DNA from: Treponema sp.
GTDB taxonomy: Bacteria; Spirochaetota; Spirochaetia; Treponematales; Treponemataceae
Direction: 5' to 3'
DNA length: 64,000 bases
NCBI GenBank assembly: GCA_016286365.1
Contig: JAEESN010000004.1
Location: 1 to 64,000, forward strand
A program made the translations under genes and the position numbers. The notes beneath the pieces are model-generated. The model had not been told where the DNA came from. It ran no database searches and saw nothing but the letters and a program-made list of their open reading frames with translations. Shown one piece after another: positions 1 to 64,000 of the stretch (position 1 is the first letter of the stretch; the number at the start of each line of letters is the position of its first letter).

Positions 1-1017
1 CAGAAGATGAGAAAGAGAAACAAGGAAGCGGGCGAACTCTACGATTTACTTGCATTAAGAATCCTCTGCGAAACTCCATCAGACTGCTACCAGCTTGTTG
101 GAATTGTTCACAGCTTATGGAAGCCTTTAGACGGAAGATTTAAAGATTACATTGCAATGCCAAAGGCGAACGGCTATCAGTCTTTACACACAACAGTAAT
201 GTGCCGCGATAAGCCTTTAGAAATCCAGATTCGTACTCACCAGATGCACGATATGGCAGAGCACGGAATTGCAAGTCACTGGCTTTATAAAAAAGGAAGT
301 TCAAAGGATTATATTCAGAAAGACCAGCTTTCAATTTTTAATAAGCTACAGGCCTTTAAAGATTCAAATCTTTCGGACGCTAACTCTTTTGCAACGATTA
401 AAAATGAACTTTTAGGCGACCAGATTTATGTCTTTACTCCAAAAGGCGATGTAATCCAGCTGCCACAGGGTTCTACCGCAGTTGATTTTGCATACGCAAT
501 CCATTCTGCAATCGGTGAAAAAATAATTGCGGCAAAGGCAGACGGAAAAATCATTCCTCTGAGTAAGCCTCTGCAGAATACGCAGATTATCGACATCATC
601 ACTAATCCGAACTCTCACCCGACCGAGCAGCAGCTTAAATATGTTAAGACGACAAAGGCTCACCAGAAGATTCATTCATGGCTCATGCTGAACGATGCAT
701 CTTTTAAAGACGAGCTTTTACAGATAAAGCAGGCCGAAGCCGAACAGGAAACTCCTGTAAAACATAAAAACCACAGACCAAAGAGTGCCGAGTTCGAAAC
801 CCAGCATATAAGAAAAAACTGCGGTGTTTTAATTCAGGGAGAAAAAAACGTTCTTTACAATATTGCCCAGTGCTGTAAACCACAATACCCGGATTTAATC
901 TGCGGTTATGTTACAAGAAGCAAGGGAATTACAATCCACAGGGCAGACTGTCTTATTTACCAGAGGATTCCTTCTAAGGATGCAAGAAGCGTAGAAGTTT
1001 CCTGGGACGAAGAATAA
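1..1017 (+). CDS. relA: Rel/SpoT-family (p)ppGpp synthetase/hydrolase, 5'-truncated by window
   Basis: This is the C-terminal part of a long RSH enzyme that makes, and perhaps degrades, the alarmone (p)ppGpp in the cytoplasm. The reading frame is open from base 1, so the start and the HD domain lie outside. The first ~95 residues match the end of the synthetase domain (YIAMPKANGYQSLH, then LEIQIRTHQMHDMAEHGIA). A TGS domain follows near residues 135-200 (IYVFTPKGDVIQLPQGSTAVDFA). A zinc-finger/RIS-like segment near residues 270-325 has AQCCKP and HRADC. Usual long Rel proteins then carry an ACT domain of about 80 residues; here the protein stops right after VEVSWDEE, so ACT is absent. The stop codon directly abuts the stop codon of the convergent phosphoesterase gene. 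The family call is firm; mono- versus bifunctional cannot be judged from this part. Confidence 0.93.
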   Translation, partial: QKMRKRNKEAGELYDLLALRILCETPSDCYQLVGIVHSLWKPLDGRFKDYIAMPKANGYQSLHTTVMCRDKPLEIQIRTHQMHDMAEHGIASHWLYKKGSSKDYIQKDQLSIFNKLQAFKDSNLSDANSFATIKNELLGDQIYVFTPKGDVIQLPQGSTAVDFAYAIHSAIGEKIIAAKADGKIIPLSKPLQNTQIIDIITNPNSHPTEQQLKYVKTTKAHQKIHSWLMLNDASFKDELLQIKQAEAEQETPVKHKNHRPKSAEFETQHIRKNCGVLIQGEKNVLYNIAQCCKPQYPDLICGYVTRSKGITIHRADCLIYQRIPSKDARSVEVSWDEE

Positions 1018-1887
1018 TTATTTTCCGATAAAATTAAGAGATACTTCTTTTGTAGATGGATCTACAGAAACGACCGTCCACTTCTGGCGGAACCTCATAG
1101 ACGGGCAAGAATACTCATTAAAGTTTCCAAGGTTTGATTCTTCGATTTTATGAATATGTCCGTTGAAGTATGCCTTTACATTATTCTTATTAAAAAGACT
1201 TACAAAATAATTTCTTTCTGTAGTGTCATCAAAAGTTACATAAAAGAAATTCGTGTGAATAGGATAATGTGAAAGAATGATTTTAGGATTTGTATCTTTT
1301 AAAAACTCGTTTTCGAGGATTTTTCGCTGCTTTTTTCCGAATGTTCCGGTTGCAGAATCAAGGGCGTAATATGAAACCCCGTCTATCACAAATCTGTAAA
1401 AAGAAGTTCCAGGATAATTGTTATCTCTCCACATCTCCCAGCCTTCCTGATACATATCGTGATTTCCGATTATATTAAAGGTTTTTAAGCCATAATCATT
1501 TTCGAGCTTATTTTTAAAAGCAAGATATTCAGAAAGAAAGCCTTCGTCACACCAGTCGATGTTGTCGCCAAGGATGAAGCAGAATTTCGGAAAATCAGGA
1601 TTTGTTTTATTCGCTTCCATCCAGTTCCAGAATTCTGTTAAAGGAAGAGGATTATCTTTTCCACGAATTGAGCCAAAATGGATGTCTGTTAAAATCATAA
1701 AAGAATAAGGCTGATTAGTACCTGAAATACCAACGGCTGCCCCCACATCACCAAGGTCTTTGAGTGAATTTACGCGGCTATCAACATTGTTATATTCATA
1801 AAAAATATTTCCCGATCCGTATTTACACGAAGAAATTAAAAGAGAAAATAAAACAGTGAATGCAAAAAATATCTTTAATTTTTTCAT
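1018..1887 (-). CDS. calcineurin-like metallophosphoesterase lipoprotein
   Basis: A 289-residue predicted lipoprotein: a hydrophobic signal segment ends in a lipobox-like LISSC (Cys21), so the protein is probably anchored to a membrane by a lipidated Cys. The metal-binding motifs of the calcineurin-like phosphoesterase fold appear in order: DIH (in LTDIHFG), GDN (in FILGDNIDW), GNHD, SHYPIH and GHIH. This predicts a two-metal phosphohydrolase working on the cell surface or in the periplasm; the substrate is unknown. Its start overlaps the stop of the upstream gene by four bases (ATGA), so the two are very likely translated together. Confidence 0.85.
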   Translation of the reverse strand: MKKLKIFFAFTVLFSLLISSCKYGSGNIFYEYNNVDSRVNSLKDLGDVGAAVGISGTNQPYSFMILTDIHFGSIRGKDNPLPLTEFWNWMEANKTNPDFPKFCFILGDNIDWCDEGFLSEYLAFKNKLENDYGLKTFNIIGNHDMYQEGWEMWRDNNYPGTSFYRFVIDGVSYYALDSATGTFGKKQRKILENEFLKDTNPKIILSHYPIHTNFFYVTFDDTTERNYFVSLFNKNNVKAYFNGHIHKIEESNLGNFNEYSCPSMRFRQKWTVVSVDPSTKEVSLNFIGK

Positions 1888-2600
1888 AATCTATATCCTG
1901 CTGTGAGCCTCAAATTTACACCATGAACGTTTGCATTGGCAGAAACCCAGTCTACCCACTCTGCGTTAAACTCTGCACCAAGTATAAAATGTTCTGTAAA
2001 ATATTTTTCTATTCCTAAAGTCAAAGTTGGTTCATACGAAAGAGGATAATCAAAAAAAGTATTTGCCAGAACTCCTGTGTATGCACGCAAAGCCTCGTTT
2101 ATCTGCCAGTCTAAAAAGAAATCGACATTGAGTGTATGATTAAAAAGAGTCGGAATAGCTGAATCATAAAAAACTGCAAGCTTGATTAAATAATTAAAAT
2201 CAAAGGCAAACGAAAATTTTTCTAAAAATTTTACGCGGTAATAAAGCCCGATTTTAAAATCATTTTCGGTAAAAAGTTCAGGATAAACATAAAGATGATA
2301 TAAAGCACCAAGTCCGAAATTCATCTTTTTATTTACAAACGAAGGCCAGTAGATTGTCTTAAGAGTAAAATCAATTCTTGAGCCTGTAGAACTGATTCCC
2401 GTATTTACTATAAGCTCATTCATATCAAGTTCTGCAAGAGTAAAAAGCCCAACTCCGTCGTTTTTCAAATTTGTTAAAAGATTATACTGAACGCCCTGCT
2501 TTATCGTAAACTTCATCTGGTCGGGCGAAAGAAAAATAACCTGAGAAAAAGCCCTTGCGGCAAGTAAAACAAATAAAACAACAAATATTTTTTTCTTCAT
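1884..2600 (-). CDS. conserved hypothetical exported protein, possible outer-membrane beta-barrel
   Basis: A 238-residue protein with a clear signal peptide (MKKKIFVVLFVLLAARAFS, cleavage expected after AFS). The rest has alternating hydrophobic and polar stretches rich in aromatics, with repeats of the kind seen in small outer-membrane barrels, and ends in GYRL. I recognise no specific family. It is preceded by an AGAGGA ribosome site and followed by the phosphoesterase lipoprotein with a four-base overlap. That coupling suggests a shared envelope role. The barrel idea is inference from composition only. Confidence 0.6.
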   Translation of the reverse strand: MKKKIFVVLFVLLAARAFSQVIFLSPDQMKFTIKQGVQYNLLTNLKNDGVGLFTLAELDMNELIVNTGISSTGSRIDFTLKTIYWPSFVNKKMNFGLGALYHLYVYPELFTENDFKIGLYYRVKFLEKFSFAFDFNYLIKLAVFYDSAIPTLFNHTLNVDFFLDWQINEALRAYTGVLANTFFDYPLSYEPTLTLGIEKYFTEHFILGAEFNAEWVDWVSANANVHGVNLRLTAGYRL

Positions 2601-2620
2601 TTGAATCCTCTTTTAAAATC

Positions 2621-4069
2621 TTATCTTCCTGTGTCGCGAATCTTTCCTTCTTCGTATTCTGGATCAAGGACACGAAGCAGAGTAAATGGCGGAAGATCGT
2701 ATTTTGTATAAATTACACAAGGATGATTATCGCAAACCCAGTTCAGTTTATTTCCGGTCTCCGAACTGATTAATTCCCACTCGCCTTTTTTTGCCGTAAG
2801 AGAAACAAAATCAGAAGAAACAAATTCAATCTCTGTATCTGCTTCGATCTTATTTAAGGCAGTACACTCATAAAGCTTCCAGCCGTCTTTCTTTTCAAAA
2901 GCAACAACGTTTCTGTCTGTATGAATTTCTAAATCTTTAAGGCGCGCTTTTTTTGCATCAGGATGCATGGAATCTAAATCATCCTTAAACTTTTTATAGT
3001 TAGATGCGCCCGTCTGGTATAACTTTTCAAACTCATCCTCTGAGTAAGCTTTTCCAATCTGGGCTGCAAGATAATATTTACTGTCAGAAGCACCACTTGT
3101 AGTTTTATCTGCCTCGGCTTTATTAAAATAAAAACCGGTTGTACTTTCGCGGTGACTTACGTTTTCAAGTTCTGCAATATAAGGCTCTGCTTCTTTCTGT
3201 GTGATTTTTCCTTCGAGTGCGTCCAGTGCTTTTCTGTAAGAGCGTGTAACCATTGCAACGTAATAAACACTCTTCATTCTTCCTTCGATTTTTAATGAAT
3301 CAACACCGGCGTCCTTCATCTCTTTAAGATAATCAATCATACATAAATCTTTGGAAGAGAGGATTGCGGTAAAATCATCACCTTCGAAAACAGGATAATA
3401 TTCACCCTTGCGCTCTTCTTCTTCGAGCAAAAGCTTTCCCGACTGAACAAGTTCCTTTGCCCCTTCGAGTTTAAAATTCCATCTGCATGTATGACTGCAA
3501 AATCCACTTTGTGCACTTCGCCCCGTAAGATAAGCGCTCATAAGACAGCGACCTGCATAAGCAATACACATAGCCCCGTGGCAGAAAGTTTCGAGCTCCA
3601 TTTCGGGAACTGCATCTTTTATTCTTTTAATCTGATTAAGCGAAATTTCTCTTCCAAGGACAATTCTTGAAAATCCCATGTCGCGGTACATCTTTACAGA
3701 TTCAGAATTTACACACGAGGCCTGGGTACTCAAATGAAGCTGAACATCGGGAAATTCTTTCTGCAGAAGTTTTACAATACCAATGTCCTGAACGATGAAT
3801 GCATCAATCGGGTACTGCTTAAAATAATCAAGATTTGCCTTTAATAAATCTATTTCGTCGTCGTGAAAGATTATGTTTAAAGCGCAGTGAAGTCTTTTTC
3901 CCGGAAACTGTTCTTTTAATGCGATGACCTTTTTATATTCATCTTCGTAAAAATTATCTGCCTTTACACGGAGCGAAAATTTTTTTAAACCGATGTAAGC
4001 GGCATCTGCTCCGTACGCATAAGCATAAGATAATTTTTCTACATTTCCAGCGGGAGATAAAAGTTCCAT
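2621..4069 (-). CDS. U32-family protein (TrhP/YegQ-like tRNA hydroxylation factor)
   Basis: A 482-residue member of the family once called peptidase U32. It opens with the typical MELLSPAGN and carries the family signature ETFCHGAMCIAYAGRC followed by further cysteines (GFCSHTCRW), which in characterised relatives are thought to hold an Fe-S cluster. Studied members (TrhP, RlhA) take part in prephenate-dependent hydroxylation of uridine or cytidine in RNA rather than proteolysis. A long C-terminal extension follows the catalytic region. The start is seven bases after the stop of the upstream esterase-like gene, so these two probably share a transcript. Length fits TrhP better than the longer RlhA, but the exact RNA target is not proven here. 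Confidence 0.85.
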   Translation of the reverse strand: MELLSPAGNVEKLSYAYAYGADAAYIGLKKFSLRVKADNFYEDEYKKVIALKEQFPGKRLHCALNIIFHDDEIDLLKANLDYFKQYPIDAFIVQDIGIVKLLQKEFPDVQLHLSTQASCVNSESVKMYRDMGFSRIVLGREISLNQIKRIKDAVPEMELETFCHGAMCIAYAGRCLMSAYLTGRSAQSGFCSHTCRWNFKLEGAKELVQSGKLLLEEEERKGEYYPVFEGDDFTAILSSKDLCMIDYLKEMKDAGVDSLKIEGRMKSVYYVAMVTRSYRKALDALEGKITQKEAEPYIAELENVSHRESTTGFYFNKAEADKTTSGASDSKYYLAAQIGKAYSEDEFEKLYQTGASNYKKFKDDLDSMHPDAKKARLKDLEIHTDRNVVAFEKKDGWKLYECTALNKIEADTEIEFVSSDFVSLTAKKGEWELISSETGNKLNWVCDNHPCVIYTKYDLPPFTLLRVLDPEYEEGKIRDTGR

Positions 4070-4076
4070 TAATAAC

Positions 4077-5078
4077 CTATGATTCTGATTTTAAGCTGTA
4101 TTCCAGAACCGGTTTATTTTCTATCTGAACCGATTCTTCACCTGCAGTATATTCTGTAACAATTTTACCGATTCTATCTAAAGCCAGATGAGAAGAAGCA
4201 AGAAACTTATCTGCCATCTGGAACATATACATCATATCAGGCCACACATCTAAAGTACATTTGTTTCCGTTTGCAATCAATCTTTCGCGGAACCTTTCTG
4301 CATCTTCCAAAAGGATTTCTTTCTGCCCCATCTGAATAAAGACAGGAGGGAAATTCTGCAAAAGTTCATCATCAGCTAAAAGTGGAGACAATGAGGGAGA
4401 AGATGTATTTGCTTCGTAAGTATATTCTGAACAGCTGCGCCTTATGATGTCTGCACTCATAACTTCGTCCATAGCTTTTTTTTGTGAAAGTAAAGCAGAG
4501 TTTGGAGAAACATCAAGCCATGGAGAAAAAAGCACAATGTGTTTGATGCAGTTTCTGTAGCGGTCACGAAGATTAAATACAAGCGAACAGGCAACAGAAG
4601 CAGCACTTCCATCTGCCATAATGATTATTTCCGGAAGAACAATTTTTCCAGGCTCTGAATTAAGCGAGCATGCAATCTGTTCTTCTGTGAACAATGCTTT
4701 AAATACAGTCTGAATATCATCTATTGCAGCAGGATACTGATAAGCCGGAGCAAGACGATACTCTGGGACAACAACCCTGCTGAACGATTTACTTGCAATT
4801 GAAGAACAGAAGCTTCTGTAAGAAGAACGTGAGCCGCCTACAAAACATCCGCCGTGGATATAAAGAATAATCCTGTTGGAAGAATAAATTTCGGGAGAGA
4901 GAATATCGCAGTTGATGTTTCCGTATTTATATTCAGAACGTTCAACTTTATTTGGTAAGAACATTGTTTCGTATTCTTTATCCATCTTTGAACGGAAGCT
5001 ATCTACATTTGACTTTAAATTATAAGTGAGGAGACGTAACTTTTTAATTGCTCCGCGTCTGTTATTCTTCATTGCCAT
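4077..5078 (-). CDS. alpha/beta-hydrolase (HSL/esterase family) with degenerate catalytic residues
   Basis: A 333-residue protein of the hormone-sensitive-lipase-like esterase fold. The oxyanion motif is intact (YIHGGCFVGGS, His75-Gly76-Gly77), as is the VPEYRLAPAYQYPAA segment. The nucleophile elbow, normally G-D-S-A-G-G, reads A-D-G-S-A-A-S (Ser158), so both glycines of GxSxG are changed. The catalytic acid position holds Glu254 (GQKEILLEDA). The catalytic His, normally in a WPxxxHxF context, is Tyr284 (WPDMMYMFQ; codon TAT checked on the minus strand). The enzyme is therefore probably inactive or has another role. The start is supported by a TGCTATAAT box six bases upstream and no Shine-Dalgarno. 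It is divergent from metA. Confidence 0.82.
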   Translation of the reverse strand: MAMKNNRRGAIKKLRLLTYNLKSNVDSFRSKMDKEYETMFLPNKVERSEYKYGNINCDILSPEIYSSNRIILYIHGGCFVGGSRSSYRSFCSSIASKSFSRVVVPEYRLAPAYQYPAAIDDIQTVFKALFTEEQIACSLNSEPGKIVLPEIIIMADGSAASVACSLVFNLRDRYRNCIKHIVLFSPWLDVSPNSALLSQKKAMDEVMSADIIRRSCSEYTYEANTSSPSLSPLLADDELLQNFPPVFIQMGQKEILLEDAERFRERLIANGNKCTLDVWPDMMYMFQMADKFLASSHLALDRIGKIVTEYTAGEESVQIENKPVLEYSLKSES

Positions 5079-5084
5079 ATTTTT

Positions 5085-5117
5085 ATTATAGCAAATAAAA
5101 ACACTTTTTGCTATAAT
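5085..5117. promoter_or_regulatory. divergent extended -10 promoters predicting leaderless mRNAs
   Basis: Two TGCTATAAT boxes face outward in the 45-base gap between the esterase-like gene and metA. On the plus strand the hexamer is 5112-5117 (TG at 5109-5110); on the minus strand it is 5090-5085 (TGC from 5093-5091). In both cases exactly six bases separate the hexamer from the ATG, so the usual +1 (seven bases after the hexamer) is the A of the start codon. Neither gene has a Shine-Dalgarno sequence and neither box has a good -35, as is common for extended -10 promoters. Confidence 0.65.
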
Positions 5118-5123
5118 TTAGCC

Positions 5124-6035
5124 ATGCCTATAAAAATTCAATCAGATTTACCGGCGTGTCGTACACTCGAAAAAGAAAACATCTTTGTGATGACAGAAAA
5201 GCGCGCCGCTACACAGGATATAAGACCTCTCAAGATTGCAATAATCAATCTTATGCCTACAAAGGAAATTACAGAGACTCAGCTTCTGCGTCTTCTTGGT
5301 AACACTCCCCTTCAGATTGAAATTTCTTTAGTACGCATGGAAAATCATTCAAGCAAAACAACAGATAATTCTTATCTTGAAAGATTTTACATTCCATCAA
5401 CAGAAATTTTCAAACAGAAATTCGACGGCATGATTATCACCGGGGCTCCTGTAGAACAGATGGATTTTAAAAAGGTTGATTACTGGAAAGAACTCTGCAA
5501 AATAATGGATTATGCAAAAAACAATGTATATTCTACCCTCTTTTTGTGCTGGGGATGTTTTGCAGGATTATATCACTATTATGGAATAAAAAAATATCCT
5601 CTTCAGAAAAAGATGTCGGGAATTTTCATGAACGAAAGAACCACAAAGGCAGAACCTCTTTTACGTGGTTTTGATGATACCTTCCCTATCCCTCAGTCGC
5701 GTCATACAACACTCAAAAAAGAAGATATTCTTGCATGTAAGGATTTAAAAGTTCTTGCTGAATCTGCAGAAGCAGGTGTTACGATTATTAAATCAAAGGA
5801 TAACCGCCAGATTTTTATGACCGGTCATCTTGAATATGACACAATGACTTTAGCAGAAGAATATTACAGGGATATCGGCAAAGGAATGAAGGTTCCCCTG
5901 CCAAAAAATTATTTCCCTACAAATAATGTGAACAGGATGCCGACCAGCTACTGGAGGGCAACCGCTCACTTATTCTATTCAAACTGGCTCAACTATTACG
6001 TTTACCAGGAAACACCATTCAATTTTACAAACTAG
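5124..6035 (+). CDS. metA: homoserine O-acetyltransferase, MetA family
   Basis: This 303-residue protein is a full-length MetA family acyltransferase, the first committed enzyme of methionine synthesis from homoserine. The nucleophile Cys142 lies in LFLCWGCFAGLYHYYG, and the SRHTT and TGHLEYD motifs supply the other active-site residues. Position 111 is Glu (TGAPVEQMDF). In characterised MetA proteins Glu111 goes with acetyl-CoA use and Gly111 with succinyl-CoA use, so O-acetylhomoserine is the predicted product. Translation probably starts without a leader (see promoter entry). The stop is shared in a CTAG palindrome with the stop of the convergent htrA gene. With cysK in the same window it points to de novo sulfur amino-acid synthesis. 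Confidence 0.95.
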   Translation: MPIKIQSDLPACRTLEKENIFVMTEKRAATQDIRPLKIAIINLMPTKEITETQLLRLLGNTPLQIEISLVRMENHSSKTTDNSYLERFYIPSTEIFKQKFDGMIITGAPVEQMDFKKVDYWKELCKIMDYAKNNVYSTLFLCWGCFAGLYHYYGIKKYPLQKKMSGIFMNERTTKAEPLLRGFDDTFPIPQSRHTTLKKEDILACKDLKVLAESAEAGVTIIKSKDNRQIFMTGHLEYDTMTLAEEYYRDIGKGMKVPLPKNYFPTNNVNRMPTSYWRATAHLFYSNWLNYYVYQETPFNFTN

Positions 6036-7543
6036 AATTTATAAGTTCCTGTTGTAATTGTTCCGGCGCTGTTATAAAGATCAAAGTTTACAGAACGTGT
6101 AGCATTGGCAAGTTCACTATAGAATTCCGCAACATTAGAAACCTTCTTGCCATTTACTGCAGTGATGATGTCTCCATTCTGAAGACGAAGTGATGCAGCA
6201 GGCGAAGTTGAATCCAGGCTTGTTACGACAACTCCCGAAACCTTATCTGTAATCTTAAGCTGATTTTTTACATCATCTGTAAGAGGATGAGCAATAAAGC
6301 CCGGCCAGAGTTTTTTGTTCTGCGAGTCAACTTCTTTAGAACGCTCTTCGATTTTTACCGAAATTGGCGCAAGAGTTTTTCCACCACGGATTACGACGAA
6401 TTTAGATGTAGTTCCTGCTTCAAGATATCCGACATCGCGTACAAGCTGATTAACTGATTTTACAGCCTTATTATCGAGCTTGATGATGTAGTCCCCTGGT
6501 TTAATACCGGCTTTATCTGCAGGAGAACCAAGGAATACTTCTGCTACGAAAGCACCTTCAGTTTTTTCAAGGTTGAATTCTTTTTTGTATTTATCATTAA
6601 CATCATAAAGACTAACGCCAAGCCATCCGTAAGTCACCTTACCATTTTTGATGAATGAATCGATTGATTTTTTGATGTTGTTGATTGGAATTGCAAAACC
6701 AAGTCCCTGTGAACCGCCCGAAGAAGAAGCAATCCATGTATTAATTCCGATTACTTCGCCATAGATATTTACAAGAGGACCACCAGAGTTACCCTGATTG
6801 ATTGCGGCGTCTGTCTGAATAAAGTCATTCATATTAGACATACCAGGTTCGCTTCTTCCGGTTGCACTTACAATACCCTGAGTAACTGACTGACTGTATC
6901 CAAGAGGAGCACCAAATGCCATACAGATATCTCCAGGTTTTACATCATCTGAATCACCAAGAACTGCGCATGGAATTGAATCGTCGCTTGATTCAAAAGA
7001 AACAAGGGCAATATCCATTCTTTCGTCGGCACCAACAAGCTTACCTTCGAACTCGCGGCCGTCATTTAATTTAATAGAGATTTTTTTTGCAGAACCGGCA
7101 ACATGATTGTTTGTAAGAACATAAAAAGTTTTTCCTGATTTTCTTACAATTACTCCCGAACCAAGTCCCTGTGCTTCATATTCTTTTTTACCATCCTCTG
7201 TGGCTTTTTCATCATCCTGACCAAAACTGAACGGCCATTCGAATCTGAACGGAGACTGATAAGTTTTTGTTTCTGTAACATCAACCTCTACAACAGAAGG
7301 AAGGAGTTTATCGGAAATATAACGGAAAGAAGTCTGAAGGGCCTCTACAACAGAAAGAGCTTCAGCAGGAGTTTTTGTATTTCTTGCTGGAGTTTCGGCA
7401 TAGGCAGTATTCATGGAGCCGTCAGAAAATGTTGTTTCAGCAGATCCTGATACTTTCATTTTGCTGCAAGATAAGGAAATCAATGCAAATGCTACACAAG
7501 CTGCACCCACGATTCCTATGATACGTTTTGTCCACTTTTTCAT
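6032..7543 (-). CDS. htrA: HtrA/DegQ-type serine protease, predicted lipoprotein
   Basis: A 503-residue trypsin-like protease of the DegP/DegQ/DegS family that degrades or refolds damaged envelope proteins. The triad is visible: His147 (TNNHVAG), Asp177 (ERMDIALV) and Ser253 (QGNSGGPLVN). Two PDZ domains follow, near residues 300-395 (WLGVSL...GSPADKAGIKPGDYI) and 410-490 (SGVVVTSLDSTSPAASLRLQNGDII). The N-terminus is hydrophobic and ends in LISLSC (Cys26), a plausible lipobox, so membrane anchoring is predicted; a plain transmembrane anchor is the alternative. An AGGAG site precedes the ATG. Its terminal TAG lies in the same CTAG as the metA stop. Confidence 0.94.
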   Translation of the reverse strand: MKKWTKRIIGIVGAACVAFALISLSCSKMKVSGSAETTFSDGSMNTAYAETPARNTKTPAEALSVVEALQTSFRYISDKLLPSVVEVDVTETKTYQSPFRFEWPFSFGQDDEKATEDGKKEYEAQGLGSGVIVRKSGKTFYVLTNNHVAGSAKKISIKLNDGREFEGKLVGADERMDIALVSFESSDDSIPCAVLGDSDDVKPGDICMAFGAPLGYSQSVTQGIVSATGRSEPGMSNMNDFIQTDAAINQGNSGGPLVNIYGEVIGINTWIASSSGGSQGLGFAIPINNIKKSIDSFIKNGKVTYGWLGVSLYDVNDKYKKEFNLEKTEGAFVAEVFLGSPADKAGIKPGDYIIKLDNKAVKSVNQLVRDVGYLEAGTTSKFVVIRGGKTLAPISVKIEERSKEVDSQNKKLWPGFIAHPLTDDVKNQLKITDKVSGVVVTSLDSTSPAASLRLQNGDIITAVNGKKVSNVAEFYSELANATRSVNFDLYNSAGTITTGTYKF

Positions 7544-7632
7544 TTTTACTACTCCTATGAAAGAATTTCTTCTTATATAAAAGATAATAAAAATTTTTTA
7601 AAAAGGTAACAAAAAAGAAAAATAAAATTCAG

Positions 7633-8391
7633 TTATTTTTTATAGTTCAAATCTGTGAGCACTTCTGTGTGATCTTCGTAAACGGCAACAGTGTGTTCTT
7701 CGTGACAGCTCACTTCTCCGTCGCAGGTAACAACAGTCCAGCCATCGTCTAAAAGATCTACATCAGGAACACCAATATTAATCATAGGTTCAATTGCGAG
7801 TACCATGCCCGGTTTGATTCTTGGATTAGCGCCGCGGAAAGGACAGTTTGGAACACTTGGATCTTCGTGAACATCAAGACCGACTCCATGACCACAGTAA
7901 TCATAAACAACACCATATCTGTGGGCATCGGCAATTGAATAAACTGCATTCGCAATATCGCTGATTCTGTTTCCAACCTTGCACGCTTCTATTCCGGCTT
8001 TAAGACATTCTTCGGTAACTTTTTTAAGGGCTGCAACTTCGGGTGAAACTTTACCGATTAAAAGTGAATGAGTTGTATCGCTTATATATCCATCAAGGTT
8101 GATTCCTACATCAAGGCTTACAAGATCTCCCTGTTTGATGATTCTTTTTTTAGAAGGCACACCGTGGATGACTTCTTCGTTTATGCTTATACAAACTGAA
8201 CCCGGAAAATCTTCGAGCCACCAGGCAGGAGTTCCCCCGTGTGATGTGATGTATTTTTCGAATAATTTATCTACTTCGTAAGTGCTCATTCCGGCATGAA
8301 TTTTCGGGATGAGTTCATTGAACATATCTGCTGTCAAATGACAGGCTTTTCTGATTCCAGCTATTTCTTCTTCGGTCTTAATACGTATCAT
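7633..8391 (-). CDS. map: type I methionine aminopeptidase
   Basis: A 252-residue enzyme that removes the initiator methionine from new proteins. The metal ligands and active-site His are in the expected contexts: SLDVGINLDGYISDTTHS (two Asp), YCGHGVGLDVHEDP (His), LAIEPMI (Glu) and CHEEHTVAVYEDH (Glu). Length equals the bacterial type Ia form. There is no Shine-Dalgarno; a good promoter ends ten bases before the ATG, so the mRNA leader should be only about four bases. The gene lies downstream of, and in the same direction as, the J-domain gene but has its own promoter. Confidence 0.95.
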   Translation of the reverse strand: MIRIKTEEEIAGIRKACHLTADMFNELIPKIHAGMSTYEVDKLFEKYITSHGGTPAWWLEDFPGSVCISINEEVIHGVPSKKRIIKQGDLVSLDVGINLDGYISDTTHSLLIGKVSPEVAALKKVTEECLKAGIEACKVGNRISDIANAVYSIADAHRYGVVYDYCGHGVGLDVHEDPSVPNCPFRGANPRIKPGMVLAIEPMINIGVPDVDLLDDGWTVVTCDGEVSCHEEHTVAVYEDHTEVLTDLNYKK

Positions 8392-8394
8392 AGT

Positions 8395-8430
8395 AAAATG
8401 GATTATACAACAAAAAAAAAATCTTGTTAA
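8395..8430 (-). promoter_or_regulatory. map promoter (TTAACA-N17-TATAAT)
   Basis: On the minus strand TTAACA (8430-8425) and TATAAT (8407-8402) are separated by 17 bases, partly a T10 tract. The predicted +1 is near 8395, four bases ahead of the map ATG, leaving no room for a ribosome-binding site. Confidence 0.65.
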
Positions 8431-8516
8431 TCACCACTTACAAACTGATTTATTCCGGGAGATTTTGTTTAATATAAACATGCATTCGGGGGTAGTAATA
8501 TGCATTCAGGAGGGGC

Positions 8517-9263
8517 TTATTTCCGGCTCTCGTTAAAACAGATTTGTGCAGTTTCGTTATCACCAAGGCGTTCATATTCTTCGCCCATCTTCTGTAAAAA
8601 GAAGCGGTCATTTGCCTTACCAAGATTTAAATCCAGGGCACGTTCATAAACATCAAGGGCAAGTTCATCGGGAATAACGCGGTCTATATTTTTTTTAAGG
8701 ATGTTCAGAGTAAAGTCGATAACTTCGGGGAAGAAGATATAAAAATACTGATAGCTGTATTCCATTTTGATTATCTGTTCCAGAAGAAGAAATGCGTCGT
8801 AATATTCACTTCGGATTACAAGCTCTTCTGCAAGGATGTATCCGTAATCCATAAAGTCTTCACGGGTGAACCATTTTTTTAAAGAAAAATCAGAATGATT
8901 CATCTGCATCTTTTTAAATTCTGCAACCGCCTCATCTTCCTTCTGATGCATGAGCGTAAAGAAAATCAGTTTAGCCCTGCTCTCTTCATCATCACGCTCG
9001 GAAAGCCATTTATAATAATCAAAGGAGTCGTATTGTCTGTTCTGCTTTTTAAATCTTAAGATAAATGATTCATCAAAAATTGAACGCTGCCTTGCATCCG
9101 ATAAACCCCTGTATGCCTTTACAACTTCATCAAATTTATCTTTTTGAGAAACATCGCCGGTAAGGTCAGGATGAAGGTCTTTTACCTTTTTACGATAAGC
9201 TTTTTTAATTTCGGAAAGTGTGGCATTCTCTCGGACACCAAGCACTTCATAAAAATCTTTCAT
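8517..9263 (-). CDS. J-domain protein with helical C-terminal region
   Basis: The first ~65 residues form a J domain (FYEVLGVRENATLSEIKKAY, then the essential HPD in LHPDLTGD), the module that stimulates the ATPase of DnaK. The rest, about 180 residues, has no zinc finger or DnaJ C-terminal domain; it is helical and acidic and ends in a TPR-like piece (LGDNETAQICFNES). It is therefore a specialised (type III) J protein that brings DnaK to a particular client, which is not evident. The gene precedes map in the same direction with a 125-base gap. No clear Shine-Dalgarno is visible before the ATG. Confidence 0.85.
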   Translation of the reverse strand: MKDFYEVLGVRENATLSEIKKAYRKKVKDLHPDLTGDVSQKDKFDEVVKAYRGLSDARQRSIFDESFILRFKKQNRQYDSFDYYKWLSERDDEESRAKLIFFTLMHQKEDEAVAEFKKMQMNHSDFSLKKWFTREDFMDYGYILAEELVIRSEYYDAFLLLEQIIKMEYSYQYFYIFFPEVIDFTLNILKKNIDRVIPDELALDVYERALDLNLGKANDRFFLQKMGEEYERLGDNETAQICFNESRK

Positions 9264-9350
9264 TTTAAAACACTAAAATCAGCCGGGTACGAGCAGAATG
9301 CACTATCCAGCTGATTTTCAATTAAAGTTTAAGAAACTTGTAATCTGTAA

Positions 9351-9815
9351 TTACTCTGAAGCAGGTAAAGTTTCTGGAAGAGTAAGTCCAGAGAAATCAA
9401 GAGTAGGAAGATCAAGATTACCAGTTGAAGCTGAATCAGTTGAAGTTCCTTCTGCTGCCGGAGCTGCTTCTTCCGAAGATTCTGATTCATTCCACCAGTT
9501 CTGTGGAACAGATGTCTGTTCTTCTTCTGTTGCTTCTACAGCATTAGATTTTTCGATATTCTGAATGATTGATTCTGTTGTTCCCTTTTTATTAATAAAA
9601 GCAAGAGCGATTGCCAAACTGAAAAACAGGAATGCAAAAACACCGGTTGCCTTTGTAAGAACGCTTGCTGAATGTGAACCAAATGCAGCTGTTCCTCTTC
9701 CACCAAGGAGGCCACCCATTCCGTTTTCACCGTCATCCTGGATAATTACTAAAAGGATGAGTAAAACGCTAACGATTATAAAAAAAACTAAAAGAACAAT
9801 ACCTAAAGTACTCAT
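9351..9815 (-). CDS. secG: preprotein translocase subunit SecG
   Basis: A 154-residue inner-membrane protein of the SecYEG channel. The first membrane segment is residues ~5-25 (GIVLLVFFIIVSVLLILLVI), then the conserved QDDGENGMGGLLGG loop, then a second segment at ~57-74. An acidic Ser/Glu/Ala-rich tail of about 75 residues follows, longer than in E. coli SecG (110 residues) and without a recognised domain. A GGAGAAA ribosome site precedes the ATG. The leader and start codon of this gene have a divergent inverted copy beyond the adjacent hairpin (10021-10128). Confidence 0.93.
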   Translation of the reverse strand: MSTLGIVLLVFFIIVSVLLILLVIIQDDGENGMGGLLGGRGTAAFGSHSASVLTKATGVFAFLFFSLAIALAFINKKGTTESIIQNIEKSNAVEATEEEQTSVPQNWWNESESSEEAAPAAEGTSTDSASTGNLDLPTLDFSGLTLPETLPASE

Positions 9816-9921
9816 TTTTCTTTTTCTCCAAATATTAAATCATATAAGTGTATCTATATTAATGAAAATAGGCAATTTCGTCAATGGAAGTAGGATACAT
9901 GCATTTAAATATAAAAAAAGC
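9808..9921. repeat. secG leader forming the left arm of a long inverted duplication
   Basis: Read on the minus strand, 9921 to 9808 begins GCTTTTTTTATATTT and goes through ACTTCCATTG, GATACACTT and GAGAAAAAGAAAAATGAGT, the last piece being the secG ribosome site and start. The same blocks occur in the same order on the plus strand at 10021-10128 and again at 10262-10367, with small gaps. The two arms therefore form a long imperfect inverted repeat around the hairpin centred near 9966. Confidence 0.75.
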
Positions 9922-10381
9922 TTCCACTGCGCATTCCATAAAGTCCGGGCTAAGGGTAGCGCCGCTTGTAGTGCTAGCTCGCCCAGACCTTAGATGGACT
10001 TTATGGCCTGCTCCGTTCACGCTTTTTTTATATTTGCTGCGTGTTATAACTTCCATTGCGGCATTACACTGTTTCTTTTTTGGATACATTTGTTTTATAG
10101 AGAAAAAGAAAATGAGTGGGGGGCGTGAAAAGGAGGCGTGCGTTTAAATATAAAAAAAGGCTTCCACTGCACATCACAGAAGGTCCTAGGCTAAGGGTAG
10201 TGCCGCTTGTAGTGCTAGCTCGCCCAAACCTTAGATGGACCTTCTGCGCTGTTCCGTTCACGCCTTTTTTTATATTTGCTGCATGTGTAAAATTTCCATT
10301 GCGGCATTACACTGTTTTTTTTAGATACACTTGTTTTATAGAGAAAAAGAAAATGAGTGGGGGGCGTAAAAAGGAGGCGTG
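9904..10381 (+). repeat. two tandem 239-base units, each with a long covarying hairpin
   Basis: The unit beginning at 9904 recurs at 10143. Each unit has an outer stem (9907-9921 with 10021-10035; 10146-10161 with 10262-10277), an inner stem (9936-9946 with 9996-10006; 10177-10186 with 10237-10246), then CTAAGG/CCTTAG and a conserved centre containing GCCGCTTGTAGTGCTAGCTC. The stems differ between units but stay paired: 9939 T to G with A to C on the other side, 9942 A to G with T to C, and one inserted G-C pair in the outer stem. Each unit ends with a stretch resembling the secG ribosome site and start. No protein-coding gene is credible in the 743-base gap 9816-10558. Confidence 0.85.
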
Positions 10382-10408
10382 GAAAAAAATATGATGGGAT
10401 TGGGAAGG

Positions 10409-10446
10409 AAAAAAAACTCAGGGGCAAGCGAAAAGGCAGGCCCCTG
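10409..10446 (-). terminator. rho-independent terminator of tpiA
   Basis: On the minus strand the stem CAGGGGC (10446-10440) pairs with GCCCCTG (10425-10419), a 14-base loop lies between, and AG plus a T8 run follows (10416-10409). It sits 113 bases after the tpiA stop, beyond the duplicated tpiA end. Confidence 0.8.
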
Positions 10447-10580
10447 CAAAACGGGTAGTTATAATACACAAATAGGTACACAGGCTGCGATTGGCCCTAG
10501 GATTGCGAGCGGGCGAGCAATCACGCAGCCTGCCGTTTTGCCCCTGCAAAACGGGTGGTTATAATACACAAATAGGTACA
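10441..10580. repeat. 40-base direct repeat of the tpiA 3' end around a 60-base palindromic insert
   Basis: Bases 10441-10480 and 10541-10580 are identical except for one base (10457 A, 10557 G). The second copy holds the last seven codons and stop of tpiA plus the start of its terminator stem; the first is a non-coding duplicate. The 60 bases between them (10481-10540) contain an imperfect palindrome, CAGGCTGCGATTG at 10481-10493 with CAATCACGCAGCCTG at 10518-10532, and CCGTTTTG that pairs with CAAAACGG of the first repeat. Confidence 0.85.
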
Positions 10581-11308
10581 AATGTTTCGGCTTTCAAACT
10601 TGCGCCGCCGATGAGGCCACCGTCGATATCAGGCTGGGCGAGAAGTTCTGGGGCATTTGATGCTTTCATTGAGCCACCATACTGGATGATTACTTCGTCT
10701 GCAACTTTCTGGTTGTAGAGTTTTGCAATGTATCCACGGATGAACTTGTGGATTGCCTGAGCGTCATCTGGAGTAGCTGTTTTACCAGTACCGATAGCCC
10801 AAACCGGTTCGTAAGCGATTGTTACTTTCTTCATCTGTTCTTCTGTAACACCAGCAAGACCTGCGGAAAGCTGGAATGCACAAACCTGTTCAGCTTCTCC
10901 GGCTTCTCTTTCTGAAAGAAGTTCACCGATACAAAGATCTACTTCGAGTCCAGAAGCGAGTGCTTTACGAACCTTTTTGTTGATAAGTTCATCAGATTCA
11001 CCGATTTCGTGACGGCGTTCTGAGTGACCAAGGATTACGCATCCGCATCCGATATCTTTAAGCATTTCGCATGAAACTTCACCTGTGTGAGCTCCATTAT
11101 CTGTAGCAGCACAATCCTGAGCTGCAAGAATGATGTTTGAACCTTTTACAACCTGTGCAACTGCATCAAGATATACAAAAGGAACACCAATCATATATTT
11201 GTTTGTTTTACCTTTTAACTGTTCAACAAGGTCTTTTGCCAAAGCTACTGCTTCTGCCTTGTTTGTATTCATCTTCCAGTTTCCGGCGATATAATGTGTA
11301 CGTGACAT
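10559..11308 (-). CDS. tpiA: triosephosphate isomerase
   Basis: A 249-residue TIM-barrel enzyme that interconverts glyceraldehyde-3-phosphate and dihydroxyacetone phosphate in glycolysis. Active-site residues are present: Lys in AGNWKMN, His in ILGHSERR, Glu in AYEPVWAIGTG, and the phosphate-binding GGSMKASN and DGGLIGGASLK. An AAGGAG site precedes the ATG. The last seven codons lie in the 40-base direct repeat described separately, and the terminator lies beyond the extra copy. pgk is 2 kb away in the same direction but is a separate unit. Confidence 0.97.
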   Translation of the reverse strand: MSRTHYIAGNWKMNTNKAEAVALAKDLVEQLKGKTNKYMIGVPFVYLDAVAQVVKGSNIILAAQDCAATDNGAHTGEVSCEMLKDIGCGCVILGHSERRHEIGESDELINKKVRKALASGLEVDLCIGELLSEREAGEAEQVCAFQLSAGLAGVTEEQMKKVTIAYEPVWAIGTGKTATPDDAQAIHKFIRGYIAKLYNQKVADEVIIQYGGSMKASNAPELLAQPDIDGGLIGGASLKAETFVPICVL

Positions 11309-11426
11309 AATTCTATGACTCCTTAATAAAATCTAATCACAATATTATTAAAAAAACAAAGAATAGTTAATAGGTAAACGACTGGAATTTTTTCTGATTT
11401 TTTTTAAAATTTTTTGATTTTTTTTC

Positions 11427-11457
11427 TTGCATTATCACAAAAGCGTGTTATTATAAA
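11427..11457 (+). promoter_or_regulatory. promoter of orphan ncRNA
   Basis: TTGCAT (11427-11432) and TATTAT (11449-11454) are 16 bases apart; an overlapping TATAAA (11452-11457) is an alternative -10. The expected +1 is 11461-11464, just where the first stem of the predicted RNA begins. It points away from tpiA. Confidence 0.55.
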
Positions 11458-11460
11458 GTT

Positions 11461-11662
11461 GTAGCAAGGAACGAGATGAGGACGTAAACCGGCTACTTGA
11501 CGGGAGGCAATATGCAATTTCCGACAAAAATAATTAGCGTGTCGACGCTATAATACGCGAGACAACACAGCATCCAGTGGCTTACAACTGGGACATTTAT
11601 AGTGCCAGTCATTCGCTGACTGATAGCACATTACAGGGCACCGAACAAGGTGCCTTTTTTTT
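11461..11662 (+). ncRNA. structured ncRNA of unknown family
   Basis: A ~200-base transcript is predicted in the 405-base gap between tpiA and cysK, opposite in direction to both. It has a promoter, no convincing reading frame, several hairpins and a strong terminator. Stems seen: GTAGC 11461-11465 with GCTAC 11492-11496; CGC/GCG with flanking GTGTC/GAC pairing around 11539-11567; CCAGT with ACTGG (about 11574-11591); GTGCCAGTCA 11602-11611 with TGACTG and GCAC 11617-11629 around a TTCGC loop. It does not show the hallmarks of tmRNA, the SRP RNA tetraloop domain or RNase P. A 6S-like RNA cannot be excluded. Function unknown; the absence of a downstream gene on this strand argues against a cis riboswitch. 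Confidence 0.6.
11637..11662 (+). terminator. rho-independent terminator of the ncRNA
   Basis: GGCACC (11637-11642) pairs with GGTGCC (11649-11654) across GAACAA, followed by a T8 run. The minus strand lacks a T run after the stem, so it acts on plus-strand transcripts. Confidence 0.85.
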
Positions 11663-11713
11663 GTCCAAAACGGATTTCTGAAATTTGTGATTCTGCCAAC
11701 CGATTCAAACTGA

Positions 11714-12655
11714 TTAAAACTCAACGTCTTCGTCAAAAAGAGGAGTACTAAAGTATCTTTCTGCTGTATCGGGTAAAACAGTTACGACAGTTTTTCCAGG
11801 ACCAAGAGCCTTTGCAAGTTCTAAAGCAGCAGCAACATTTGTTCCCGAAGAAATACCACACATGATTCCTTCTTTTCTTGCAAGATCACGACTTGTCTTG
11901 ATTGCCTGAGCATCTGTTACGATAAAAATATCATCATAAATTTCACGGTTTAAAATCGGAGGGATGAGTCCGTCTCCAATTCCCATCTGAAGATGAGTAC
12001 CGACAGAGCCACCACTCAATAAAGCAGCATGAGCCGGTTCAACAGCCCAGATTGTGATTTCCGGATTTTTTTCTTTAAGAACTTCGCCGATTCCCGTAAG
12101 AGTTCCACCTGTTCCGATTCCAGAACAAAAACCGTCTATAGGACAATCAGCATCTTCGAGGATTTCGATAGCAGTTGATTTTCTCTGGATTTCAGGATTT
12201 GCTGGATTTTCAAACTGCTGCGGAATATAAACATGAGGATCCATGTGCTGCATATAAAAAGCAGTATCAATACATTCCTGAATACATTTACCTATGTCTC
12301 CGTTATCGTGGATGAGTTTAACTTCGGCACCATAATGCTTAACGATTTTTCTGCGTTCTTCGCTTACACTGTCTGGCATGATGATGATTGTTTTATAACC
12401 ACGAACCGCTCCAACCAGAGCAAGCCCGATTCCCTGATTTCCGCTTGTCGGTTCAACAATGACAGAATTTTTATCAAGGAGGCCTTTCTTTTCTGCTTCG
12501 ATAATCATGTTGTAAGCAGTACGAGTTTTGATTGAACCACCAACGTTGAGTCCTTCGAATTTTACAAGGACGCGAGCCATGTCGGGGGTAACCATTTTTT
12601 GAAGTTGAATAAGAGGAGTATGTCCAATCGCATCAAGAATGTTGTTATAGATCAT
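11714..12655 (-). CDS. cysK: cysteine synthase A (O-acetylserine sulfhydrylase)
   Basis: A 313-residue PLP enzyme that makes cysteine from O-acetylserine and sulfide. The PLP lysine is in GGSIKTRTA, the substrate loop is PTSGNQGIGLA, and the phosphate loop is GIGTGGTLTGIG. Length and motifs fit CysK/CysM; the usual loop in CysK proteins is GNTG, here GNQG. No Shine-Dalgarno is present; a TATACT box ends six bases ahead of the ATG on the minus strand, so a leaderless mRNA is likely. A large hairpin lies immediately upstream of this promoter. Confidence 0.95.
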   Translation of the reverse strand: MIYNNILDAIGHTPLIQLQKMVTPDMARVLVKFEGLNVGGSIKTRTAYNMIIEAEKKGLLDKNSVIVEPTSGNQGIGLALVGAVRGYKTIIIMPDSVSEERRKIVKHYGAEVKLIHDNGDIGKCIQECIDTAFYMQHMDPHVYIPQQFENPANPEIQRKSTAIEILEDADCPIDGFCSGIGTGGTLTGIGEVLKEKNPEITIWAVEPAHAALLSGGSVGTHLQMGIGDGLIPPILNREIYDDIFIVTDAQAIKTSRDLARKEGIMCGISSGTNVAAALELAKALGPGKTVVTVLPDTAERYFSTPLFDEDVEF

Positions 12656-12661
12656 GTGGAT

Positions 12662-12667
12662 AGTATA
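12662..12667 (-). promoter_or_regulatory. cysK -10 box (leaderless arrangement)
   Basis: TATACT on the minus strand (12667-12662) is separated from the cysK ATG by six bases (12661-12656). No ribosome-binding site fits between them and no strong -35 is seen. Confidence 0.5.
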
Positions 12668-12697
12668 TATCTTTTTGGATATTTATTAAATATATCT

Positions 12698-12783
12698 TGA
12701 GGGCGAGGCCTTCCGTTGGAAAACATAGAGGGCAACTAAAAACACGTTGCCCTCCATGTTTTCCAAATCCGGCTTCGCCCTCA
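12698..12783. repeat. long hairpin with TAAAAACAC loop
   Basis: Three perfect stem blocks, TGAGGGCGA (12698-12706 with 12775-12783), TTGGAAAACAT (12716-12726 with 12756-12766) and GAGGGCAAC (12728-12736 with 12746-12754), close on the nine-base loop TAAAAACAC (12737-12745). The loop is the reverse complement of the loop at 13327-13335, where the stems are different. It lies between cysK and the tandem repeats. Confidence 0.85.
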
Positions 12784-12824
12784 CATTACTTCACCAAAAA
12801 AGAATAAAAATACATCCTTTCTTA

Positions 12825-13170
12825 GATCTATAACAACTTCTCGATCTTCCGCGTGGGGGGGGACGTGCAAACTGGAAAAAAACACGGTGACCTCCCCTAT
12901 TTTCTACTCCGGTCTCACCCTCAAGATAATCTCATCTGTAAAAAATATAAAACATCCTTCTTGATCTATAACAACCGTCTCGATCTCCCGCGTGGAGGAG
13001 ACGTGCAAATTAAAAAACACGTTGCCCCACGTGATTTACTACTCCACCCTACCCCTCAAGATAATCTCATCTGAAAAAATATAAAACATCCCTTCCCTGA
13101 TCTATAACAACCGTCTCGATCTCCCGCGTGAAGGGGATGTGGGAACTAAAAAAAACACATTGCAACACGT
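12825..13170. repeat. three direct repeats of 136-138 bases containing degenerate hairpins
   Basis: GATCTATAACAAC occurs at 12825, 12963 and 13099, each followed by CTCGATCT(T/C)CCGCGTG, a G-rich stretch, then a degenerate form of the hairpin core (for example ACGTGCAAATT, AAAAAACAC, GTTGCCCCACGT in the middle unit) and, in the first two, CTCAAGATAATCTCATCTG. The third unit is cut short. The region 12656-13401 (746 bases) otherwise holds no credible gene. Confidence 0.8.
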
Positions 13171-13287
13171 GAAAGAGACATGGATAATTTGGAAAAACGA
13201 TGTTTCCCAAAAATGCATCCCTCCCTGCGAGCCCTCCCCCTCGGGACAGTTGCAGCGAATTATTTTTTTCACACTGCAAATACCGTG

Positions 13288-13375
13288 AACAGACTGTGTT
13301 CGGAGTAAAAAAATGAGGGGGTCAACGTGTTTTTAGTTGACCCCCTCATTTTTTTACGGGAGAACACAGTCTGTT
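13288..13375. terminator. very stable hairpin, likely bidirectional terminator of pgk, same loop family
   Basis: A 22-base perfect stem (13305-13326 with 13336-13357) and an outer 14-base stem (13288-13301 with 13362-13375) enclose the loop GTGTTTTTA (13327-13335). The inner stem carries CAT7AC on the 3' side of both strands, so on either strand a GC-rich stem is followed by a T7 run. It lies 26 bases beyond the pgk stop. Loop and adjacent CAAC/GTTG pairs match the hairpin at 12698-12783 in inverted orientation. Confidence 0.75.
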
Positions 13376-13401
13376 ATATGATATAACATCTGTGAAAAAA
13401 A

Positions 13402-14673
13402 TTATTTTGTTGCAAGGATTGCTATGCCCGGCAATGTCTTTCCTTCAAGAAGTTCAAGTGATGCACCACCACCAGTAGAAACGTGGCTCATCTTAGAAGC
13501 GAGGTTGAACTTGTTTACGGCGGCAACTGAATCTCCACCACCTACAACTGTCATTGCACCTCTGCCTGTTGCTTCTGCTACGAGTTTTGCAACAGTTTCT
13601 GTTCCCTTAGCAAATGCATCGAATTCGAATACTCCAACAGGACCATTCCATACGATTGATTTTGCTTCGGAAATTGCTTTCTTGTATTCTTCTACAGTTT
13701 TTGGACCAACATCCATAGCCATTACATCAGCTGGGATATCGATTCCGTCTACAGCAACTGGTTTTGCATCAGCAGAGAATTCTGCAGCAGCAACGTGGTC
13801 TACAGGAAGAAGAATCTTAACTCCCTTAGCTTCTGCTTCAGAAAGGAGTTTTTTAGCAGTATCGATAAAATCATCTTCTACAAGTGATTTACCAACGCTG
13901 TGTCCCTGTGCCTTTAAGAATGTATATGCCATACCACCACCGATTACGAGGTAAGCAGCATTTTTCAAAAGTGATTCAAGAACGGCAATCTTAGAAGAAA
14001 CCTTAGCTCCACCAATAATTGCAACCATTGGTTTTGGAGGGTTTGTTACCATTGGTTCAAGATACTTAACTTCTTTTTCCATTAAGAATCCGCCAACTGG
14101 CTGTGTGCTCATGAATTTAGCGATTGTAGCTGTAGAAGCCTGATCACGATGAGCTGTACCGAAAGCATCGTTTACAAAGATATCTCCGTATGTTGCAAGT
14201 TCTTTTGCCATTGATTCGCGTTCTGCATCGTCCTTAGAAGTTTCTTCTTTGTGGAAGCGAACGTTTTCGAGCATTGCTACTCCGCCTTCTGGAAGAGCAT
14301 CAATTGCTGATTTTGCACCGAGTGCATCTGGAATAAATGTAACATCCTTTCCAAGTTTTTCTGAAAAATATTTTACTACAGGAGCCATGCGGTTTTTACC
14401 GTTGATGAACTTTTCTGCATCAGCATCTGTCCATGTTTTACCAGCTTTTTCAGCTTTTTCCTGAGCCTTTTTAACATCCTTTTTAGGATCTCCAAGATGG
14501 CTCATCAAAACTAATGAACGTGGATTCTGTTCAAGAATGTACTTGATTGTTGGAAGTGCAGCCATGATACGTGTATCATCCTGAACAACTCCGTCCTTCA
14601 TAGGAACGTTAAAATCAACGCGCATAATAATGCGTTTACCTTTAAGATCTACATCTTTTACTGTCTTGATCAT
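13402..14673 (-). CDS. pgk: phosphoglycerate kinase
   Basis: A 423-residue glycolytic kinase that moves the acyl phosphate of 1,3-bisphosphoglycerate to ADP. Recognisable parts: [40 protein letters not shown], and the nucleotide site WNGPVGVFE and GGGDSVAAV. It is slightly longer than the usual 390-415 residues because of a Lys-rich insertion at about residues 63-90 between SHLGDP and the MAPVVKYF helix. AGGAG precedes the ATG, and the leader has a small CGCAG/CTGCG hairpin. The downstream stable hairpin probably terminates its transcript. Confidence 0.97.
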
Positions 14674-14778
14674 TTATAACTCCTGATATATTTCCCGCAG
14701 AATAAAGACTGCGTTATCTATAGAATAATTGCTTAAAATATACTATGTTTTATAAGCAAATTCAACAATCAAAATCCC

Positions 14779-17670
14779 CTATATCCTGTATGTTTCGGGA
14801 GCACCAAGATAGCTTTCCGGCATAACCATTCCAGCCTTATAAATCACAATCTTTTCGAGAACAAAACCGGGTGTAACAGGCATGAGCCTTAATGTATTAA
14901 GACCTTTTTTGCATTTTAAACTCACACTTGTGATGCGGATGTTATTTGTGACTTCTGTACCCCATGGGAATTGATTATCACCAACTGCATATTCAGGAGA
15001 AACACAATCAACTATCTTAGTTTTTCCATTTACGCAGGCGGCAAACTGAAGTTTATTATCTTTATATGCCGGATTTGACGGATTTGAATAAAAATCAAAA
15101 GTATAATTTCCCTTATCTTTGAGCACAAAACTGTATTCAATATAAGGAGCTTCCTTGAGTTTTGGATATTCGGCGCTTGCAGGACAAACCTTCATTGCAG
15201 AAAGAGTCTTTCCATAACCCGGAAGTTCTTTCCATGCACCATCTTTTGAAGCAGAACTGAAATGTGCTGCTTCCATAGAAATATAATCCTGAGTCTGAAT
15301 AAATGTTTCTTTCGGACAATCTGCAAAATGTTTTTTATCTGCAACTGATGATGCATCAATATGAATGTTTACAAGAATTTTTCCGCCTTTAAAATCTTCT
15401 GCCTGAATGCTGAGTACATTTTTCTTTTCTTTAGAAGCTGCAAGTTTTTTCCTGTCTATTTTAATCGTGATTACATCCATCAGAGGATCATCTTTTAAAC
15501 CTTCGAGTTTAAACTTTTGTCTTGAAGCGCTTACAAATGGATTTTCTGTTTCAAAACTCATCTTATAATCAACAGGAATTTTCCCGGAATTTGCAACATA
15601 AACTTTTACTTCGTTGATATCAGGATTATTAAACTGATCCAGAAGTAAATCTCTGATTGTCCAGTCCTGACCCGTTGTAGTAAAGTTAGTCCCTTCTATC
15701 CATACAAGGAGTCTTCCCTTTCTTACAGGCTCAACATTGTAATAAACAGGATATTTATTCATAGCTTCACACCAGGTCTGAAAACCAAAGTGCTCCGACC
15801 ATCCCATTGCATACCATTTTCCGCCGCATGCCTTATCGCATTCATCAACAATCTGTTTATCTTTTGCAATACATTCAGCTACTTTTTTAGCATAAATACC
15901 ACAAGCAATAAGATTACGATTTGCAAGCCACTGATTTTTTCCGCTGTAAAGCTGCATTCTAAGAACATTCATATTTGCAATTGCAGGTAGATAAACCTGA
16001 GAATAAAGTCCCGGCCACATCGCCTTATTTTTTGTCTCATTTTCTTTTTTGAGCTTTTCGCACATTGCAATAATTTCTTCGGCCATAGCCAGAGTCTGAT
16101 CAGATTCACCAAAATTTACAGGATGATAAGTTAATGGTCCAAGGCTTTCTGTTCTTCTTTTATGGGTAAGTCTTGTGTAAGAATCGATTATATTGATGAT
16201 GTCTTTTCTTGTCTGAACAGGAAGAGCACTAAACTGAAAATTAACCCAGTCTCTTGTGTAATCTAAAACTGAATAATTTAAGTCGCTGTATTTTTCAAAA
16301 TCATATGCAAGGTCTAAGAAAAAGTTGAGCGGAAATTCATTTGTCATGATGTCGCCGATATTTACAATCCACAAATCCCTGATACCAAAATCCCATGCAG
16401 CAGACATCTGTTCCTTAACCTTTGCAAGATGTGTTGTATTAAACCATTCGTAGCTGTAAGGCCATCCATGATAATCAAAATGATAGTACATACCATATCC
16501 GCCGTTATGCTCCCTCATCTTAGGAGTCGGGACAGTACGGAGATTACCGTGATTATCATCGCAGAGCATGAGTGTTACACCTTCGAGTTCCTTATCGCCC
16601 ATAAGACCTTTTGTATGTTTGTCGCCGTAGAAATATGGTTCAACTTCCTTATAGAGGGCAAGCATTCTAGGGACCTTTGTTAAATCTTCGTTTACGTATT
16701 TTCTGATGAGTGAATTTTGAGTTCTTAAAACATCGCGTAAAAGCTTGATGTTATCTTTTAAAGTAGCATTCTGCATAATCGCAGTATCTGCTTCTCCCCT
16801 CATTCCCACAGTGATTACATTTTCGTACTGACCGTTTCTTTTAAGACCGTCTTCCCAGAATTTTGTAATACCCTCTTCGTTACTTCTGAAATTCCATGCA
16901 TCTCCGTATTTAGAATTCTTTCCGCGAAGATATCTGTATTCTTCTCCCGCCCTGCAGCAAGGTTCATGATGACTCGCACCCATAATAACACCAAGCTCGT
17001 TTGCAAGCTCAGCATTTTCAAGGCCTGGACCATCATCACTGAATCTTGAAGACCACATTGCAGGCCAGAGGTAGTTTCCGTTCATTCGGAGTAAAAGTTC
17101 AAAAACGTGTTCATAACATTTTGCATTAAATCCGCCAAAACGTTTATTACACCAGTTTCCGAATGCAGGCCATTCATCATTTATAAAAAATCCACGGAAT
17201 CGAACAGAAGGTTCCTTAGAAATAAAATTATCTTTTTCAAAAATAGAAACGCTTGTCTTCTTAAATGGAGGGATATCTGCCCAGTCGACTAAAGGAGAAA
17301 CTCCCATCAGCTTTGAAAGATGGAAAAGACCGTAGATTGTACCACGCTTATCGCTTCCCGCGATCACAAGATTCGAACCGACAACCTTAAAAATAAAACA
17401 TTCGCGCTTACCACGAATTTTTTCGAGATCTAATTTATCTGCAATCTTTTCTAAAAGCTCATTCTGCCCTATTGTCCCGAAAATCAATGTGTTGTTTGCT
17501 TTAGAAATATCCGAAATGCTGTTATTCTGAATTAATTTTGGAAGAGCACCGGTAACTCTTTTTACGTCTTCCATTACCTTACCGGCTATTTTTACAGTAC
17601 CGCTGAACTCTGCTACTTCCGTATAAAATGTGATTGAACTCTTTGCTCCGGCCGAAGAAATTTTAAACAT
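14779..17670 (-). CDS. glycoside hydrolase family 115 (xylan alpha-1,2-glucuronidase)
   Basis: A 963-residue protein matching GH115 from end to end: an N-terminal domain with SDKRGTIYGLFHLSKLMGVS, the catalytic region with RFRGFFINDEWPAFGNW, MNGNYLWPAMW and MGASHHEPC, and a C-terminal beta-rich domain. GH115 enzymes remove (4-O-methyl-)glucuronic acid from xylan or its oligosaccharides. No signal peptide is visible, so it should act in the cytoplasm on imported aldouronic acids. It stands alone between ffh and pgk, without other carbohydrate genes. A GGAGGA ribosome site precedes the ATG, and a palindrome that may be an operator overlaps the promoter region. Confidence 0.92.
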   Translation of the reverse strand: MFKISSAGAKSSITFYTEVAEFSGTVKIAGKVMEDVKRVTGALPKLIQNNSISDISKANNTLIFGTIGQNELLEKIADKLDLEKIRGKRECFIFKVVGSNLVIAGSDKRGTIYGLFHLSKLMGVSPLVDWADIPPFKKTSVSIFEKDNFISKEPSVRFRGFFINDEWPAFGNWCNKRFGGFNAKCYEHVFELLLRMNGNYLWPAMWSSRFSDDGPGLENAELANELGVIMGASHHEPCCRAGEEYRYLRGKNSKYGDAWNFRSNEEGITKFWEDGLKRNGQYENVITVGMRGEADTAIMQNATLKDNIKLLRDVLRTQNSLIRKYVNEDLTKVPRMLALYKEVEPYFYGDKHTKGLMGDKELEGVTLMLCDDNHGNLRTVPTPKMREHNGGYGMYYHFDYHGWPYSYEWFNTTHLAKVKEQMSAAWDFGIRDLWIVNIGDIMTNEFPLNFFLDLAYDFEKYSDLNYSVLDYTRDWVNFQFSALPVQTRKDIINIIDSYTRLTHKRRTESLGPLTYHPVNFGESDQTLAMAEEIIAMCEKLKKENETKNKAMWPGLYSQVYLPAIANMNVLRMQLYSGKNQWLANRNLIACGIYAKKVAECIAKDKQIVDECDKACGGKWYAMGWSEHFGFQTWCEAMNKYPVYYNVEPVRKGRLLVWIEGTNFTTTGQDWTIRDLLLDQFNNPDINEVKVYVANSGKIPVDYKMSFETENPFVSASRQKFKLEGLKDDPLMDVITIKIDRKKLAASKEKKNVLSIQAEDFKGGKILVNIHIDASSVADKKHFADCPKETFIQTQDYISMEAAHFSSASKDGAWKELPGYGKTLSAMKVCPASAEYPKLKEAPYIEYSFVLKDKGNYTFDFYSNPSNPAYKDNKLQFAACVNGKTKIVDCVSPEYAVGDNQFPWGTEVTNNIRITSVSLKCKKGLNTLRLMPVTPGFVLEKIVIYKAGMVMPESYLGAPETYRI

Positions 17671-17675
17671 GACTG

Positions 17676-17709
17676 TCCTCCAGAATAATTTGTATACTAA
17701 TATATCAGT
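17676..17709 (-). promoter_or_regulatory. GH115 leader: ribosome site and candidate operator palindrome
   Basis: GGAGGA lies 5-10 bases before the GH115 ATG on the minus strand. ACTAATATATCAGT at 17696-17709 is a near-perfect 14-base palindrome (one mismatched pair) overlapping possible -10 sequences such as TATATT, a suitable site for a substrate-responsive repressor. No regulator gene is adjacent, so the operator role is a guess. Confidence 0.35.
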
Positions 17710-17831
17710 AAACCCGTATTTTTTGAATAAGATTTAATGTACGATTCTCTTTATTATTCTAACGAAACAATATGTTTTCTTCTATGTGAAACTGAGTGAA
17801 AAGTCTTGAAATTATCTTTATCTGTAAGAGC

Positions 17832-19262
17832 TTATCTGAATCTCTTTGCAAGTTCCTGAAGCTTAGACATATCCATACCGCCCGGGAGTCCGCCGCCCAT
17901 TCCACCAAGACCGCCCATTCCGCCTAAAGCAGAAGGATCTATTCCCATCTGGCTCATCATTCTTCCCTGCATGCCCTTGTTCCTGCTGACTTTCTTCATC
18001 ATGAGCTTTGTTTTTTCGAACTGTTTTAAAAGTTTATTTACATCGGCAACAGAAGTACCGGAACCTTTTGCAATTCTCTTTCTGCGGCTTGGACCAATAA
18101 TAAGGTGATTCATTCTTTCTTTATAAGTCATACTCTGGATGATGGCTTCGTTCTTTTTCATTCCGCTCATATCCATCTGGCTTGCATCCATTCCGCTCAT
18201 ACCGGGAAGCATTTCCATAAGTGACTGCATGTTACCCATCTTACGAACCTGCTGGAACTGTTCAAGATAATCCTGAAGTGTAAACTCATTGCGGGCCATC
18301 TTCTTCTGAAGTTTGAGCGCTGCTTCTTCGTCTACAGTTTCCTGTGCCTTTTCTACGAGCGAAACAACATCACCCATGCCAAGGATTCTTGAAGCAATTC
18401 TGTCCGGATGGAAGATTTCGAAGTCTTCTGTTTTTTCACCAGTACCGATGAATAAAATTGGTTTTCCTGTAATAGATTTTAAAGAGAGGGCCGCACCACC
18501 ACGTGCATCTGAGTCAAACTTTGTAAGGATAACACCTGTAAGACCAAGCTGTTCATCGAATGATTGAGCAATTTCTACGGCATTCTGACCGGTCATGGAA
18601 TCTGCAACAAGTAAAACTTCTACAGGGTCTGTAGCTTTCTTGATTTTTACAAGTTCATCCATCATCTCTTCGTCTATCTGGAGTCGTCCGGCAGTATCGA
18701 CGATGATTGTATCTATCTGATTTTTTCTTGCATAAGAAATGGCATTTTTTGCAGTTTTTACGGCGTCCTTTCCGTCTTCTTTATAAACAGGAACGCCGAT
18801 TTTTTCTCCGAGCTGACAAAGCTGTTCAACCGCTGCAGGACGAACAAGGTCACATGCAACTAAGAGAGGTTTTCTTCCATCTTTTTTAAGACGAGCGGCA
18901 AGCTTATGTGCAGCAGTTGTTTTACCCGCACCCTGAAGACCGAGCATAAGAATGACTGACTGAGTATCAGGGCCCTTAAGATGAAGATCCTGTTTTGAAT
19001 CTCCAAGCATTGCCACCATTTTGTCGTGAATAATTTTAACGAACTGCTGACCAGGATTAACAGATTTTAAAACCTTTTCGCCTTTCGCTTCTTCGATTGT
19101 AGAATTTACAAAGCGGCGTACTACGCGTAAATTAACATCGGCTTCGAGAAGAGCCATTTTAATCTCTTCGACTGTATCCTCGATGTTCTTTTCGGTAATT
19201 GTGGATTTTCCACTTATAGTTCTGATTATATTACTGAAAGTACCTGTTAATTTTTCGAGCAT
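17832..19262 (-). CDS. ffh: signal recognition particle protein Ffh
   Basis: A 476-residue SRP GTPase that recognises signal sequences on ribosomes and hands them to FtsY. The N domain comes first, then the G domain with GLQGAGKTTAAHKLA, DTAGRLQIDEE, TKFDSDARGGAA and the closing GTGEK. The Met-rich M domain follows (about residues 325-440) with SRRKRIAKGSGTSVADVNKL for SRP RNA binding, and the tail is Gly/Met-rich. AAGGA precedes the ATG. An SRP RNA gene is not evident in this window. Confidence 0.97.
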   Translation of the reverse strand: MLEKLTGTFSNIIRTISGKSTITEKNIEDTVEEIKMALLEADVNLRVVRRFVNSTIEEAKGEKVLKSVNPGQQFVKIIHDKMVAMLGDSKQDLHLKGPDTQSVILMLGLQGAGKTTAAHKLAARLKKDGRKPLLVACDLVRPAAVEQLCQLGEKIGVPVYKEDGKDAVKTAKNAISYARKNQIDTIIVDTAGRLQIDEEMMDELVKIKKATDPVEVLLVADSMTGQNAVEIAQSFDEQLGLTGVILTKFDSDARGGAALSLKSITGKPILFIGTGEKTEDFEIFHPDRIASRILGMGDVVSLVEKAQETVDEEAALKLQKKMARNEFTLQDYLEQFQQVRKMGNMQSLMEMLPGMSGMDASQMDMSGMKKNEAIIQSMTYKERMNHLIIGPSRRKRIAKGSGTSVADVNKLLKQFEKTKLMMKKVSRNKGMQGRMMSQMGIDPSALGGMGGLGGMGGGLPGGMDMSKLQELAKRFR

Positions 19263-19365
19263 TTTAAATTCCTTAAAATTATTTTATTTACCTCTGATTA
19301 TTCATCCCCGGTAAAACCGCCGCAAGTCCATAAAAACCCGGGCACGATTTTTCCGGAAAGCTTTT

Positions 19366-20454
19366 CTAACAGAGGCGCTTTTTTCTTCGTATATAACTGA
19401 TTTTTCCCTGTTCTGTTAAAAGTTCAAGGAATTCTTCCGGAGACATTTCTTTGTTTAAAATTCTGTAAAGGCCTTCGCAGATAAAAAGTTTGATTCCCTT
19501 TTCTTTTGAAATTTCATGGACGTATTTACATGCAATGGCACCTTCAGGGAGGTATCCGATTTTTCCTACGTTGGCAATAAGGTCATCAATGTCTTTGAAT
19601 TTAGAAAGCATATCTGTTTTGATTAAATCCTGACCAAAGCGTCTGTTTCTTCCGTATTTACTCTTACAGGTAACATCAAGGTCACCTACTCCGGAAATAG
19701 AAGCAAAAGTTTCTGCATGAGTTGCACCCATTGCAAAACCAAGTGTCTGGATTTCGTTAAGACCTGCAGCCATTAAAAGGCTTTCTGTATTATCACCGAA
19801 CTTATCTGAATGTTCAGCGATTGCATCAAGGGCTCCATAAACAACTGCAATAACATTTTTTGCAGCGGCACAAATCTGTACACCAACAACATCAAAGCTT
19901 GAATAAGCCATAATGCCAGGTACACGAAGCAATTCACGAACCTTGATTGAATTTTTAGGATTTACAGAAGCAGCAACAAGACCTGTAAGTTTTCCGATTG
20001 CAACTTCCTCTGCGTGACTTGGACCTGCTACATAAACAGTCTTATCTTTATAGCATGGAGGAAGGGCATTTTCCATTGTTTCAAGAACAAGCTTTGGACC
20101 ATCAGGAGAAGGAACAAAACCCTTTGTTAAAGAAACAACTACAGTTGAGCCGTCTGCAATATTAGGTACATCAATAATTTTAGAAATTGTGCTGGCAAGA
20201 AACAAAGATGGAGAAGCAATAATTAAAAAATCCTTTTTTCTGGCTACTTCTTTTATATCGTTTGAACAGGTAAGTGTTTCTTCGAGCTTATATCCTGGGA
20301 GAAATTTTTTGTTTTCGTGTTCTTTATTGATTGATTCAACTACTTCGTCTTCCAAAGCCCAAAGCTGAACCTTATGCTTTCCCCGGGCAAGTGCCTGTGC
20401 AAGGCCTGTTCCCCATGCTCCGGCTCCAATAACACCAACAGATTTACTTTCCAT
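19366..20454 (-). CDS. gpsA: NAD(P)-dependent glycerol-3-phosphate dehydrogenase
   Basis: GpsA makes sn-glycerol-3-phosphate from dihydroxyacetone phosphate for phospholipid synthesis. The dinucleotide motif GVIGAGAWGTGLA is at the N-terminus, with later AGPSHAEEVA, the catalytic Lys context AAAKNVIAVVYGA and SKYGRNRRFG. An upstream in-frame ATG at 20484 has no ribosome site and would add ten residues (MRHFRYWWHF). The ATG at 20454 has GGTGG seven bases ahead and puts the Rossmann motif near the N-terminus, so I prefer it (362 residues). It follows ndk by 42 bases and is probably in the ispH-ndk-gpsA transcript. Confidence 0.94.
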   Translation of the reverse strand: MESKSVGVIGAGAWGTGLAQALARGKHKVQLWALEDEVVESINKEHENKKFLPGYKLEETLTCSNDIKEVARKKDFLIIASPSLFLASTISKIIDVPNIADGSTVVVSLTKGFVPSPDGPKLVLETMENALPPCYKDKTVYVAGPSHAEEVAIGKLTGLVAASVNPKNSIKVRELLRVPGIMAYSSFDVVGVQICAAAKNVIAVVYGALDAIAEHSDKFGDNTESLLMAAGLNEIQTLGFAMGATHAETFASISGVGDLDVTCKSKYGRNRRFGQDLIKTDMLSKFKDIDDLIANVGKIGYLPEGAIACKYVHEISKEKGIKLFICEGLYRILNKEMSPEEFLELLTEQGKISYIRRKKRLC

Positions 20455-20496
20455 AAAATGCCACCAATATCTAAAATGTCTCATTCTGATTATTGA

Positions 20497-20940
20497 CTAG
20501 TACCAGCCATCCTCACAGTCTTTCCAGTCAAAGATTTCTTCATCTCTGAACCAGAGCTTTATCTCTCTTTCCGCACTTTCATCACTATCAGAAGCGTGAA
20601 TGATATTTCTTTCTGTATGAATACAGTAGTCTCCGCGGATTGTTCCTGGCATAGACTCTGATGGTTTTGTAGGTCCACAGAATTTTCTCATAAGGGCAAC
20701 ACAATCATCTGCCTGCCATACCATTGCTATAACAGGACCTGCTGTAATGTATCCTACGAGCTCATCATAAAATGGTTTTCCCTCATGTTCTGCATAATGA
20801 GAAGCAGCAAGCTCCTTTGAAACATGAACCATTTTTAAACCAACTAATTTAAATCCTTTCTTTTCCAGGCGTGAAATAACTTCGCCTACCAGTCGTCTAT
20901 TAACAACTCCTGGCTTTAACATTGTAAAACATCTACTCAT
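20497..20940 (-). CDS. ndk: nucleoside diphosphate kinase
   Basis: A 147-residue NDP kinase that balances nucleoside triphosphate pools through a phospho-His intermediate. The active-site His is in NIIHASDS (usual NxxHGSDS, with Ala for Gly), and the N-terminal FTMLKPG and the middle GTIRGDY are typical. The start lies three bases after the ispH stop, with no separate Shine-Dalgarno, so reinitiation after ispH is likely. AATAAT within the ispH end, six bases before the ATG, could also be a weak internal promoter. Confidence 0.95.
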   Translation of the reverse strand: MSRCFTMLKPGVVNRRLVGEVISRLEKKGFKLVGLKMVHVSKELAASHYAEHEGKPFYDELVGYITAGPVIAMVWQADDCVALMRKFCGPTKPSESMPGTIRGDYCIHTERNIIHASDSDESAEREIKLWFRDEEIFDWKDCEDGWY

Positions 20941-20943
20941 AAT

Positions 20944-21807
20944 CTAATTATTATATATGAACTGTAAAGTATTTTCAACGGTATCGATTATGCCATCCGG
21001 CGTAGAAGCCCCCGCTGTAATTCCGACTGTCTTAAGCTTGTAAAAATCTTTTGGGATATCTTTTTCGCTTTGAATGTGGGCACAGTTTTTACAGTTTTCT
21101 TTTGCGGTTATAAAAAGTCGGGTTGTATTTGCAGAAGTTTTACCACCGATTACAAGAACTCCGTCAACCTTTTTGCACAATTCCAAGAGTGCATTCTGCC
21201 TCTCGTTTGTAGCGGGACAGATTGTGTTCATGACTGCAAGATTTTTATATTTTGTGCGGAAGAGTTTTTCTATTTTGGCAAATTCAACAGGGCTGTAAGT
21301 TGTCTGACTGAGTAAAATCACATTCACCTTATCTGAATCTTTTATCTGAATTTTTTCTGCTTCCTTATAATCCTGAACCTGAATAAAATTTTCTCCCGCA
21401 TAGCCTGCAATTCCAATCACCTCTCCATGATTACGATCTCCTGTAAGAACAACATAATCATTCTGCGAAGTATAACGTTCCACCATCTTCTGACTTGCTT
21501 TTACGCGCGGACAGGTTGCATCCACTATAAAACATTTTTTTTCTTCGAGCCTCTGTATAACTTTTGGAGCAACACCGTGAGCACGGATAATCACAACAGA
21601 TTCCTGTGGGATTGTTTCCATATCTTTTTCTTCGACTGTAATAAGTCCCCTTTCTCCAAGTGATTTTAAAACACTTTCATTATGAATAAGGGGACCAAGA
21701 GAATAAACCTTTTTCTGCGGATTTTCATTCAGTGCCTTTTCTGCAAGTTCAACTGCACGCCGAACTCCAAAACAAAATCCAAGCACAGAAGCTCGTATAA
21801 CTTTCAT
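20944..21807 (-). CDS. ispH: 4-hydroxy-3-methylbut-2-enyl diphosphate reductase
   Basis: IspH is the last enzyme of the MEP isoprenoid pathway and yields IPP and DMAPP with an Fe-S cluster. The three cluster cysteines are visible in LGFCFGVRRA, DATCPRV and NTICPATNERQ, and the active-site contexts RAHGVAP and GDRNHGEVIG are present. At 287 residues it is of normal length. There is no ribosome site; a TGATATTTT box ends six bases ahead of the ATG. First gene of ispH-ndk-gpsA. Confidence 0.96.
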   Translation of the reverse strand: MKVIRASVLGFCFGVRRAVELAEKALNENPQKKVYSLGPLIHNESVLKSLGERGLITVEEKDMETIPQESVVIIRAHGVAPKVIQRLEEKKCFIVDATCPRVKASQKMVERYTSQNDYVVLTGDRNHGEVIGIAGYAGENFIQVQDYKEAEKIQIKDSDKVNVILLSQTTYSPVEFAKIEKLFRTKYKNLAVMNTICPATNERQNALLELCKKVDGVLVIGGKTSANTTRLFITAKENCKNCAHIQSEKDIPKDFYKLKTVGITAGASTPDGIIDTVENTLQFIYNN

Positions 21808-21813
21808 ACATCT

Positions 21814-21822
21814 AAAATATCA
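21814..21822 (-). promoter_or_regulatory. ispH extended -10 box (leaderless arrangement)
   Basis: TGATATTTT on the minus strand (21822-21814) is followed by six bases and the ispH ATG. It lies downstream of the secDF terminator hairpin, which supports a fresh promoter here. Confidence 0.45.
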
Positions 21823-21850
21823 TAAAATGGAGGGAATTTACAGTTTAAAA

Positions 21851-21886
21851 TAAAAAAGCATCTTCCCAAAAACTCTGAGAAGATGC
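21851..21886 (-). terminator. terminator of yajC-secD-secF
   Basis: On the minus strand GCATCTTC (21886-21879) pairs with GAAGATGC (21865-21858) across a 13-base loop, followed by a T6 run. It lies just past the secF stop. Confidence 0.85.
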
Positions 21887-21915
21887 CTTATATATCAAAG
21901 ATGATTAAATGTCTT

Positions 21916-23124
21916 TTATGCTTCTACAGTCTTTAATGAGTGGTGTACACCATATTCAGGCTTCCAGTTTCTACGGAAGAGAAGGATGAATCCGCTCGAA
22001 ATAAAGATAGAAGAATACATACCGCTTATAAGACCTACAATCATAGAAAGAGCAAAGTCTTTGATTGCGCCAGTTGTAAATACATAAAGAGAAACTACGG
22101 CAAACAATGTTGTTACTGTTGTTAATACAGAACGTGTGAATGTAGAGTTTAATGCGGCATTCAAGATGTCTTTAAAGTTTTTAGCTTCAGGCATGTACTT
22201 GATGTTGTAACGGATGCGGTCAAGAATAACTACAGTTGCGTTGATAGAGTATCCGACGATTGTAAGTACAGCGGCTAAAACAGTTGTAGAGAATTCAATC
22301 TGACTCCATGTGATGAATGCAAACATGATTAATGTATCGTGGAGCAAAGCAATAATTGAACCAAGAGCAAAGTCCCAGTGGAAACGGATTGCTGCATAAG
22401 CCCAGATAAGAATCATTGTACATACAAACATGATTATACCTTTGATTGTATTTGACTTAGAACTTGTTGAACCGATAAAGTCTGTCTTTACGACTGCAAC
22501 ATTTTCTTTTCCAAATGCATCATAAAGTTTCTGGTTGATTGAAGAAAGAATATCTGCCTGTTTATCTGTTTCTGAAACACCAATACGAATCTGATAACTT
22601 GCATCAGCACCTTCGCCAAGCTGTTTTACAGAAGCAGAAGGAAGGCTTGCAAAAGCGTTACGAACATCGTCTGTTGTGATGTCAGAAGTTCCCGAAGGAT
22701 AAACATACAAAACATCAGAAGAAAGCTTGTTAGATACGTTTGAGTTTAAGAACATCTTTGTTGTATCAAATCCGTCGTTAAGTACCTTTACATTAAGTCC
22801 CTTAACCTGAGCGTTCATTGCATCTGCAAGAGATTTAACATTTGTGTAATCAGCAAAGTTGAATGTGTAAGTATTGTTTTCTTCACCAATACCACTGATA
22901 ACTACATCAAGCTTTACAGTAGAAATATCAACTGTTGCATTAGATGAACCAGAATATGTGATTTCTGCTACAGGTGGTGCAACACGAACTTCTTCTATAA
23001 GACCAGGTTTAAAGTCGATACCAAAGTTGATTCCCTTTGTTACAAATCCGACAATACCTGCAATAATTACTAAAATACTGATAATGGCACAAGGAATAAA
23101 TCCTTTACTGAATTTTATTTTCAT
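21916..23124 (-). CDS. secF: protein translocase subunit SecF
   Basis: A 402-residue inner-membrane protein that, with SecD, uses the proton gradient to pull exported proteins across the membrane. The first membrane segment is residues ~8-30, followed by the conserved GINFGIDFKPG; a periplasmic domain of ~190 residues follows, longer than in E. coli; then five membrane segments with the family pattern TIVGYSINATVVILDRIR and LNSTFTRSVLTTVTTL. The start overlaps the secD stop by four bases, so translation is coupled. Confidence 0.95.
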   Translation of the reverse strand: MKIKFSKGFIPCAIISILVIIAGIVGFVTKGINFGIDFKPGLIEEVRVAPPVAEITYSGSSNATVDISTVKLDVVISGIGEENNTYTFNFADYTNVKSLADAMNAQVKGLNVKVLNDGFDTTKMFLNSNVSNKLSSDVLYVYPSGTSDITTDDVRNAFASLPSASVKQLGEGADASYQIRIGVSETDKQADILSSINQKLYDAFGKENVAVVKTDFIGSTSSKSNTIKGIIMFVCTMILIWAYAAIRFHWDFALGSIIALLHDTLIMFAFITWSQIEFSTTVLAAVLTIVGYSINATVVILDRIRYNIKYMPEAKNFKDILNAALNSTFTRSVLTTVTTLFAVVSLYVFTTGAIKDFALSMIVGLISGMYSSIFISSGFILLFRRNWKPEYGVHHSLKTVEA

Positions 23125-24974
23125 TGTTTAATCCCCCATCCAATACTTACTTTCTTAGCGTGCAATACATCTGTATCAAAGTCGAAGATAAGGCGAGATA
23201 CAACTAAAGCTGTGAATAATGATGAAACAACACCGATTGCAAGTGAAATTGCGAATCCCTGAATTGCACCAGTACCAAGCTCTGCGAGGAAGAATGCAGC
23301 AATGAATGTTGTAATGTTAGAGTCTAAGATTGCAAGGAAGGCGTTGCTGAATCCCATAGAGATTGCAGCCTGTCTGCTCTTTCCTGCTCTGAGCTCTTCT
23401 TTAATACGTTCAAAAATAAGTACGTTAGCATCTACTGCCATACCGATTGTAAGAATCATACCGGCAATAGAAGAAAGTGTAAGTGTAAGATTGAATCCCG
23501 AAAGGATTGAGAACATGATATAAAGGTTTAAAACCTGAGCAACAATGGCATTAATACCAGAAGCCTTGTAGAAGATGAGCATAAAGATGAGGATTAAGCC
23601 TAAACCTAAGAGGATAGCCATAATACCCTGTTTGATTGCTACTTCACCAAGAGAAGCTCCAATTACCTGCTGACTTTCGATTTCGAGCGGAACCTGGAGC
23701 CATGCAGACTGCAATACCTTTTTAATGTTCATTGCTTCGTCGTAAGAGAAAGAACCAGAAAGGCTGATGCTTCCGTTACCGATAACGTCTCTGATTACAG
23801 CGTTCTGTTTAACTTTGTTGTCGCTTACGATTGCAAGATATTTTCCAATATTCTTTTCTGTGAATTCTGCGAAAATCTGAGCACCTTCTGCATCGAGTGC
23901 AAAGTGAACTTCGATTTCGCCGTCTCTTGTTGCAACATCAGCATTTCTGATGTATTTACCGTCAAGAGCGATTTCTTTAGAAACAACTAAATATCCATCT
24001 TTCTGATCAAGTCCGTAAGCATCTTTTTTATACTGACCAAGAACTTCGTATCCTTCAGGAACAAGCTCTGTTCTTAAAAGTTCACCTGCAGAATTGAATG
24101 TAGATGTAGGATGTTCGTTATAGTAAGCATTGAATTTTGCTGTAGCATCCATATCTGAAAGACGGAAGTTCAATAAACCTTTTCCCATAATTAAAGCAGA
24201 AACAGCTTCTGTCTGAGAAGATCCCGGGATTTCGATATAGATTCTATCGCTTCCCTGCTGACGGATAACCGGAGAAGAAAGACCATAGCGGTCGATTCTT
24301 TCTGAAAGGTTCTGAACTACATCTGCCATTGCTTCTTTTTTGAATTCATTTTCGTCAAAAGATTTTAATGCTTCTTCGCCTGTAGCAGGAGCTTCGAGGT
24401 TAGCAGATTCTTCTCCAGAAGCATTATCTTCGCTTTCTGAAAGACGTTTATTAATAGAAATAAGATCTGCTTTTTTTGCTTCTACTGCAGCATCAAGATC
24501 TGCACGTACGATGATGTTCATACCACCGGCAAGGTCAAGACCAAGCTTTACAGAGTTGTTATAATTCTTTTTTGCTTTAAGAATCTCGTCGCGGTATTTT
24601 GCTTCTACTGCTTCAAGAAATTTAATTTCGCCAGGGAAAGCATTCAATACATCAGAAACAGTCATTTCTGAAGGAATCTTATCTCCATGTCTCTTGTATT
24701 CCTTTTTTGCAGCTTTAACCAGCCAGTCATATTCTGGTCCGAGTTTAGCTTTTGAATCTGTCTGAGCCATCTTTTTAATTGCTGTTACAGTTTCAATAGC
24801 CTGTGAGTTTGCATGATCCCTGATTCTTTCTGTAGAACTCAATGCAAGTGCCTGAAGCTCTTTTGGTGTTCTTCCATACCATGTAATAGATGGCCATAAG
24901 AAAACAAGACAAAGTCCAAGAACTGCAAGAATGATTAAGAATCGAGATCTCTTGTTCAATTGAATGTTGATCAT
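23121..24974 (-). CDS. secD: protein translocase subunit SecD
   Basis: A 617-residue partner of SecF. One membrane segment near the N-terminus (residues ~12-30), the signature LGLDLAGGMNIIV, a large periplasmic P1 domain with VIRQQGSDRIYIEIPG, and a C-terminal block of membrane helices with AGMILTIGMAVDANVLIFERIKEEL. The middle gene of yajC-secD-secF, 22 bases after yajC and with a four-base overlap into secF. Confidence 0.96.
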   Translation of the reverse strand: MINIQLNKRSRFLIILAVLGLCLVFLWPSITWYGRTPKELQALALSSTERIRDHANSQAIETVTAIKKMAQTDSKAKLGPEYDWLVKAAKKEYKRHGDKIPSEMTVSDVLNAFPGEIKFLEAVEAKYRDEILKAKKNYNNSVKLGLDLAGGMNIIVRADLDAAVEAKKADLISINKRLSESEDNASGEESANLEAPATGEEALKSFDENEFKKEAMADVVQNLSERIDRYGLSSPVIRQQGSDRIYIEIPGSSQTEAVSALIMGKGLLNFRLSDMDATAKFNAYYNEHPTSTFNSAGELLRTELVPEGYEVLGQYKKDAYGLDQKDGYLVVSKEIALDGKYIRNADVATRDGEIEVHFALDAEGAQIFAEFTEKNIGKYLAIVSDNKVKQNAVIRDVIGNGSISLSGSFSYDEAMNIKKVLQSAWLQVPLEIESQQVIGASLGEVAIKQGIMAILLGLGLILIFMLIFYKASGINAIVAQVLNLYIMFSILSGFNLTLTLSSIAGMILTIGMAVDANVLIFERIKEELRAGKSRQAAISMGFSNAFLAILDSNITTFIAAFFLAELGTGAIQGFAISLAIGVVSSLFTALVVSRLIFDFDTDVLHAKKVSIGWGIKQ

Positions 24975-24996
24975 TTTTTATAAACCCCAATATTAA

Positions 24997-25404
24997 TTAT
25001 TCAGATATTTTCTCTGATTTTTTATTTTTCTTTGCTTTTTTTGCAGCTGCTGCTTCTGCTTCTTCTGCTAATTCTGCAGGAGACTTTTCTCTTGTAGCAA
25101 TTGCGCTGCGGTTGAATTCGATTTTTGCATCATCATCAACTTTGATAACGATTGTTTTTTCTTTTACAGAAGATACAACACCGTGAATACCACCGATTGT
25201 GATAACCTTGTCGCCCTTCTTCAAAGCGTTAATCATTTTTTCTGTTTCTTTCTGTTTCTTATTCTGTGGACGAATTAAGAAAAAATAAAAGATTACAAAA
25301 ATTAATACTAATGGCAAAAACATTCCTGCCATAGATCCGCCAAGTTCACCAGCACCTGCTGTACCAGTTGAATTAGCTGTAGTTAAAAAAGATAAAAAAG
25401 ACAT
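24997..25404 (-). CDS. yajC: preprotein translocase subunit YajC
   Basis: A 135-residue small membrane protein of the SecDF-YajC complex. One membrane segment (about residues 28-46) ends in FFLIRPQNKKQKE, the family signature, and the KGDKVITIGGIHGVV domain follows. The C-terminus is an Ala/Lys/Glu-rich tail. AGGTGGA precedes the ATG. First gene of the SecDF operon. Confidence 0.95.
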   Translation of the reverse strand: MSFLSFLTTANSTGTAGAGELGGSMAGMFLPLVLIFVIFYFFLIRPQNKKQKETEKMINALKKGDKVITIGGIHGVVSSVKEKTIVIKVDDDAKIEFNRSAIATREKSPAELAEEAEAAAAKKAKKNKKSEKISE

Positions 25405-25525
25405 TTAAAAATCCACCTGAATTTATATTTTTTTTTGATAATAATATCAATTTTATAAAGATATCATTTATGTGGCTTTGTGTCTATATTCCAAAATTGG
25501 AAAATCGGAATGAAAAGAGCGTTGT

Positions 25526-25573
25526 GATTAGTTTATAAGCTGTATGAATGATTAATTTATAAGCTGTGTGAGT
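25526..25573. repeat. 24-base tandem duplication over the 3' end of the TPR gene
   Basis: 25526-25549 and 25550-25573 are 24-base copies with three differences. The second includes the final codons (QLIN) and stop of the TPR-protein gene; the first encodes the same QLIN-stop just past the real stop. Confidence 0.7.
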
Positions 25574-27336
25574 GCTTCGTTTATTTTTTTGAGTGATGAG
25601 TCGTTTGGATTGATTGCTACAACCTGCTTTAAGTAATACTGCGCTTTTTTATAATCTTTTTTCTCGAAGTAGATTTCGTACAGACGGAAGAGTGAATCGC
25701 TGTTTCTTGAATCTGCCATAAGGCTCGATCTTAAATCTGCAAGCACGCTTTCTTCTGTTCTCTGAAGGAAACTTCTCTGATAGTAAAGATAGCTTTTTAC
25801 GTGCTGAGAATTTGTCTGTGCCATAAGAGAGTTTATAAGGTTGAGTGATGAGTCGCGGCTGTTTACCTGACAGTATGCGTATACATAAGTTTCTATGATT
25901 GTCTCGTTTGTTTTATCTGCGTTGTATGCTTTCTGTGCAACATCGAGTGCTTCGTTTTTCTTTCCGCATTTTACACAGACGTTTACGTGTCTCTTAATGA
26001 TTTCTGCATCGCCCGAAACCTTTTTAATCAGCTGGGAAGAAATGTCGTACGCTTCGTTCCAGTTCTTTCTCTGAATAAGTCCGTCTAAAGCGTATAAAAG
26101 TGCAGTTGTATTTTCGGGATTCTTTTTAAGGACAATTCCTGCAAGGTCATCTGCATATTTTCCGGCTACAGGTGAATCTGTCATGGAAGAAATGCGGGCT
26201 GCCATCATAAGGGCATCTTCGCTGTCCGGATAAAGTTTTAATGCTTTTTCTACAGTTTCTGTTGCAGCCGAAACATTCTTACTCCAGTCAAGCTGCACTT
26301 TTGCGCGGAGGATAAGATAATCAAGATTCTTGTCGTCCTGGCGGGCATACATATCAAGAAGAGATACTGCGTGGATATAATCTTTTTTCTGAATAAAAAT
26401 CTTTGCACGGAAAAGAACGAATTCAAGATCATTAGGAGTCTGCTGTAAAACTCTTGCTACATAATCTTCTGCCTGATCAAGTTCGTTGTTTTTATATGCA
26501 ATATATGCGCTCTGTTTTAAAACCTGAATATCGTTTATCTGCGAAGAGGAAACCGATTTTACAACACTGGAAGCAAGCTCGTTATTTCCGTTGTGACTTA
26601 AAATCCTTGAATATGCAATACAGATCTGAAGGGTGTCTGAAGAAGTTTCGTATGCTTTTTTAAGATACTGTTCCGAAGTTCTATAGTCCCCTTTTTTTTC
26701 GTAAAGAACACCGGCAATATAATTTGCAAGAACCGAATCAGGCTTTTTAGAAAGAGCCAGTTTTACCGATGCTTCGCACTGATTCAAAAGCTTGTCGTTT
26801 GTCTTGATTGCAGTAAAAAGAACAAGACATGGAAGTATTGTAGAAAGAAAATCGCTGTTACCGGTACTTGAATCAAAAACACCGCTTCTTGCAGATTTTA
26901 CGGCGCCTGTATAAGGATTGGAATTTTCCGGCTGATAAACTGTCCAGTCAACCTTCTGAGTCTCCCATACGATTTCCATAATGGAAGCAGCAACAGAAAT
27001 AAGAACTTTTTCGCTTTCTATATAATCAGCTTCGTTCTTTCTGAATCTGGACATGGCGCTTTTAATGGAAGAAGGAGAACCGATTTCTACATCATTAAGG
27101 ATTGATTCATCAACTTTACCAAAATAACCCTTTTTATTTCCTGTTCCGGGAAGCTTTGTAGAACCTTCTGTTGTTATTGGAGTTGATTCTGTTGCGCCTG
27201 CAGTTTCTGTCTGAGTGGATGGAGACTGAGTTACAGGAGCCTTATCCTTTTTTCCACCCGCAAAAAGAAGATTTACGGAAAAAGAAATCAGGATAAAAAA
27301 GAGGAAAATTTTACTGTGTTTCTGCGCAAAAAACAT
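25552..27336 (-). CDS. exported TPR-repeat protein
   Basis: A 594-residue protein with a signal segment (FLFFILISFSVNLLFA) followed by a Ser/Thr-rich low-complexity linker to about residue 75. From about residue 185 to the end it is built of TPR-like helical pairs (for example PDSVLANYIAGVLYEKKGDYRTSEQYLKKA cut short here at its core ANYIAGVLYEKKGDYRTSEQ). TPR arrays bind proteins, so a scaffold role in the periplasm or at the outer membrane is likely. Nine bases after the stop of the small membrane protein gene, so probably co-transcribed with it. A 24-base tandem repeat covers its 3' end. Confidence 0.8.
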   Translation of the reverse strand: MFFAQKHSKIFLFFILISFSVNLLFAGGKKDKAPVTQSPSTQTETAGATESTPITTEGSTKLPGTGNKKGYFGKVDESILNDVEIGSPSSIKSAMSRFRKNEADYIESEKVLISVAASIMEIVWETQKVDWTVYQPENSNPYTGAVKSARSGVFDSSTGNSDFLSTILPCLVLFTAIKTNDKLLNQCEASVKLALSKKPDSVLANYIAGVLYEKKGDYRTSEQYLKKAYETSSDTLQICIAYSRILSHNGNNELASSVVKSVSSSQINDIQVLKQSAYIAYKNNELDQAEDYVARVLQQTPNDLEFVLFRAKIFIQKKDYIHAVSLLDMYARQDDKNLDYLILRAKVQLDWSKNVSAATETVEKALKLYPDSEDALMMAARISSMTDSPVAGKYADDLAGIVLKKNPENTTALLYALDGLIQRKNWNEAYDISSQLIKKVSGDAEIIKRHVNVCVKCGKKNEALDVAQKAYNADKTNETIIETYVYAYCQVNSRDSSLNLINSLMAQTNSQHVKSYLYYQRSFLQRTEESVLADLRSSLMADSRNSDSLFRLYEIYFEKKDYKKAQYYLKQVVAINPNDSSLKKINEALTQLIN

Positions 27337-27345
27337 ATAACTCTT

Positions 27346-27927
27346 TTACTCTGGAATTAACTCATCATCCTGGAACTGATCAGGTTCCTCCGAGCTCTTA
27401 GTATTTCTTTTGAACATATAGACTACAAACAAAAGAACACACAACATTACAAAAAGTAACGGTCCAAATACAATAACAAAAGTTTTAAATGGAATGGAAA
27501 CAATTTTTAAAGAGAAAAGTAAAAACCATGCACTTAAAGCAGTAATGGCTGCGGAAGGTATTACAAATCCGAAAGAAACCTTTCTGTATTTATAAAAGCC
27601 CGAAATAAACAGTATTATACCGTTTCCTATTCCGATTACCGGCCACAACTGCAAAAGCGTCCCTTCTATTATACTCCTCATCAGAAGAAAAGAAAATCCT
27701 CCGATGAAAAAAAATCCAAGTCCTATAAAAAGCTGATAGGAACTCTTTGTTGACTTCGTAAGAAAAGCCACCGTAATCCCTACAATCATCAGAAAGACAG
27801 GAAGTGAATCTAAAATCTTTGCATGCTCACGCTCTGAATTAAAGATTGTTACAATAAAAACAACAATAAAGAGAATGATGGCTAAACCAAGCAATAGATT
27901 CAGTAAAAAATATCCTTTTTTGTTCAT
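27346..27927 (-). CDS. conserved hypothetical integral membrane protein
   Basis: A 193-residue protein with about six hydrophobic segments (near residues 7-28, 42-58, 65-85, 92-112, 118-140, 145-172) and an acidic C-terminal tail (SSEEPDQFQDDELIPE). The layout resembles small polytopic proteins of the LiaF/DUF5668 type, but I cannot assign a family with confidence. AGGAG stands nine bases ahead of the ATG. It is the first gene of a pair with the TPR protein and is divergent from the lipoprotein at 28008. Confidence 0.65.
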   Translation of the reverse strand: MNKKGYFLLNLLLGLAIILFIVVFIVTIFNSEREHAKILDSLPVFLMIVGITVAFLTKSTKSSYQLFIGLGFFFIGGFSFLLMRSIIEGTLLQLWPVIGIGNGIILFISGFYKYRKVSFGFVIPSAAITALSAWFLLFSLKIVSIPFKTFVIVFGPLLFVMLCVLLFVVYMFKRNTKSSEEPDQFQDDELIPE

Positions 27928-27972
27928 ACCATTCTCCTGTCTGTTTTTTTAGTTTAACTGTTAAAATTAATC

Positions 27973-28007
27973 TTTACAATAACAAATCACTATGTTAGAT
28001 TAAAAAT
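27973..28007 (+). promoter_or_regulatory. promoter of the lipoprotein-transglycosylase-OmpA operon
   Basis: TTTACA (27973-27978) and TTAGAT (27995-28000) are 16 bases apart and place the +1 at 28007, one base before the ATG. No ribosome site is present, so this is a near-leaderless arrangement, with a weaker -10 than the others. Confidence 0.4.
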
Positions 28008-29060
28008 ATGAATTTTCGTAAAGTTTTACTTATATATACTTCTGCCTTTATTTTATTTTCGGCATCTTTTACTTCCTGCAGGAAAGAAATTAATTCATCT
28101 TTTACAGATAAAGAACTCATAGAATACTATAAAGAACAGCTTAAAACACAGAACCTCAATTCCATACAGAAATACAGCATTGTAAAAAAGATGGCTATAA
28201 GCCTGAAAAATGAACATAAATACAACGACCTGATTCTTTTACTCACTGAATGGGTAGAAAAAAATCCTGATGATATTTACAAGGCTTACTGGCTTTCGAT
28301 GACTGCCGATGCATACCTCATGCTTAATGCAGAACCTGTTGCAGAATATTATCTTGACCGCATTTTGAGTACATGTCCGGATCTTTATGTTGATAATAAA
28401 TCGATTCACCTCATCTGTCTTCAAAACCTTATTCAGATCAGTAAGACACCGAGCCACAGAATCAAATATTTTAATGAACTGATTAACCGCTTTCCTCAGA
28501 ACATCAATACAACAGAGCTTTACCTCCGCCTTGCCCTTGAATACGAAAAAGATTCTCAGTGGGAAGAAGCATTAAAAACATATTCACTCTTTGTAAAACA
28601 GCCCGATGCAACTACAATTCAGATTCCGGGTGAACCTGATGCATATAAAAATGCCCGCCGAATGATAGACTTTAACAACTCTTCAAGAGACTGGACTTTT
28701 GAATCACTTCCTGCACTTGAAAACGCAATCAAACGCGCAATCAATAATTATGAACCGGGAACCCTTGACCGCTACCGTGCAAAGGTTAACTTCTTTACAA
28801 TGTCGTGGAAGCAGGATGAAACAACTGCAGATTCCCAGGAAAATTTTACCATGTATAACTGGATGAACGGAAACACAATCCGCTACAGTTCTACTTTAGA
28901 TGAATCATCAACTTCTTCGGAAGCTTATTTAAGGACATGGGGCTGGAACGATTATGTTTCCATCTGGTATTTCTACTTTAGAAAGATTGACTTCCCTCTT
29001 GATCCTGAAATCAACGGAAACTGGGAATGGGCCGGTATTTACATAGGTAACAAGTTGTAA
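28008..29060 (+). CDS. TPR-like lipoprotein
   Basis: A 350-residue protein with a lipoprotein signal (FSASFTSC, Cys24). Residues ~40-200 show short helical repeats of the TPR/SEL type (NLNSIQKYSIVKKMAISLKN, DIYKAYWLSMTADAYLMLNA). The C-terminal part, rich in Trp and Tyr, contains no domain I can name. The stop overlaps the next start as TAATG, so it is translationally coupled to the lytic transglycosylase. A role in cell-wall remodelling at the envelope is likely from context. Confidence 0.75.
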   Translation: MNFRKVLLIYTSAFILFSASFTSCRKEINSSFTDKELIEYYKEQLKTQNLNSIQKYSIVKKMAISLKNEHKYNDLILLLTEWVEKNPDDIYKAYWLSMTADAYLMLNAEPVAEYYLDRILSTCPDLYVDNKSIHLICLQNLIQISKTPSHRIKYFNELINRFPQNINTTELYLRLALEYEKDSQWEEALKTYSLFVKQPDATTIQIPGEPDAYKNARRMIDFNNSSRDWTFESLPALENAIKRAINNYEPGTLDRYRAKVNFFTMSWKQDETTADSQENFTMYNWMNGNTIRYSSTLDESSTSSEAYLRTWGWNDYVSIWYFYFRKIDFPLDPEINGNWEWAGIYIGNKL

Positions 29061-30193
29061 TGACAAAAAAAATCATCCTCCTGCCACTGTTTTTTCTTAC
29101 CCTCACTTATGCTTCGGCAGAAAGTTATGATGACACCTCCCCTGCACTCAGGCCGACTTTAAACGACAAATCAATTTTAAACGAAGATTCAAATCATTCT
29201 GTTTCTGAATCTAAAATCCTCATGTATAACAGCCTTTATCTTACAGGCTATGAACGCGACGAAGTAGAAGAATTCCGTAAGCTTTTTAAACGCCCTACAT
29301 ACAACGCCCTTTTGCGGGATTCTCTTGAAGAAGCAATGGAACTCAGGCTTTATGTAAGAAAGGCTCTTGTAAATGCAGGGCTTCCTCCCGAGCTTGAATA
29401 TCTTCCTGTTGTGGAATCATATTATAAAACTAAGGCTAAATCGCGCTCCGGGGCTTTGGGTTTATGGCAGTTTATGGCCAACAGCGTAAAACCTTTTTTG
29501 GAATTGAACGACTTTGTAGACGAAAGACTTGATCCATGGAAAGAAACAGAAGCAGCAATCCAAAAACTTTCCGACAACTACCGAATGTTCCATGACTGGC
29601 TTTTAGCGATTGCGGCTTATAACTGCGGGGCTGGGACAATGCAGAGAGCTTTAAATAAGGCCGAAGTAAAAAATTTCTGGTATCTTTGTGAAAAAGAACT
29701 TCTTCCAAAACAGACAAGAGATTATGTTCCAAAGCTTTTAGCGATTGCAGACCTTACAATCAATTCTGAATATTACCAGATGGATATACCGTTCCATCAG
29801 GAAGAATACGAAACTCTTTATAACGAAGCAAACGGCATTTTTGATTATGTAACCGTAAATAAACCTTATTCCATTAAACAGCTTGCACGCGAAATGCGCC
29901 TTGATACAGATACAATGCTCTATTTAAATCCTTCGTTTATAGAAGGATATACTCATCCGACAAAAGAATCTGTAATCCGTCTGCCAAAAGGAACTTTAGA
30001 AAGTGCCCAGGCGGCTTTAGAAAAAATTGAACCTCTGGAAATACCATTTAAATACAAGGTTGTTAAAGGGGACACTCTCTGGGGCATTTCGAGAAAGTAC
30101 AAGGTGTCTGTAAAATCAATCTGTGAGCTTAATAACATCAAGGAAAATGCAGTTTTAAGTATTGGAAAAATTCTTTATATTCCGCCAAAATAG
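29060..30193 (+). CDS. MltD-like lytic transglycosylase with LysM
   Basis: A 377-residue exported enzyme (signal peptide MTKKIILLPLFFLTLTYASA) that cleaves peptidoglycan glycan strands. The SLT/family 1 domain is at residues ~110-235, with the catalytic Glu in LEYLPVVESYYKTKA and the motifs SGALGLWQFM and AYNCGAGTM. A degenerate LysM-like stretch (YSIKQLAREMRLDTDTMLYL) precedes a clear C-terminal LysM (YKVVKGDTLWGISRKYKVSV). Sits between a lipoprotein and an OmpA-like protein in one operon. Confidence 0.92.
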   Translation: MTKKIILLPLFFLTLTYASAESYDDTSPALRPTLNDKSILNEDSNHSVSESKILMYNSLYLTGYERDEVEEFRKLFKRPTYNALLRDSLEEAMELRLYVRKALVNAGLPPELEYLPVVESYYKTKAKSRSGALGLWQFMANSVKPFLELNDFVDERLDPWKETEAAIQKLSDNYRMFHDWLLAIAAYNCGAGTMQRALNKAEVKNFWYLCEKELLPKQTRDYVPKLLAIADLTINSEYYQMDIPFHQEEYETLYNEANGIFDYVTVNKPYSIKQLAREMRLDTDTMLYLNPSFIEGYTHPTKESVIRLPKGTLESAQAALEKIEPLEIPFKYKVVKGDTLWGISRKYKVSVKSICELNNIKENAVLSIGKILYIPPK

Positions 30194-30208
30194 CCCGATA
30201 ATGGAAGA

Positions 30209-31549
30209 ATGAAAAAGATATTGTTATTAACAGCAGTTTTTGTCACTCTTTTCTCTTCTGCTCACGCAATTCCTAACGGAACTATTGAATCCAGAAGCCG
30301 TATAGACTGGATATCGCGTAAATTTATTTCTGACATCAGTATGGATGTAAAAAAGGCCGGAATTCAGCTTCCTTCCGGTAAAAAACAGGCTGCAGCTTTT
30401 ATTAAGATGAAACTTCCTCAGCTTGTGCAGGATCCACTGCTTTTCTTATATGCCGATTCATCAAAAACACTTTCTGATTACGTAATCACAGAGGATATTT
30501 CTTTAATCCAGGTTCAAAACTTTATTGCCGGCGGATATAAAACTCCGGAAGTATTTACAAAAGATGCCTTAAGATTGAATACAACAAATACACTTTATAT
30601 AGATGATCTTGGGAAATATCTTATTAAACACAGGATTTCTTATCTGCCCGAAGAACCAATCGAAACTGTTCCATCCCGCCCTTATACAGGAATCATAATT
30701 GATGCAAGGGGTAAACTTTCGGTTCACGGTGAATATGTAAAAGATATTACAAACCCATGTTTTTATCCTAAAATCTGGGACGAAAAGATGAATACCGTAT
30801 ACGAAAGAAGCATGGTAAATCCTGATGTGATTATGAAGCAGGGACTTGTTTCTTACGATTATACAGAAAATCCCAAAAATTATATAAGCAGGATTGGTAA
30901 TGATCCACTCTTTATAAAAGCAGTAGAAGTTTTTGGTCGTAACAGAACAGACCCTATAATTTCCCGTGAAGACGCATTAAAAATCCTCACAGTTCCGGAA
31001 AACATCAAGCTCCTTCAGGAAGGAAAAGTTGTAATTCTTCTTGATAAGGAAAGCCTTGTTTACGACATTGCTGTTCCCGAAAAAAACGAACTTTTTTATG
31101 TTAATCTTGAAAAAGCTAAGGAACACTTCCTTATTGCTGCCCCTAAGGGAATTGAATTAAATGTTGATGATCAGATTCCAACATACATCATCAATCTTCA
31201 CTTCTACCCTGATTCTCCAAAGCTTTTACCTGATGATGAAAAACTGATTAAGTGGGTTGCAGAAGATATCCGTAAACTCATAATCGAAGACGGATACACA
31301 ATTTTAGTTGAAGGTCACACGGCCGATGTCGGAAAACCGGTTGGTCAGCTGAATCTTTCTAAAGACAGGGCAATGGCGGTAGTCGAAGCGCTTGTAAAAG
31401 AAGGCATTGCCAGATCCATTCTTTCTTCTAAAGGATACGGTGGAACACTCCCACGCGCAGATAACAGCACGGAAGAAGGAAGAGCTCAGAACAGGCGCGT
31501 AGAAATTACCGTTCAGCCAAAAGCAACATACGTTCAACGCGACTGGTAG
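30209..31549 (+). CDS. OmpA C-terminal-domain protein
   Basis: A 446-residue exported protein (signal peptide ending AHA). The last ~115 residues are an OmpA/Pal peptidoglycan-binding domain: YTILVEGHTADVGKPVGQLN, LSKDRAMAVVEAL, SSKGYGG and GRAQNRRVEI. The preceding ~300 residues are of unknown fold. It probably ties the outer membrane or a periplasmic structure to the wall. GGAAG lies six bases before the ATG, and the gene is 15 bases after the transglycosylase. Convergent with pcrA; a weak hairpin (CCGGATGA/TCGTCCGG) lies between. Confidence 0.85.
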   Translation: MKKILLLTAVFVTLFSSAHAIPNGTIESRSRIDWISRKFISDISMDVKKAGIQLPSGKKQAAAFIKMKLPQLVQDPLLFLYADSSKTLSDYVITEDISLIQVQNFIAGGYKTPEVFTKDALRLNTTNTLYIDDLGKYLIKHRISYLPEEPIETVPSRPYTGIIIDARGKLSVHGEYVKDITNPCFYPKIWDEKMNTVYERSMVNPDVIMKQGLVSYDYTENPKNYISRIGNDPLFIKAVEVFGRNRTDPIISREDALKILTVPENIKLLQEGKVVILLDKESLVYDIAVPEKNELFYVNLEKAKEHFLIAAPKGIELNVDDQIPTYIINLHFYPDSPKLLPDDEKLIKWVAEDIRKLIIEDGYTILVEGHTADVGKPVGQLNLSKDRAMAVVEALVKEGIARSILSSKGYGGTLPRADNSTEEGRAQNRRVEITVQPKATYVQRDW

Positions 31550-31625
31550 AAAACACCGTGAATTAAACACAAAGTACCGGATGATTAAAAAGCAGCGCAT
31601 GCGTAAATAATTCGTCCGGCATAAA

Positions 31626-33902
31626 CTAATCCTTTATAATCGTTAAAGCCCTTGACTGATACTTGGGCAAAAATCTTTTTGAATTTCCTGTTTCGAACTG
31701 CACTGTAATTACAAACTCTTCGCCGTTATCTTTAGCAGAAGTAATAATTCCGTAGCCGTAATCATCGTGGTAAACTTTTACACCCTTCTGCCATTTAGAA
31801 TACTCTTCTGAACCTGAATCCGGGTTTCCGTAGCTTGATTTTTTATATGCTCCCCCGCCGTAGCCGCCATAGCCGCCGCCAGAACCAAATCCACTTGCGG
31901 ATGATTTTTTTCCGATTACATCAAAACATCCTTCGGCTTCTTTTAAGAAAATACTTGGCTGCATCATCTTCCACATTCCGTACATGAGCCTCTGGCCTAC
32001 GCTTGTTACATAAAGTTCATCTTTGGCTCGGGTAATTCCAACATAAAAAAGACGGCGTTCTTCTTCAAGGTCTGCACCAGTTTTTTCTTCGCGCGGGAAT
32101 ACACCGTTTTCGAGTCCTGTGATTATTACCTTGTTGTATTCAAGACCTTTGGTATTGTGGAGGGTGATGAGTGTTACATATTCTTTAGTATCCTTTTCGT
32201 TTTCAAGTTCGAGCTCGCGGTCAAGATTGATTGTATCTAAGAAGGCGGTAAGTCCATCAATAGAACAATCATAAACAACACCCGCATTCACAAGTTCCTG
32301 AAGGTTTAATACCCTCTGAGTTCCTTCTATTGCATCCCCTGCTTTATGAAGTTCTTCAAGCCCGGAATCTATGATTATCTTTTTGATAAAATCAGAAAGT
32401 TTTCGCTCAGATTTAAGTTTATCTTTTTTTTGTCCCTCAATTCCTTCTTCCTCCCCTTTACTGCTTCCAAGATAGTCCCGGCAGCTTTCAAAAATCTTAA
32501 TAAAACATTCGAGTCCTTCTGCTGCCTGCTTGGAAAGTTCATCCTTCATTCCTTTTATAACTTCGAGTAAATCGCGGTATTCATATTCATTCGTCTGGGG
32601 ATCAAAAATTTCTGCCGCTTTGATTATTTTTTCCTGAGTTTTGTCTCCGACCTTTCTTGCAGGTTTATTTACAATTCTTTTAAAAGAAATAATATCTTTT
32701 GTATTTACAAAAAATGAAAGATAGGCAAGCGTGTCTTTAATTTCTTCACGTTCGTAGAATTTTAATGAGCCAATAATCTTATACGGGATTTTTCCTCTTA
32801 TAAACTCTTTTTCAAAAACCAATGACTGAGCATTAGTTCTGTATAAAATAGCCCAATCAAAATAACTTCCACCCTGAGCCACAGATTTTGAAACAAGCTC
32901 TGCACAAAACTGCGCTTCCATATTGTGGTCCATAAGATATGCTAAAATCGGCTTTTTACCTTCCCCTCTTGTAGCTTCAAGAGTTTTTCCAAGACGCGAA
33001 ACATTATGACTTACAACAGAATCTGCTGCCTGTAAAATCTGGGAAGTAGAACGGTAATTTTTCTGAAGCCTAATAATCTCGGTGCCCGGAAACTGGTCTG
33101 GAAAAGAAAGAATGTTTTTTACTTCGGCACCACGGAAGTGATAGATTGACTGATCATCATCACCGACAACGCAGACATAAGAATCGTTTCCGTCTTTAAT
33201 TCCAGAAAGCTCCTGAAGCAATTTATACTGTGCAATATTCGAGTCCTGATATTCATCCACCATAATCACCTTAAAGCGAGAATGAATATCTGCGGCAACC
33301 ACCGGGTCATTTTTGAGCGTAAGATATGGAAGAAGGATTAAATCTCCAAAATCAACATTTCCGATTGCACGAAGCCTCTGATTATATTTTTTATAAATCT
33401 CTGCAATATCAAATTCGCTTGCTAAAAAGCTTAAATCATCTTCTGGTAAAAGACAGTAATCCTTTGCAAGAGCAATCTGTTTTGCTACAACATGTGCCTC
33501 TTTTGCAGAAAGGGAAGGTTCAACTTCTTTAATCAAAAGCCCCGACTCATCATCATCATAAACTGTAAAAGATGGAGAAAGCCCGATTCTGTCGGTATAT
33601 TTTCTTAAAAACCAGGAACCGAATGAGTGGAAAGTTTTTATAAAAGACTTATCGGCATCTTCTTCTAAGAGCACTGCCCTTTCTTTCATCTCGTTGGCGG
33701 CTTTTTTTGTAAACGTTACTGCCAGGATTGAATATGGATTAACACCTTTTTCTTTTATGAGGTAAGCGATTTTTGTTGTAATTACACGTGTTTTTCCCGA
33801 ACCCGCGCCGGCTAAAATTAAAAGAGGAGAGCCTTCGTGTACAACTGCCTGTTTTTGTTCTTCGTTTAAGACGGAAAGATAGCCGTCGGGATTATTTTCC
33901 AA
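31626..33902 (-). CDS. pcrA: UvrD/PcrA-type DNA helicase
   Basis: A 758-residue superfamily 1A helicase for DNA repair and replication-fork clearing. Motifs in order: LAGAGSGKTRVITTK (Walker A), AVTFTKKAANEMKER, VDEYQDSN (Walker B), VGDDDQSIYHFRGA, LQKNYRST, TLHNTKGLEY and FYVGITRAKDELY. A Gly-rich segment at about residue 675 precedes a C-terminal domain with VYHDDYGYGIIT, typical of PcrA. The start codon is TTG, preceded by AAAGGAAAAGAAG, and overlaps the end of the sensor/GGDEF gene by eleven bases. Confidence 0.94.
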   Translation of the reverse strand: MENNPDGYLSVLNEEQKQAVVHEGSPLLILAGAGSGKTRVITTKIAYLIKEKGVNPYSILAVTFTKKAANEMKERAVLLEEDADKSFIKTFHSFGSWFLRKYTDRIGLSPSFTVYDDDESGLLIKEVEPSLSAKEAHVVAKQIALAKDYCLLPEDDLSFLASEFDIAEIYKKYNQRLRAIGNVDFGDLILLPYLTLKNDPVVAADIHSRFKVIMVDEYQDSNIAQYKLLQELSGIKDGNDSYVCVVGDDDQSIYHFRGAEVKNILSFPDQFPGTEIIRLQKNYRSTSQILQAADSVVSHNVSRLGKTLEATRGEGKKPILAYLMDHNMEAQFCAELVSKSVAQGGSYFDWAILYRTNAQSLVFEKEFIRGKIPYKIIGSLKFYEREEIKDTLAYLSFFVNTKDIISFKRIVNKPARKVGDKTQEKIIKAAEIFDPQTNEYEYRDLLEVIKGMKDELSKQAAEGLECFIKIFESCRDYLGSSKGEEEGIEGQKKDKLKSERKLSDFIKKIIIDSGLEELHKAGDAIEGTQRVLNLQELVNAGVVYDCSIDGLTAFLDTINLDRELELENEKDTKEYVTLITLHNTKGLEYNKVIITGLENGVFPREEKTGADLEEERRLFYVGITRAKDELYVTSVGQRLMYGMWKMMQPSIFLKEAEGCFDVIGKKSSASGFGSGGGYGGYGGGAYKKSSYGNPDSGSEEYSKWQKGVKVYHDDYGYGIITSAKDNGEEFVITVQFETGNSKRFLPKYQSRALTIIKD

Positions 33903-35862
33903 GCTTCTTTTCCTTTTTCTTCTTTTTTTCTATATATAAATCTTTATCTGCTTCTGTGAGTAATTTTTTAAGAACGCTTGATTTCTGTAAGTCTACAGCA
34001 CCCAGCGAGATTGAAAGCGTAAACGGAAGATTGTTCTTTCTTGAAATCTTTTCGTTCAAAAGCTGAATCTTAAGGCGGATTTTTTCTACATCGTTGATTT
34101 TCATTCCAACAGCAACAATACCAAATTCATCGCCCGAAAGTCTTCCAACAATATCTGCAGCCCTAAATGCAGATTTTAATACTTCTGCTTCGAGCTGGAT
34201 TGCCTTATCGCCCATGTCATGACCAAAACTGTCGTTTATTGCTTTTAAGCCGTCCATATCTGCAAAGAAGATAACACCCGGAGTATCCATTTCCTGAATC
34301 AAATCAAGGCTTCGCTGTCCAAGCTCCATAAATCCGCGGCGGTTAAAGATGTTTGTAAGTTCATCGGTACGCGACTGTTTATTAAGGCTCTTGTTATCTT
34401 TCTGAAGTGTGATATTTTCGCTTTCCAGTTTTTCTGTTTCTACGATTGCAGAAGTATATTCAAAACTCTGTGAAATTGCTGTGATTAAGATTTTAAGATA
34501 AACATTGTAATCAGCAAATTTTGTTCCCTTTACGCTGCACAAAAGCTTTCCGTAGATTCCTTGGCCCGCAAAAATCGGCTGAAGGATATAAATGCCAGGT
34601 TTTGAATTCAGAGTTCTTGTGGGGATACTTGTTTTATGAGGATCGTATTTAATTCCCGGTTTAAAAAGTTCTATTTCTGTGCTTCTGTCGCAGAGGATTG
34701 TAACTTCTTCTTCGTCCGGCAGAATAAAATCTTCGTTTGAATCAAGGTAGATTGCTTCTTTAAAAAAGCTGATACACATATTATTCATGTCGCACTGATC
34801 TACAAGATAGCGCACATTAAAATAAAACTGTTTTAAGGTATTCGAACCCTTTACCATATCCATAAGGGTGATAAAGTTATTCTTTTCGTTCATCTCGTTA
34901 ATAAAATAACTTACACCTTCGTATCTTGAATTACTGTCGCCGGCAATTGTTCCATCAATCTTTTTATAGATTTTCTGATTTTCGTTTGAATCGATACAGC
35001 CGCATGACTGCTTGAATTTTGGATGAAGGTCGCTGTAAATAACCTTCGGGACCTTCTGTTTGTTTACAAGCTTGAATGCAGTTTCTGCAGCAATTACCCC
35101 CTGAGCTGTCACCTGCTGATTAATCGTAGAAATTGTAGGATGCATGATTGTAGATTTAGTTGAATCATCAAAACCGATTACCTTTACATCTTCGGGAACC
35201 CTTACGCCAATATCATTAAACGCATTGATGATTCCAACCGCCATATCATCGTTGGCTGCTACAATGGCGTCGAACTTTACATCGGATGCTTTTTTTATCA
35301 CCTTTCTGATCGCTTTTTCGGCCTTATCATCAACAAAGTTTCCCTGGAATAAATCTTCCGGTGCAAATTTAATCTTTGCTTTTTTAAGAGAATCTAAGAA
35401 ACACTCTTCCCTCTGGATAGCTTCCGGAGAACCGGTGTTGCTTGCAGACATAAAGGCAATTCTTTTACATCCATGAACTTTTACAAGGTGCGAAACAATA
35501 TCATCATAAACCTTAGAACAGTTTAATCTGATTGTATAACTGTTTTTTAAGCCAAGATTAACCGCAATCGAAATAATCGGCTTGTCTTTAAAACCTGCAA
35601 GAATCTTTTTAAATTCTTCTTCTTCAAGGGTCGAACAGTAAACGCCCGAAAAAACAATTATTGCATCTATATCTTTTGATTTTAAGTATTCAACGCTCGC
35701 CCAGTGCTGATAGTCAAAAATACATTCAGTACTGTGAGGATATTTTGTCTGGGAAATTATGACCTGAACGCTTTTATCTTTAAAATATGAACAGATGCCT
35801 TCGAGAATATCGTAACAGTATTCAATCGTAAATGTTGGAAGTAAAACTCCGATTTTCTTCAT
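33892..35862 (-). CDS. LacI-type sugar-binding sensor fused to GGDEF diguanylate cyclase
   Basis: A 656-residue protein without signal peptide, membrane segment or HTH. Residues 1 to ~285 match the periplasmic-binding-like effector domain of LacI-family regulators (VIGFDDSTKSTIMHPTIST is a typical stretch). A middle region (~290-480) may be a GAF-like domain. A short coiled coil leads to a GGDEF domain from ~495 with RTDELTNIFNRRGF, FFADMDGLKAINDSFGHDMG and SGDEF (576-580), consistent with an active cyclase making c-di-GMP; an RxxD inhibitory site is not evident. A cytoplasmic small ligand such as a sugar may therefore control c-di-GMP. It closes the ftsH-lolA-rodZ-rimO gene run and overlaps pcrA. 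Confidence 0.88.
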   Translation of the reverse strand: MKKIGVLLPTFTIEYCYDILEGICSYFKDKSVQVIISQTKYPHSTECIFDYQHWASVEYLKSKDIDAIIVFSGVYCSTLEEEEFKKILAGFKDKPIISIAVNLGLKNSYTIRLNCSKVYDDIVSHLVKVHGCKRIAFMSASNTGSPEAIQREECFLDSLKKAKIKFAPEDLFQGNFVDDKAEKAIRKVIKKASDVKFDAIVAANDDMAVGIINAFNDIGVRVPEDVKVIGFDDSTKSTIMHPTISTINQQVTAQGVIAAETAFKLVNKQKVPKVIYSDLHPKFKQSCGCIDSNENQKIYKKIDGTIAGDSNSRYEGVSYFINEMNEKNNFITLMDMVKGSNTLKQFYFNVRYLVDQCDMNNMCISFFKEAIYLDSNEDFILPDEEEVTILCDRSTEIELFKPGIKYDPHKTSIPTRTLNSKPGIYILQPIFAGQGIYGKLLCSVKGTKFADYNVYLKILITAISQSFEYTSAIVETEKLESENITLQKDNKSLNKQSRTDELTNIFNRRGFMELGQRSLDLIQEMDTPGVIFFADMDGLKAINDSFGHDMGDKAIQLEAEVLKSAFRAADIVGRLSGDEFGIVAVGMKINDVEKIRLKIQLLNEKISRKNNLPFTLSISLGAVDLQKSSVLKKLLTEADKDLYIEKKKKKEKKLGK

Positions 35863-35885
35863 ATAATCACCAGAAATAAAATTAA

Positions 35886-37337
35886 TTAAACCTGTGACAG
35901 ATAAATCCTTTTAGAATTAACATCAAAGGTTTTCTGCAGACGGACAAAACTTGCATCCAGATCCACACCGGTTACCGAAAGAATTTTTACAGTAACAACG
36001 TTTCCTTCCTGAACAGAATCTTTCATCTTCTGATCATCAAGGTCATAGCGGATTACGACACAACCATCTACCTCGGGTGCCTGAAACCATGCTCTTCCTA
36101 TAGCAAGACCTTCCGAAGAATCCTCAGAATAATCTACATCATTTCTGATTACTTCTTCTACAAGAACACTTGTTTCCTGCCCGATATACTTTTCCAACTT
36201 TTTTAAAGTAATCTGACTTTGAATATTTTCTAAATTCTGCGCTCTTTCTTGCGCAATTTTTTTTGATACACGTTTTTTATAGTTATAAGCAGGAGTGTCC
36301 TCTTCGCGGCTGTATGCAAAACATCCAGACCAGTGAGGTTCAATCCGCTCTAAAAATCTTTTTGTATTCTCTGCGGCTTCGTCCGTTTCTCCGGGAAAGC
36401 CTGTTAAAAATGTAGTTCTTATTGCACTTTCAGGTAATTCTTTCCTTATGGTGTCTATAAGTTTTACATACTCATCAAAGCTTCCCGTACGGTTCATTGC
36501 CTTTATTATACTATTATCTCCGCTTTGGAACGGAATGTCAAAATAAGAAATGAATTTTTTGCTCTTTTTTATGATTTTTAATATATCTACGTTAAAATGG
36601 TCTGGATGAATGTAAAGCGGACGAACAATAAAATCCCCTTTTATTCCATCAATCAGTGTAAAAAGCTTTGCAAGAGGAGAAAGATTTTTCTCTGTGCATG
36701 ATTTATCAAGGCTTTGTAAAATAAAAGCGTCATCTGCACCAGTTCCGTATGCAGCCAGATCCTGACCGATTAGATTTATTTCGTATACGCCGTCTTTTAC
36801 AAGGTTAGTAATTTCTTTGATTATGCTTTCTGGCTCACGGCTTCTTAATTCCCCCCGGATAAGAGGAATTGCACAGAACGAACAGTGATTTGAACAGCCT
36901 TCGGTGATTTTTACAAAAGCACTCGACTTGTAATTATAGATATATGGCCGCACCCCTTCAGTGATTCCTTTTTGTGCCGGTACAAGAGTTTTTCTCTGGT
37001 TCTTTTTAATATATTCTGCGATTTTAGAAAGATCCCCGTTACCAAATATTCCATCAAGCTCGGGCATGGATTCTAAAAGAGTATCTGCATAGCGCTGGGC
37101 AAGACAGCCTGTAAGAATTATTTTTGCCTTAGGATATGTTTTTTTAATTGAATAGATTGCATCGATTGATTCTTTTTTTGCAGACTCAATAAAGCCGCAG
37201 GAATTTATGAGGATAAAATCTGCCAGAGAAGGGTCTGTTACAAGTTCAAAATTATTTTTACACAGAAAACCCGCAATCAGTTCGCCATCTGTCTGATTTT
37301 TGGCACAACCATGCTGGTCTATATAGAATTTTGTCAT
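35886..37337 (-). CDS. rimO: ribosomal protein S12 methylthiotransferase RimO
   Basis: A 483-residue radical-SAM enzyme that adds a methylthio group to an Asp of ribosomal protein S12. The UPF0004 domain has Cys ligands in DQHGCAKNQTDGE, NSCGFI and LTGCLAQR. The radical-SAM motif is TEGCSNHCSFCAIP, and GELRSREPE fits RimO rather than MiaB. A TRAM domain ends the protein. It starts five bases after the rodZ stop with no clear Shine-Dalgarno. Confidence 0.95.
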   Translation of the reverse strand: MTKFYIDQHGCAKNQTDGELIAGFLCKNNFELVTDPSLADFILINSCGFIESAKKESIDAIYSIKKTYPKAKIILTGCLAQRYADTLLESMPELDGIFGNGDLSKIAEYIKKNQRKTLVPAQKGITEGVRPYIYNYKSSAFVKITEGCSNHCSFCAIPLIRGELRSREPESIIKEITNLVKDGVYEINLIGQDLAAYGTGADDAFILQSLDKSCTEKNLSPLAKLFTLIDGIKGDFIVRPLYIHPDHFNVDILKIIKKSKKFISYFDIPFQSGDNSIIKAMNRTGSFDEYVKLIDTIRKELPESAIRTTFLTGFPGETDEAAENTKRFLERIEPHWSGCFAYSREEDTPAYNYKKRVSKKIAQERAQNLENIQSQITLKKLEKYIGQETSVLVEEVIRNDVDYSEDSSEGLAIGRAWFQAPEVDGCVVIRYDLDDQKMKDSVQEGNVVTVKILSVTGVDLDASFVRLQKTFDVNSKRIYLSQV

Positions 37338-37342
37338 AGATT

Positions 37343-38434
37343 TTAGTCGAGTTCGAATACAACCAGTCTGTAACGACCTTCGTTATCTTTAATCCATTTG
37401 ATATCTTCTACAAGAACGTGTCCTGCTTTACCGATATCAAGACTGTATGTTTTTGTATCTGCAACAATGTTGATTTTTACAGATTCACTGTTCGAAAGCC
37501 AGAGTCTGATTGCGTTGTGTGGGTTTGCTGTAAATACTTCACCCTTTGTAAAGTAAGTTTCTACACTGTCGGAGAAGTCAACCTTGTCGCGGAAAAGACA
37601 TGGGCTTATGAAGCTTGCATTTATAGTAAACGGATAAGGACGATTGTCTTCGAGTAAAACCTTCTGAGGATGTGTATTCTTTACGTCTGCTATGAATGGA
37701 ATATCTTCTACGTAAACATCTGTTGTAGTCGAAGAAGCAACTCCATGGCGTGCAAGAATACTAACTTCTACACCGCGTGTTTCATCTGTATAAGAAAGGT
37801 CAGAAACATAGATGATTAAATCTGGCACTGAGTCGCCGTTGATGTCTACTTCCTGTTCGTCTGCAAGGTCTGTATAGAAAACTCCGGATGGAGTGTCGAG
37901 TCCGAAAGAACTTCGTGTTTCTCTTACTGTAAGGACGATTGGTCCGTTATCTGAAGGGAAGAGGAACTGGTCTCCTTTATAAACTCTTTCTGTAATTTTT
38001 GCATCGCCAATGTCGTACTGTTTTGCCTGAACCTTGCTCGAAACAACAACAGAAGGATCATCTTCCATTCTGCTCTTTCTGATAAGTAAGATTGAAACAA
38101 TAAGTATTACAAGGAAAACAAGCGCTGCCGGAATAATTACAGCAGGCATGAGCCAGGTTGGTTTTGGAGGAGATATGAGTTCAACAGGAACCGGAGATTC
38201 CTGAATTTTTTTGTTGTTATAAAGCTTGAGCATGAGCTCTGTATTAAGCTCAAGGTAATTAGAATAGTTTCTTAAAAATCCAATCATGTAAGCTTCGCCG
38301 GGGAAAACAGAATTGTCTTCCTCTTCGAGACCCTGAAGATATCTTTTATCTATAGAGATTTCACGCGCAACCTTATCAAGATCAAGGTTTTTCTGAACAC
38401 GTGTGTTATGAAGAATTTCGCCGAAACTATCCAT
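37343..38434 (-). CDS. rodZ: RodZ-like HTH-transmembrane cell-shape protein
   Basis: A 363-residue protein with an N-terminal HTH_25 domain (FGEILHNTRVQKNLDLDKVA, YMIGFLRNYSNYL), a Pro-rich linker, one membrane segment (about residues 95-118, VIIPAALVFLVILIVSILLI) and a long extracytoplasmic part with a C-terminal DUF4115-type end. This is the layout of RodZ, which links MreB to the wall-synthesis machine. The extracytoplasmic part is longer than in E. coli. GGAG precedes the start; it follows the LolA-like gene by nine bases. Confidence 0.85.
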   Translation of the reverse strand: MDSFGEILHNTRVQKNLDLDKVAREISIDKRYLQGLEEEDNSVFPGEAYMIGFLRNYSNYLELNTELMLKLYNNKKIQESPVPVELISPPKPTWLMPAVIIPAALVFLVILIVSILLIRKSRMEDDPSVVVSSKVQAKQYDIGDAKITERVYKGDQFLFPSDNGPIVLTVRETRSSFGLDTPSGVFYTDLADEQEVDINGDSVPDLIIYVSDLSYTDETRGVEVSILARHGVASSTTTDVYVEDIPFIADVKNTHPQKVLLEDNRPYPFTINASFISPCLFRDKVDFSDSVETYFTKGEVFTANPHNAIRLWLSNSESVKINIVADTKTYSLDIGKAGHVLVEDIKWIKDNEGRYRLVVFELD

Positions 38435-38443
38435 TTTTTTAAT

Positions 38444-39106
38444 CTACTCCGTTAAGAAGTTATTCAGGTTGTTTGCAGAAGAAGGTGGATCATAGATGAA
38501 GCGCTGTGGTGCAATTCCCTGATTAAGTCTGTAGTTTGAAAAGTTGAATACAAAGCTGACGCCGGCTGGAGTAACAGCTTCGATTCTTCTGATAAGTTTA
38601 GTATTAGGATTAACGGCAATCTTAATATAGCGGAAAGCTTCCGAAGAACTCTTTCTGTTCAGGATGAATTTAACTACCATTTCTGATGAACTTTCATCAA
38701 GAGGAACAGCATCCTGACCAACTTCGTATGCTACATTGTAATAGCGCGACATGAGAGAAAGACCCATTGGACTCTGAACAGTACCGCCCTGTGGTTCCTG
38801 CTGAAGAACCGCACCAGTTTCGGGAAGATACATTGTAAGGAATTCTCCGTTGTAGCAGATTACCTGATTTGCAGGAGAAGTATAATCCATTCTGAAATAG
38901 TTTGGAGAAAGATAAGACAGAGTACCGTAAGTCTCTTTTTTACCGATGAGGATTTCGAAATCTACTTCATAATCTCTTAATGAGGCATAATATTCCGAAA
39001 CTGTTTTAAAATAAGTGCTGGCTGTTGTAACCTGAGCAGTGGTAATTGTTGAAATACCAATAAATAAAGCAGCCGATAAAATTATTTTTCTTACTAATTT
39101 ATTCAT
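38444..39106 (-). CDS. lolA: LolA-like outer-membrane lipoprotein carrier
   Basis: A 220-residue exported protein (signal peptide ending near ITTAQ) with the LolA pattern: SLRDYEVDFEI, LSYLSPNYFRMDYTSPANQV, ICYNGEFLTMYLP and a C-terminal FNFSNYRLNQGIAPQRFIYD. LolA proteins ferry lipoproteins across the periplasm, which fits the many lipoproteins in this window. Sequence similarity across this fold is low, so a related carrier function is possible. Between ftsH and rodZ, with AAGG before the ATG. Confidence 0.8.
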   Translation of the reverse strand: MNKLVRKIILSAALFIGISTITTAQVTTASTYFKTVSEYYASLRDYEVDFEILIGKKETYGTLSYLSPNYFRMDYTSPANQVICYNGEFLTMYLPETGAVLQQEPQGGTVQSPMGLSLMSRYYNVAYEVGQDAVPLDESSSEMVVKFILNRKSSSEAFRYIKIAVNPNTKLIRRIEAVTPAGVSFVFNFSNYRLNQGIAPQRFIYDPPSSANNLNNFLTE

Positions 39107-39136
39107 ATTTTTAAACCTTTTTTTATTTTAGAATAC

Positions 39137-41200
39137 TTAGTCCTTTCCGTCAACACGGTTTGACGCAGGTTTTGTACTCTTTTTTGCAGGTGTTTTTGTT
39201 TCTCCTGAAGGAAGTTTTTTCTGCGAAAGTTTAGCTTCTGCTTCGATAATTTCGTAGAATTCCTTGCCGTCCAGGGTTTCTACTTCCTGAAGTCTATTCG
39301 AAATATATTCAAGCAGGGCTTTATGTTTTTTAAGAAGGGCAAGAACATGCTTATAGCGTTCATCCATGAGTCTTGCAATTTCTTCGTCTATGTAATTCTG
39401 AGTCTGTTCACTGAATTCCCTTACAAGATTTGGCTCTCCGCCGCGACCGCCAAGAACACCTTTACCAAGAGTAACGTTCTTAAACTTGTCCGACATACCA
39501 AAATCTGTAATCATGCGCTTGATGAGTTCTGTTGCGCGTGCAATGTCGTTTGCAGCACCAGTAGAAATATCAGAAAGCATGATTTCTTCTGCTGCCCGTC
39601 CACCAAGGAGGCTGTCTATTTCGATGATTATATCGTTCTTTGTCTGGAATGATTTTTCCTGATCATCGCGGAACTGTGTAAATCCGCCTACTCCATGGCT
39701 TCGTGGAACTACAGTGATTTTATTTACCTTTTCGTGTTCCGGAGTAAATGCTCCTACAAGTGCATGGCCGGTTTCGTGTACGGAAACAAGGCGGATTTCT
39801 TTTTTATTATCTTTGCGTGACTTCTTTTTAAGACCAATGCTTACTTTGTCGATTGCGTCGTTGAAGTCTTCCATTGTTACCTTTTTGCGCTTGTTTCTTA
39901 CTGCAAGAAGGGCTGCTTCGTTTACAACGTTTGCAAGGTCAGCGCCAGAGAAGCCTGTTGTTCCGTGTGCGAGCGATTCAAAATCAACATCGTCTTCGAG
40001 TTTTACATTCTTTGCGTGGATTCTTAAAATTGCTTCACGTCCCTTTACATCAGGTTTTTCTACAGGAACCTGGCGGTCAAAACGACCTGGACGAAGGATT
40101 GCAGGGTCAAGAATATCTGCACGGTTTGTAGCAGCAAGGATGATAAGACCTTTTTCGTTATCAAAACCATCCATCTCTACTAAAAGCTGGTTTAAGGTCT
40201 GTTCACGTTCATCGTTTGAGTTAAAGCTGTTTGCACGGCTCTTTGCAAGGGCATCGATTTCATCAATAAAAACAATACATGGAGCTTTTTCTCTTGCCTG
40301 CTTGAATAAATCGCGTACGCGGGATGCACCAACACCAACAAACATTTCTACAAAGTCAGAACCAGAGATACTGAAGAATGGAACACCGGCTTCGCCTGCA
40401 ACAGCGCGTGCTAAAAGTGTTTTACCGGTTCCCGGGTCTCCTACAAGAAGAACACCCTTTGGAATCTTACCACCGATTTCTGTATATTTTTTAGGCTCTT
40501 TAAGAAAATCAACTACTTCTACAAGCTCTTCCTTTGCTTCGTCTACACCGGCTACATCATCAAAACGGGTTTTAATCTTACCCTCTTCTACAACCTTTGC
40601 CTTAGAAGAACCAACGCTGAAGATGCTTCCAACTCCGCCTGAACCTCCTCCCATCTTTTTAAAGAAGAAGAAATAGAGAAGAAGGATGATTCCAAATGGA
40701 ACTATGAGCGAAAGAAGATATGAAAGGAAAGGACTTCGTTCGTTGATTATAAATTCATATTTTACATTGTGTTCATCAAGGAATGTTAAAAAATCATCAT
40801 ATATATAGGAAGAAGCAACCCATCTTTTACCCTTTGATCTTGCATCATTAGAAAAAAGAAGAAGGATTTTATCTTCATCTGTTGTGGCTGTGCTTCCTGT
40901 ATTTTTTTCGTAGCCGATAACCGAATGTTCATAAATTTCTACTTCTACGATTACACCGCTTTCGACCTTATTTTTAAATTCAGAAAAAGAAATCTCGTTA
41001 CCTGATTTATTATTCGAAAAGAATAACTGAGAGAAAAGTGTAAAAATAATAACAACTATGAGCAGCGTAAAAAATGGAAAACGCTTTTTTGGGGCATTAT
41101 TGTTATTTTTCTTATTATTATTCGACGGTCCTGTAAATTTAAAAAAGTTATACGGGTCATTTTCGTCATTATTAATCTTCTTGTTGTTCTCGTCTGCCAT
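39137..41200 (-). CDS. ftsH: ATP-dependent zinc metalloprotease FtsH
   Basis: A 687-residue membrane AAA+ protease for quality control of membrane and regulatory proteins. An Asn/Lys-rich N-terminal tail is followed by two membrane segments (about 41-61 and 157-180) around a periplasmic domain. The AAA domain has [20 protein letters not shown] (Walker A with GDPG in place of the usual GPPG), FIDEIDAL and [10 protein letters not shown]. The zinc site is [10 protein letters not shown] Lys-rich tail closes the protein. GAGGT precedes the ATG. First gene of the long leftward run to pcrA. Confidence 0.97.
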
Positions 41201-41332
41201 CGGGACCTCGCTTTAATTATGCTGATTCTATAATCCGCTTTTATATAAATCTATATTTTTTTAAATATTAATCTACTATATAAATATACTGATTCTAAAC
41301 GTCAATGTCGACAATATTTTTTTATTTTTTTC

Positions 41333-41359
41333 TTAAGTTTTTTTTGCGTTTTCCGAAAA
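41333..41359 (+). promoter_or_regulatory. sigma-28 (FliA)-like promoter of fliS-flgN
   Basis: TTAAGTTT (41333-41340), an 11-base spacer and TCCGAAAA (41352-41359) resemble the flagellar consensus TAAAGTTT-N11-GCCGATAA in 13 of 16 positions with the exact spacer. The expected +1 is near 41366, 36 bases ahead of fliS and upstream of its AGGAGG. Confidence 0.6.
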
Positions 41360-41401
41360 TCAAAGTGTCCTATTATCAGATAAAAACACAGGAGGTTTTA
41401 A

Positions 41402-41842
41402 ATGGGATATTCTAACGCATATAATGCTTATCAGAAAACAAATGTAAGTACTGCGAGTCAGGGAAGATTAGTTGTACTTTTATACGAAGGAGCCATCAAA
41501 CAGATAAAATTAGCTTTAAGCTTTATTGAACTTGACGGAAAAATCAAACCTTCACAGATTGAAAAATTTGGAAATGCAATCCAGAAAGCCCAGTCCATAA
41601 TCACAGAACTTCAGGTTTCGCTCGATATGGAAAAAGGCGGAGATATTGCACGTAACCTGATGTCTTTATATTTGTATTTTAATGAGGAACTGGTTACTGC
41701 AGGAATAAGTCACGATAGAAAAAAACTGGAATTTGTTCTTAATATGATGGGACAGCTCGTTGAATCATGGAGACAAATTTCAAATAGTACAGCTAATGCA
41801 CCTGCTGCTCAGATTGATAACGCTGTAAATATTGTTGGTTAA
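41402..41842 (+). CDS. fliS: flagellar export chaperone FliS
   Basis: A 146-residue helical chaperone that binds the C-terminus of flagellin before export. The typical start YSNAYNAYQKTNVSTASQGRL followed by LVVLLYEGAIKQIKLAL is present in full (first 20 of that stretch are the family hallmark), and the length is normal. A perfect AGGAGG precedes the ATG. The sigma-28-like promoter upstream fits a late flagellar gene. flgN follows after 24 bases. Confidence 0.94.
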   Translation: MGYSNAYNAYQKTNVSTASQGRLVVLLYEGAIKQIKLALSFIELDGKIKPSQIEKFGNAIQKAQSIITELQVSLDMEKGGDIARNLMSLYLYFNEELVTAGISHDRKKLEFVLNMMGQLVESWRQISNSTANAPAAQIDNAVNIVG

Positions 41843-41866
41843 AACAGTATAACGGGAGGATTAACC

Positions 41867-42337
41867 ATGGAAATCACACAGAAAGAGTTAGATGAAAGAG
41901 TTGCCTTACTTCACAGATTAAAGACACTTCTTGAACAGCAGAGAAACAAATTCAGAGAATATCTTAACATCCTTGAAAAACAGCAGGATTCAATTTCTAA
42001 AGAAGATCCGGAATCATTAATCGCACATACAGAACTTGAACAGCAGATTGTAAGAAATATTGCAAACCTTCAGAAGGTTATTGTGCCAATGTCTAAGATG
42101 TATAAAAATTCTGATAATGGAAAGAATCCGGCAACAGAGATCCAGAACCTCCAGAAAGATTTAAATGACCTTCAGAATAAAGTTCTTAAACAGAATCAGA
42201 TTAACAGAGACCTTCTTAGAGTTCACATCGACAGTATTAAGTCTCAGATTCAGAACTTCAGAAATCCATATAAAAATGCAAACAGTGTTTATGCACAGAC
42301 TCAGCCGGTTGCACAGCTTGTACAGGTTGAAGCATAG
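41867..42337 (+). CDS. flgN: FlgN-family flagellar chaperone
   Basis: A 156-residue, almost wholly helical protein with heptad-like leucines (LLHRLKTLLEQQRNKFREYL, LQKDLNDLQNKVLKQNQINR). Such proteins next to fliS are FlgN-type chaperones of the hook-filament junction proteins FlgK and FlgL. GGGAGGA precedes the ATG. The Gln-rich tail (QTQPVAQLVQVEA) is outside the family core. The identity rests on composition, length and position. Confidence 0.75.
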   Translation: MEITQKELDERVALLHRLKTLLEQQRNKFREYLNILEKQQDSISKEDPESLIAHTELEQQIVRNIANLQKVIVPMSKMYKNSDNGKNPATEIQNLQKDLNDLQNKVLKQNQINRDLLRVHIDSIKSQIQNFRNPYKNANSVYAQTQPVAQLVQVEA

Positions 42338-42355
42338 ACAAAAATATCATATAAA
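42327..42355 (+). promoter_or_regulatory. folA promoter, leaderless arrangement
   Basis: TTGAAG (42327-42332) and TATAAA (42350-42355) are 17 bases apart inside and just past the end of flgN. Six bases separate the -10 from the folA ATG and there is no Shine-Dalgarno. Confidence 0.55.
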
Positions 42356-42361
42356 ATAGAT

Positions 42362-42943
42362 ATGATTTTCCTTAAGAGAAACATTTCTATTTCGCTGCTT
42401 GTAGCTTATACGGCTAAAGACAGAGTCATCGGCGCTCAGGGGAAAATACCATGGTTCATTCCTTCTGAGCGCGATCGTTTTAAAAGCATCTGTCGCGGAA
42501 AATACGTAATAATCGGAAGGAAATCCTTTGAAGAAATCGGAAAAGCCCTCTCCTACTGCACCCTCGTAGTAATCTCAAAATCCTTAAAATCAGTTCCTGA
42601 AGGCTGCCTCCTGTGTAAGAGCTTTAAAAAGGCTGTGAAGATGATTTATAAATTGGAAAAAGCAGGTGGGAAAAATCCTTCTTGCGGTAAAGATTTAATT
42701 TCCGGCGAAAAATCATCTAAACCTTCCGGCTCGGGAAAAACAGAAATCCTTGTTGCAGGCGGAGAAGAAATATACCGTAAAGCCCTACCATTAGCCGACC
42801 GCATATACGCCACAGAAATCAAAAAAGAATTTGCCGGAGATAAATTTTTCCCAAGTCCTGACGGAAGATGGGAGAAAAAGACAGAAAAAGAATGCAGCGA
42901 TGGCGGAATAGATTACGACTACGTTCTTTTTACAAAAGGCTGA
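42362..42943 (+). CDS. folA: dihydrofolate reductase with internal insertion
   Basis: A 193-residue DHFR that regenerates tetrahydrofolate. Recognisable: SLLVAYTAKDRVIGAQGKIP, PSERDRFK (Glu36 where E. coli has Asp27), VIIGRKSFEEIG and ILVAGGEEIYRKAL. The usual length is about 160; the excess is a Gly/Ser/Lys-rich stretch at about residues 102-126 between the helix LEKAG and TEILVAGG, likely a surface loop. The last 25 bases overlap the convergent CDF gene. Confidence 0.92.
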   Translation: MIFLKRNISISLLVAYTAKDRVIGAQGKIPWFIPSERDRFKSICRGKYVIIGRKSFEEIGKALSYCTLVVISKSLKSVPEGCLLCKSFKKAVKMIYKLEKAGGKNPSCGKDLISGEKSSKPSGSGKTEILVAGGEEIYRKALPLADRIYATEIKKEFAGDKFFPSPDGRWEKKTEKECSDGGIDYDYVLFTKG

Positions 42944-44094
42944 TCTACGGTAACCACACAGTAAACATCAGGCTCTGCTTCGTGTATTTTATTATGTATC
43001 AAAAGCTTTAATTCAGAATCCGGAATCTTACACGAAAACGGTTTTACTACATCGAACATAAGGTTTGAATGAGTAATTCCCGGAACAATTCTTACATCGT
43101 GATAAGTAAATTCCGGATCAATTTCCTTTACAGTCTTATCTATGAGCTTTTTTAAATCTACAAGTCTTTTGTTTTTTGTGTCGATCGGGTCCATGTGGAT
43201 TACAACATGGCAGTTAAACTTAGTTGCAATATCAACTTCTGCAATATCAATTGAATCGTGAATCTCGAAAATATTTTTATCGCCCGGCACTTCTGCATGA
43301 AGGCTAATCATAAGTCGGCCAGGACCATAATCGTGAACAACAAGGTCGTGCATACCGATGATATTTTCGTGCGCCATGAGTTCTTCTTCTATTCCCTTTA
43401 CAAGCTCTTCTGACGGCGCTGTTCCCAAAAGTGTACCGACTGTATCTTTTGCAGCTTCAAAACCGGTTTTTAAGATAAAGAATCCGACAACAATTCCACC
43501 GATTCCATCAACAGGGAAAGAAACAAAGCGGCTCAAAACAACAGAAAGAATAACAACCGAAGTAGAGATTACATCACCAAAGCTGTCTTTTGCGGTTGCT
43601 TCCATTGCCACAGAGTTGATTTTTTTTGCAACAGAGTGGTTATAAAAATACATGTACACCTTTACTAAAACTGCGCTTACCAGAACAATGAGAGAAAAAA
43701 TATCAGCCTTTACAGGATCCGGGTTGATTAAAGCCTTTACAGAATCCTTAATTAAATCAATTCCCATGTAAAGGATAAAAAACGAAATTATAACGCCAGA
43801 AATATATTCAATTCTTCCATGGCCGAACGGATGATCAGGATCCGGTTTTTTGGAAGAAAGCTTAAAGCCGAAAATCTGAACGATTGAGCTTGCCGCATCA
43901 GAAAGGTTATTAAATGCATCTGCAACCATGGCAACACTGGCAGCGATTGTTCCAAAAATAAATTTGAGGGCAAAAAGAAGGAGGTTCAAAAAAATACCAA
44001 AGCCTCCGCATAAAACTCCGTACTGCTCGCGCACCTTGAGGTTTGAATAATCCTTGTTGTTTTTAATAAAAATACGTGCAAGTAAACTAATCAT
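42919..44094 (-). CDS. cation diffusion facilitator family transporter
   Basis: A 391-residue inner-membrane metal/proton antiporter. The metal site motifs VADAFNNLSDA (membrane segment 2) and HPFGHGRIEYISG follow the CDF pattern; a second site motif is MEATAKDSFGDVIST in segment 5. About six membrane segments precede a cytoplasmic domain with HDLVVHDYGPGR and VVIHMDPID. Zn, Mn or Fe(II) could be the substrate. GGAGA precedes the ATG; the nuclease gene begins after the next short gap in the opposite order (nuclease upstream in coordinate, ten bases apart). Confidence 0.9.
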   Translation of the reverse strand: MISLLARIFIKNNKDYSNLKVREQYGVLCGGFGIFLNLLLFALKFIFGTIAASVAMVADAFNNLSDAASSIVQIFGFKLSSKKPDPDHPFGHGRIEYISGVIISFFILYMGIDLIKDSVKALINPDPVKADIFSLIVLVSAVLVKVYMYFYNHSVAKKINSVAMEATAKDSFGDVISTSVVILSVVLSRFVSFPVDGIGGIVVGFFILKTGFEAAKDTVGTLLGTAPSEELVKGIEEELMAHENIIGMHDLVVHDYGPGRLMISLHAEVPGDKNIFEIHDSIDIAEVDIATKFNCHVVIHMDPIDTKNKRLVDLKKLIDKTVKEIDPEFTYHDVRIVPGITHSNLMFDVVKPFSCKIPDSELKLLIHNKIHEAEPDVYCVVTVDQPFVKRT

Positions 44095-44103
44095 ACAAGT
44101 CTC

Positions 44104-45204
44104 CTATTTTGTATATTCATAGGTTTTTGATTCAATTGATTCTTCTACATCATCCGGCAGAAGCTCAAAAAAATCATATCCTGTGATGCCTTCTATTTCG
44201 TCAATCGTAGTTATGTACTGCTCCCAGTCGCCGGTTTTTCCCATCCCCATAAGGTTTGGAACATTGATTGCGATGCAGAGAGTATTTTCGTCAATTCGTG
44301 AAAGGTCATCGTCCCCATCGGGAATTGCAATAAGAACTTTCCATGTGTAAGACGGAACTACCATCTCTATTGTTTCGCCTGTTTTGAGCTCCACTGGGAT
44401 TGATTCAAAAGTTCCCTTGGCACCCGTTCCGCCTTTCCCGTATGGACCTGCAATCAGATAAACTTCATACCCCTGACGCACAAGCTCACGCTCGTAATTT
44501 TCAAAATGCATCCAGATTACGCGGTTATTGTCCGGAGTCTGTGGAACCATGTTTGTCATCAAAAATGTCATGGAATTATCTTCTTTTGTTTTTGTTCTGT
44601 CGGCAGACGGGCAGATGTGGCCACGGTCAAAACCATAATCTTTATACTGATAGTCCTTCTTTTTTATTGCATACCAGCCAAGGGGAAGATCCTTATCGGG
44701 GCGGAAATCATCGCTTCTGTCTGCGTCCCCAAGATCATCCTTACAAAGATGCCAGGCAACCCAGTTAGGATTAAAAGTGCTCGCGTTGTAAGAAAGCGTA
44801 TACTGAGGCTTTATCATCATATAATTGTTCATCAAAGATAAATCGGTTTTTGCGTCGGAAGGGTTTCCAAAATAAAGGGGATTATTTTCCTCGTAACCCA
44901 TGTCGCATTCTTTGGAAGAGTATTCAGCCTTACCTGATTTTTTTGATTTTGTAGATTTTGATGAAGTTTTTTTTGTGCCGGATTTTGATGATTTTTTAGA
45001 GGATTTATCATTCTGGGCATCTATGGTGTCTGTATTCTGTGCATTCTCTTCGCTTTTTGAAGGAGCAGTCTGTTCAGTTTGAGTGAGTGAATCTATTTTT
45101 TCTTTCTGTTCGGGCTTTGCATAATAAGTGTACCAGATTGCATAACCTAAGATTAAAGTAAAACACAATATAGATAAAAGCAGGCGTTTAGTTTTTTTAG
45201 TCAT
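44104..45204 (-). CDS. DNA/RNA non-specific endonuclease (beta-beta-alpha metal)
   Basis: A 366-residue protein with an N-terminal membrane or signal segment (LLLSILCFTLILGYAIWYTY), a Ser/Lys/Thr-rich linker to about residue 95, and a NucA/EndA-type nuclease domain. The active site is GFDRGHICPSADR (DRGH motif), with the later NMVPQTPDNNR carrying the metal-binding Asn. The protein should act outside the cytoplasm, for example in nucleic-acid scavenging. It lies upstream of the CDF gene with nine bases between, so the pair is co-transcribed. Confidence 0.9.
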   Translation of the reverse strand: MTKKTKRLLLSILCFTLILGYAIWYTYYAKPEQKEKIDSLTQTEQTAPSKSEENAQNTDTIDAQNDKSSKKSSKSGTKKTSSKSTKSKKSGKAEYSSKECDMGYEENNPLYFGNPSDAKTDLSLMNNYMMIKPQYTLSYNASTFNPNWVAWHLCKDDLGDADRSDDFRPDKDLPLGWYAIKKKDYQYKDYGFDRGHICPSADRTKTKEDNSMTFLMTNMVPQTPDNNRVIWMHFENYERELVRQGYEVYLIAGPYGKGGTGAKGTFESIPVELKTGETIEMVVPSYTWKVLIAIPDGDDDLSRIDENTLCIAINVPNLMGMGKTGDWEQYITTIDEIEGITGYDFFELLPDDVEESIESKTYEYTK

Positions 45205-45326
45205 GATATGAATTTACCCATAATCAGGTTCTTGTTCAAGTTGTGGAGGATAATTCATCCCTTCACGGCCACTGCATTCCGCTCCCCGACGAAATCTCCG
45301 CTCCCCTATTCCGTGCCTTTGATATG

Positions 45327-45335
45327 TGCTATACT
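45327..45335 (+). promoter_or_regulatory. extended -10 box of the ABC-F gene (leaderless arrangement)
   Basis: TGCTATACT (45327-45335) ends six bases before the ATG at 45342. This also argues against the longer in-frame GTG start at 45243, whose extra 33 residues are upstream of the promoter. Confidence 0.55.
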
Positions 45336-45341
45336 CGGCTT

Positions 45342-47293
45342 ATGAATCTTCTTTCTATAAATAACCTTTCCAAAATCGGACGCGAAAAACCTCTTTTTAC
45401 CGGTGTTACGTTCGGACTTCAGGAAGGCGAAAAGGCTGCATTAATCGGAAAAAACGGAACGGGAAAATCAACTCTTTTGAACACAATTGCAGGAGTTTTA
45501 CAGCCCGACGAAGGAAGTGTAGTTTTTAACCGTGAAGCAGGAGTTTCATTTTTACCGCAAAATCCTTTATACCAGAAAGAAGATACAATCCGCGAGCATA
45601 TTTTTAAAAGCGATTCCCCGAAATTAAAAATCATAAATGAATACACAAAGATTTGCGAAGAGTTAGCCACATCTAAAAACGAGGCTGCCGTTACAAAAAA
45701 GTATGACGAAGTGATGCACAAAATGGATCAGGCTGATTTATGGAACTACGAAGCACAGATAAGTTCAATCCTTGGCGTGCTCGATATCCAGAACCTTAAT
45801 CAGAAGATGGGGACCTTAAGCGGCGGGATGATTAAAAAAGTCTGCCTTGCACAGGTTTTAGTCGAAGATACAAAAGTTCTTTTACTGGACGAACCAACCA
45901 ACCACCTTGATATAAAAACAATCTCCTGGCTCCAAAAATATCTTAAAGATACAACCCGCTCAGTTTTGATGGTTACCCACGACCGATACTTCCTTGATGC
46001 AGTTTGTACGAATATCTACGAGCTTGCAAGAAATAAGCTTAAGCTCTACACCGGAAACTATTCACAGTATCTTGAAAAAAAAGAAACAGAAGCCCAGATC
46101 GAAGCAAACACAGAACGAAGGATTGAATCAGTGTTGAGGTTTGAACGCGAATGGCTTTTACGCGGCCCTTGTGCAAGGGGAACAAAAATCAAGGCAAGAA
46201 TCCAGAGGGACGAGCAGCTCATAAACAGAGAAAAATTTAAAGCTGATAAGGGCTACACTTTTGAAGTAAAGGGAAAACGTCTTGGTGGAAAAGTCCTTGA
46301 ACTTCACAACATTTCTAAAGAATTCGGCGGCCAGAAAATAATTTCTGATTTTTCGTATAAGTTTACAAAGGGCCAGAAAATCGGGATCTTTGGAGATAAC
46401 GGAGCGGGAAAATCAACTTTTTTGAATATTGTAACAGGAAAGCTTTCCCCGGATTCTGGAAACGTTGAAACAGGCGTAAACACAAAATTCGGCTACTACA
46501 AACAAAACCCGGTTTTTAAAGATACAAATCTTACAGTTCTTGAATACATCAAGGAAACTGCCGAACACATGACTCTGAACGACGGAACAAAAGAAGTGAG
46601 TGCTGCAAAATTTTTAGAAGAGTTCGGCTTTGAAGGAAAAATCCAGCATTCACCTGTGAGCAGTCTTTCGGGTGGTGAAAGAAAAAGACTTTATCTTGTG
46701 CGCCTGCTTTTGGAAAACCCGAATTTTTTAATCTTAGACGAACCCACAAATGATTTTGATATTTTTACGATGAACCTTTTAGAGCAGTTTTTAATGCATT
46801 TTGAAGGCTGCCTCCTCCTCGTAAGCCACGACCGCTATTTTATGGATAAATGCGCCGACACCCTTTTTATTATGGAAGAGGACGGAAGCATCAGCGGCTT
46901 TGTCGGAAAATGCAGCGAATATATTGAGTATCTGGAAGAGGAAAAGAAAGCGGGTTCTAAAGAGGACATCGCTTCTGGGGATAAAAATATCACTTCTGAG
47001 GGCGCGGGTTCTGCCGATAAAAACATCTCTTCTTCTGCCCCTGACTCTTCATCATCTGCCACTGCTTCTGCCGCTACCACTCCTCCTGCAAAAAAAAACT
47101 TTCCTACAAAGAACAGCGCGAATTCGAAGCCTTAGACAAAGAAATCCCCGAGCTCGAAAAAGAACAGAAAGAACTGGAACCATTAATGTCCAGCCCCGAC
47201 TTCGAAACCGCCCGAAAAGCCGGCGAACGCTACACAGAAATCACCAAACTCCTGGAAGAAAAATACGCCCGCTGGGAAGAGCTTGCGGTGTAG
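45342..47293 (+). CDS. uup: ABC-F ATPase (Uup-like), C-terminal domain in the -1 frame
   Basis: A soluble tandem ABC ATPase of the ABC-F group, which acts on ribosomes or nucleic acid. First ABC: GKNGTGKSTLLN, LSGGMIKKVCLAQ, LLLDEPTNHLD. Second: GDNGAGKSTFLN, LSGGERKRLYLVRLL, LILDEPTNDFD. A Ser/Ala/Thr-rich linker (about residues 530-585) follows. In the first frame the product stops at 47135 with a nonsense tail (NFPTKNSANSKP). After an A9 tract (47090-47098) the -1 frame (47099-47293) encodes LSYKEQREFEALDKEIPELE and so on to WEELAV, a standard Uup/ABC-F coiled-coil C-terminal domain. Joined by a -1 shift the protein is 650 residues, the normal Uup size. Cause may be programmed slippage, mutation or a sequencing error. 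Confidence 0.88.
47090..47099 (+). other. A9-C slippery tract, candidate frameshift site
   Basis: In the zero frame the site reads GCA AAA AAA AAC, containing the heptamer A-AAA-AAC known to promote -1 ribosomal slippage; nine As also favour RNA-polymerase slippage. A -1 shift joins the ABC-F body to its C-terminal domain. No Shine-Dalgarno-like stimulator was seen just upstream. Confidence 0.6.
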
Positions 47294-47305
47294 AAAAGAA
47301 AAAAA

Positions 47306-47349
47306 CAGCCTGCCTTTGATGTACATTGTACCGGGCAGGCTGCTTTTTG
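47306..47349 (+). terminator. terminator of the ABC-F gene
   Basis: CAGCCTGCC (47306-47314) pairs with GGCAGGCTG (47334-47342), 19-base loop, followed by CTTTTTG. An A-rich stretch on the 5' side makes it usable from the other strand too. Confidence 0.85.
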
Positions 47350-47378
47350 ATTAGATTATTGCTTACGCAAGGATTAGA

Positions 47379-47411
47379 TAAAATAAAATTGACAAAGCCA
47401 ATTTTATTTTA
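47379..47411. terminator. AT-rich hairpin over the stop codon of the DUF6273 gene
   Basis: TAAAATAAAATTG (47379-47391) pairs perfectly with CAATTTTATTTTA (47399-47411) around a seven-base loop. The stop codon of the leftward lipoprotein gene lies inside the right arm. It may act as a weak terminator or protect the mRNA end. Confidence 0.5.
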
Positions 47412-48363
47412 GGCATAAAGCCGGCACAACACCTATAATATCGTCATTCACGGGGCTGATGCTGTTACTGTTCGCGCCACCATCATGGATGACGATATGC
47501 GCGTGGTTACCATAAGTATAGTCAGGAGAGCGCAGCCACCAACGACCGCCGTAGCCTTTTGTAATATTCTGATATGCTCCGTTTGCCTTTGCAAAAGCTG
47601 TTGGCATACGGATTCTTGTATTACCGATACCAGATGCATTATAGGCTGCAAATCCATAATCTGCTTTTGTTGCTTCCTGCTCGCTAAGCAAAAAGATTTT
47701 ATCGCTGGTTGAAGTGTCACTGGCGTACTGATTAGCTCCGTTGTTCCACTGTTTGTCATTACTGTCCGGATTTGTGCTTCTTGCATTATTTATTACTGTT
47801 GTCGCTGCAATTGCATCCTGTTCTGCTTGTGTAAATGCTATTTTTAAAAAATCTCTTGTAAGATATGCCCTTATAGAAGAATTTTCATAATTGTTGGAAC
47901 CTGCACTATAAGTTTTGTTTATAAGAATATTTTCTGCAAGCAAAAGCTTTTTGCCTGGGTTAGAAGCATTGCCGTCGTGGTCGTAGTTTTCTGAAAGAAC
48001 ACGCCATTTAATCGGTTCTACTTTATAGTATTTTGAGCCTAAATTTACATACCACTCATCATCACTGCCTTTATAGCATGTAAAACCGTTGACATTTGTA
48101 GCAGTTGTACTCACAGTTACATTACTATCTTTTTCAGACTGAGGAAAATTTCCAAAGGTAACAAGGTCATAATTTGTACCATTAATATTTTGAGTTCCTG
48201 TTTTTTTATAACCTGTCTGTTTAAAGTTTCCTGTGGGTATGCCGCCTCCCCCAGAACCTCCTCCGCCAGAACCACTACCCCCGCCGCTTTCAACACCGTT
48301 TTTACATCCTGTCATACCTACAAGCAATAATGCTGTAAATAAACCAATAATAATTTTTTTCAT
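47404..48363 (-). CDS. DUF6273-type lipoprotein with Gly-rich linker
   Basis: A 319-residue predicted lipoprotein: signal segment and lipobox LVGMTGC (Cys20), then a Gly/Ser-rich spacer (about residues 23-45) that would hold the domain off the membrane. The remaining part has the DUF6273 pattern: FGNFPQSEKD, EPIKWRVLSEN, SSIRAYL, FLLSEQEA, GRWWLRSPDYTYG and a VVPALCLK ending. The fold resembles C-type-lectin/SUMF-like domains used for ligand binding. Such lipoproteins occur in many copies in treponemes. The function here is unknown. The 3' fifth of the gene is richer in GC than its surroundings. Probably preceded by an AGGGGG ribosome site (CAGGGGG just upstream on the minus strand). Confidence 0.8.
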   Translation of the reverse strand: MKKIIIGLFTALLLVGMTGCKNGVESGGGSGSGGGGSGGGGIPTGNFKQTGYKKTGTQNINGTNYDLVTFGNFPQSEKDSNVTVSTTATNVNGFTCYKGSDDEWYVNLGSKYYKVEPIKWRVLSENYDHDGNASNPGKKLLLAENILINKTYSAGSNNYENSSIRAYLTRDFLKIAFTQAEQDAIAATTVINNARSTNPDSNDKQWNNGANQYASDTSTSDKIFLLSEQEATKADYGFAAYNASGIGNTRIRMPTAFAKANGAYQNITKGYGGRWWLRSPDYTYGNHAHIVIHDGGANSNSISPVNDDIIGVVPALCLK

Positions 48364-48454
48364 TTTTACCCCCTGAAAAAACTTTTTAAGTATTTATAAA
48401 ATTATACTATGACATATACGTTTTGTCATAAAAAATTCTTCTCCTCCTCGCATC

Positions 48455-48484
48455 TTGCCCCGGCACGTTTTTGTAAAGTATAAT
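48455..48484 (+). promoter_or_regulatory. promoter of beta-propeller gene, leaderless arrangement
   Basis: TTGCCC (48455-48460), an 18-base spacer and a perfect TATAAT (48479-48484) place the +1 at 48491, the A of the ATG. Confidence 0.65.
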
Positions 48485-48490
48485 CAGATT

Positions 48491-49531
48491 ATGAAGAAAT
48501 TTTTTATCATCTTTTTTTCGTTACTCGCGGTGAGTGTTCTGGCTCAGAATAAGGCTTTAAATAAGGCGGCAAAAAAAACTGAAGGGCCGGTGCTCAAAAA
48601 AATCGGGACTTATAAATGCGGAAGACAGCCTAAGCAGGTTTTGTTTTCGCCGGATAATAAATATGTAATCATGCCGCTTTTGGAAGATAACGGATTTGAC
48701 ATCTTTAGCATGAGCGAAAAAAAGATTATAAAAAGAATCACTCCTCCGAATGCAAGTAAACAGGGTTTTGCAGAAGGGCTTTTTATTCCCGAAAAAAATG
48801 TTTTTCTTGTTTCCCAGATGACGACTGCAAATCTTTACGAATATTCATATCCTGATTTTAAATACATCCGCACAATTCCTACCACAGGAAACTGGAGTAA
48901 GTTCATTGCATATAACAGCCAGAAAAATCTTCTTGCTGTTTCAAACTGGGTTTCTAATGATGTTTCGATTATTGATTATAAAACCGGAAAGTGTCTTAAA
49001 AAACTCAAAACTGGCGGAGCTCCAAGGGGACTTTATTTTACAAAGGATGGAAACTCAATCATCAGTCTTTCATTCAATGACGGATTAATCGAAAAGTTTA
49101 ATATTGAACAAAACAAGAGAACCGATTACATCAAAATTACAAACGCTGCCATGCGCCACATTGTGATTAATGATGAAAGAACAAAGGCTTATATTTCAGA
49201 CATGTATTACCGTTCCATTTACGAAATCAACTTAATCACTTTTAAAATTGAACGAAAAACAAAGGTTTTTTATAACCCGAACACAATAGATCTTTTAAAT
49301 AACAGATGGCTTTTTGTTTCTTCACGTGGGCCGAATAATCCTGCAGATTACACAAAACGAAGCCCGCAGAACGGAAAGATTCAGATTATAGATATTAAAA
49401 CAATGGAAATTGTAGAAACGTTTGAAGGCGGAAATCAGCCCACAGGCCTTGATGTAAGCCCGAATTCAAAATATTTATGCTTTTCGAATTTCCAGGATGA
49501 AAATATCGAGCTTTACGAAATCACAAAATAA
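48491..49531 (+). CDS. exported YVTN-type beta-propeller protein
   Basis: A 346-residue protein with a signal peptide (FFIIFFSLLAVSVLA, cleaved before QNKAL). The body is made of repeated propeller blades of the YVTN/SMP-30 kind (FSPDNKYVIMP, IAYNSQKNLLAVSNWVSNDV, LYFTKDGNSIISLSF, LDVSPNSKYLCFSNFQDENI). It probably binds a ligand or partner outside the cytoplasm; no enzyme motif is evident. The ATG at 48491 is chosen because the promoter and signal peptide fix it; an ATG at 48455 lies within the -35 box. Confidence 0.8.
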   Translation: MKKFFIIFFSLLAVSVLAQNKALNKAAKKTEGPVLKKIGTYKCGRQPKQVLFSPDNKYVIMPLLEDNGFDIFSMSEKKIIKRITPPNASKQGFAEGLFIPEKNVFLVSQMTTANLYEYSYPDFKYIRTIPTTGNWSKFIAYNSQKNLLAVSNWVSNDVSIIDYKTGKCLKKLKTGGAPRGLYFTKDGNSIISLSFNDGLIEKFNIEQNKRTDYIKITNAAMRHIVINDERTKAYISDMYYRSIYEINLITFKIERKTKVFYNPNTIDLLNNRWLFVSSRGPNNPADYTKRSPQNGKIQIIDIKTMEIVETFEGGNQPTGLDVSPNSKYLCFSNFQDENIELYEITK

Positions 49532-49550
49532 AAATACTGCTTAATTAATC

Positions 49551-50624
49551 TTACCAGGCAACCTTATTTTTTCCGCTAAATTTTGCTTTGTAAAGATTTG
49601 CATCAACTGACTGTAAAAGAACTTCGTAACTCATATCCTTTGAATAAGTGATAAAGCCGGCACTCACGGTCACGCTGTGATTTTCTTCGTATTTGATTGT
49701 ATCGCGGGTTTTCTGCAAAATCCTTTCTACAACCTCCAGCGCTTCTTCTGCAGTTCTCTTTGGAATCAAAATTAAAAATTCTTCTCCGCCGTATCTGCAC
49801 GCAAAAATACTGTTAGAGCTTTCGTCCACAAGAATATTAGAAAACTTTTTTAAAACCTCATCACCATAAAGATGACCAAACTTATCGTTTATGACTTTAA
49901 AATCATCAATATCAAACATGGCAAGATGAAGCTTTCCCGTATCCCCGAAAGTCGAAATTGCAATCTTCAGAAATTCCTTAAAATATCGCCTGTTGTAAAG
50001 CCCCGTAAGCTCATCGGTATTTGCCTGTTTTTTATAAAGCTCAGAAAATTCCTTGATTTTTTTACTGTCATACTCATGCTGCTTTTTTACAAAGAATGCA
50101 AAAAAGAACATAATCAAAAATGAAAAAACAAGACTCGAAGAAATATCAAACGCCTGAACGCCCGGATCAATCACAGGGAAGAAATCAGGATGATTAAAAT
50201 ATATAGAACAAAGAAGAATGATTTCTGTAAGGTCAATCACAAAAAGGATGAGGCGCGGGATTCCCCTTAATCCAACGACAATAAAAACCGAACTCACAAG
50301 AAGATAAAATGGCATTCCGCTCTGAAATCCCCCGTTTGCAAAAAACATAAGCGGGAAGATGACGGATGTGGTTATAAAAATCGAAACAAAATTTAAAACA
50401 CGTGTCTTTTTTGTATTAAACCCGATAATCAAAAGGATGATGAGGATGACAACGGCTGCAATAGGAAGAATTTTTGCAAAAATCGGAAGGTCAATAAAAA
50501 GTGATTCAAAGGCACCTACAATGTTTCCCGCAATTGCACTTATAAGCATGATGAGGTTGACCCTTCGTGTGAGGGATCGTTCAAAAGAAAAATGCCGTAC
50601 GATAAAATCCTTTAAGCCTTTCAT
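49551..50624 (-). CDS. membrane-bound GGDEF diguanylate cyclase
   Basis: A 357-residue protein with about six membrane segments (residues ~18-180) of a 6TM sensor type, then a short coil and a GGDEF domain: NTDELTGLYNRRYFKEFLKI, LAMFDIDDFKVINDKFGHLY, and the active-site RYGGEEF. An intact GGEEF site predicts c-di-GMP synthesis in response to an unknown membrane signal. No I-site RxxD is seen five residues ahead of GGEEF. Convergent with the propeller gene, with 19 bases between. Confidence 0.9.
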   Translation of the reverse strand: MKGLKDFIVRHFSFERSLTRRVNLIMLISAIAGNIVGAFESLFIDLPIFAKILPIAAVVILIILLIIGFNTKKTRVLNFVSIFITTSVIFPLMFFANGGFQSGMPFYLLVSSVFIVVGLRGIPRLILFVIDLTEIILLCSIYFNHPDFFPVIDPGVQAFDISSSLVFSFLIMFFFAFFVKKQHEYDSKKIKEFSELYKKQANTDELTGLYNRRYFKEFLKIAISTFGDTGKLHLAMFDIDDFKVINDKFGHLYGDEVLKKFSNILVDESSNSIFACRYGGEEFLILIPKRTAEEALEVVERILQKTRDTIKYEENHSVTVSAGFITYSKDMSYEVLLQSVDANLYKAKFSGKNKVAW

Positions 50625-50725
50625 TCTAACTAAAAACTCTCTTTAAAAATTCTTGATTACAGATTATCATTTTAACATCAAATCTTTAAGTTGTAAAAAT
50701 TTTTATAGCATGATGATTAAACTTC

Positions 50726-51535
50726 ATGCAGTGGCGTCGTAAAAACGCAGATTACAGGCAGGGAATGATGCAGTGGTTCGAAAAAGAAGATTTCTGGATT
50801 AATTTTGCTCCGATTATGTTCGACGAAAAACGCTGGGCAGAAGCACCCACAGTCGCAGAATATGTAAAAAAGATTGCCGGATTAAAAGACGGAGATTCTG
50901 TTTTGGATGCAGGCTGCGGTCTTGGAAGAATCAGCGTGGAACTGGCCCTTTTAAATCTTGATGTTACCGGAATCGATATAATCCAGGCAGAGCTTGATGC
51001 TGCAAAAGAAAGCGCAGATGATGAAGGAGTTTCCCTCACACTTTTGAACACTGATTTAAGGACTTATAAAACTGATAAAAAATTTGACTGCGTTGTAAAC
51101 CTTTATACTTCGTTTGGTTACTGCGACACAATCCAGGAAGATATGATGATTTTAGAGAACATGGCAAATGCGGTAAAAGAAGGCGGAACTTTTATAATGG
51201 AATGCACAAGCCGCGAAACTGCCATTATGTACTGGACGGATGGCGAAATCTTTGAACGCGCAGGGTACAAGGTTGTTACAGAATTTAAAGTAGAAGGAGC
51301 ATGGGAAGGCTTAAGCTCAAGATGGATGCTCTTCCCGCCCGACACCCCGGACACAAAACTTAAATCAACCAAACCTCTTATAGACCACACCTTTATCCAG
51401 CGCCTCTACCCCGCCACCTTCTTACGCGAACGCCTCTTATCCTACGGCCTAAAAGAAGTAAACGTCTACGGCGACTTTGATCTTTCCCCCTACAACGAAC
51501 ACGCAAGGACGATGATTATTGTGGGGAAAAAATAA
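50726..51535 (+). CDS. class I SAM-dependent methyltransferase
   Basis: A 269-residue protein with the SAM-binding motif I VLDAGCGLGRISVELALLNL, motif II acidic residue in VTGIDI, and DCVVNLYTSFGYC typical of small-molecule methyltransferases. The substrate is unknown. The start may instead be the ATG at 50765 or 50768 (MMQWFEKEDFW), where family similarity seems to begin; no good ribosome site separates the options. The last third shows a shift to C-rich codons (for example around 51340-51430). Confidence 0.8.
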   Translation: MQWRRKNADYRQGMMQWFEKEDFWINFAPIMFDEKRWAEAPTVAEYVKKIAGLKDGDSVLDAGCGLGRISVELALLNLDVTGIDIIQAELDAAKESADDEGVSLTLLNTDLRTYKTDKKFDCVVNLYTSFGYCDTIQEDMMILENMANAVKEGGTFIMECTSRETAIMYWTDGEIFERAGYKVVTEFKVEGAWEGLSSRWMLFPPDTPDTKLKSTKPLIDHTFIQRLYPATFLRERLLSYGLKEVNVYGDFDLSPYNEHARTMIIVGKK

Positions 51536-51568
51536 TACTTATTTTTCAAAATAATTCTTATTTTTCAA
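51532..51568. repeat. 19-base tandem duplication over the 3' end of the SH3 lipoprotein gene
   Basis: ATAATACTTATTTTTCAA (51532-51549) and ATAATTCTTATTTTTCAA (51551-51568) differ by one base. The second carries the stop and last codons of the leftward lipoprotein gene. Confidence 0.6.
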
Positions 51569-52844
51569 TCAAATCAAGATATCCTGAAAATACCCAGCCG
51601 TCTGTTATGTTCGGGTCATAGCAGTATAAATCGCTTTTATCAATTTCGGGTCTGTTTGTTTTTACCCTTACAGGAATCCAGAAACCTTTGATTCCGTTAA
51701 TAGTATCAGAAAATATTAACCAGGAATATTCTGTCTGAACAAGCTCAGTTCCGTTTTCCAAAAGACCAATCTTTTTTCCCATAGGATAATTTCTAAGTCT
51801 TAAACCGTCTTCGGCCTTTACCTTCCATTCTGTTTCAGGAGGATAAAAATATTTTACCTTTGAATTAGAAGTTCTAACTTGTATATATTCAAAAAGAGAG
51901 GTTGTTGTAATTTTTTTTGTTTCGCAGTCATAAAAATCAATTTTATACTGGCCACCATCTGCAATTTCAAAATCAAAAGTACATGTGCCGTTTTTATCAT
52001 CAAAGGTTTTTACTGCAAAAAGTGGAATATACGAAAATCCTGAGTCTTTACCATAATCAGCCGAAATAATAAGCATTGTCCCTTTTGATTCTGCTTTACT
52101 TCCCTTTCCCCTGTAAATCATATGATACCTTGTATCAGTTTCTAAACTTCTTTGCTCCATGTATGAAATAAAAGGTGATTCATAATCATTTTTATAAACA
52201 AAGAATCCCTGCGAAACAGGTTTTACAACTACTGTTTTTTTTGCAACAGTCTTTTTCGTTTCTGCATCTTTAAGACAAAGTGTGTAATTATAATTTTTTG
52301 AATAATAATTATAATTTGCAAAAGTGATATAAGTCCTATAACCTGCAAGCTTTTCAGAATTGATTAAACCAACCGAAGAAAATGAAAGAGGTTCATCATA
52401 GAAAAAAGTTTTCCCATCATGTTCTGCTTCCAAATTTAAAACAGAATGTTTATCATAAATTTCTTCTGGTAAATGGATTTCAAGAAATAAACCTTGCGGA
52501 ATGAATTGAACTTCTTTGTACATTTTTTGTGAAATATCAGAGCCATCATCTTCATCACCAAAAACCCTTGTTGATACAACTTCCATTTCATCCGGAACAG
52601 GCATAATTACAACGTCGCCGTAAATTGTAATTCCACCCTTTGTATTTCCCTTAAAGCTTGCTTCAAGTCTGGCTTTAATTTCCGCATAATCAACTTTTTT
52701 TTCTTCTTCCTGACCTGCTTTTGTATTTTCCGTATTTGTCTGAGCCTTTCCATGTTGAACCTGTTCTGCTCCATTATCCTTTTTAGAGCAACCTGCAAAA
52801 AATAAAGCCCCGATTCCAATCAAAATTAAAATTTTTCGATACAT
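51558..52844 (-). CDS. SH3-domain lipoprotein
   Basis: A 428-residue lipoprotein: hydrophobic signal and lipobox ALFFAGC, then a Lys/Gln/Glu-rich linker to about residue 60. The C-terminal ~90 residues look like a bacterial SH3 domain (WKVKAEDGLRLRNYPMGKKI, IGLLENGTELV, followed by WIPVRV), often a wall-binding module. The middle is beta-rich and unassigned. An in-frame ATG at 52850 touches the GGAGG ribosome site; the ATG at 52844 has the right spacing (GGAGG then six bases), so I use it. Convergent with the methyltransferase. Confidence 0.75.
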   Translation of the reverse strand: MYRKILILIGIGALFFAGCSKKDNGAEQVQHGKAQTNTENTKAGQEEEKKVDYAEIKARLEASFKGNTKGGITIYGDVVIMPVPDEMEVVSTRVFGDEDDGSDISQKMYKEVQFIPQGLFLEIHLPEEIYDKHSVLNLEAEHDGKTFFYDEPLSFSSVGLINSEKLAGYRTYITFANYNYYSKNYNYTLCLKDAETKKTVAKKTVVVKPVSQGFFVYKNDYESPFISYMEQRSLETDTRYHMIYRGKGSKAESKGTMLIISADYGKDSGFSYIPLFAVKTFDDKNGTCTFDFEIADGGQYKIDFYDCETKKITTTSLFEYIQVRTSNSKVKYFYPPETEWKVKAEDGLRLRNYPMGKKIGLLENGTELVQTEYSWLIFSDTINGIKGFWIPVRVKTNRPEIDKSDLYCYDPNITDGWVFSGYLDLIEK

Positions 52845-52932
52845 TCTCATCCTCCGCCTTTATTAAATTAATTCCCAAACAAAAAAATTATAACACAGAT
52901 ATTTGAAAAAATAAAAAAAAGACGGTTAAAAA

Positions 52933-52967
52933 TACACATTTGACAGTGTGTATTTAATGTGTATAAT
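52933..52967 (+). promoter_or_regulatory. hicAB promoter with overlapping operator palindrome
   Basis: A consensus promoter, TTGACA (52940-52945), 16-base spacer and TATAAT (52962-52967), puts the +1 at 52974, the G of the hicA GTG. TACACATT (52933-52940) and AATGTGTA (52956-52963) form a perfect 8-base inverted repeat spanning the -35 and -10, a suitable autoregulatory site for the HicB C-terminal DNA-binding domain. Confidence 0.75.
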
Positions 52968-52973
52968 TGAACT

Positions 52974-53144
52974 GTGAAAAGGAAAGATTTAATAAAGAGG
53001 CTTGAAAAAGGAGGTTTTGTTTTAGTCCGTCACGGAGGTAATCATGATATTTACCAGCGTGGAAAAGACCAGGAACAAATTCCCAGACATTCGGAGATTA
53101 ATGAGTTTCTCGCAAAAAGTATTTTAAAAAAATGGAAGCTGTAG
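52974..53144 (+). CDS. hicA: HicA-family mRNA interferase toxin
   Basis: A 56-residue protein starting at GTG: RKDLIKRLEKGGFVLVRHGG, then NHDIYQRG, then IPRHSEINEFLAKSILKKW. This is the HicA double-stranded-RNA-binding-like fold with the catalytic His (His24) in GGNHDIY and the typical PRHSEI segment. HicA toxins cleave mRNA until held by HicB. The start has no ribosome site; the promoter predicts a leaderless message beginning at the GTG. hicB follows 37 bases later. Confidence 0.9.
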   Translation: MKRKDLIKRLEKGGFVLVRHGGNHDIYQRGKDQEQIPRHSEINEFLAKSILKKWKL

Positions 53145-53181
53145 TTTTAAATGCTTTATCTTTTCTTTTAGAGGTATTTTT

Positions 53182-53592
53182 ATGAATATTATATATCCAG
53201 TTATTTTTACAGAAACTAATGATAAAAAATCTACTATCCTTATAGAAATTCCAGATCTTAATGGTTTTACACAAGGCTACGGAATTGCAGATGCAATTAA
53301 TATGGCTAAAGATTACATAGGAAATGCATTGTTTGATAAGGTTGCCACAGATATTCCAAAAGCTTCCAGAATAGACTCCATTGATCTTAAAAAAAGTGAA
53401 TTTGCAAAAGCAGGAAAATCATTTCTCTCACTTGTAGATGTAGATCTTGATATGTTCCGGCAGATTGAAAAAAGCCGCAATGTAAGACGAAATATTACTT
53501 TACCACAGTGGCTCGACGATATGTCCAGAAAAGCCAAAATAAATGTCTCTGCTGTTACCCAAAACGCACTAAAAAAAACATTGGGTTTTTAA
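53182..53592 (+). CDS. hicB: HicB-family antitoxin
   Basis: A 136-residue antitoxin. Residues 1-70 form the HicB partial RNase-H-like domain (YPVIFTETNDKKSTILIEIP, DLNGFTQGYGIADAINMAKD), and residues ~99-135 a ribbon-helix-helix-like DNA-binding end (NVRRNITLPQWLDDM). It should neutralise HicA and repress the promoter. AGAGGT precedes the ATG, so unlike hicA it uses a ribosome site, which may favour antitoxin output. Confidence 0.92.
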   Translation: MNIIYPVIFTETNDKKSTILIEIPDLNGFTQGYGIADAINMAKDYIGNALFDKVATDIPKASRIDSIDLKKSEFAKAGKSFLSLVDVDLDMFRQIEKSRNVRRNITLPQWLDDMSRKAKINVSAVTQNALKKTLGF

Positions 53593-53597
53593 ACAAA

Positions 53598-53635
53598 AAA
53601 GACGGTACCTCATAAGATACCGTCTTTCCTATTTT
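53598..53635 (+). terminator. hicAB terminator (bidirectional)
   Basis: AAAGACGGTA (53598-53607) pairs with TACCGTCTTT (53618-53627), ten-base loop, followed by a T-rich tail; the A-rich 5' flank makes it usable for asd from the other strand. Confidence 0.8.
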
Positions 53636-53652
53636 ATACTTTTGAATTCTAA

Positions 53653-54753
53653 TTAATCAAAAAATCCGCGGACTTTTAAAAGTTCGGCATTAAGGATTCC
53701 ACCTAATGCGGCACCACGTTTTGTGTTGTGACTCAGGGCTACGAATTTTACGTCGAAAACGTTACATGGACGAAGGCGGCCGATTACACATGCCATACCT
53801 TTTTCTGTTTCACGGTCGCGGCGAGGCTGTGGACGATTTTCTTCGTGGCGCACAACAATCGGATGCTCAGGAGCGCTTGGAAGCTTTAATTCCTGTGGAA
53901 CAGATGTGTAGCTTGTCCATACGCGTTCTATTTCTTCGAGGCTTGGCTTTTTGTCGTCCGGTAAATCAAACTCAAGAGAAACACATGCTGTATGTCCGTC
54001 TACTACAGGAACACGTGTACATGTAGAAGAAACAATAGGATATTCTGCATTCACGATTTTTCCGTCCTTTACAGAACCCAAAATCTTGAGACATTCTTTT
54101 TCTGTCTTTTCTTCTTCGCCACCGATGTATGGAACAATATTGTCTATCATATCGAACGAAGGAACTCCAGGATAACCTGCACCGCTTGTTGCCTGCAAAG
54201 TTGTTACAATCATTCTCTTAACAGGGTATCCGGCCTGAATCAAAGCGTGAAGAGGCATCATATATGTCTGCAAAGAACAGTTTGGTTTTACTGCAATAAA
54301 GCCCTTGTCCCAGCCGTTATGTTTTTTCTGTGCTTCAATTACATCAAGATGAGCATAGTTGATTTCCGGAACGAGCATTGGAACATCTTCTGTCCATCTG
54401 TTTGCAGAAGCATTACTTACTACAGGAATCCCTTCCTTGGCATAAGCTGCTTCCAGAGCCTTGATATCATCTTTTTTTGGAAGCTCGAGTGCGGAGAATA
54501 CAAACTTACATTTTCCTAAAGCCTTTTCGGGGAGGTTTGCATCTTCTACCATAAGGTTCTGAACTGCATCCGGAATATTTTCACCGATGAGCCATCTGTT
54601 TTCTACTGCTTCCTTATATAATTTTCCTGCTGAACGTGGACTTGCGGCAACATATGTTACTTCGAACCACGGATGATTTTCCAGAAGTTTGATGTAACGC
54701 TGTCCTACCATTCCTGTTGCGCCTAATACACCAACTTTAATCTTTTCTGCCAT
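53653..54753 (-). CDS. asd: aspartate-semialdehyde dehydrogenase
   Basis: A 366-residue enzyme that reduces aspartyl phosphate to aspartate semialdehyde, a step common to lysine, methionine and threonine synthesis. The Rossmann motif is VGVLGATGMVGQRYI; the catalytic Cys is in VKPNCSLQTYMMPL; ATSGAGYPG and a C-terminal NTKRGAALGG follow. The length and the NASANRW context match the archaeal/fungal-type Asd. It overlaps the end of add by 17 bases and ends the dapA-add-asd operon. Confidence 0.95.
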   Translation of the reverse strand: MAEKIKVGVLGATGMVGQRYIKLLENHPWFEVTYVAASPRSAGKLYKEAVENRWLIGENIPDAVQNLMVEDANLPEKALGKCKFVFSALELPKKDDIKALEAAYAKEGIPVVSNASANRWTEDVPMLVPEINYAHLDVIEAQKKHNGWDKGFIAVKPNCSLQTYMMPLHALIQAGYPVKRMIVTTLQATSGAGYPGVPSFDMIDNIVPYIGGEEEKTEKECLKILGSVKDGKIVNAEYPIVSSTCTRVPVVDGHTACVSLEFDLPDDKKPSLEEIERVWTSYTSVPQELKLPSAPEHPIVVRHEENRPQPRRDRETEKGMACVIGRLRPCNVFDVKFVALSHNTKRGAALGGILNAELLKVRGFFD

Positions 54754-55717
54754 ATATTTTCTCCTTCAAAATCTTCTTATATTCATCGCTGCAGAATGCT
54801 GATTCAACTGCATTGAGCAGGAACTGTGTTTTTTCATCAAAAGTGATGCCGTACTTTTTTTCTATATACTCATACTCCTGTTTTAAAGTCGTACGAAGTA
54901 TTGCAGGATCATCCGTATTGATTGTGACCTTCACGCCTTTTTCCATCAGACTTCGTAAAGGATAGTTTTCCATATCTTCAACTGCCCTTGTACATCTGTT
55001 GCTCGAAGGACACATCTCGAGCGGGATTTTATGCTCTGCAACATATTCCACTAAAAAAGGATCTTCGTAAATCCTTACTCCATGTCCTATTCTTACAGCA
55101 CCCGATTCAATCGCACTCCAGACACTTTCAGGTCCGTCTGCTTCTCCTGCATGAATTGTAAAAGGAATATTTTTTTTCTTAGCCAGAAGAAATTCTTCCT
55201 TAAAATCCTTTGTCTTAAAAAGAGCTTCGGCTCCGGCTAAATCCAGGGCAACAACCCCTTCATCCTTTACAAGATATTTTTCTGCAACTCCGATTGTCTC
55301 AAAATTTTCTTTCTGATTCACATCGGCACGCATGAGGCACAGAATAAGATTTGTATGTAAATCAGATTTTTTAAGACCATCTAAAGCTGCCAAAACAACT
55401 TCATCCTGAGTAAGACCGTTTACACAATGCTTCTGCGGAGCAAACCTGAGCTCAAGATAACTAAGCCCCTGAGCCTTACAATCTTCCTGAACAAATCTTA
55501 CTGCTTCTGATATTCCTTCTTTTGTCTGTAAAAGTCTTAAAGGAAGACCAAAGCATTCAAGAAAATCATTCAGACTCTGGCAGATTTGTGGAACAGAAAG
55601 CTTACGGATTAATTCATCATCATCCTTACACGGAAGCTCGATGCTCTGAAGCCTTGCAAGCTCTTTCGCTATTTGTGGTGTTATTGATCCGTCTAAGTGG
55701 CAGTGTAAATCAATCAC
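54737..55717 (-). CDS. add: adenosine deaminase family protein
   Basis: A 326-residue metal-dependent deaminase converting adenosine to inosine. Zinc ligands and active-site motifs: IDLHCHLDGSI at the N-terminus, FTIHAGEADGP (His, Glu), GHGVRI and TINTDDPAILR (Asp). The start codon is GTG with GGGAG seven bases ahead. Placement between dapA and asd is unusual for a purine-salvage gene; adenine-deaminase or related aminohydrolase activity is possible. Confidence 0.9.
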   Translation of the reverse strand: MIDLHCHLDGSITPQIAKELARLQSIELPCKDDDELIRKLSVPQICQSLNDFLECFGLPLRLLQTKEGISEAVRFVQEDCKAQGLSYLELRFAPQKHCVNGLTQDEVVLAALDGLKKSDLHTNLILCLMRADVNQKENFETIGVAEKYLVKDEGVVALDLAGAEALFKTKDFKEEFLLAKKKNIPFTIHAGEADGPESVWSAIESGAVRIGHGVRIYEDPFLVEYVAEHKIPLEMCPSSNRCTRAVEDMENYPLRSLMEKGVKVTINTDDPAILRTTLKQEYEYIEKKYGITFDEKTQFLLNAVESAFCSDEYKKILKEKIYGRKD

Positions 55718-55747
55718 TGTGGACTCCCAAAACGAAAATCAGAACGA

Positions 55748-56662
55748 TTAAAGTTTACAGTCTTTAATTGCTTTTTCGATAATCTTCTTTGCATCAGCTG
55801 TAACTTCTACAAGTGGAAGTCTGAGGCTGCCTGCAGGCATTTTCTTACAGTTCATTGCATACTTGATTGAGCTAGGATTTCCGTCGCAGAATTCAGCTTT
55901 GAAGAATGGAGCAAGTCTGTAATGAATCTCGCGTCCCTTCTTAAAGTCTCCTTCAAGACATGCTGTTGCAAGTTCATGCATAAGGGCTGGAATCATGTTT
56001 GAAGCAACAGAAATAATTCCGTCTCCACCTGCAGCAATCAAAGGAAGTGTTAATGCATCATCCCCCGAAAGTACTGCAAAATCAGGATTCTTTGCCTTTA
56101 CAGTGCCGATAACTTCCATCATCTGAGCAACCGAGCCCGAAGCTTCTTTTACTCCTGCAATATTTGGAAGCTGTGCTATGCGTGCAAGTAAATCTGTAGG
56201 AATGTTCAAGCCTGTTCTTCCCTGAATATTGTAAACGATGATTGGAATACCAACCTTGCTTACTGCTGCAAAATGCTGATAGATACCTTCTTTTGAAGGC
56301 TTATTGTAGTATGGAGTAACAACCAGTGCTGCATCAGCGCCGGCCTTTTTTGCTCTCTGACAATATGCCACTGCATCCTTAGTATTGTTTGAACCAGCTC
56401 CAATGATTACAGGGATTTTTTTACCTGTAGTTTTTTCGAATGCGCGAACCTCTTCCATTACAATCTGAATAATCTTGTCTTCTTCTTCGCCAGGTCGTTC
56501 ATCCAAAGTTGGAGTTTCTGCAGTGGTTCCAAGAGGAACAAGACCATCAATGCCCTGATCGAGCTGATGTTTGACATTTTTGCGGAAGCCCTCAAAATCA
56601 ACTGAACCGTCTTTGTTCATAGGTGTAATTAAAGCCGTAAAAGCACCACGAAAAATATTCAT
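55748..56662 (-). CDS. dapA: 4-hydroxy-tetrahydrodipicolinate synthase
   Basis: A 304-residue TIM-barrel aldolase that condenses pyruvate with aspartate semialdehyde to start the lysine/diaminopimelate branch. The Schiff-base Lys is in IAGVKEASG, the catalytic Tyr in IIVYNIQGRTG, and GTTAETPTL is the usual GTTGE-type loop. AAGGGGAA precedes the ATG. First gene of the dapA-add-asd run, supplying diaminopimelate or lysine for the wall and protein synthesis. Confidence 0.95.
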   Translation of the reverse strand: MNIFRGAFTALITPMNKDGSVDFEGFRKNVKHQLDQGIDGLVPLGTTAETPTLDERPGEEEDKIIQIVMEEVRAFEKTTGKKIPVIIGAGSNNTKDAVAYCQRAKKAGADAALVVTPYYNKPSKEGIYQHFAAVSKVGIPIIVYNIQGRTGLNIPTDLLARIAQLPNIAGVKEASGSVAQMMEVIGTVKAKNPDFAVLSGDDALTLPLIAAGGDGIISVASNMIPALMHELATACLEGDFKKGREIHYRLAPFFKAEFCDGNPSSIKYAMNCKKMPAGSLRLPLVEVTADAKKIIEKAIKDCKL

Positions 56663-56796
56663 ATATATTCCCCTTATTTAAAAGATTACCCCACATACGC
56701 GGAGTTATTTATCGCAATTTTATATTTTTTTTTCTATAAATTCAATTACTTTTTTTATTCATTTCTGTTACTATAAAACAGATAACAGGAGTAACG

Positions 56797-57873
56797 ATGG
56801 GCGGTAATACCTTTGGAAAAAATTTTACTGTAACAACTTTTGGTGAAAGCCACGGAGAAGGTCTTGGCTGTGTGATTGACGGCTGCCCTAGTGGACTTAA
56901 CATCTCAAAAGAAATTATTCAGGCAGCCTTAAACCGCCGTCGCCCGGGATTTACCGAGGGTAAAAAAAATGCTGCCGTAACTTCCCGTAAAGAAAACGAC
57001 GAAGTAGAAATACTTTCCGGTGTCTTCGAAGGAAAAACCACAGGAACTCCAATCGCACTTTTAGTAAGAAATACCAGCCAGCATTCATCTGATTACGATA
57101 ATCTTAAAAATACATTCCGTCCCGGTCACGCTGATTACACTTACGACATTAAATACGACGGAAACAGGGATTACAGGGGCGGAGGCCGTTCGAGCGGAAG
57201 GGAGACACTTGCACGGGTTGCGGCCGGAGCCATTGCAATGGAATTTTTAAAACAAAAAGGTATTAGCATAACAGCGTACACTGTAAAAGCCGCTGGTATA
57301 AAAGCCGAAAAGCGCAATCTTAAAGAAATTGAACAAAACCCTTTAAGAGCCCCGGACAACAAGGCTGCAGAAAAAATGCTTTCTAAAATAGAAGAAATAA
57401 GAGCTCAGGGAGACAGCGCAGGCGGAATAATCGAATGTATTGTAGAAGGTTGCCCGGCAGGAGTCGGAAACCCTGTTTTTGAAAAATTAGATGCAGAACT
57501 TGCAAAAGCAGTTTTGAGCATTGGTGCCATTAAGGGAATTGAATTTGGAGACGGTTTTGATTCAGCAGACAGTCTTGGAAGCTTAAATAACGATGCCATG
57601 CACTGCGAAAAAGGACATCCTGTTTTTGATTCAAACCACTCAGGCGGAATACTCGGGGGAATAAGTAACGGAAACACAATCATCTTTCGTGCAGCCGTAA
57701 AACCAGTTCCGAGCATCTTTAAAAAACAAAGCACAGTCTGCCGTAAGGGTAAAAAATACGAAGACACAGAGCTTCAGATTCAGGGACGCCACGACGTATG
57801 TCTTTGCCCCCGCATTGTTCCTGTTATAGAAGCGATGACGGCACTCGTTCTTGCAGATTTAATTTTGTCGTAA
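56797..57873 (+). CDS. aroC: chorismate synthase
   Basis: A 358-residue enzyme of the shikimate pathway. Conserved FMN/EPSP motifs: GESHGEGLGCVIDGCPSG, RPGHADYTYDIKY, DYRGGGRSSGRETLARVAAG and GRHDVCLCPRIVPV. The length is typical of the bacterial enzyme. A TATAAA box (56772-56777) and an AGGAG site lie just upstream, so this gene has a normal short leader. Divergent from dapA; the 134-base gap holds both promoters. Confidence 0.96.
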   Translation: MGGNTFGKNFTVTTFGESHGEGLGCVIDGCPSGLNISKEIIQAALNRRRPGFTEGKKNAAVTSRKENDEVEILSGVFEGKTTGTPIALLVRNTSQHSSDYDNLKNTFRPGHADYTYDIKYDGNRDYRGGGRSSGRETLARVAAGAIAMEFLKQKGISITAYTVKAAGIKAEKRNLKEIEQNPLRAPDNKAAEKMLSKIEEIRAQGDSAGGIIECIVEGCPAGVGNPVFEKLDAELAKAVLSIGAIKGIEFGDGFDSADSLGSLNNDAMHCEKGHPVFDSNHSGGILGGISNGNTIIFRAAVKPVPSIFKKQSTVCRKGKKYEDTELQIQGRHDVCLCPRIVPVIEAMTALVLADLILS

Positions 57874-57925
57874 ATTGTCAGGCAAAAAATGTACTGGATT
57901 TTGAGTAAACTTTTGAGGAAAATAT

Positions 57926-59335
57926 ATGGGAATCAAAAAAAATAAAACAATCAAGATTTGTCTTTCAAGTTCAACATCTTTAATTTTAGCCCTTGCAACT
58001 TTAGTCACTGTACGAACTACGAAATTCAACAATCTGGATTATGTTCCTCCCCTCTCTCACTTAGAAGAATTACAGCTCGAAGAAACCCTTAAAGTAAATT
58101 ATCCTGAACGCTACGAGCTTGTTCATAAACTCCCGTACGGAACAAACCTCCCTGCAATCAATACATACGCTAAATCTGTAATCCTAATAGACAATGCAAC
58201 AGGCGACATTCTCTACGAAAAAAATGCGGACACAATCATTCCGCCAGCAAGTATGACAAAACTTTTTGCCATGTACGTCGTTGACCAGGAAGTAAGCGGA
58301 GGAAGATTTACTTACGATCAGATTATCCCTATTCCGGAAGCTGCCTATGCATGCAATATGCCGCCTCATTCATCGCTGATGTTTTTGGGGGAAGGACAGG
58401 TTGTAACTCTGGAAGAACTTCTTCTTGGTCTTTCAATCTGTTCTGGTAACGATGCAGCCTATGCAATCGCTTTTGCAATAAGCGGAAGCATGGAAGCTTT
58501 TATTTCAAGAATGAATCAGGTTGCAAAAGATCTTGGACTTACTCACACACACTTTGTAGAAGCTTCGGGCTACAGCGAATTAAATACAACTACTCCGCGC
58601 GAGATGGCAGCGTTCTGCAGGGTTTACATCAAAGAACATCCTGAATCATTAAAGCGCTTTCACTCTGTTCCGGAATTCACATATCCTAAACCGGAAAATC
58701 TAGCTCCAGGCGACGTTCCTCACTATCAGAATTTTTCAAAAGGTGTTCCAAAAAGAATCACAATGTCTATCACACAGAAAAATACAAATCCTCTTTTAGG
58801 AAAACTCCAGGGGTGCGATGGTCTTAAAACAGGCTACATAGACGAAAGCGGTTACAATCTTGCCCTCACTGCAAAAAGAGATAAAACAAGATTCCTTTCA
58901 ATCACAATGCTTGGTCCAGGCGAAAACGCAGAAGAAGGTCAGATGATTCGTGTGAGCGACGGTCTTACCTTAATGAATTTTGCCTTTACAAATTTTGCTG
59001 ATTATACTGACACAAGCCTTATCAAACCATATTCAATCAGATGCTACGGAACTAAGGAAATGTGCTTTAATGCTGTTCCCGCTTTTGACGTAGAAGCCAT
59101 CTGTGTACCATTTGTACGCGGTGAATCTGTAAAAGAAGACGTTCAGAACGTAAGAATAAGCGTTAATATGGAAGATCAGGTGTATGGACCGGTAGAAAGA
59201 GGCCAGGTTGTGGGAGAAATCCGTGTTACTCTGGGCGAATTCCTCTTAGATACAATCCCTCTGGTAGCAGACAGAACTACAAATCCTGTAAATCCGATTT
59301 TCAGACTTGCGGATAAGCTTTCTTCGATGTTATAA
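57926..59335 (+). CDS. dacA: D-alanyl-D-alanine carboxypeptidase (PBP5/DacA type)
   Basis: A 469-residue exported penicillin-binding protein that trims the stem pentapeptide of peptidoglycan. The membrane/signal segment is at residues ~10-28. Active-site motifs: SxxK in PPASMTKLF, SxN in SICSGNDAAYAIA, KTG in DGLKTGYIDESG. A C-terminal PBP5-like beta domain ends near residue 450. GAGGAAA precedes the ATG. It lies 52 bases after aroC and may share its transcript. Confidence 0.93.
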   Translation: MGIKKNKTIKICLSSSTSLILALATLVTVRTTKFNNLDYVPPLSHLEELQLEETLKVNYPERYELVHKLPYGTNLPAINTYAKSVILIDNATGDILYEKNADTIIPPASMTKLFAMYVVDQEVSGGRFTYDQIIPIPEAAYACNMPPHSSLMFLGEGQVVTLEELLLGLSICSGNDAAYAIAFAISGSMEAFISRMNQVAKDLGLTHTHFVEASGYSELNTTTPREMAAFCRVYIKEHPESLKRFHSVPEFTYPKPENLAPGDVPHYQNFSKGVPKRITMSITQKNTNPLLGKLQGCDGLKTGYIDESGYNLALTAKRDKTRFLSITMLGPGENAEEGQMIRVSDGLTLMNFAFTNFADYTDTSLIKPYSIRCYGTKEMCFNAVPAFDVEAICVPFVRGESVKEDVQNVRISVNMEDQVYGPVERGQVVGEIRVTLGEFLLDTIPLVADRTTNPVNPIFRLADKLSSML

Positions 59336-59356
59336 TTATAGGTAAGAGGAGTTATC

Positions 59357-59385
59357 TATAATCATACCAATTGAGAGGTGAAGTG
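59357..59385 (+). promoter_or_regulatory. -10 box and ribosome site of the ComFB-fusion gene
   Basis: TATAAT (59357-59362) predicts a +1 near 59369 and GAGAGGTGA (59373-59381) is an adequate ribosome site for the ATG at 59386. The in-frame TTG at 59371 is at the very start of the message and is not favoured. Confidence 0.45.
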
Positions 59386-60099
59386 ATGAATGTTCATAAC
59401 CTTATGGAAGACGTAGTTATTCAGTCTGTAAACTCGCTCTACGATCAGATTAAAGCAAATAACAACGGCTGGCTCTCCTGCGACTGCCAGAATTGTCGTC
59501 TTGATACAATAAGTTTTGTTTTGAACAGAATTCATACTAAATACGTCGTTTCGGGACGCGGTGTAAATCACTCGGTAGAAGAAATGACAAGCCAGCAGCT
59601 CAAGGCAGATATTGATTCTCTTGCTCTTGCCGGAATCAGAATCGTAAATTCTACAAAACGACCTTATCACACTCAGCCTAAAAATCTTGAAGTCACACAG
59701 AATTCAATTCCTGCATTCAATTTCTTTACCTTTACCGGTAGCGTTTTAGACGGAACAAATTTTGAACCTGTTCCAAACGCACAGATCACCCTTAAATACG
59801 AAGGTCAGCCTGCTCAGATGATTGATTCAACATGGGCTAATCCTTACACTACCTGCAAAACTACAAAGGGAACTTATTCTTTCCTTGTAAAACCTCTTAA
59901 GGCAGAAAAAGAAGGAATCACTAAAAAATTTAATTTCTGCATCAATGTTACTGCCCCTGATTATGCAGGCACCGACTATCACTTTGAGGTTTCTTTAACA
60001 AGCGATAAAAATATGAAAAATGACATCGACTCAACTTATTCCCTTAAGCTGAACGACATAATCATTTTCAAAAAAGATATTGAAAACCCAATGGAATAA
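59386..60099 (+). CDS. ComFB-domain protein fused to a carboxypeptidase-regulatory-like beta domain
   Basis: A 237-residue cytoplasmic protein. Residues 1-100 match the ComFB family: VHNLMEDVVIQSVNSLYDQI, the Cys cluster CDCQNCRLDTISFVLNRI, KYVVSGRG and a following helix. ComFB proteins have been reported to bind c-di-GMP or related nucleotides. Residues ~110-237 form a beta-sandwich-like domain (FFTFTGSVLDGTNFEPVPNA, then KGTYSFLVKP) of the carboxypeptidase-regulatory/CNA-B sort, normally extracellular; here no signal peptide is present. With two GGDEF proteins in the window it may be a c-di-GMP receptor. First of three genes with the TIGR03546/TIGR03545 pair, 45 bases away. Confidence 0.8.
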   Translation: MNVHNLMEDVVIQSVNSLYDQIKANNNGWLSCDCQNCRLDTISFVLNRIHTKYVVSGRGVNHSVEEMTSQQLKADIDSLALAGIRIVNSTKRPYHTQPKNLEVTQNSIPAFNFFTFTGSVLDGTNFEPVPNAQITLKYEGQPAQMIDSTWANPYTTCKTTKGTYSFLVKPLKAEKEGITKKFNFCINVTAPDYAGTDYHFEVSLTSDKNMKNDIDSTYSLKLNDIIIFKKDIENPME

Positions 60100-60144
60100 T
60101 TTTCCATCACTCATATTTTTAAATTGTAAAAAAGGAGTCTTTTC

Positions 60145-60648
60145 ATGTTTAAAAATATTTTAAAATTTTTAAAATCATTGAACTCTAACTCTCATCCCGG
60201 AGAAATTGCACACGCGGTTTGTCTTGGTATGATTCTTGGATTTATGCCTAAGGATAATGCATTCTGGTATGTATTAACAATTTTCTTTTTATTCATGAGG
60301 ATAAACAGAGGCGGCCTGATTGTATTTACATTCCTCTTCGCACTCTTAGCTCCTTCCCTGGATAATATTTTCCATTCCATGGGCTACAGCTTCCTTACGC
60401 TCGAAAGTCTTAAACCGATTTTCAGGACGCTTTTAGATATTCCGTTTGTTGCTTTCACAAAATTCAACAACACGATTGTTATGGGTTCTTTCCTCTTTTC
60501 TCTTATTGCCTATATTCCTTTATACATCATTGCAAGAATATTCATCAAATACTGGAGAGCCTTCCTTGCTCCTGCTGTAAGAAAGTCAAAACTGATTACA
60601 ATTCTTTCTAAGCTTCCACTCATTAAAAAAATAGGAGATATGGTATGA
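60145..60648 (+). CDS. TIGR03546-family membrane protein
   Basis: A 167-residue polytopic membrane protein with about four hydrophobic segments (HAVCLGMILGFMPKDNAFWY, FLFALLAPSLDNIFHSMGYS, and two near residues 110-135). This matches the small family that accompanies TIGR03545 proteins in spirochaetes and some proteobacteria. AAGGAG precedes the ATG and the stop overlaps the next start by four bases, as expected for partners. Function unknown. Confidence 0.82.
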   Translation: MFKNILKFLKSLNSNSHPGEIAHAVCLGMILGFMPKDNAFWYVLTIFFLFMRINRGGLIVFTFLFALLAPSLDNIFHSMGYSFLTLESLKPIFRTLLDIPFVAFTKFNNTIVMGSFLFSLIAYIPLYIIARIFIKYWRAFLAPAVRKSKLITILSKLPLIKKIGDMV

Positions 60649-62894
60649 AAAAAGACGAAACAAATAAAACTCAAGTTCCAGCTGCAAGTACAAATACTCC
60701 TGTTAAATCAAATAAAAAAACAAAAATGGTAAAGGCAAAAGTTCCTTCCCTTTTTAAAAAGAAATACACAAAGGAACGCCTTGAAAAACGCATTTACAAA
60801 CGAATCTATGTTCCTGCAGACAAAACTTTTATCCAGGGACTTTTTAAAGAAACAGAAAAAAATAAAAAAGGCGTAGCTCTCTACTCTATCCCAAAAGAAA
60901 CTATGCTCGAAAAAAAGGAGCAGTCAAGGCTTAAGTCCATTGCAAAAGAAATCCGTTCGCAGAAGGGAAGAATCCGCTGGGTTCCGTTGATTGCAGCTGT
61001 TTCGACCATCGCTTTGATTGCAATCCTTTTTACAGCCTTTAAAAACAGAATCATCAAACGGGCAATTCAGAATACATGCGAAAGCATCTTTGAAGCAAAG
61101 TGTGATATTGACAGAGTTGATTTCCGCCTCTTTGCCGCTTCTTTCCGCTTAGACGGATTACAGATTGCTAACAAAGATGAACCTATGAAAAACCTCTTCT
61201 CGCTCGACACAATCATCCTGGATTTTGATTTGACTCAGGCACTGCGCGGAAGATTCATCACAGACGAAGTAAAAGTTTCGGGCATGGCAACAAATACCGA
61301 CAGAACTTATTCGGGAGACATCTCTGCAAAGCTTGCCGCAAAAAAAGCAAAGGCTAAGGCAAAGGGTGACTCTGCATTCATAAAGGAAATTAAATCAAGG
61401 TCGAATGCAGCGCTCGATTCCATGAAGAATTCTGTTCAGGGAGTTTTTGATGAATATAATCCAGAAACAATAATCAAAAACTGTTATTCGAACATGAAAA
61501 GCCCTGAACTTGCAAAGACTACTCAGGAACAGGTAAAAGTTCTTCTGGAAAAATATAAAGGCAAAAAAGATGAGCTTACGACAGAAGTTCAGGATGTTCA
61601 AAAGCTTGTAGAAGACTGCCAGAAGATTGATTTGAATGCCATTAAAACAAACCCGGTAAAGCTTAAGGAAGCAATCGAAACAATCGACAGTGCATATAAA
61701 AAGGTTGAAGCACTTAAGACAAAAACAACTCAGTCTGTAAACGACATCAAAAAAGATGCTGCAACAGTAAAGGCTCTTTCCTCTGATATTCAAAAAGCAA
61801 TTGCAGCCGACACGGCTTTAATCTCTAAGGAAATAAACAAGATTACTTCTATAAACATCAACGACGGTAAGAAGTTTATTTCCGGAACGCTCAACGGCGC
61901 CGCATACCAGATGCTCGGAAAATATTATCCTTATGCGATGAAGCTTGTGGATTATCTTTTAGAGATGAAAAAATCATCTTCTTCGGCAGAAAAAGAGCCT
62001 ACAGAAAAAGAAAAACTCAACTCTATGCTTGGGGAACGCGCAAAGGGCTTAAATATTTACTACCGCGGAAATCCTCCAAAATTCTGGATTAAAAAGCTTC
62101 ACGTTTCGGGCTTTAATTTTGCCCTTAATATGACAGATATTTCTTCGGACATGGATGCTGTAGGTCGTCCTGCAATCGGTGAATTTAAAATTGCGATTAA
62201 AGAAATTGACCACACAGGTACTGTAACTGTAGATACAAGAACAAATACAACTGAACCTTTAGTTGATGTAAGATATGTCTGCGACAAGCTTCCTCTAAGC
62301 CTTACAACAGCTTCTTTTGGAGCAGAAGGTCTCCCTGGAGTTCCATCCCTTACTCAGTCTAAATCTACACTCGACTTTGATCTTGCAATCTGGGATGCAG
62401 ACGGATTTAATATCACAGGAACAGGAAAGTTCACAGATATGGTTTTAATTGCCGCACCATTCACACCGGAATTCATCTCTAACATCTATATGAATACTCT
62501 TGCAAAGATGAAGGCTATGATGCTCTCTGTTCAGATTGGATACAGGGCTTCGAGCGGCTTGAACGTTGGTCTTGATACAGATATCGATAAGCAGTTTATG
62601 GCTGCACTTAAAGAAGAACTCAAGAATCAGCTTAGTGTACTCAAGAAAGATGTTGAAAAACAGATGAACGAAAAAATCAACGAGTACACAGGCGGTGCAA
62701 TAAGCGAAATCGGTAGCTTTGATGATATCTATGCCACAATCACTGATTACTCTAATACTTCGAACAAGTTCAAAGATCAGCTCGAAGCAAAGAAAAAGCA
62801 GGCTAATGATTACCTGACCGGAAAGGCTAACGAGGCAATCGACAGTGCAAAAAATAATGCTAAGGGTTACCTTAAAGGCATATTAAAACCTTAA
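60645..62894 (+). CDS. TIGR03545-family protein, AsmA-like
   Basis: A 749-residue protein with a Lys-rich cytoplasmic N-terminus, one membrane segment (about residues 108-130, WVPLIAAVSTIALIAILFTA) and a large extracytoplasmic part. Right after the membrane segment comes an AsmA-like beta stretch (CDIDRVDFRLFAASFRLDGL). A long helical/coiled-coil section lies at ~195-430, and a second beta-rich section ends the protein before a helical tail. Family TIGR03545 occurs beside TIGR03546; the AsmA likeness hints at lipid or envelope transport, which is inference. Overlaps the upstream stop as ATGA. Confidence 0.82.
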   Translation: MKKDETNKTQVPAASTNTPVKSNKKTKMVKAKVPSLFKKKYTKERLEKRIYKRIYVPADKTFIQGLFKETEKNKKGVALYSIPKETMLEKKEQSRLKSIAKEIRSQKGRIRWVPLIAAVSTIALIAILFTAFKNRIIKRAIQNTCESIFEAKCDIDRVDFRLFAASFRLDGLQIANKDEPMKNLFSLDTIILDFDLTQALRGRFITDEVKVSGMATNTDRTYSGDISAKLAAKKAKAKAKGDSAFIKEIKSRSNAALDSMKNSVQGVFDEYNPETIIKNCYSNMKSPELAKTTQEQVKVLLEKYKGKKDELTTEVQDVQKLVEDCQKIDLNAIKTNPVKLKEAIETIDSAYKKVEALKTKTTQSVNDIKKDAATVKALSSDIQKAIAADTALISKEINKITSININDGKKFISGTLNGAAYQMLGKYYPYAMKLVDYLLEMKKSSSSAEKEPTEKEKLNSMLGERAKGLNIYYRGNPPKFWIKKLHVSGFNFALNMTDISSDMDAVGRPAIGEFKIAIKEIDHTGTVTVDTRTNTTEPLVDVRYVCDKLPLSLTTASFGAEGLPGVPSLTQSKSTLDFDLAIWDADGFNITGTGKFTDMVLIAAPFTPEFISNIYMNTLAKMKAMMLSVQIGYRASSGLNVGLDTDIDKQFMAALKEELKNQLSVLKKDVEKQMNEKINEYTGGAISEIGSFDDIYATITDYSNTSNKFKDQLEAKKKQANDYLTGKANEAIDSAKNNAKGYLKGILKP

Positions 62895-62925
62895 AACTAA
62901 ACCTTAGCATTAATAAAATTTTAGG

Positions 62926-62962
62926 AAGGTAAGCTAGACTTTGAACTCGCTTACCTTTTTTT
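62926..62962 (+). terminator. terminator of the ComFB-TIGR operon, overlapping the receptor gene end
   Basis: AAGGTAAGC (62926-62934) pairs with GCTTACCTT (62949-62957) and is followed by a T run to 62962. The right half lies inside the final codons of the convergent chemotaxis-receptor gene, so the two genes share this DNA. Confidence 0.85.
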
Positions 62963-64000
62963 GTATCCTCAATACTGAATCGATGTTTCCATCTGCCGAA
63001 GTATCTACCTTCTGGATTGTATCCTTGAGGTTTGTAATAGCCTCTATACTTTCCTTTACGGCAACTTCTGTTGAATGAGCGGCATCTACAACGGTGGTCA
63101 TGAATTCACGAAGCTGTTCTGCGCTGTCTGTTTCTTTTTCTGTAAGATTCTTGATTTCCTGTACGGCTTCCAGGACTTCTACGGCAGACTGCTGAGTATC
63201 GTTTGCACCTGTTCTCTGCTCTTCCATTGCGTCAAAGATAATCTTTACGTATTCGGCATTGTGCTGAACGCTTGCATTTACTTCTGTAAATGAAGAACCT
63301 GCCATTGTGATTGCGTCTACACCGGCTTTTACCTTTATAAGCATTTCGTCTATGCGCTTTTTGATGTCGGCAGCACTCTGTGCGGAAGAAGCGGCAAGAG
63401 AGAAAACTTCGCCTGCAACAACTGCAAATCCTTTTCCGAATTCACCGGCGTGTGCCGCTTCGATTGCTGCGTTCATAGAAAGAAGGTTTGTCTTACTTGC
63501 GATGTCCTGAATTACACCGACAATCTTTTTAACTTCGTCTGAGTATGACTGAATTTCCTGCATGGTCTGAACTGCTTTTCCGATTGATTCGCTACCGGTT
63601 ACACTCGAGCTTGTAAGAACTTCAGAAACATCCTGTGCTTTTTTAGCGGTTTCTGCTACCGAACCGATGTTTGCAGTCATCTCTGTAATGGCAGAAGAAA
63701 TTGACTGAATGGCCTTTGTCTGTTCAAGGACGTTTGTCTTTACATTTTCAAGATCTGAAACTAAAGAAGAAATATTTTCATCGGCTTCATAAATGAGTTC
63801 ATTCTGCTTCTGGCTGTTACTGTCGATCTTTTCGAGCGAAGTGGACATGTTTTCAAGAGCATAAGCCGCACTCGCCGCAGAATCAGAAATAAAGCTTGCA
63901 GTCTGAGAAACTGCATCTGTTCCGTTCTGCATCTCTATAATCATCGAAGAAAGCTTTGAAATCAAAAGGTTGATTGATGTTGTGAGCATACCAAAGTCAT
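62934..64000 (-). CDS. methyl-accepting chemotaxis protein, signalling domain; 5' end outside window
   Basis: The visible part (about 355 residues) is the long cytoplasmic coiled coil of a chemoreceptor. The hairpin tip that contacts CheA and CheW is clear: MNAAIEAAHAGEFGKGFAVV, with a slightly unusual continuation AGEVFSLAASSAQSA in place of the common AxEVRKLAE. The frame is open to base 64000 (DFG before MLTTS), so sensor, membrane and probably HAMP parts are cut off. No C-terminal CheR-binding pentapeptide is present. Spirochaetes use such receptors to steer flagellar reversal. Confidence 0.92.
   Translation of the reverse strand, partial: DFGMLTTSINLLISKLSSMIIEMQNGTDAVSQTASFISDSAASAAYALENMSTSLEKIDSNSQKQNELIYEADENISSLVSDLENVKTNVLEQTKAIQSISSAITEMTANIGSVAETAKKAQDVSEVLTSSSVTGSESIGKAVQTMQEIQSYSDEVKKIVGVIQDIASKTNLLSMNAAIEAAHAGEFGKGFAVVAGEVFSLAASSAQSAADIKKRIDEMLIKVKAGVDAITMAGSSFTEVNASVQHNAEYVKIIFDAMEEQRTGANDTQQSAVEVLEAVQEIKNLTEKETDSAEQLREFMTTVVDAAHSTEVAVKESIEAITNLKDTIQKVDTSADGNIDSVLRIQKKVSEFKV

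Follow-up and report, generated by a model that had tools for sequence, protein, structure and literature searches.

Hairpins with a shared tip and site-specific arms lie between genes in one clade of Treponema

The window analysed here comprises the first 64,000 nucleotides of contig JAEESN010000004.1 (forward strand) from the Treponema sp. assembly GCA_016286365.1. Between cysK, which encodes cysteine synthase A, and pgk, which encodes phosphoglycerate kinase, it contains two long hairpins, here called A1 and A2, which are separated by a tandem array (Table 1). An earlier note on the window had placed two hairpins at the positions listed as outer stems in Table 1, with a nine-base loop in common, opposite orientations and three degenerate cores between them. 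All of these features were recovered, and the degenerate cores turned out to be parts of the tandem array. The limits given for the hairpins were too narrow, because both extend to the outermost palindromes (the limits of the first being approximate).

Table 1. Positions of the hairpins, their parts and the neighbouring genes in the window
Feature	Position	Strand	Remarks
cysK (cysteine synthase A), left neighbour	11714..12655	-	
cysK codons 1-7	12632..12654	-	inverted copies at 12825-12837, 12962-12984 and 13098-13120
A1, core and 6 bp of outer stem	12705..12776	-	GGA orientation on - strand
A1 loop GTGTTTTTA	12737..12745	-	
A1 inner stem S1 with loop	12716..12766		arms 12716-12736 / 12746-12766
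A1 junction, TTCCG side	12711..12715		opposite side ATCC at 12767-12770
A1 outer stem S2 with contents	12698..12783		arms 12698-12710 / 12771-12783
A1 outermost palindrome S3	12663..12813		arms about 12663-12678 / 12794-12813
Tandem array	12799..13153		unit 136-140 bp; three degenerate element cores inside
A2, core and 6 bp of outer stem	13296..13367	+	GGA orientation on + strand
A2 loop GTGTTTTTA	13327..13335	+	
A2 inner stem S1 with loop	13305..13357		arms 13305-13326 / 13336-13357, 22 perfect pairs
A2 junction, GGA side	13302..13304	+	GGGA at 13358-13361
A2 outer stem S2 with contents	13288..13375		arms 13288-13301 / 13362-13375
A2 outermost palindrome S3	13250..13415		right arm includes last pgk codons (13402-13415)
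pgk (phosphoglycerate kinase), right neighbour	13402..14673	-	

Other repeats and hairpins lie at lower positions in the same window. Two tandem 241-bp copies at 9886-10381 belong to another family of long hairpins with the core GGCTAAGGGTAGCGCCGCTTG..CTCGCCCAAACCTTAG, which has similar TTCC/TCCG junctions and further copies with different stems at C21:49736 and C19:83646. A 41-nt direct repeat (10440-10480 and 10540-10580, 97.6% identical) surrounds a strong hairpin, and its right copy enters the 3' end of tpiA. The gap between tpiA and cysK includes an unannotated stretch (11430-11665) that ends in GGGCACCGAACAAGGTGCCTTTTTTTT and is a candidate small RNA gene; it gave no Rfam match at the gathering threshold.

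The stems of A1 and A2 had been described as otherwise different from each other and nearly perfectly complementary within each hairpin. The complementarity stands, but the stems are not unrelated, as A1 and A2 can be aligned gaplessly along 72 nt. A third hairpin of the same genome, on contig C22, can be added to give a gapless 72-column alignment in which 16 of the 28 pairs are changed on both sides, 95.2% of cells are paired on the implied structure and a single cell is G.T. Shuffled and slid structures fell far below the observed pairing values, in a small sample of three sequences.

About 740 kb of the source genome was inspected directly, stretch by stretch, and the remainder was covered by searching. 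The complete 2.68-Mb sequence has three occurrences of the motif CAAC+GTGTTTTTA+GTTG, all of them within hairpins, and the window holds three matches to it at up to three mismatches where 0.25 would be expected. The 17-mer CAACGTGTTTTTAGTTG has two copies in the window and one on C22, where a long hairpin likewise has it at its tip. The loop therefore recurs in hairpins elsewhere in the genome, and the proposal passed the check set for it in the earlier note, which a loop confined to this locus would have failed. The exact 17-mer is absent from all other genomes in a genus sample of 146 that includes the source genome, one of which carries it with a single mismatch; as a widespread motif it was rejected, since exact matches in other phyla are scattered singles. 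A simple scan for enrichment of the triplet junction returned very few matches.

A covariance model built from the three hairpins found at least three further copies in the source genome, on C1, C17 and C3 (E values from 3e-14 to 4e-8, one of them 2e-12). All six copies have the loop GTGTTTT(T)A, and one of them, the C17 copy, has a degenerate junction. A further match at C5:42181 (E 7e-4) resembles an ordinary terminator and was set aside. Across the genus, the model matched 32 of 196 sampled genomes at E<=0.01, although several of the weaker single matches are plain hairpins. Genomes with matches often have at least 8-10 among those listed, and these copy numbers are lower bounds, given that scoring covered 25 candidates per genome. 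Outside the genus, four matches in other genera were inspected and proved to be plain hairpins without the junction, and a single IMG/VR match was unconvincing as a phage-borne element. The hairpins are a previously unlisted family of nested intergenic palindromes from one clade of the genus, and the earlier idea of a conserved loop on interchangeable stems holds across that clade.

A set of 83 model matches was extracted. Their layout runs from an outer stem through C, GGA, a GT-foot, an A-tract and a variable stem to the tip, and then through the matching stem, a T-tract, AC, GGGA and G into the other side of the outer stem. The GGA/GGGA junction is unpaired, and the stem sequence is free to vary across the family. 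Of 76 anchored copies, 61 carry GGAG at the 5' junction and 62 carry GGGA at the 3' one; the C-G closing pair is found in all 76, but was required by the anchoring. The pattern CGGAGTN{40,60}ACGGGAG has 5-10 matches in each of nine genomes (G019, G199, G202, G181, G008, G026, G097, G112 and G105), compared with 0-1 for the reversed pattern in the same genomes. The core measures 58-64 nt, and the median length of the outer stem S2 is 15 bp. A third nested palindrome that scores higher than 95% of mismatched left/right controls is present in 58 of 75 copies. Most copies consist of three nested palindromes spanning about 160-190 bp (median rod length 190 bp in copies with a clear third palindrome). 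Another family in the same genome (L031:17912, L039:2599 and L041:1279) has the same junction and a near-identical loop, GTGTTTTA.

The history of the tip differs from that of the arms. Tips of copies in the same genome have a similarity of 0.76, compared with 0.71 for copies at orthologous places and 0.62 for copies from other genomes and places; for S2, the corresponding values are 0.40, 0.72 and 0.41. Therefore, the tip is either common to the copies of a genome or homogenised among them, whereas the outer arms go with the site. In the obgE copies of G112 and G164, the left flank and S2 are identical but S1 has been replaced. The S3 arms also differ among the copies compared by eye. Each element combines a family-wide tip and GGA/GGGA junction with arms that are unique to its site and near-perfectly complementary.

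The adjacent genes point to where some of the arms came from. Inverted copies of the cysK start are located beyond the hairpin palindromes, the left arm of the outermost A2 palindrome pairs with the last pgk codons, and in the congener G105 the hsp20 codons KHIAIE are copied inverted in the rod, with a second inverted copy close by. Both coding ends at the present locus appear conserved, as MIYNNIL is found in the cysK of G019 and LATK* in the pgk of G202, and therefore the non-coding arm is taken to be the new one. Of 54 copies with a clear third palindrome, 26 have the outer arm within a mechanically called neighbouring ORF at just one flank, 9 have this at both flanks and 19 at neither. Judged by the letters, one outermost arm is in clear cases an inverted copy of the adjacent coding end, and the copying of arms from neighbouring DNA, as read from these matches, is well supported.

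Arrays occur elsewhere too. At L039 2450-3000 and L031 8680-9200, half-unit arrays with TCCC/TCCG motifs end in one complete hairpin and look as if a palindrome had been repeatedly extended. A relative without the element, G001, has a tandem array of roughly 130 bp shortly after the pgk stop (L083).

Taken together, we lean towards the view that these elements are REP-like DNA palindromes. In this view, the tip with its junction would be copied to new sites within a genome, or homogenised between sites there, and template-switch (fold-back) synthesis would produce and repair the arms. Folding back of the growing strand, or a change of template at the hairpin, would create the arms, lengthen them and restore the match between them. 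A whole stem could then change in one event yet remain paired. Template switching has been argued to be able both to create and to maintain hairpins (PMC8794818). However, template switching alone does not account for the conserved junction and loop, and this implies that they are recognised or under selection. The mismatches at the junction and the A/T tracts might be kept because they aid recognition or make the palindrome tolerable to the cell, and it is possible that a putative protein recognises the loop or the GGA/GGGA junction. More tentatively, the tip itself may be mobile, being moved by an enzyme other than a Y1 HUH transposase, with the outer arms built from flanking DNA by fold-back; if this less probable version were true, the palindrome would be unique at every site.

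Alternatively, the element might act at the RNA level, either as an intrinsic terminator that works in both directions or as a structured 3' UTR, with stems that drift in a compensatory manner under selection for pairing. A transition within a base pair yields G.T or A.C equally, and selection on RNA should retain G.T. The mismatches comprise 33 G.T and 33 A.C, in a small sample where a single column accounts for 12 of the A.C cells, and it therefore seems that something other than RNA pairing is maintained. In favour of an RNA role, S1 has an A-tract, a GC-rich stem and a T-tract on both strands, many S2 arms resemble A8..GCC/GGC..T8, and elements are enriched between convergent genes: 26 of 72 are convergent, 33 co-directional and 13 divergent, compared with 23, 119 and 64 of 206 baseline intergenic gaps. 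However, those 13 elements between divergent genes, the patchy presence at a given site, arms that copy coding sequence and a GGA/GGGA junction that a terminator does not need all argue against it. Rfam 15 likewise gave no match for the window and only sub-threshold microRNA-type matches for the element. We consider an RNA-level explanation unlikely, although S1, which looks like a two-way intrinsic terminator, may have a termination role alongside an origin at the DNA level. A simple terminator scan, limited to loops of 3-8, did not call A1 or A2.

Patchiness is most evident upstream of obgE, where the element is present in 4 of 19 clade copies, in four lineages, and four changes are needed on the tree. 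This site changes often, although insertion and loss are not separable by this pattern alone. Flanking direct repeats were found at 9 of 74 copies compared with 3.7 expected, a weak excess, with no clear target duplications among the 74 copies checked, and no insertion event was found between near-identical strains. A short hairpin cassette that inserts into the loops of pre-existing hairpins, so that the outer arms are the target, would account for site-specific outer arms and for tips common within a genome, and REPs located inside target palindromes are known (PMC3733652). However, no matching palindrome was found at the element-free obgE sites with readable sequence, and some outermost arms are inverted coding ends. 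Such cassette insertion is accordingly rather improbable.

It was also proposed that an HUH/RAYT-type nuclease accompanies the hairpins, and REP-like elements mobilised by a Y1 HUH (RAYT/IS200-type) transposase would fit the hairpin foot, whose GGAG, sometimes GTAG, resembles REP tags (PMC2817692), as well as the one RAYT-like gene of the source genome. However, that sole gene (L081 1375-2220; NF047646, below the cut-off) is surrounded by a different repeat, hairpins of the GACAAGGGGGACAACCCTCGATG type, and in a search of 30 genomes with the Pfam model Y1_Tnp no Y1 gene was found in 11 of 14 congeners with model matches. One of these is G105, which is 99% complete and has at least eight model matches. 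The Y1 route is not supported, and this explanation is very unlikely, being largely refuted. In G105, a gene between two elements was considered as an autonomous form and rejected, as it encodes a CDP-alcohol phosphatidyltransferase. Least credible of all is an assembly or amplification artefact producing inverted chimeras, since, although several copies lie near contig ends of fragmented assemblies, others are internal to long contigs (C13, 152 kb; G105 contigs, 289-405 kb) and independent assemblies share copies at orthologous positions.

Several known systems resemble these elements in part. REPs are imperfect intergenic palindromes found preferentially at the 3' ends of genes and between convergent ones (PMC3733652), and the present elements share with REP/BIME/REPIN sequences of the GTAG and CGTC superfamilies these features and an unpaired foot motif. 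By contrast, REPs are 20-40 bp long and have a high copy number and a shared stem, whereas here a longer core carries long site-specific arms with GGA/GGGA on both sides, the copy number is low (the exact pattern yields at most about 10 copies per genome), S2 is unrelated between copies, and most carriers have no RAYT; an unpaired GTAG stands at the foot in 5 of 76 copies, against the predominant GGAG. MITEs are also short, non-coding, bounded by inverted repeats and patchy per site, but they have conserved terminal inverted repeats, whereas S2, being site-specific, differs in every copy. Intrinsic terminators share the A-tract, GC stem and T-tract of S1 and a frequent position downstream of genes, although they differ from the nested stems, the conserved junction and tip, and the occurrence between divergent genes seen here. 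Template-switch hairpins have perfect stems that appear and change as blocks through inverted copying of sequence nearby (Monttinen and Loytynoja 2022, PMC8794818), as these do, but here a single tip with its junction is found again and again at different sites and appears homogenised within each genome.

The template-switch explanation bears on an open question, namely how long and perfect hairpins form and keep their pairing as the sequence evolves. With many copies that have a tip in common, site-specific arms, orthologous pairs and element-free sites, this family makes that explanation directly testable. Compensatory change alone is no proof of a functional RNA, and these elements would be natural records of how DNA hairpins originate and are rewritten.
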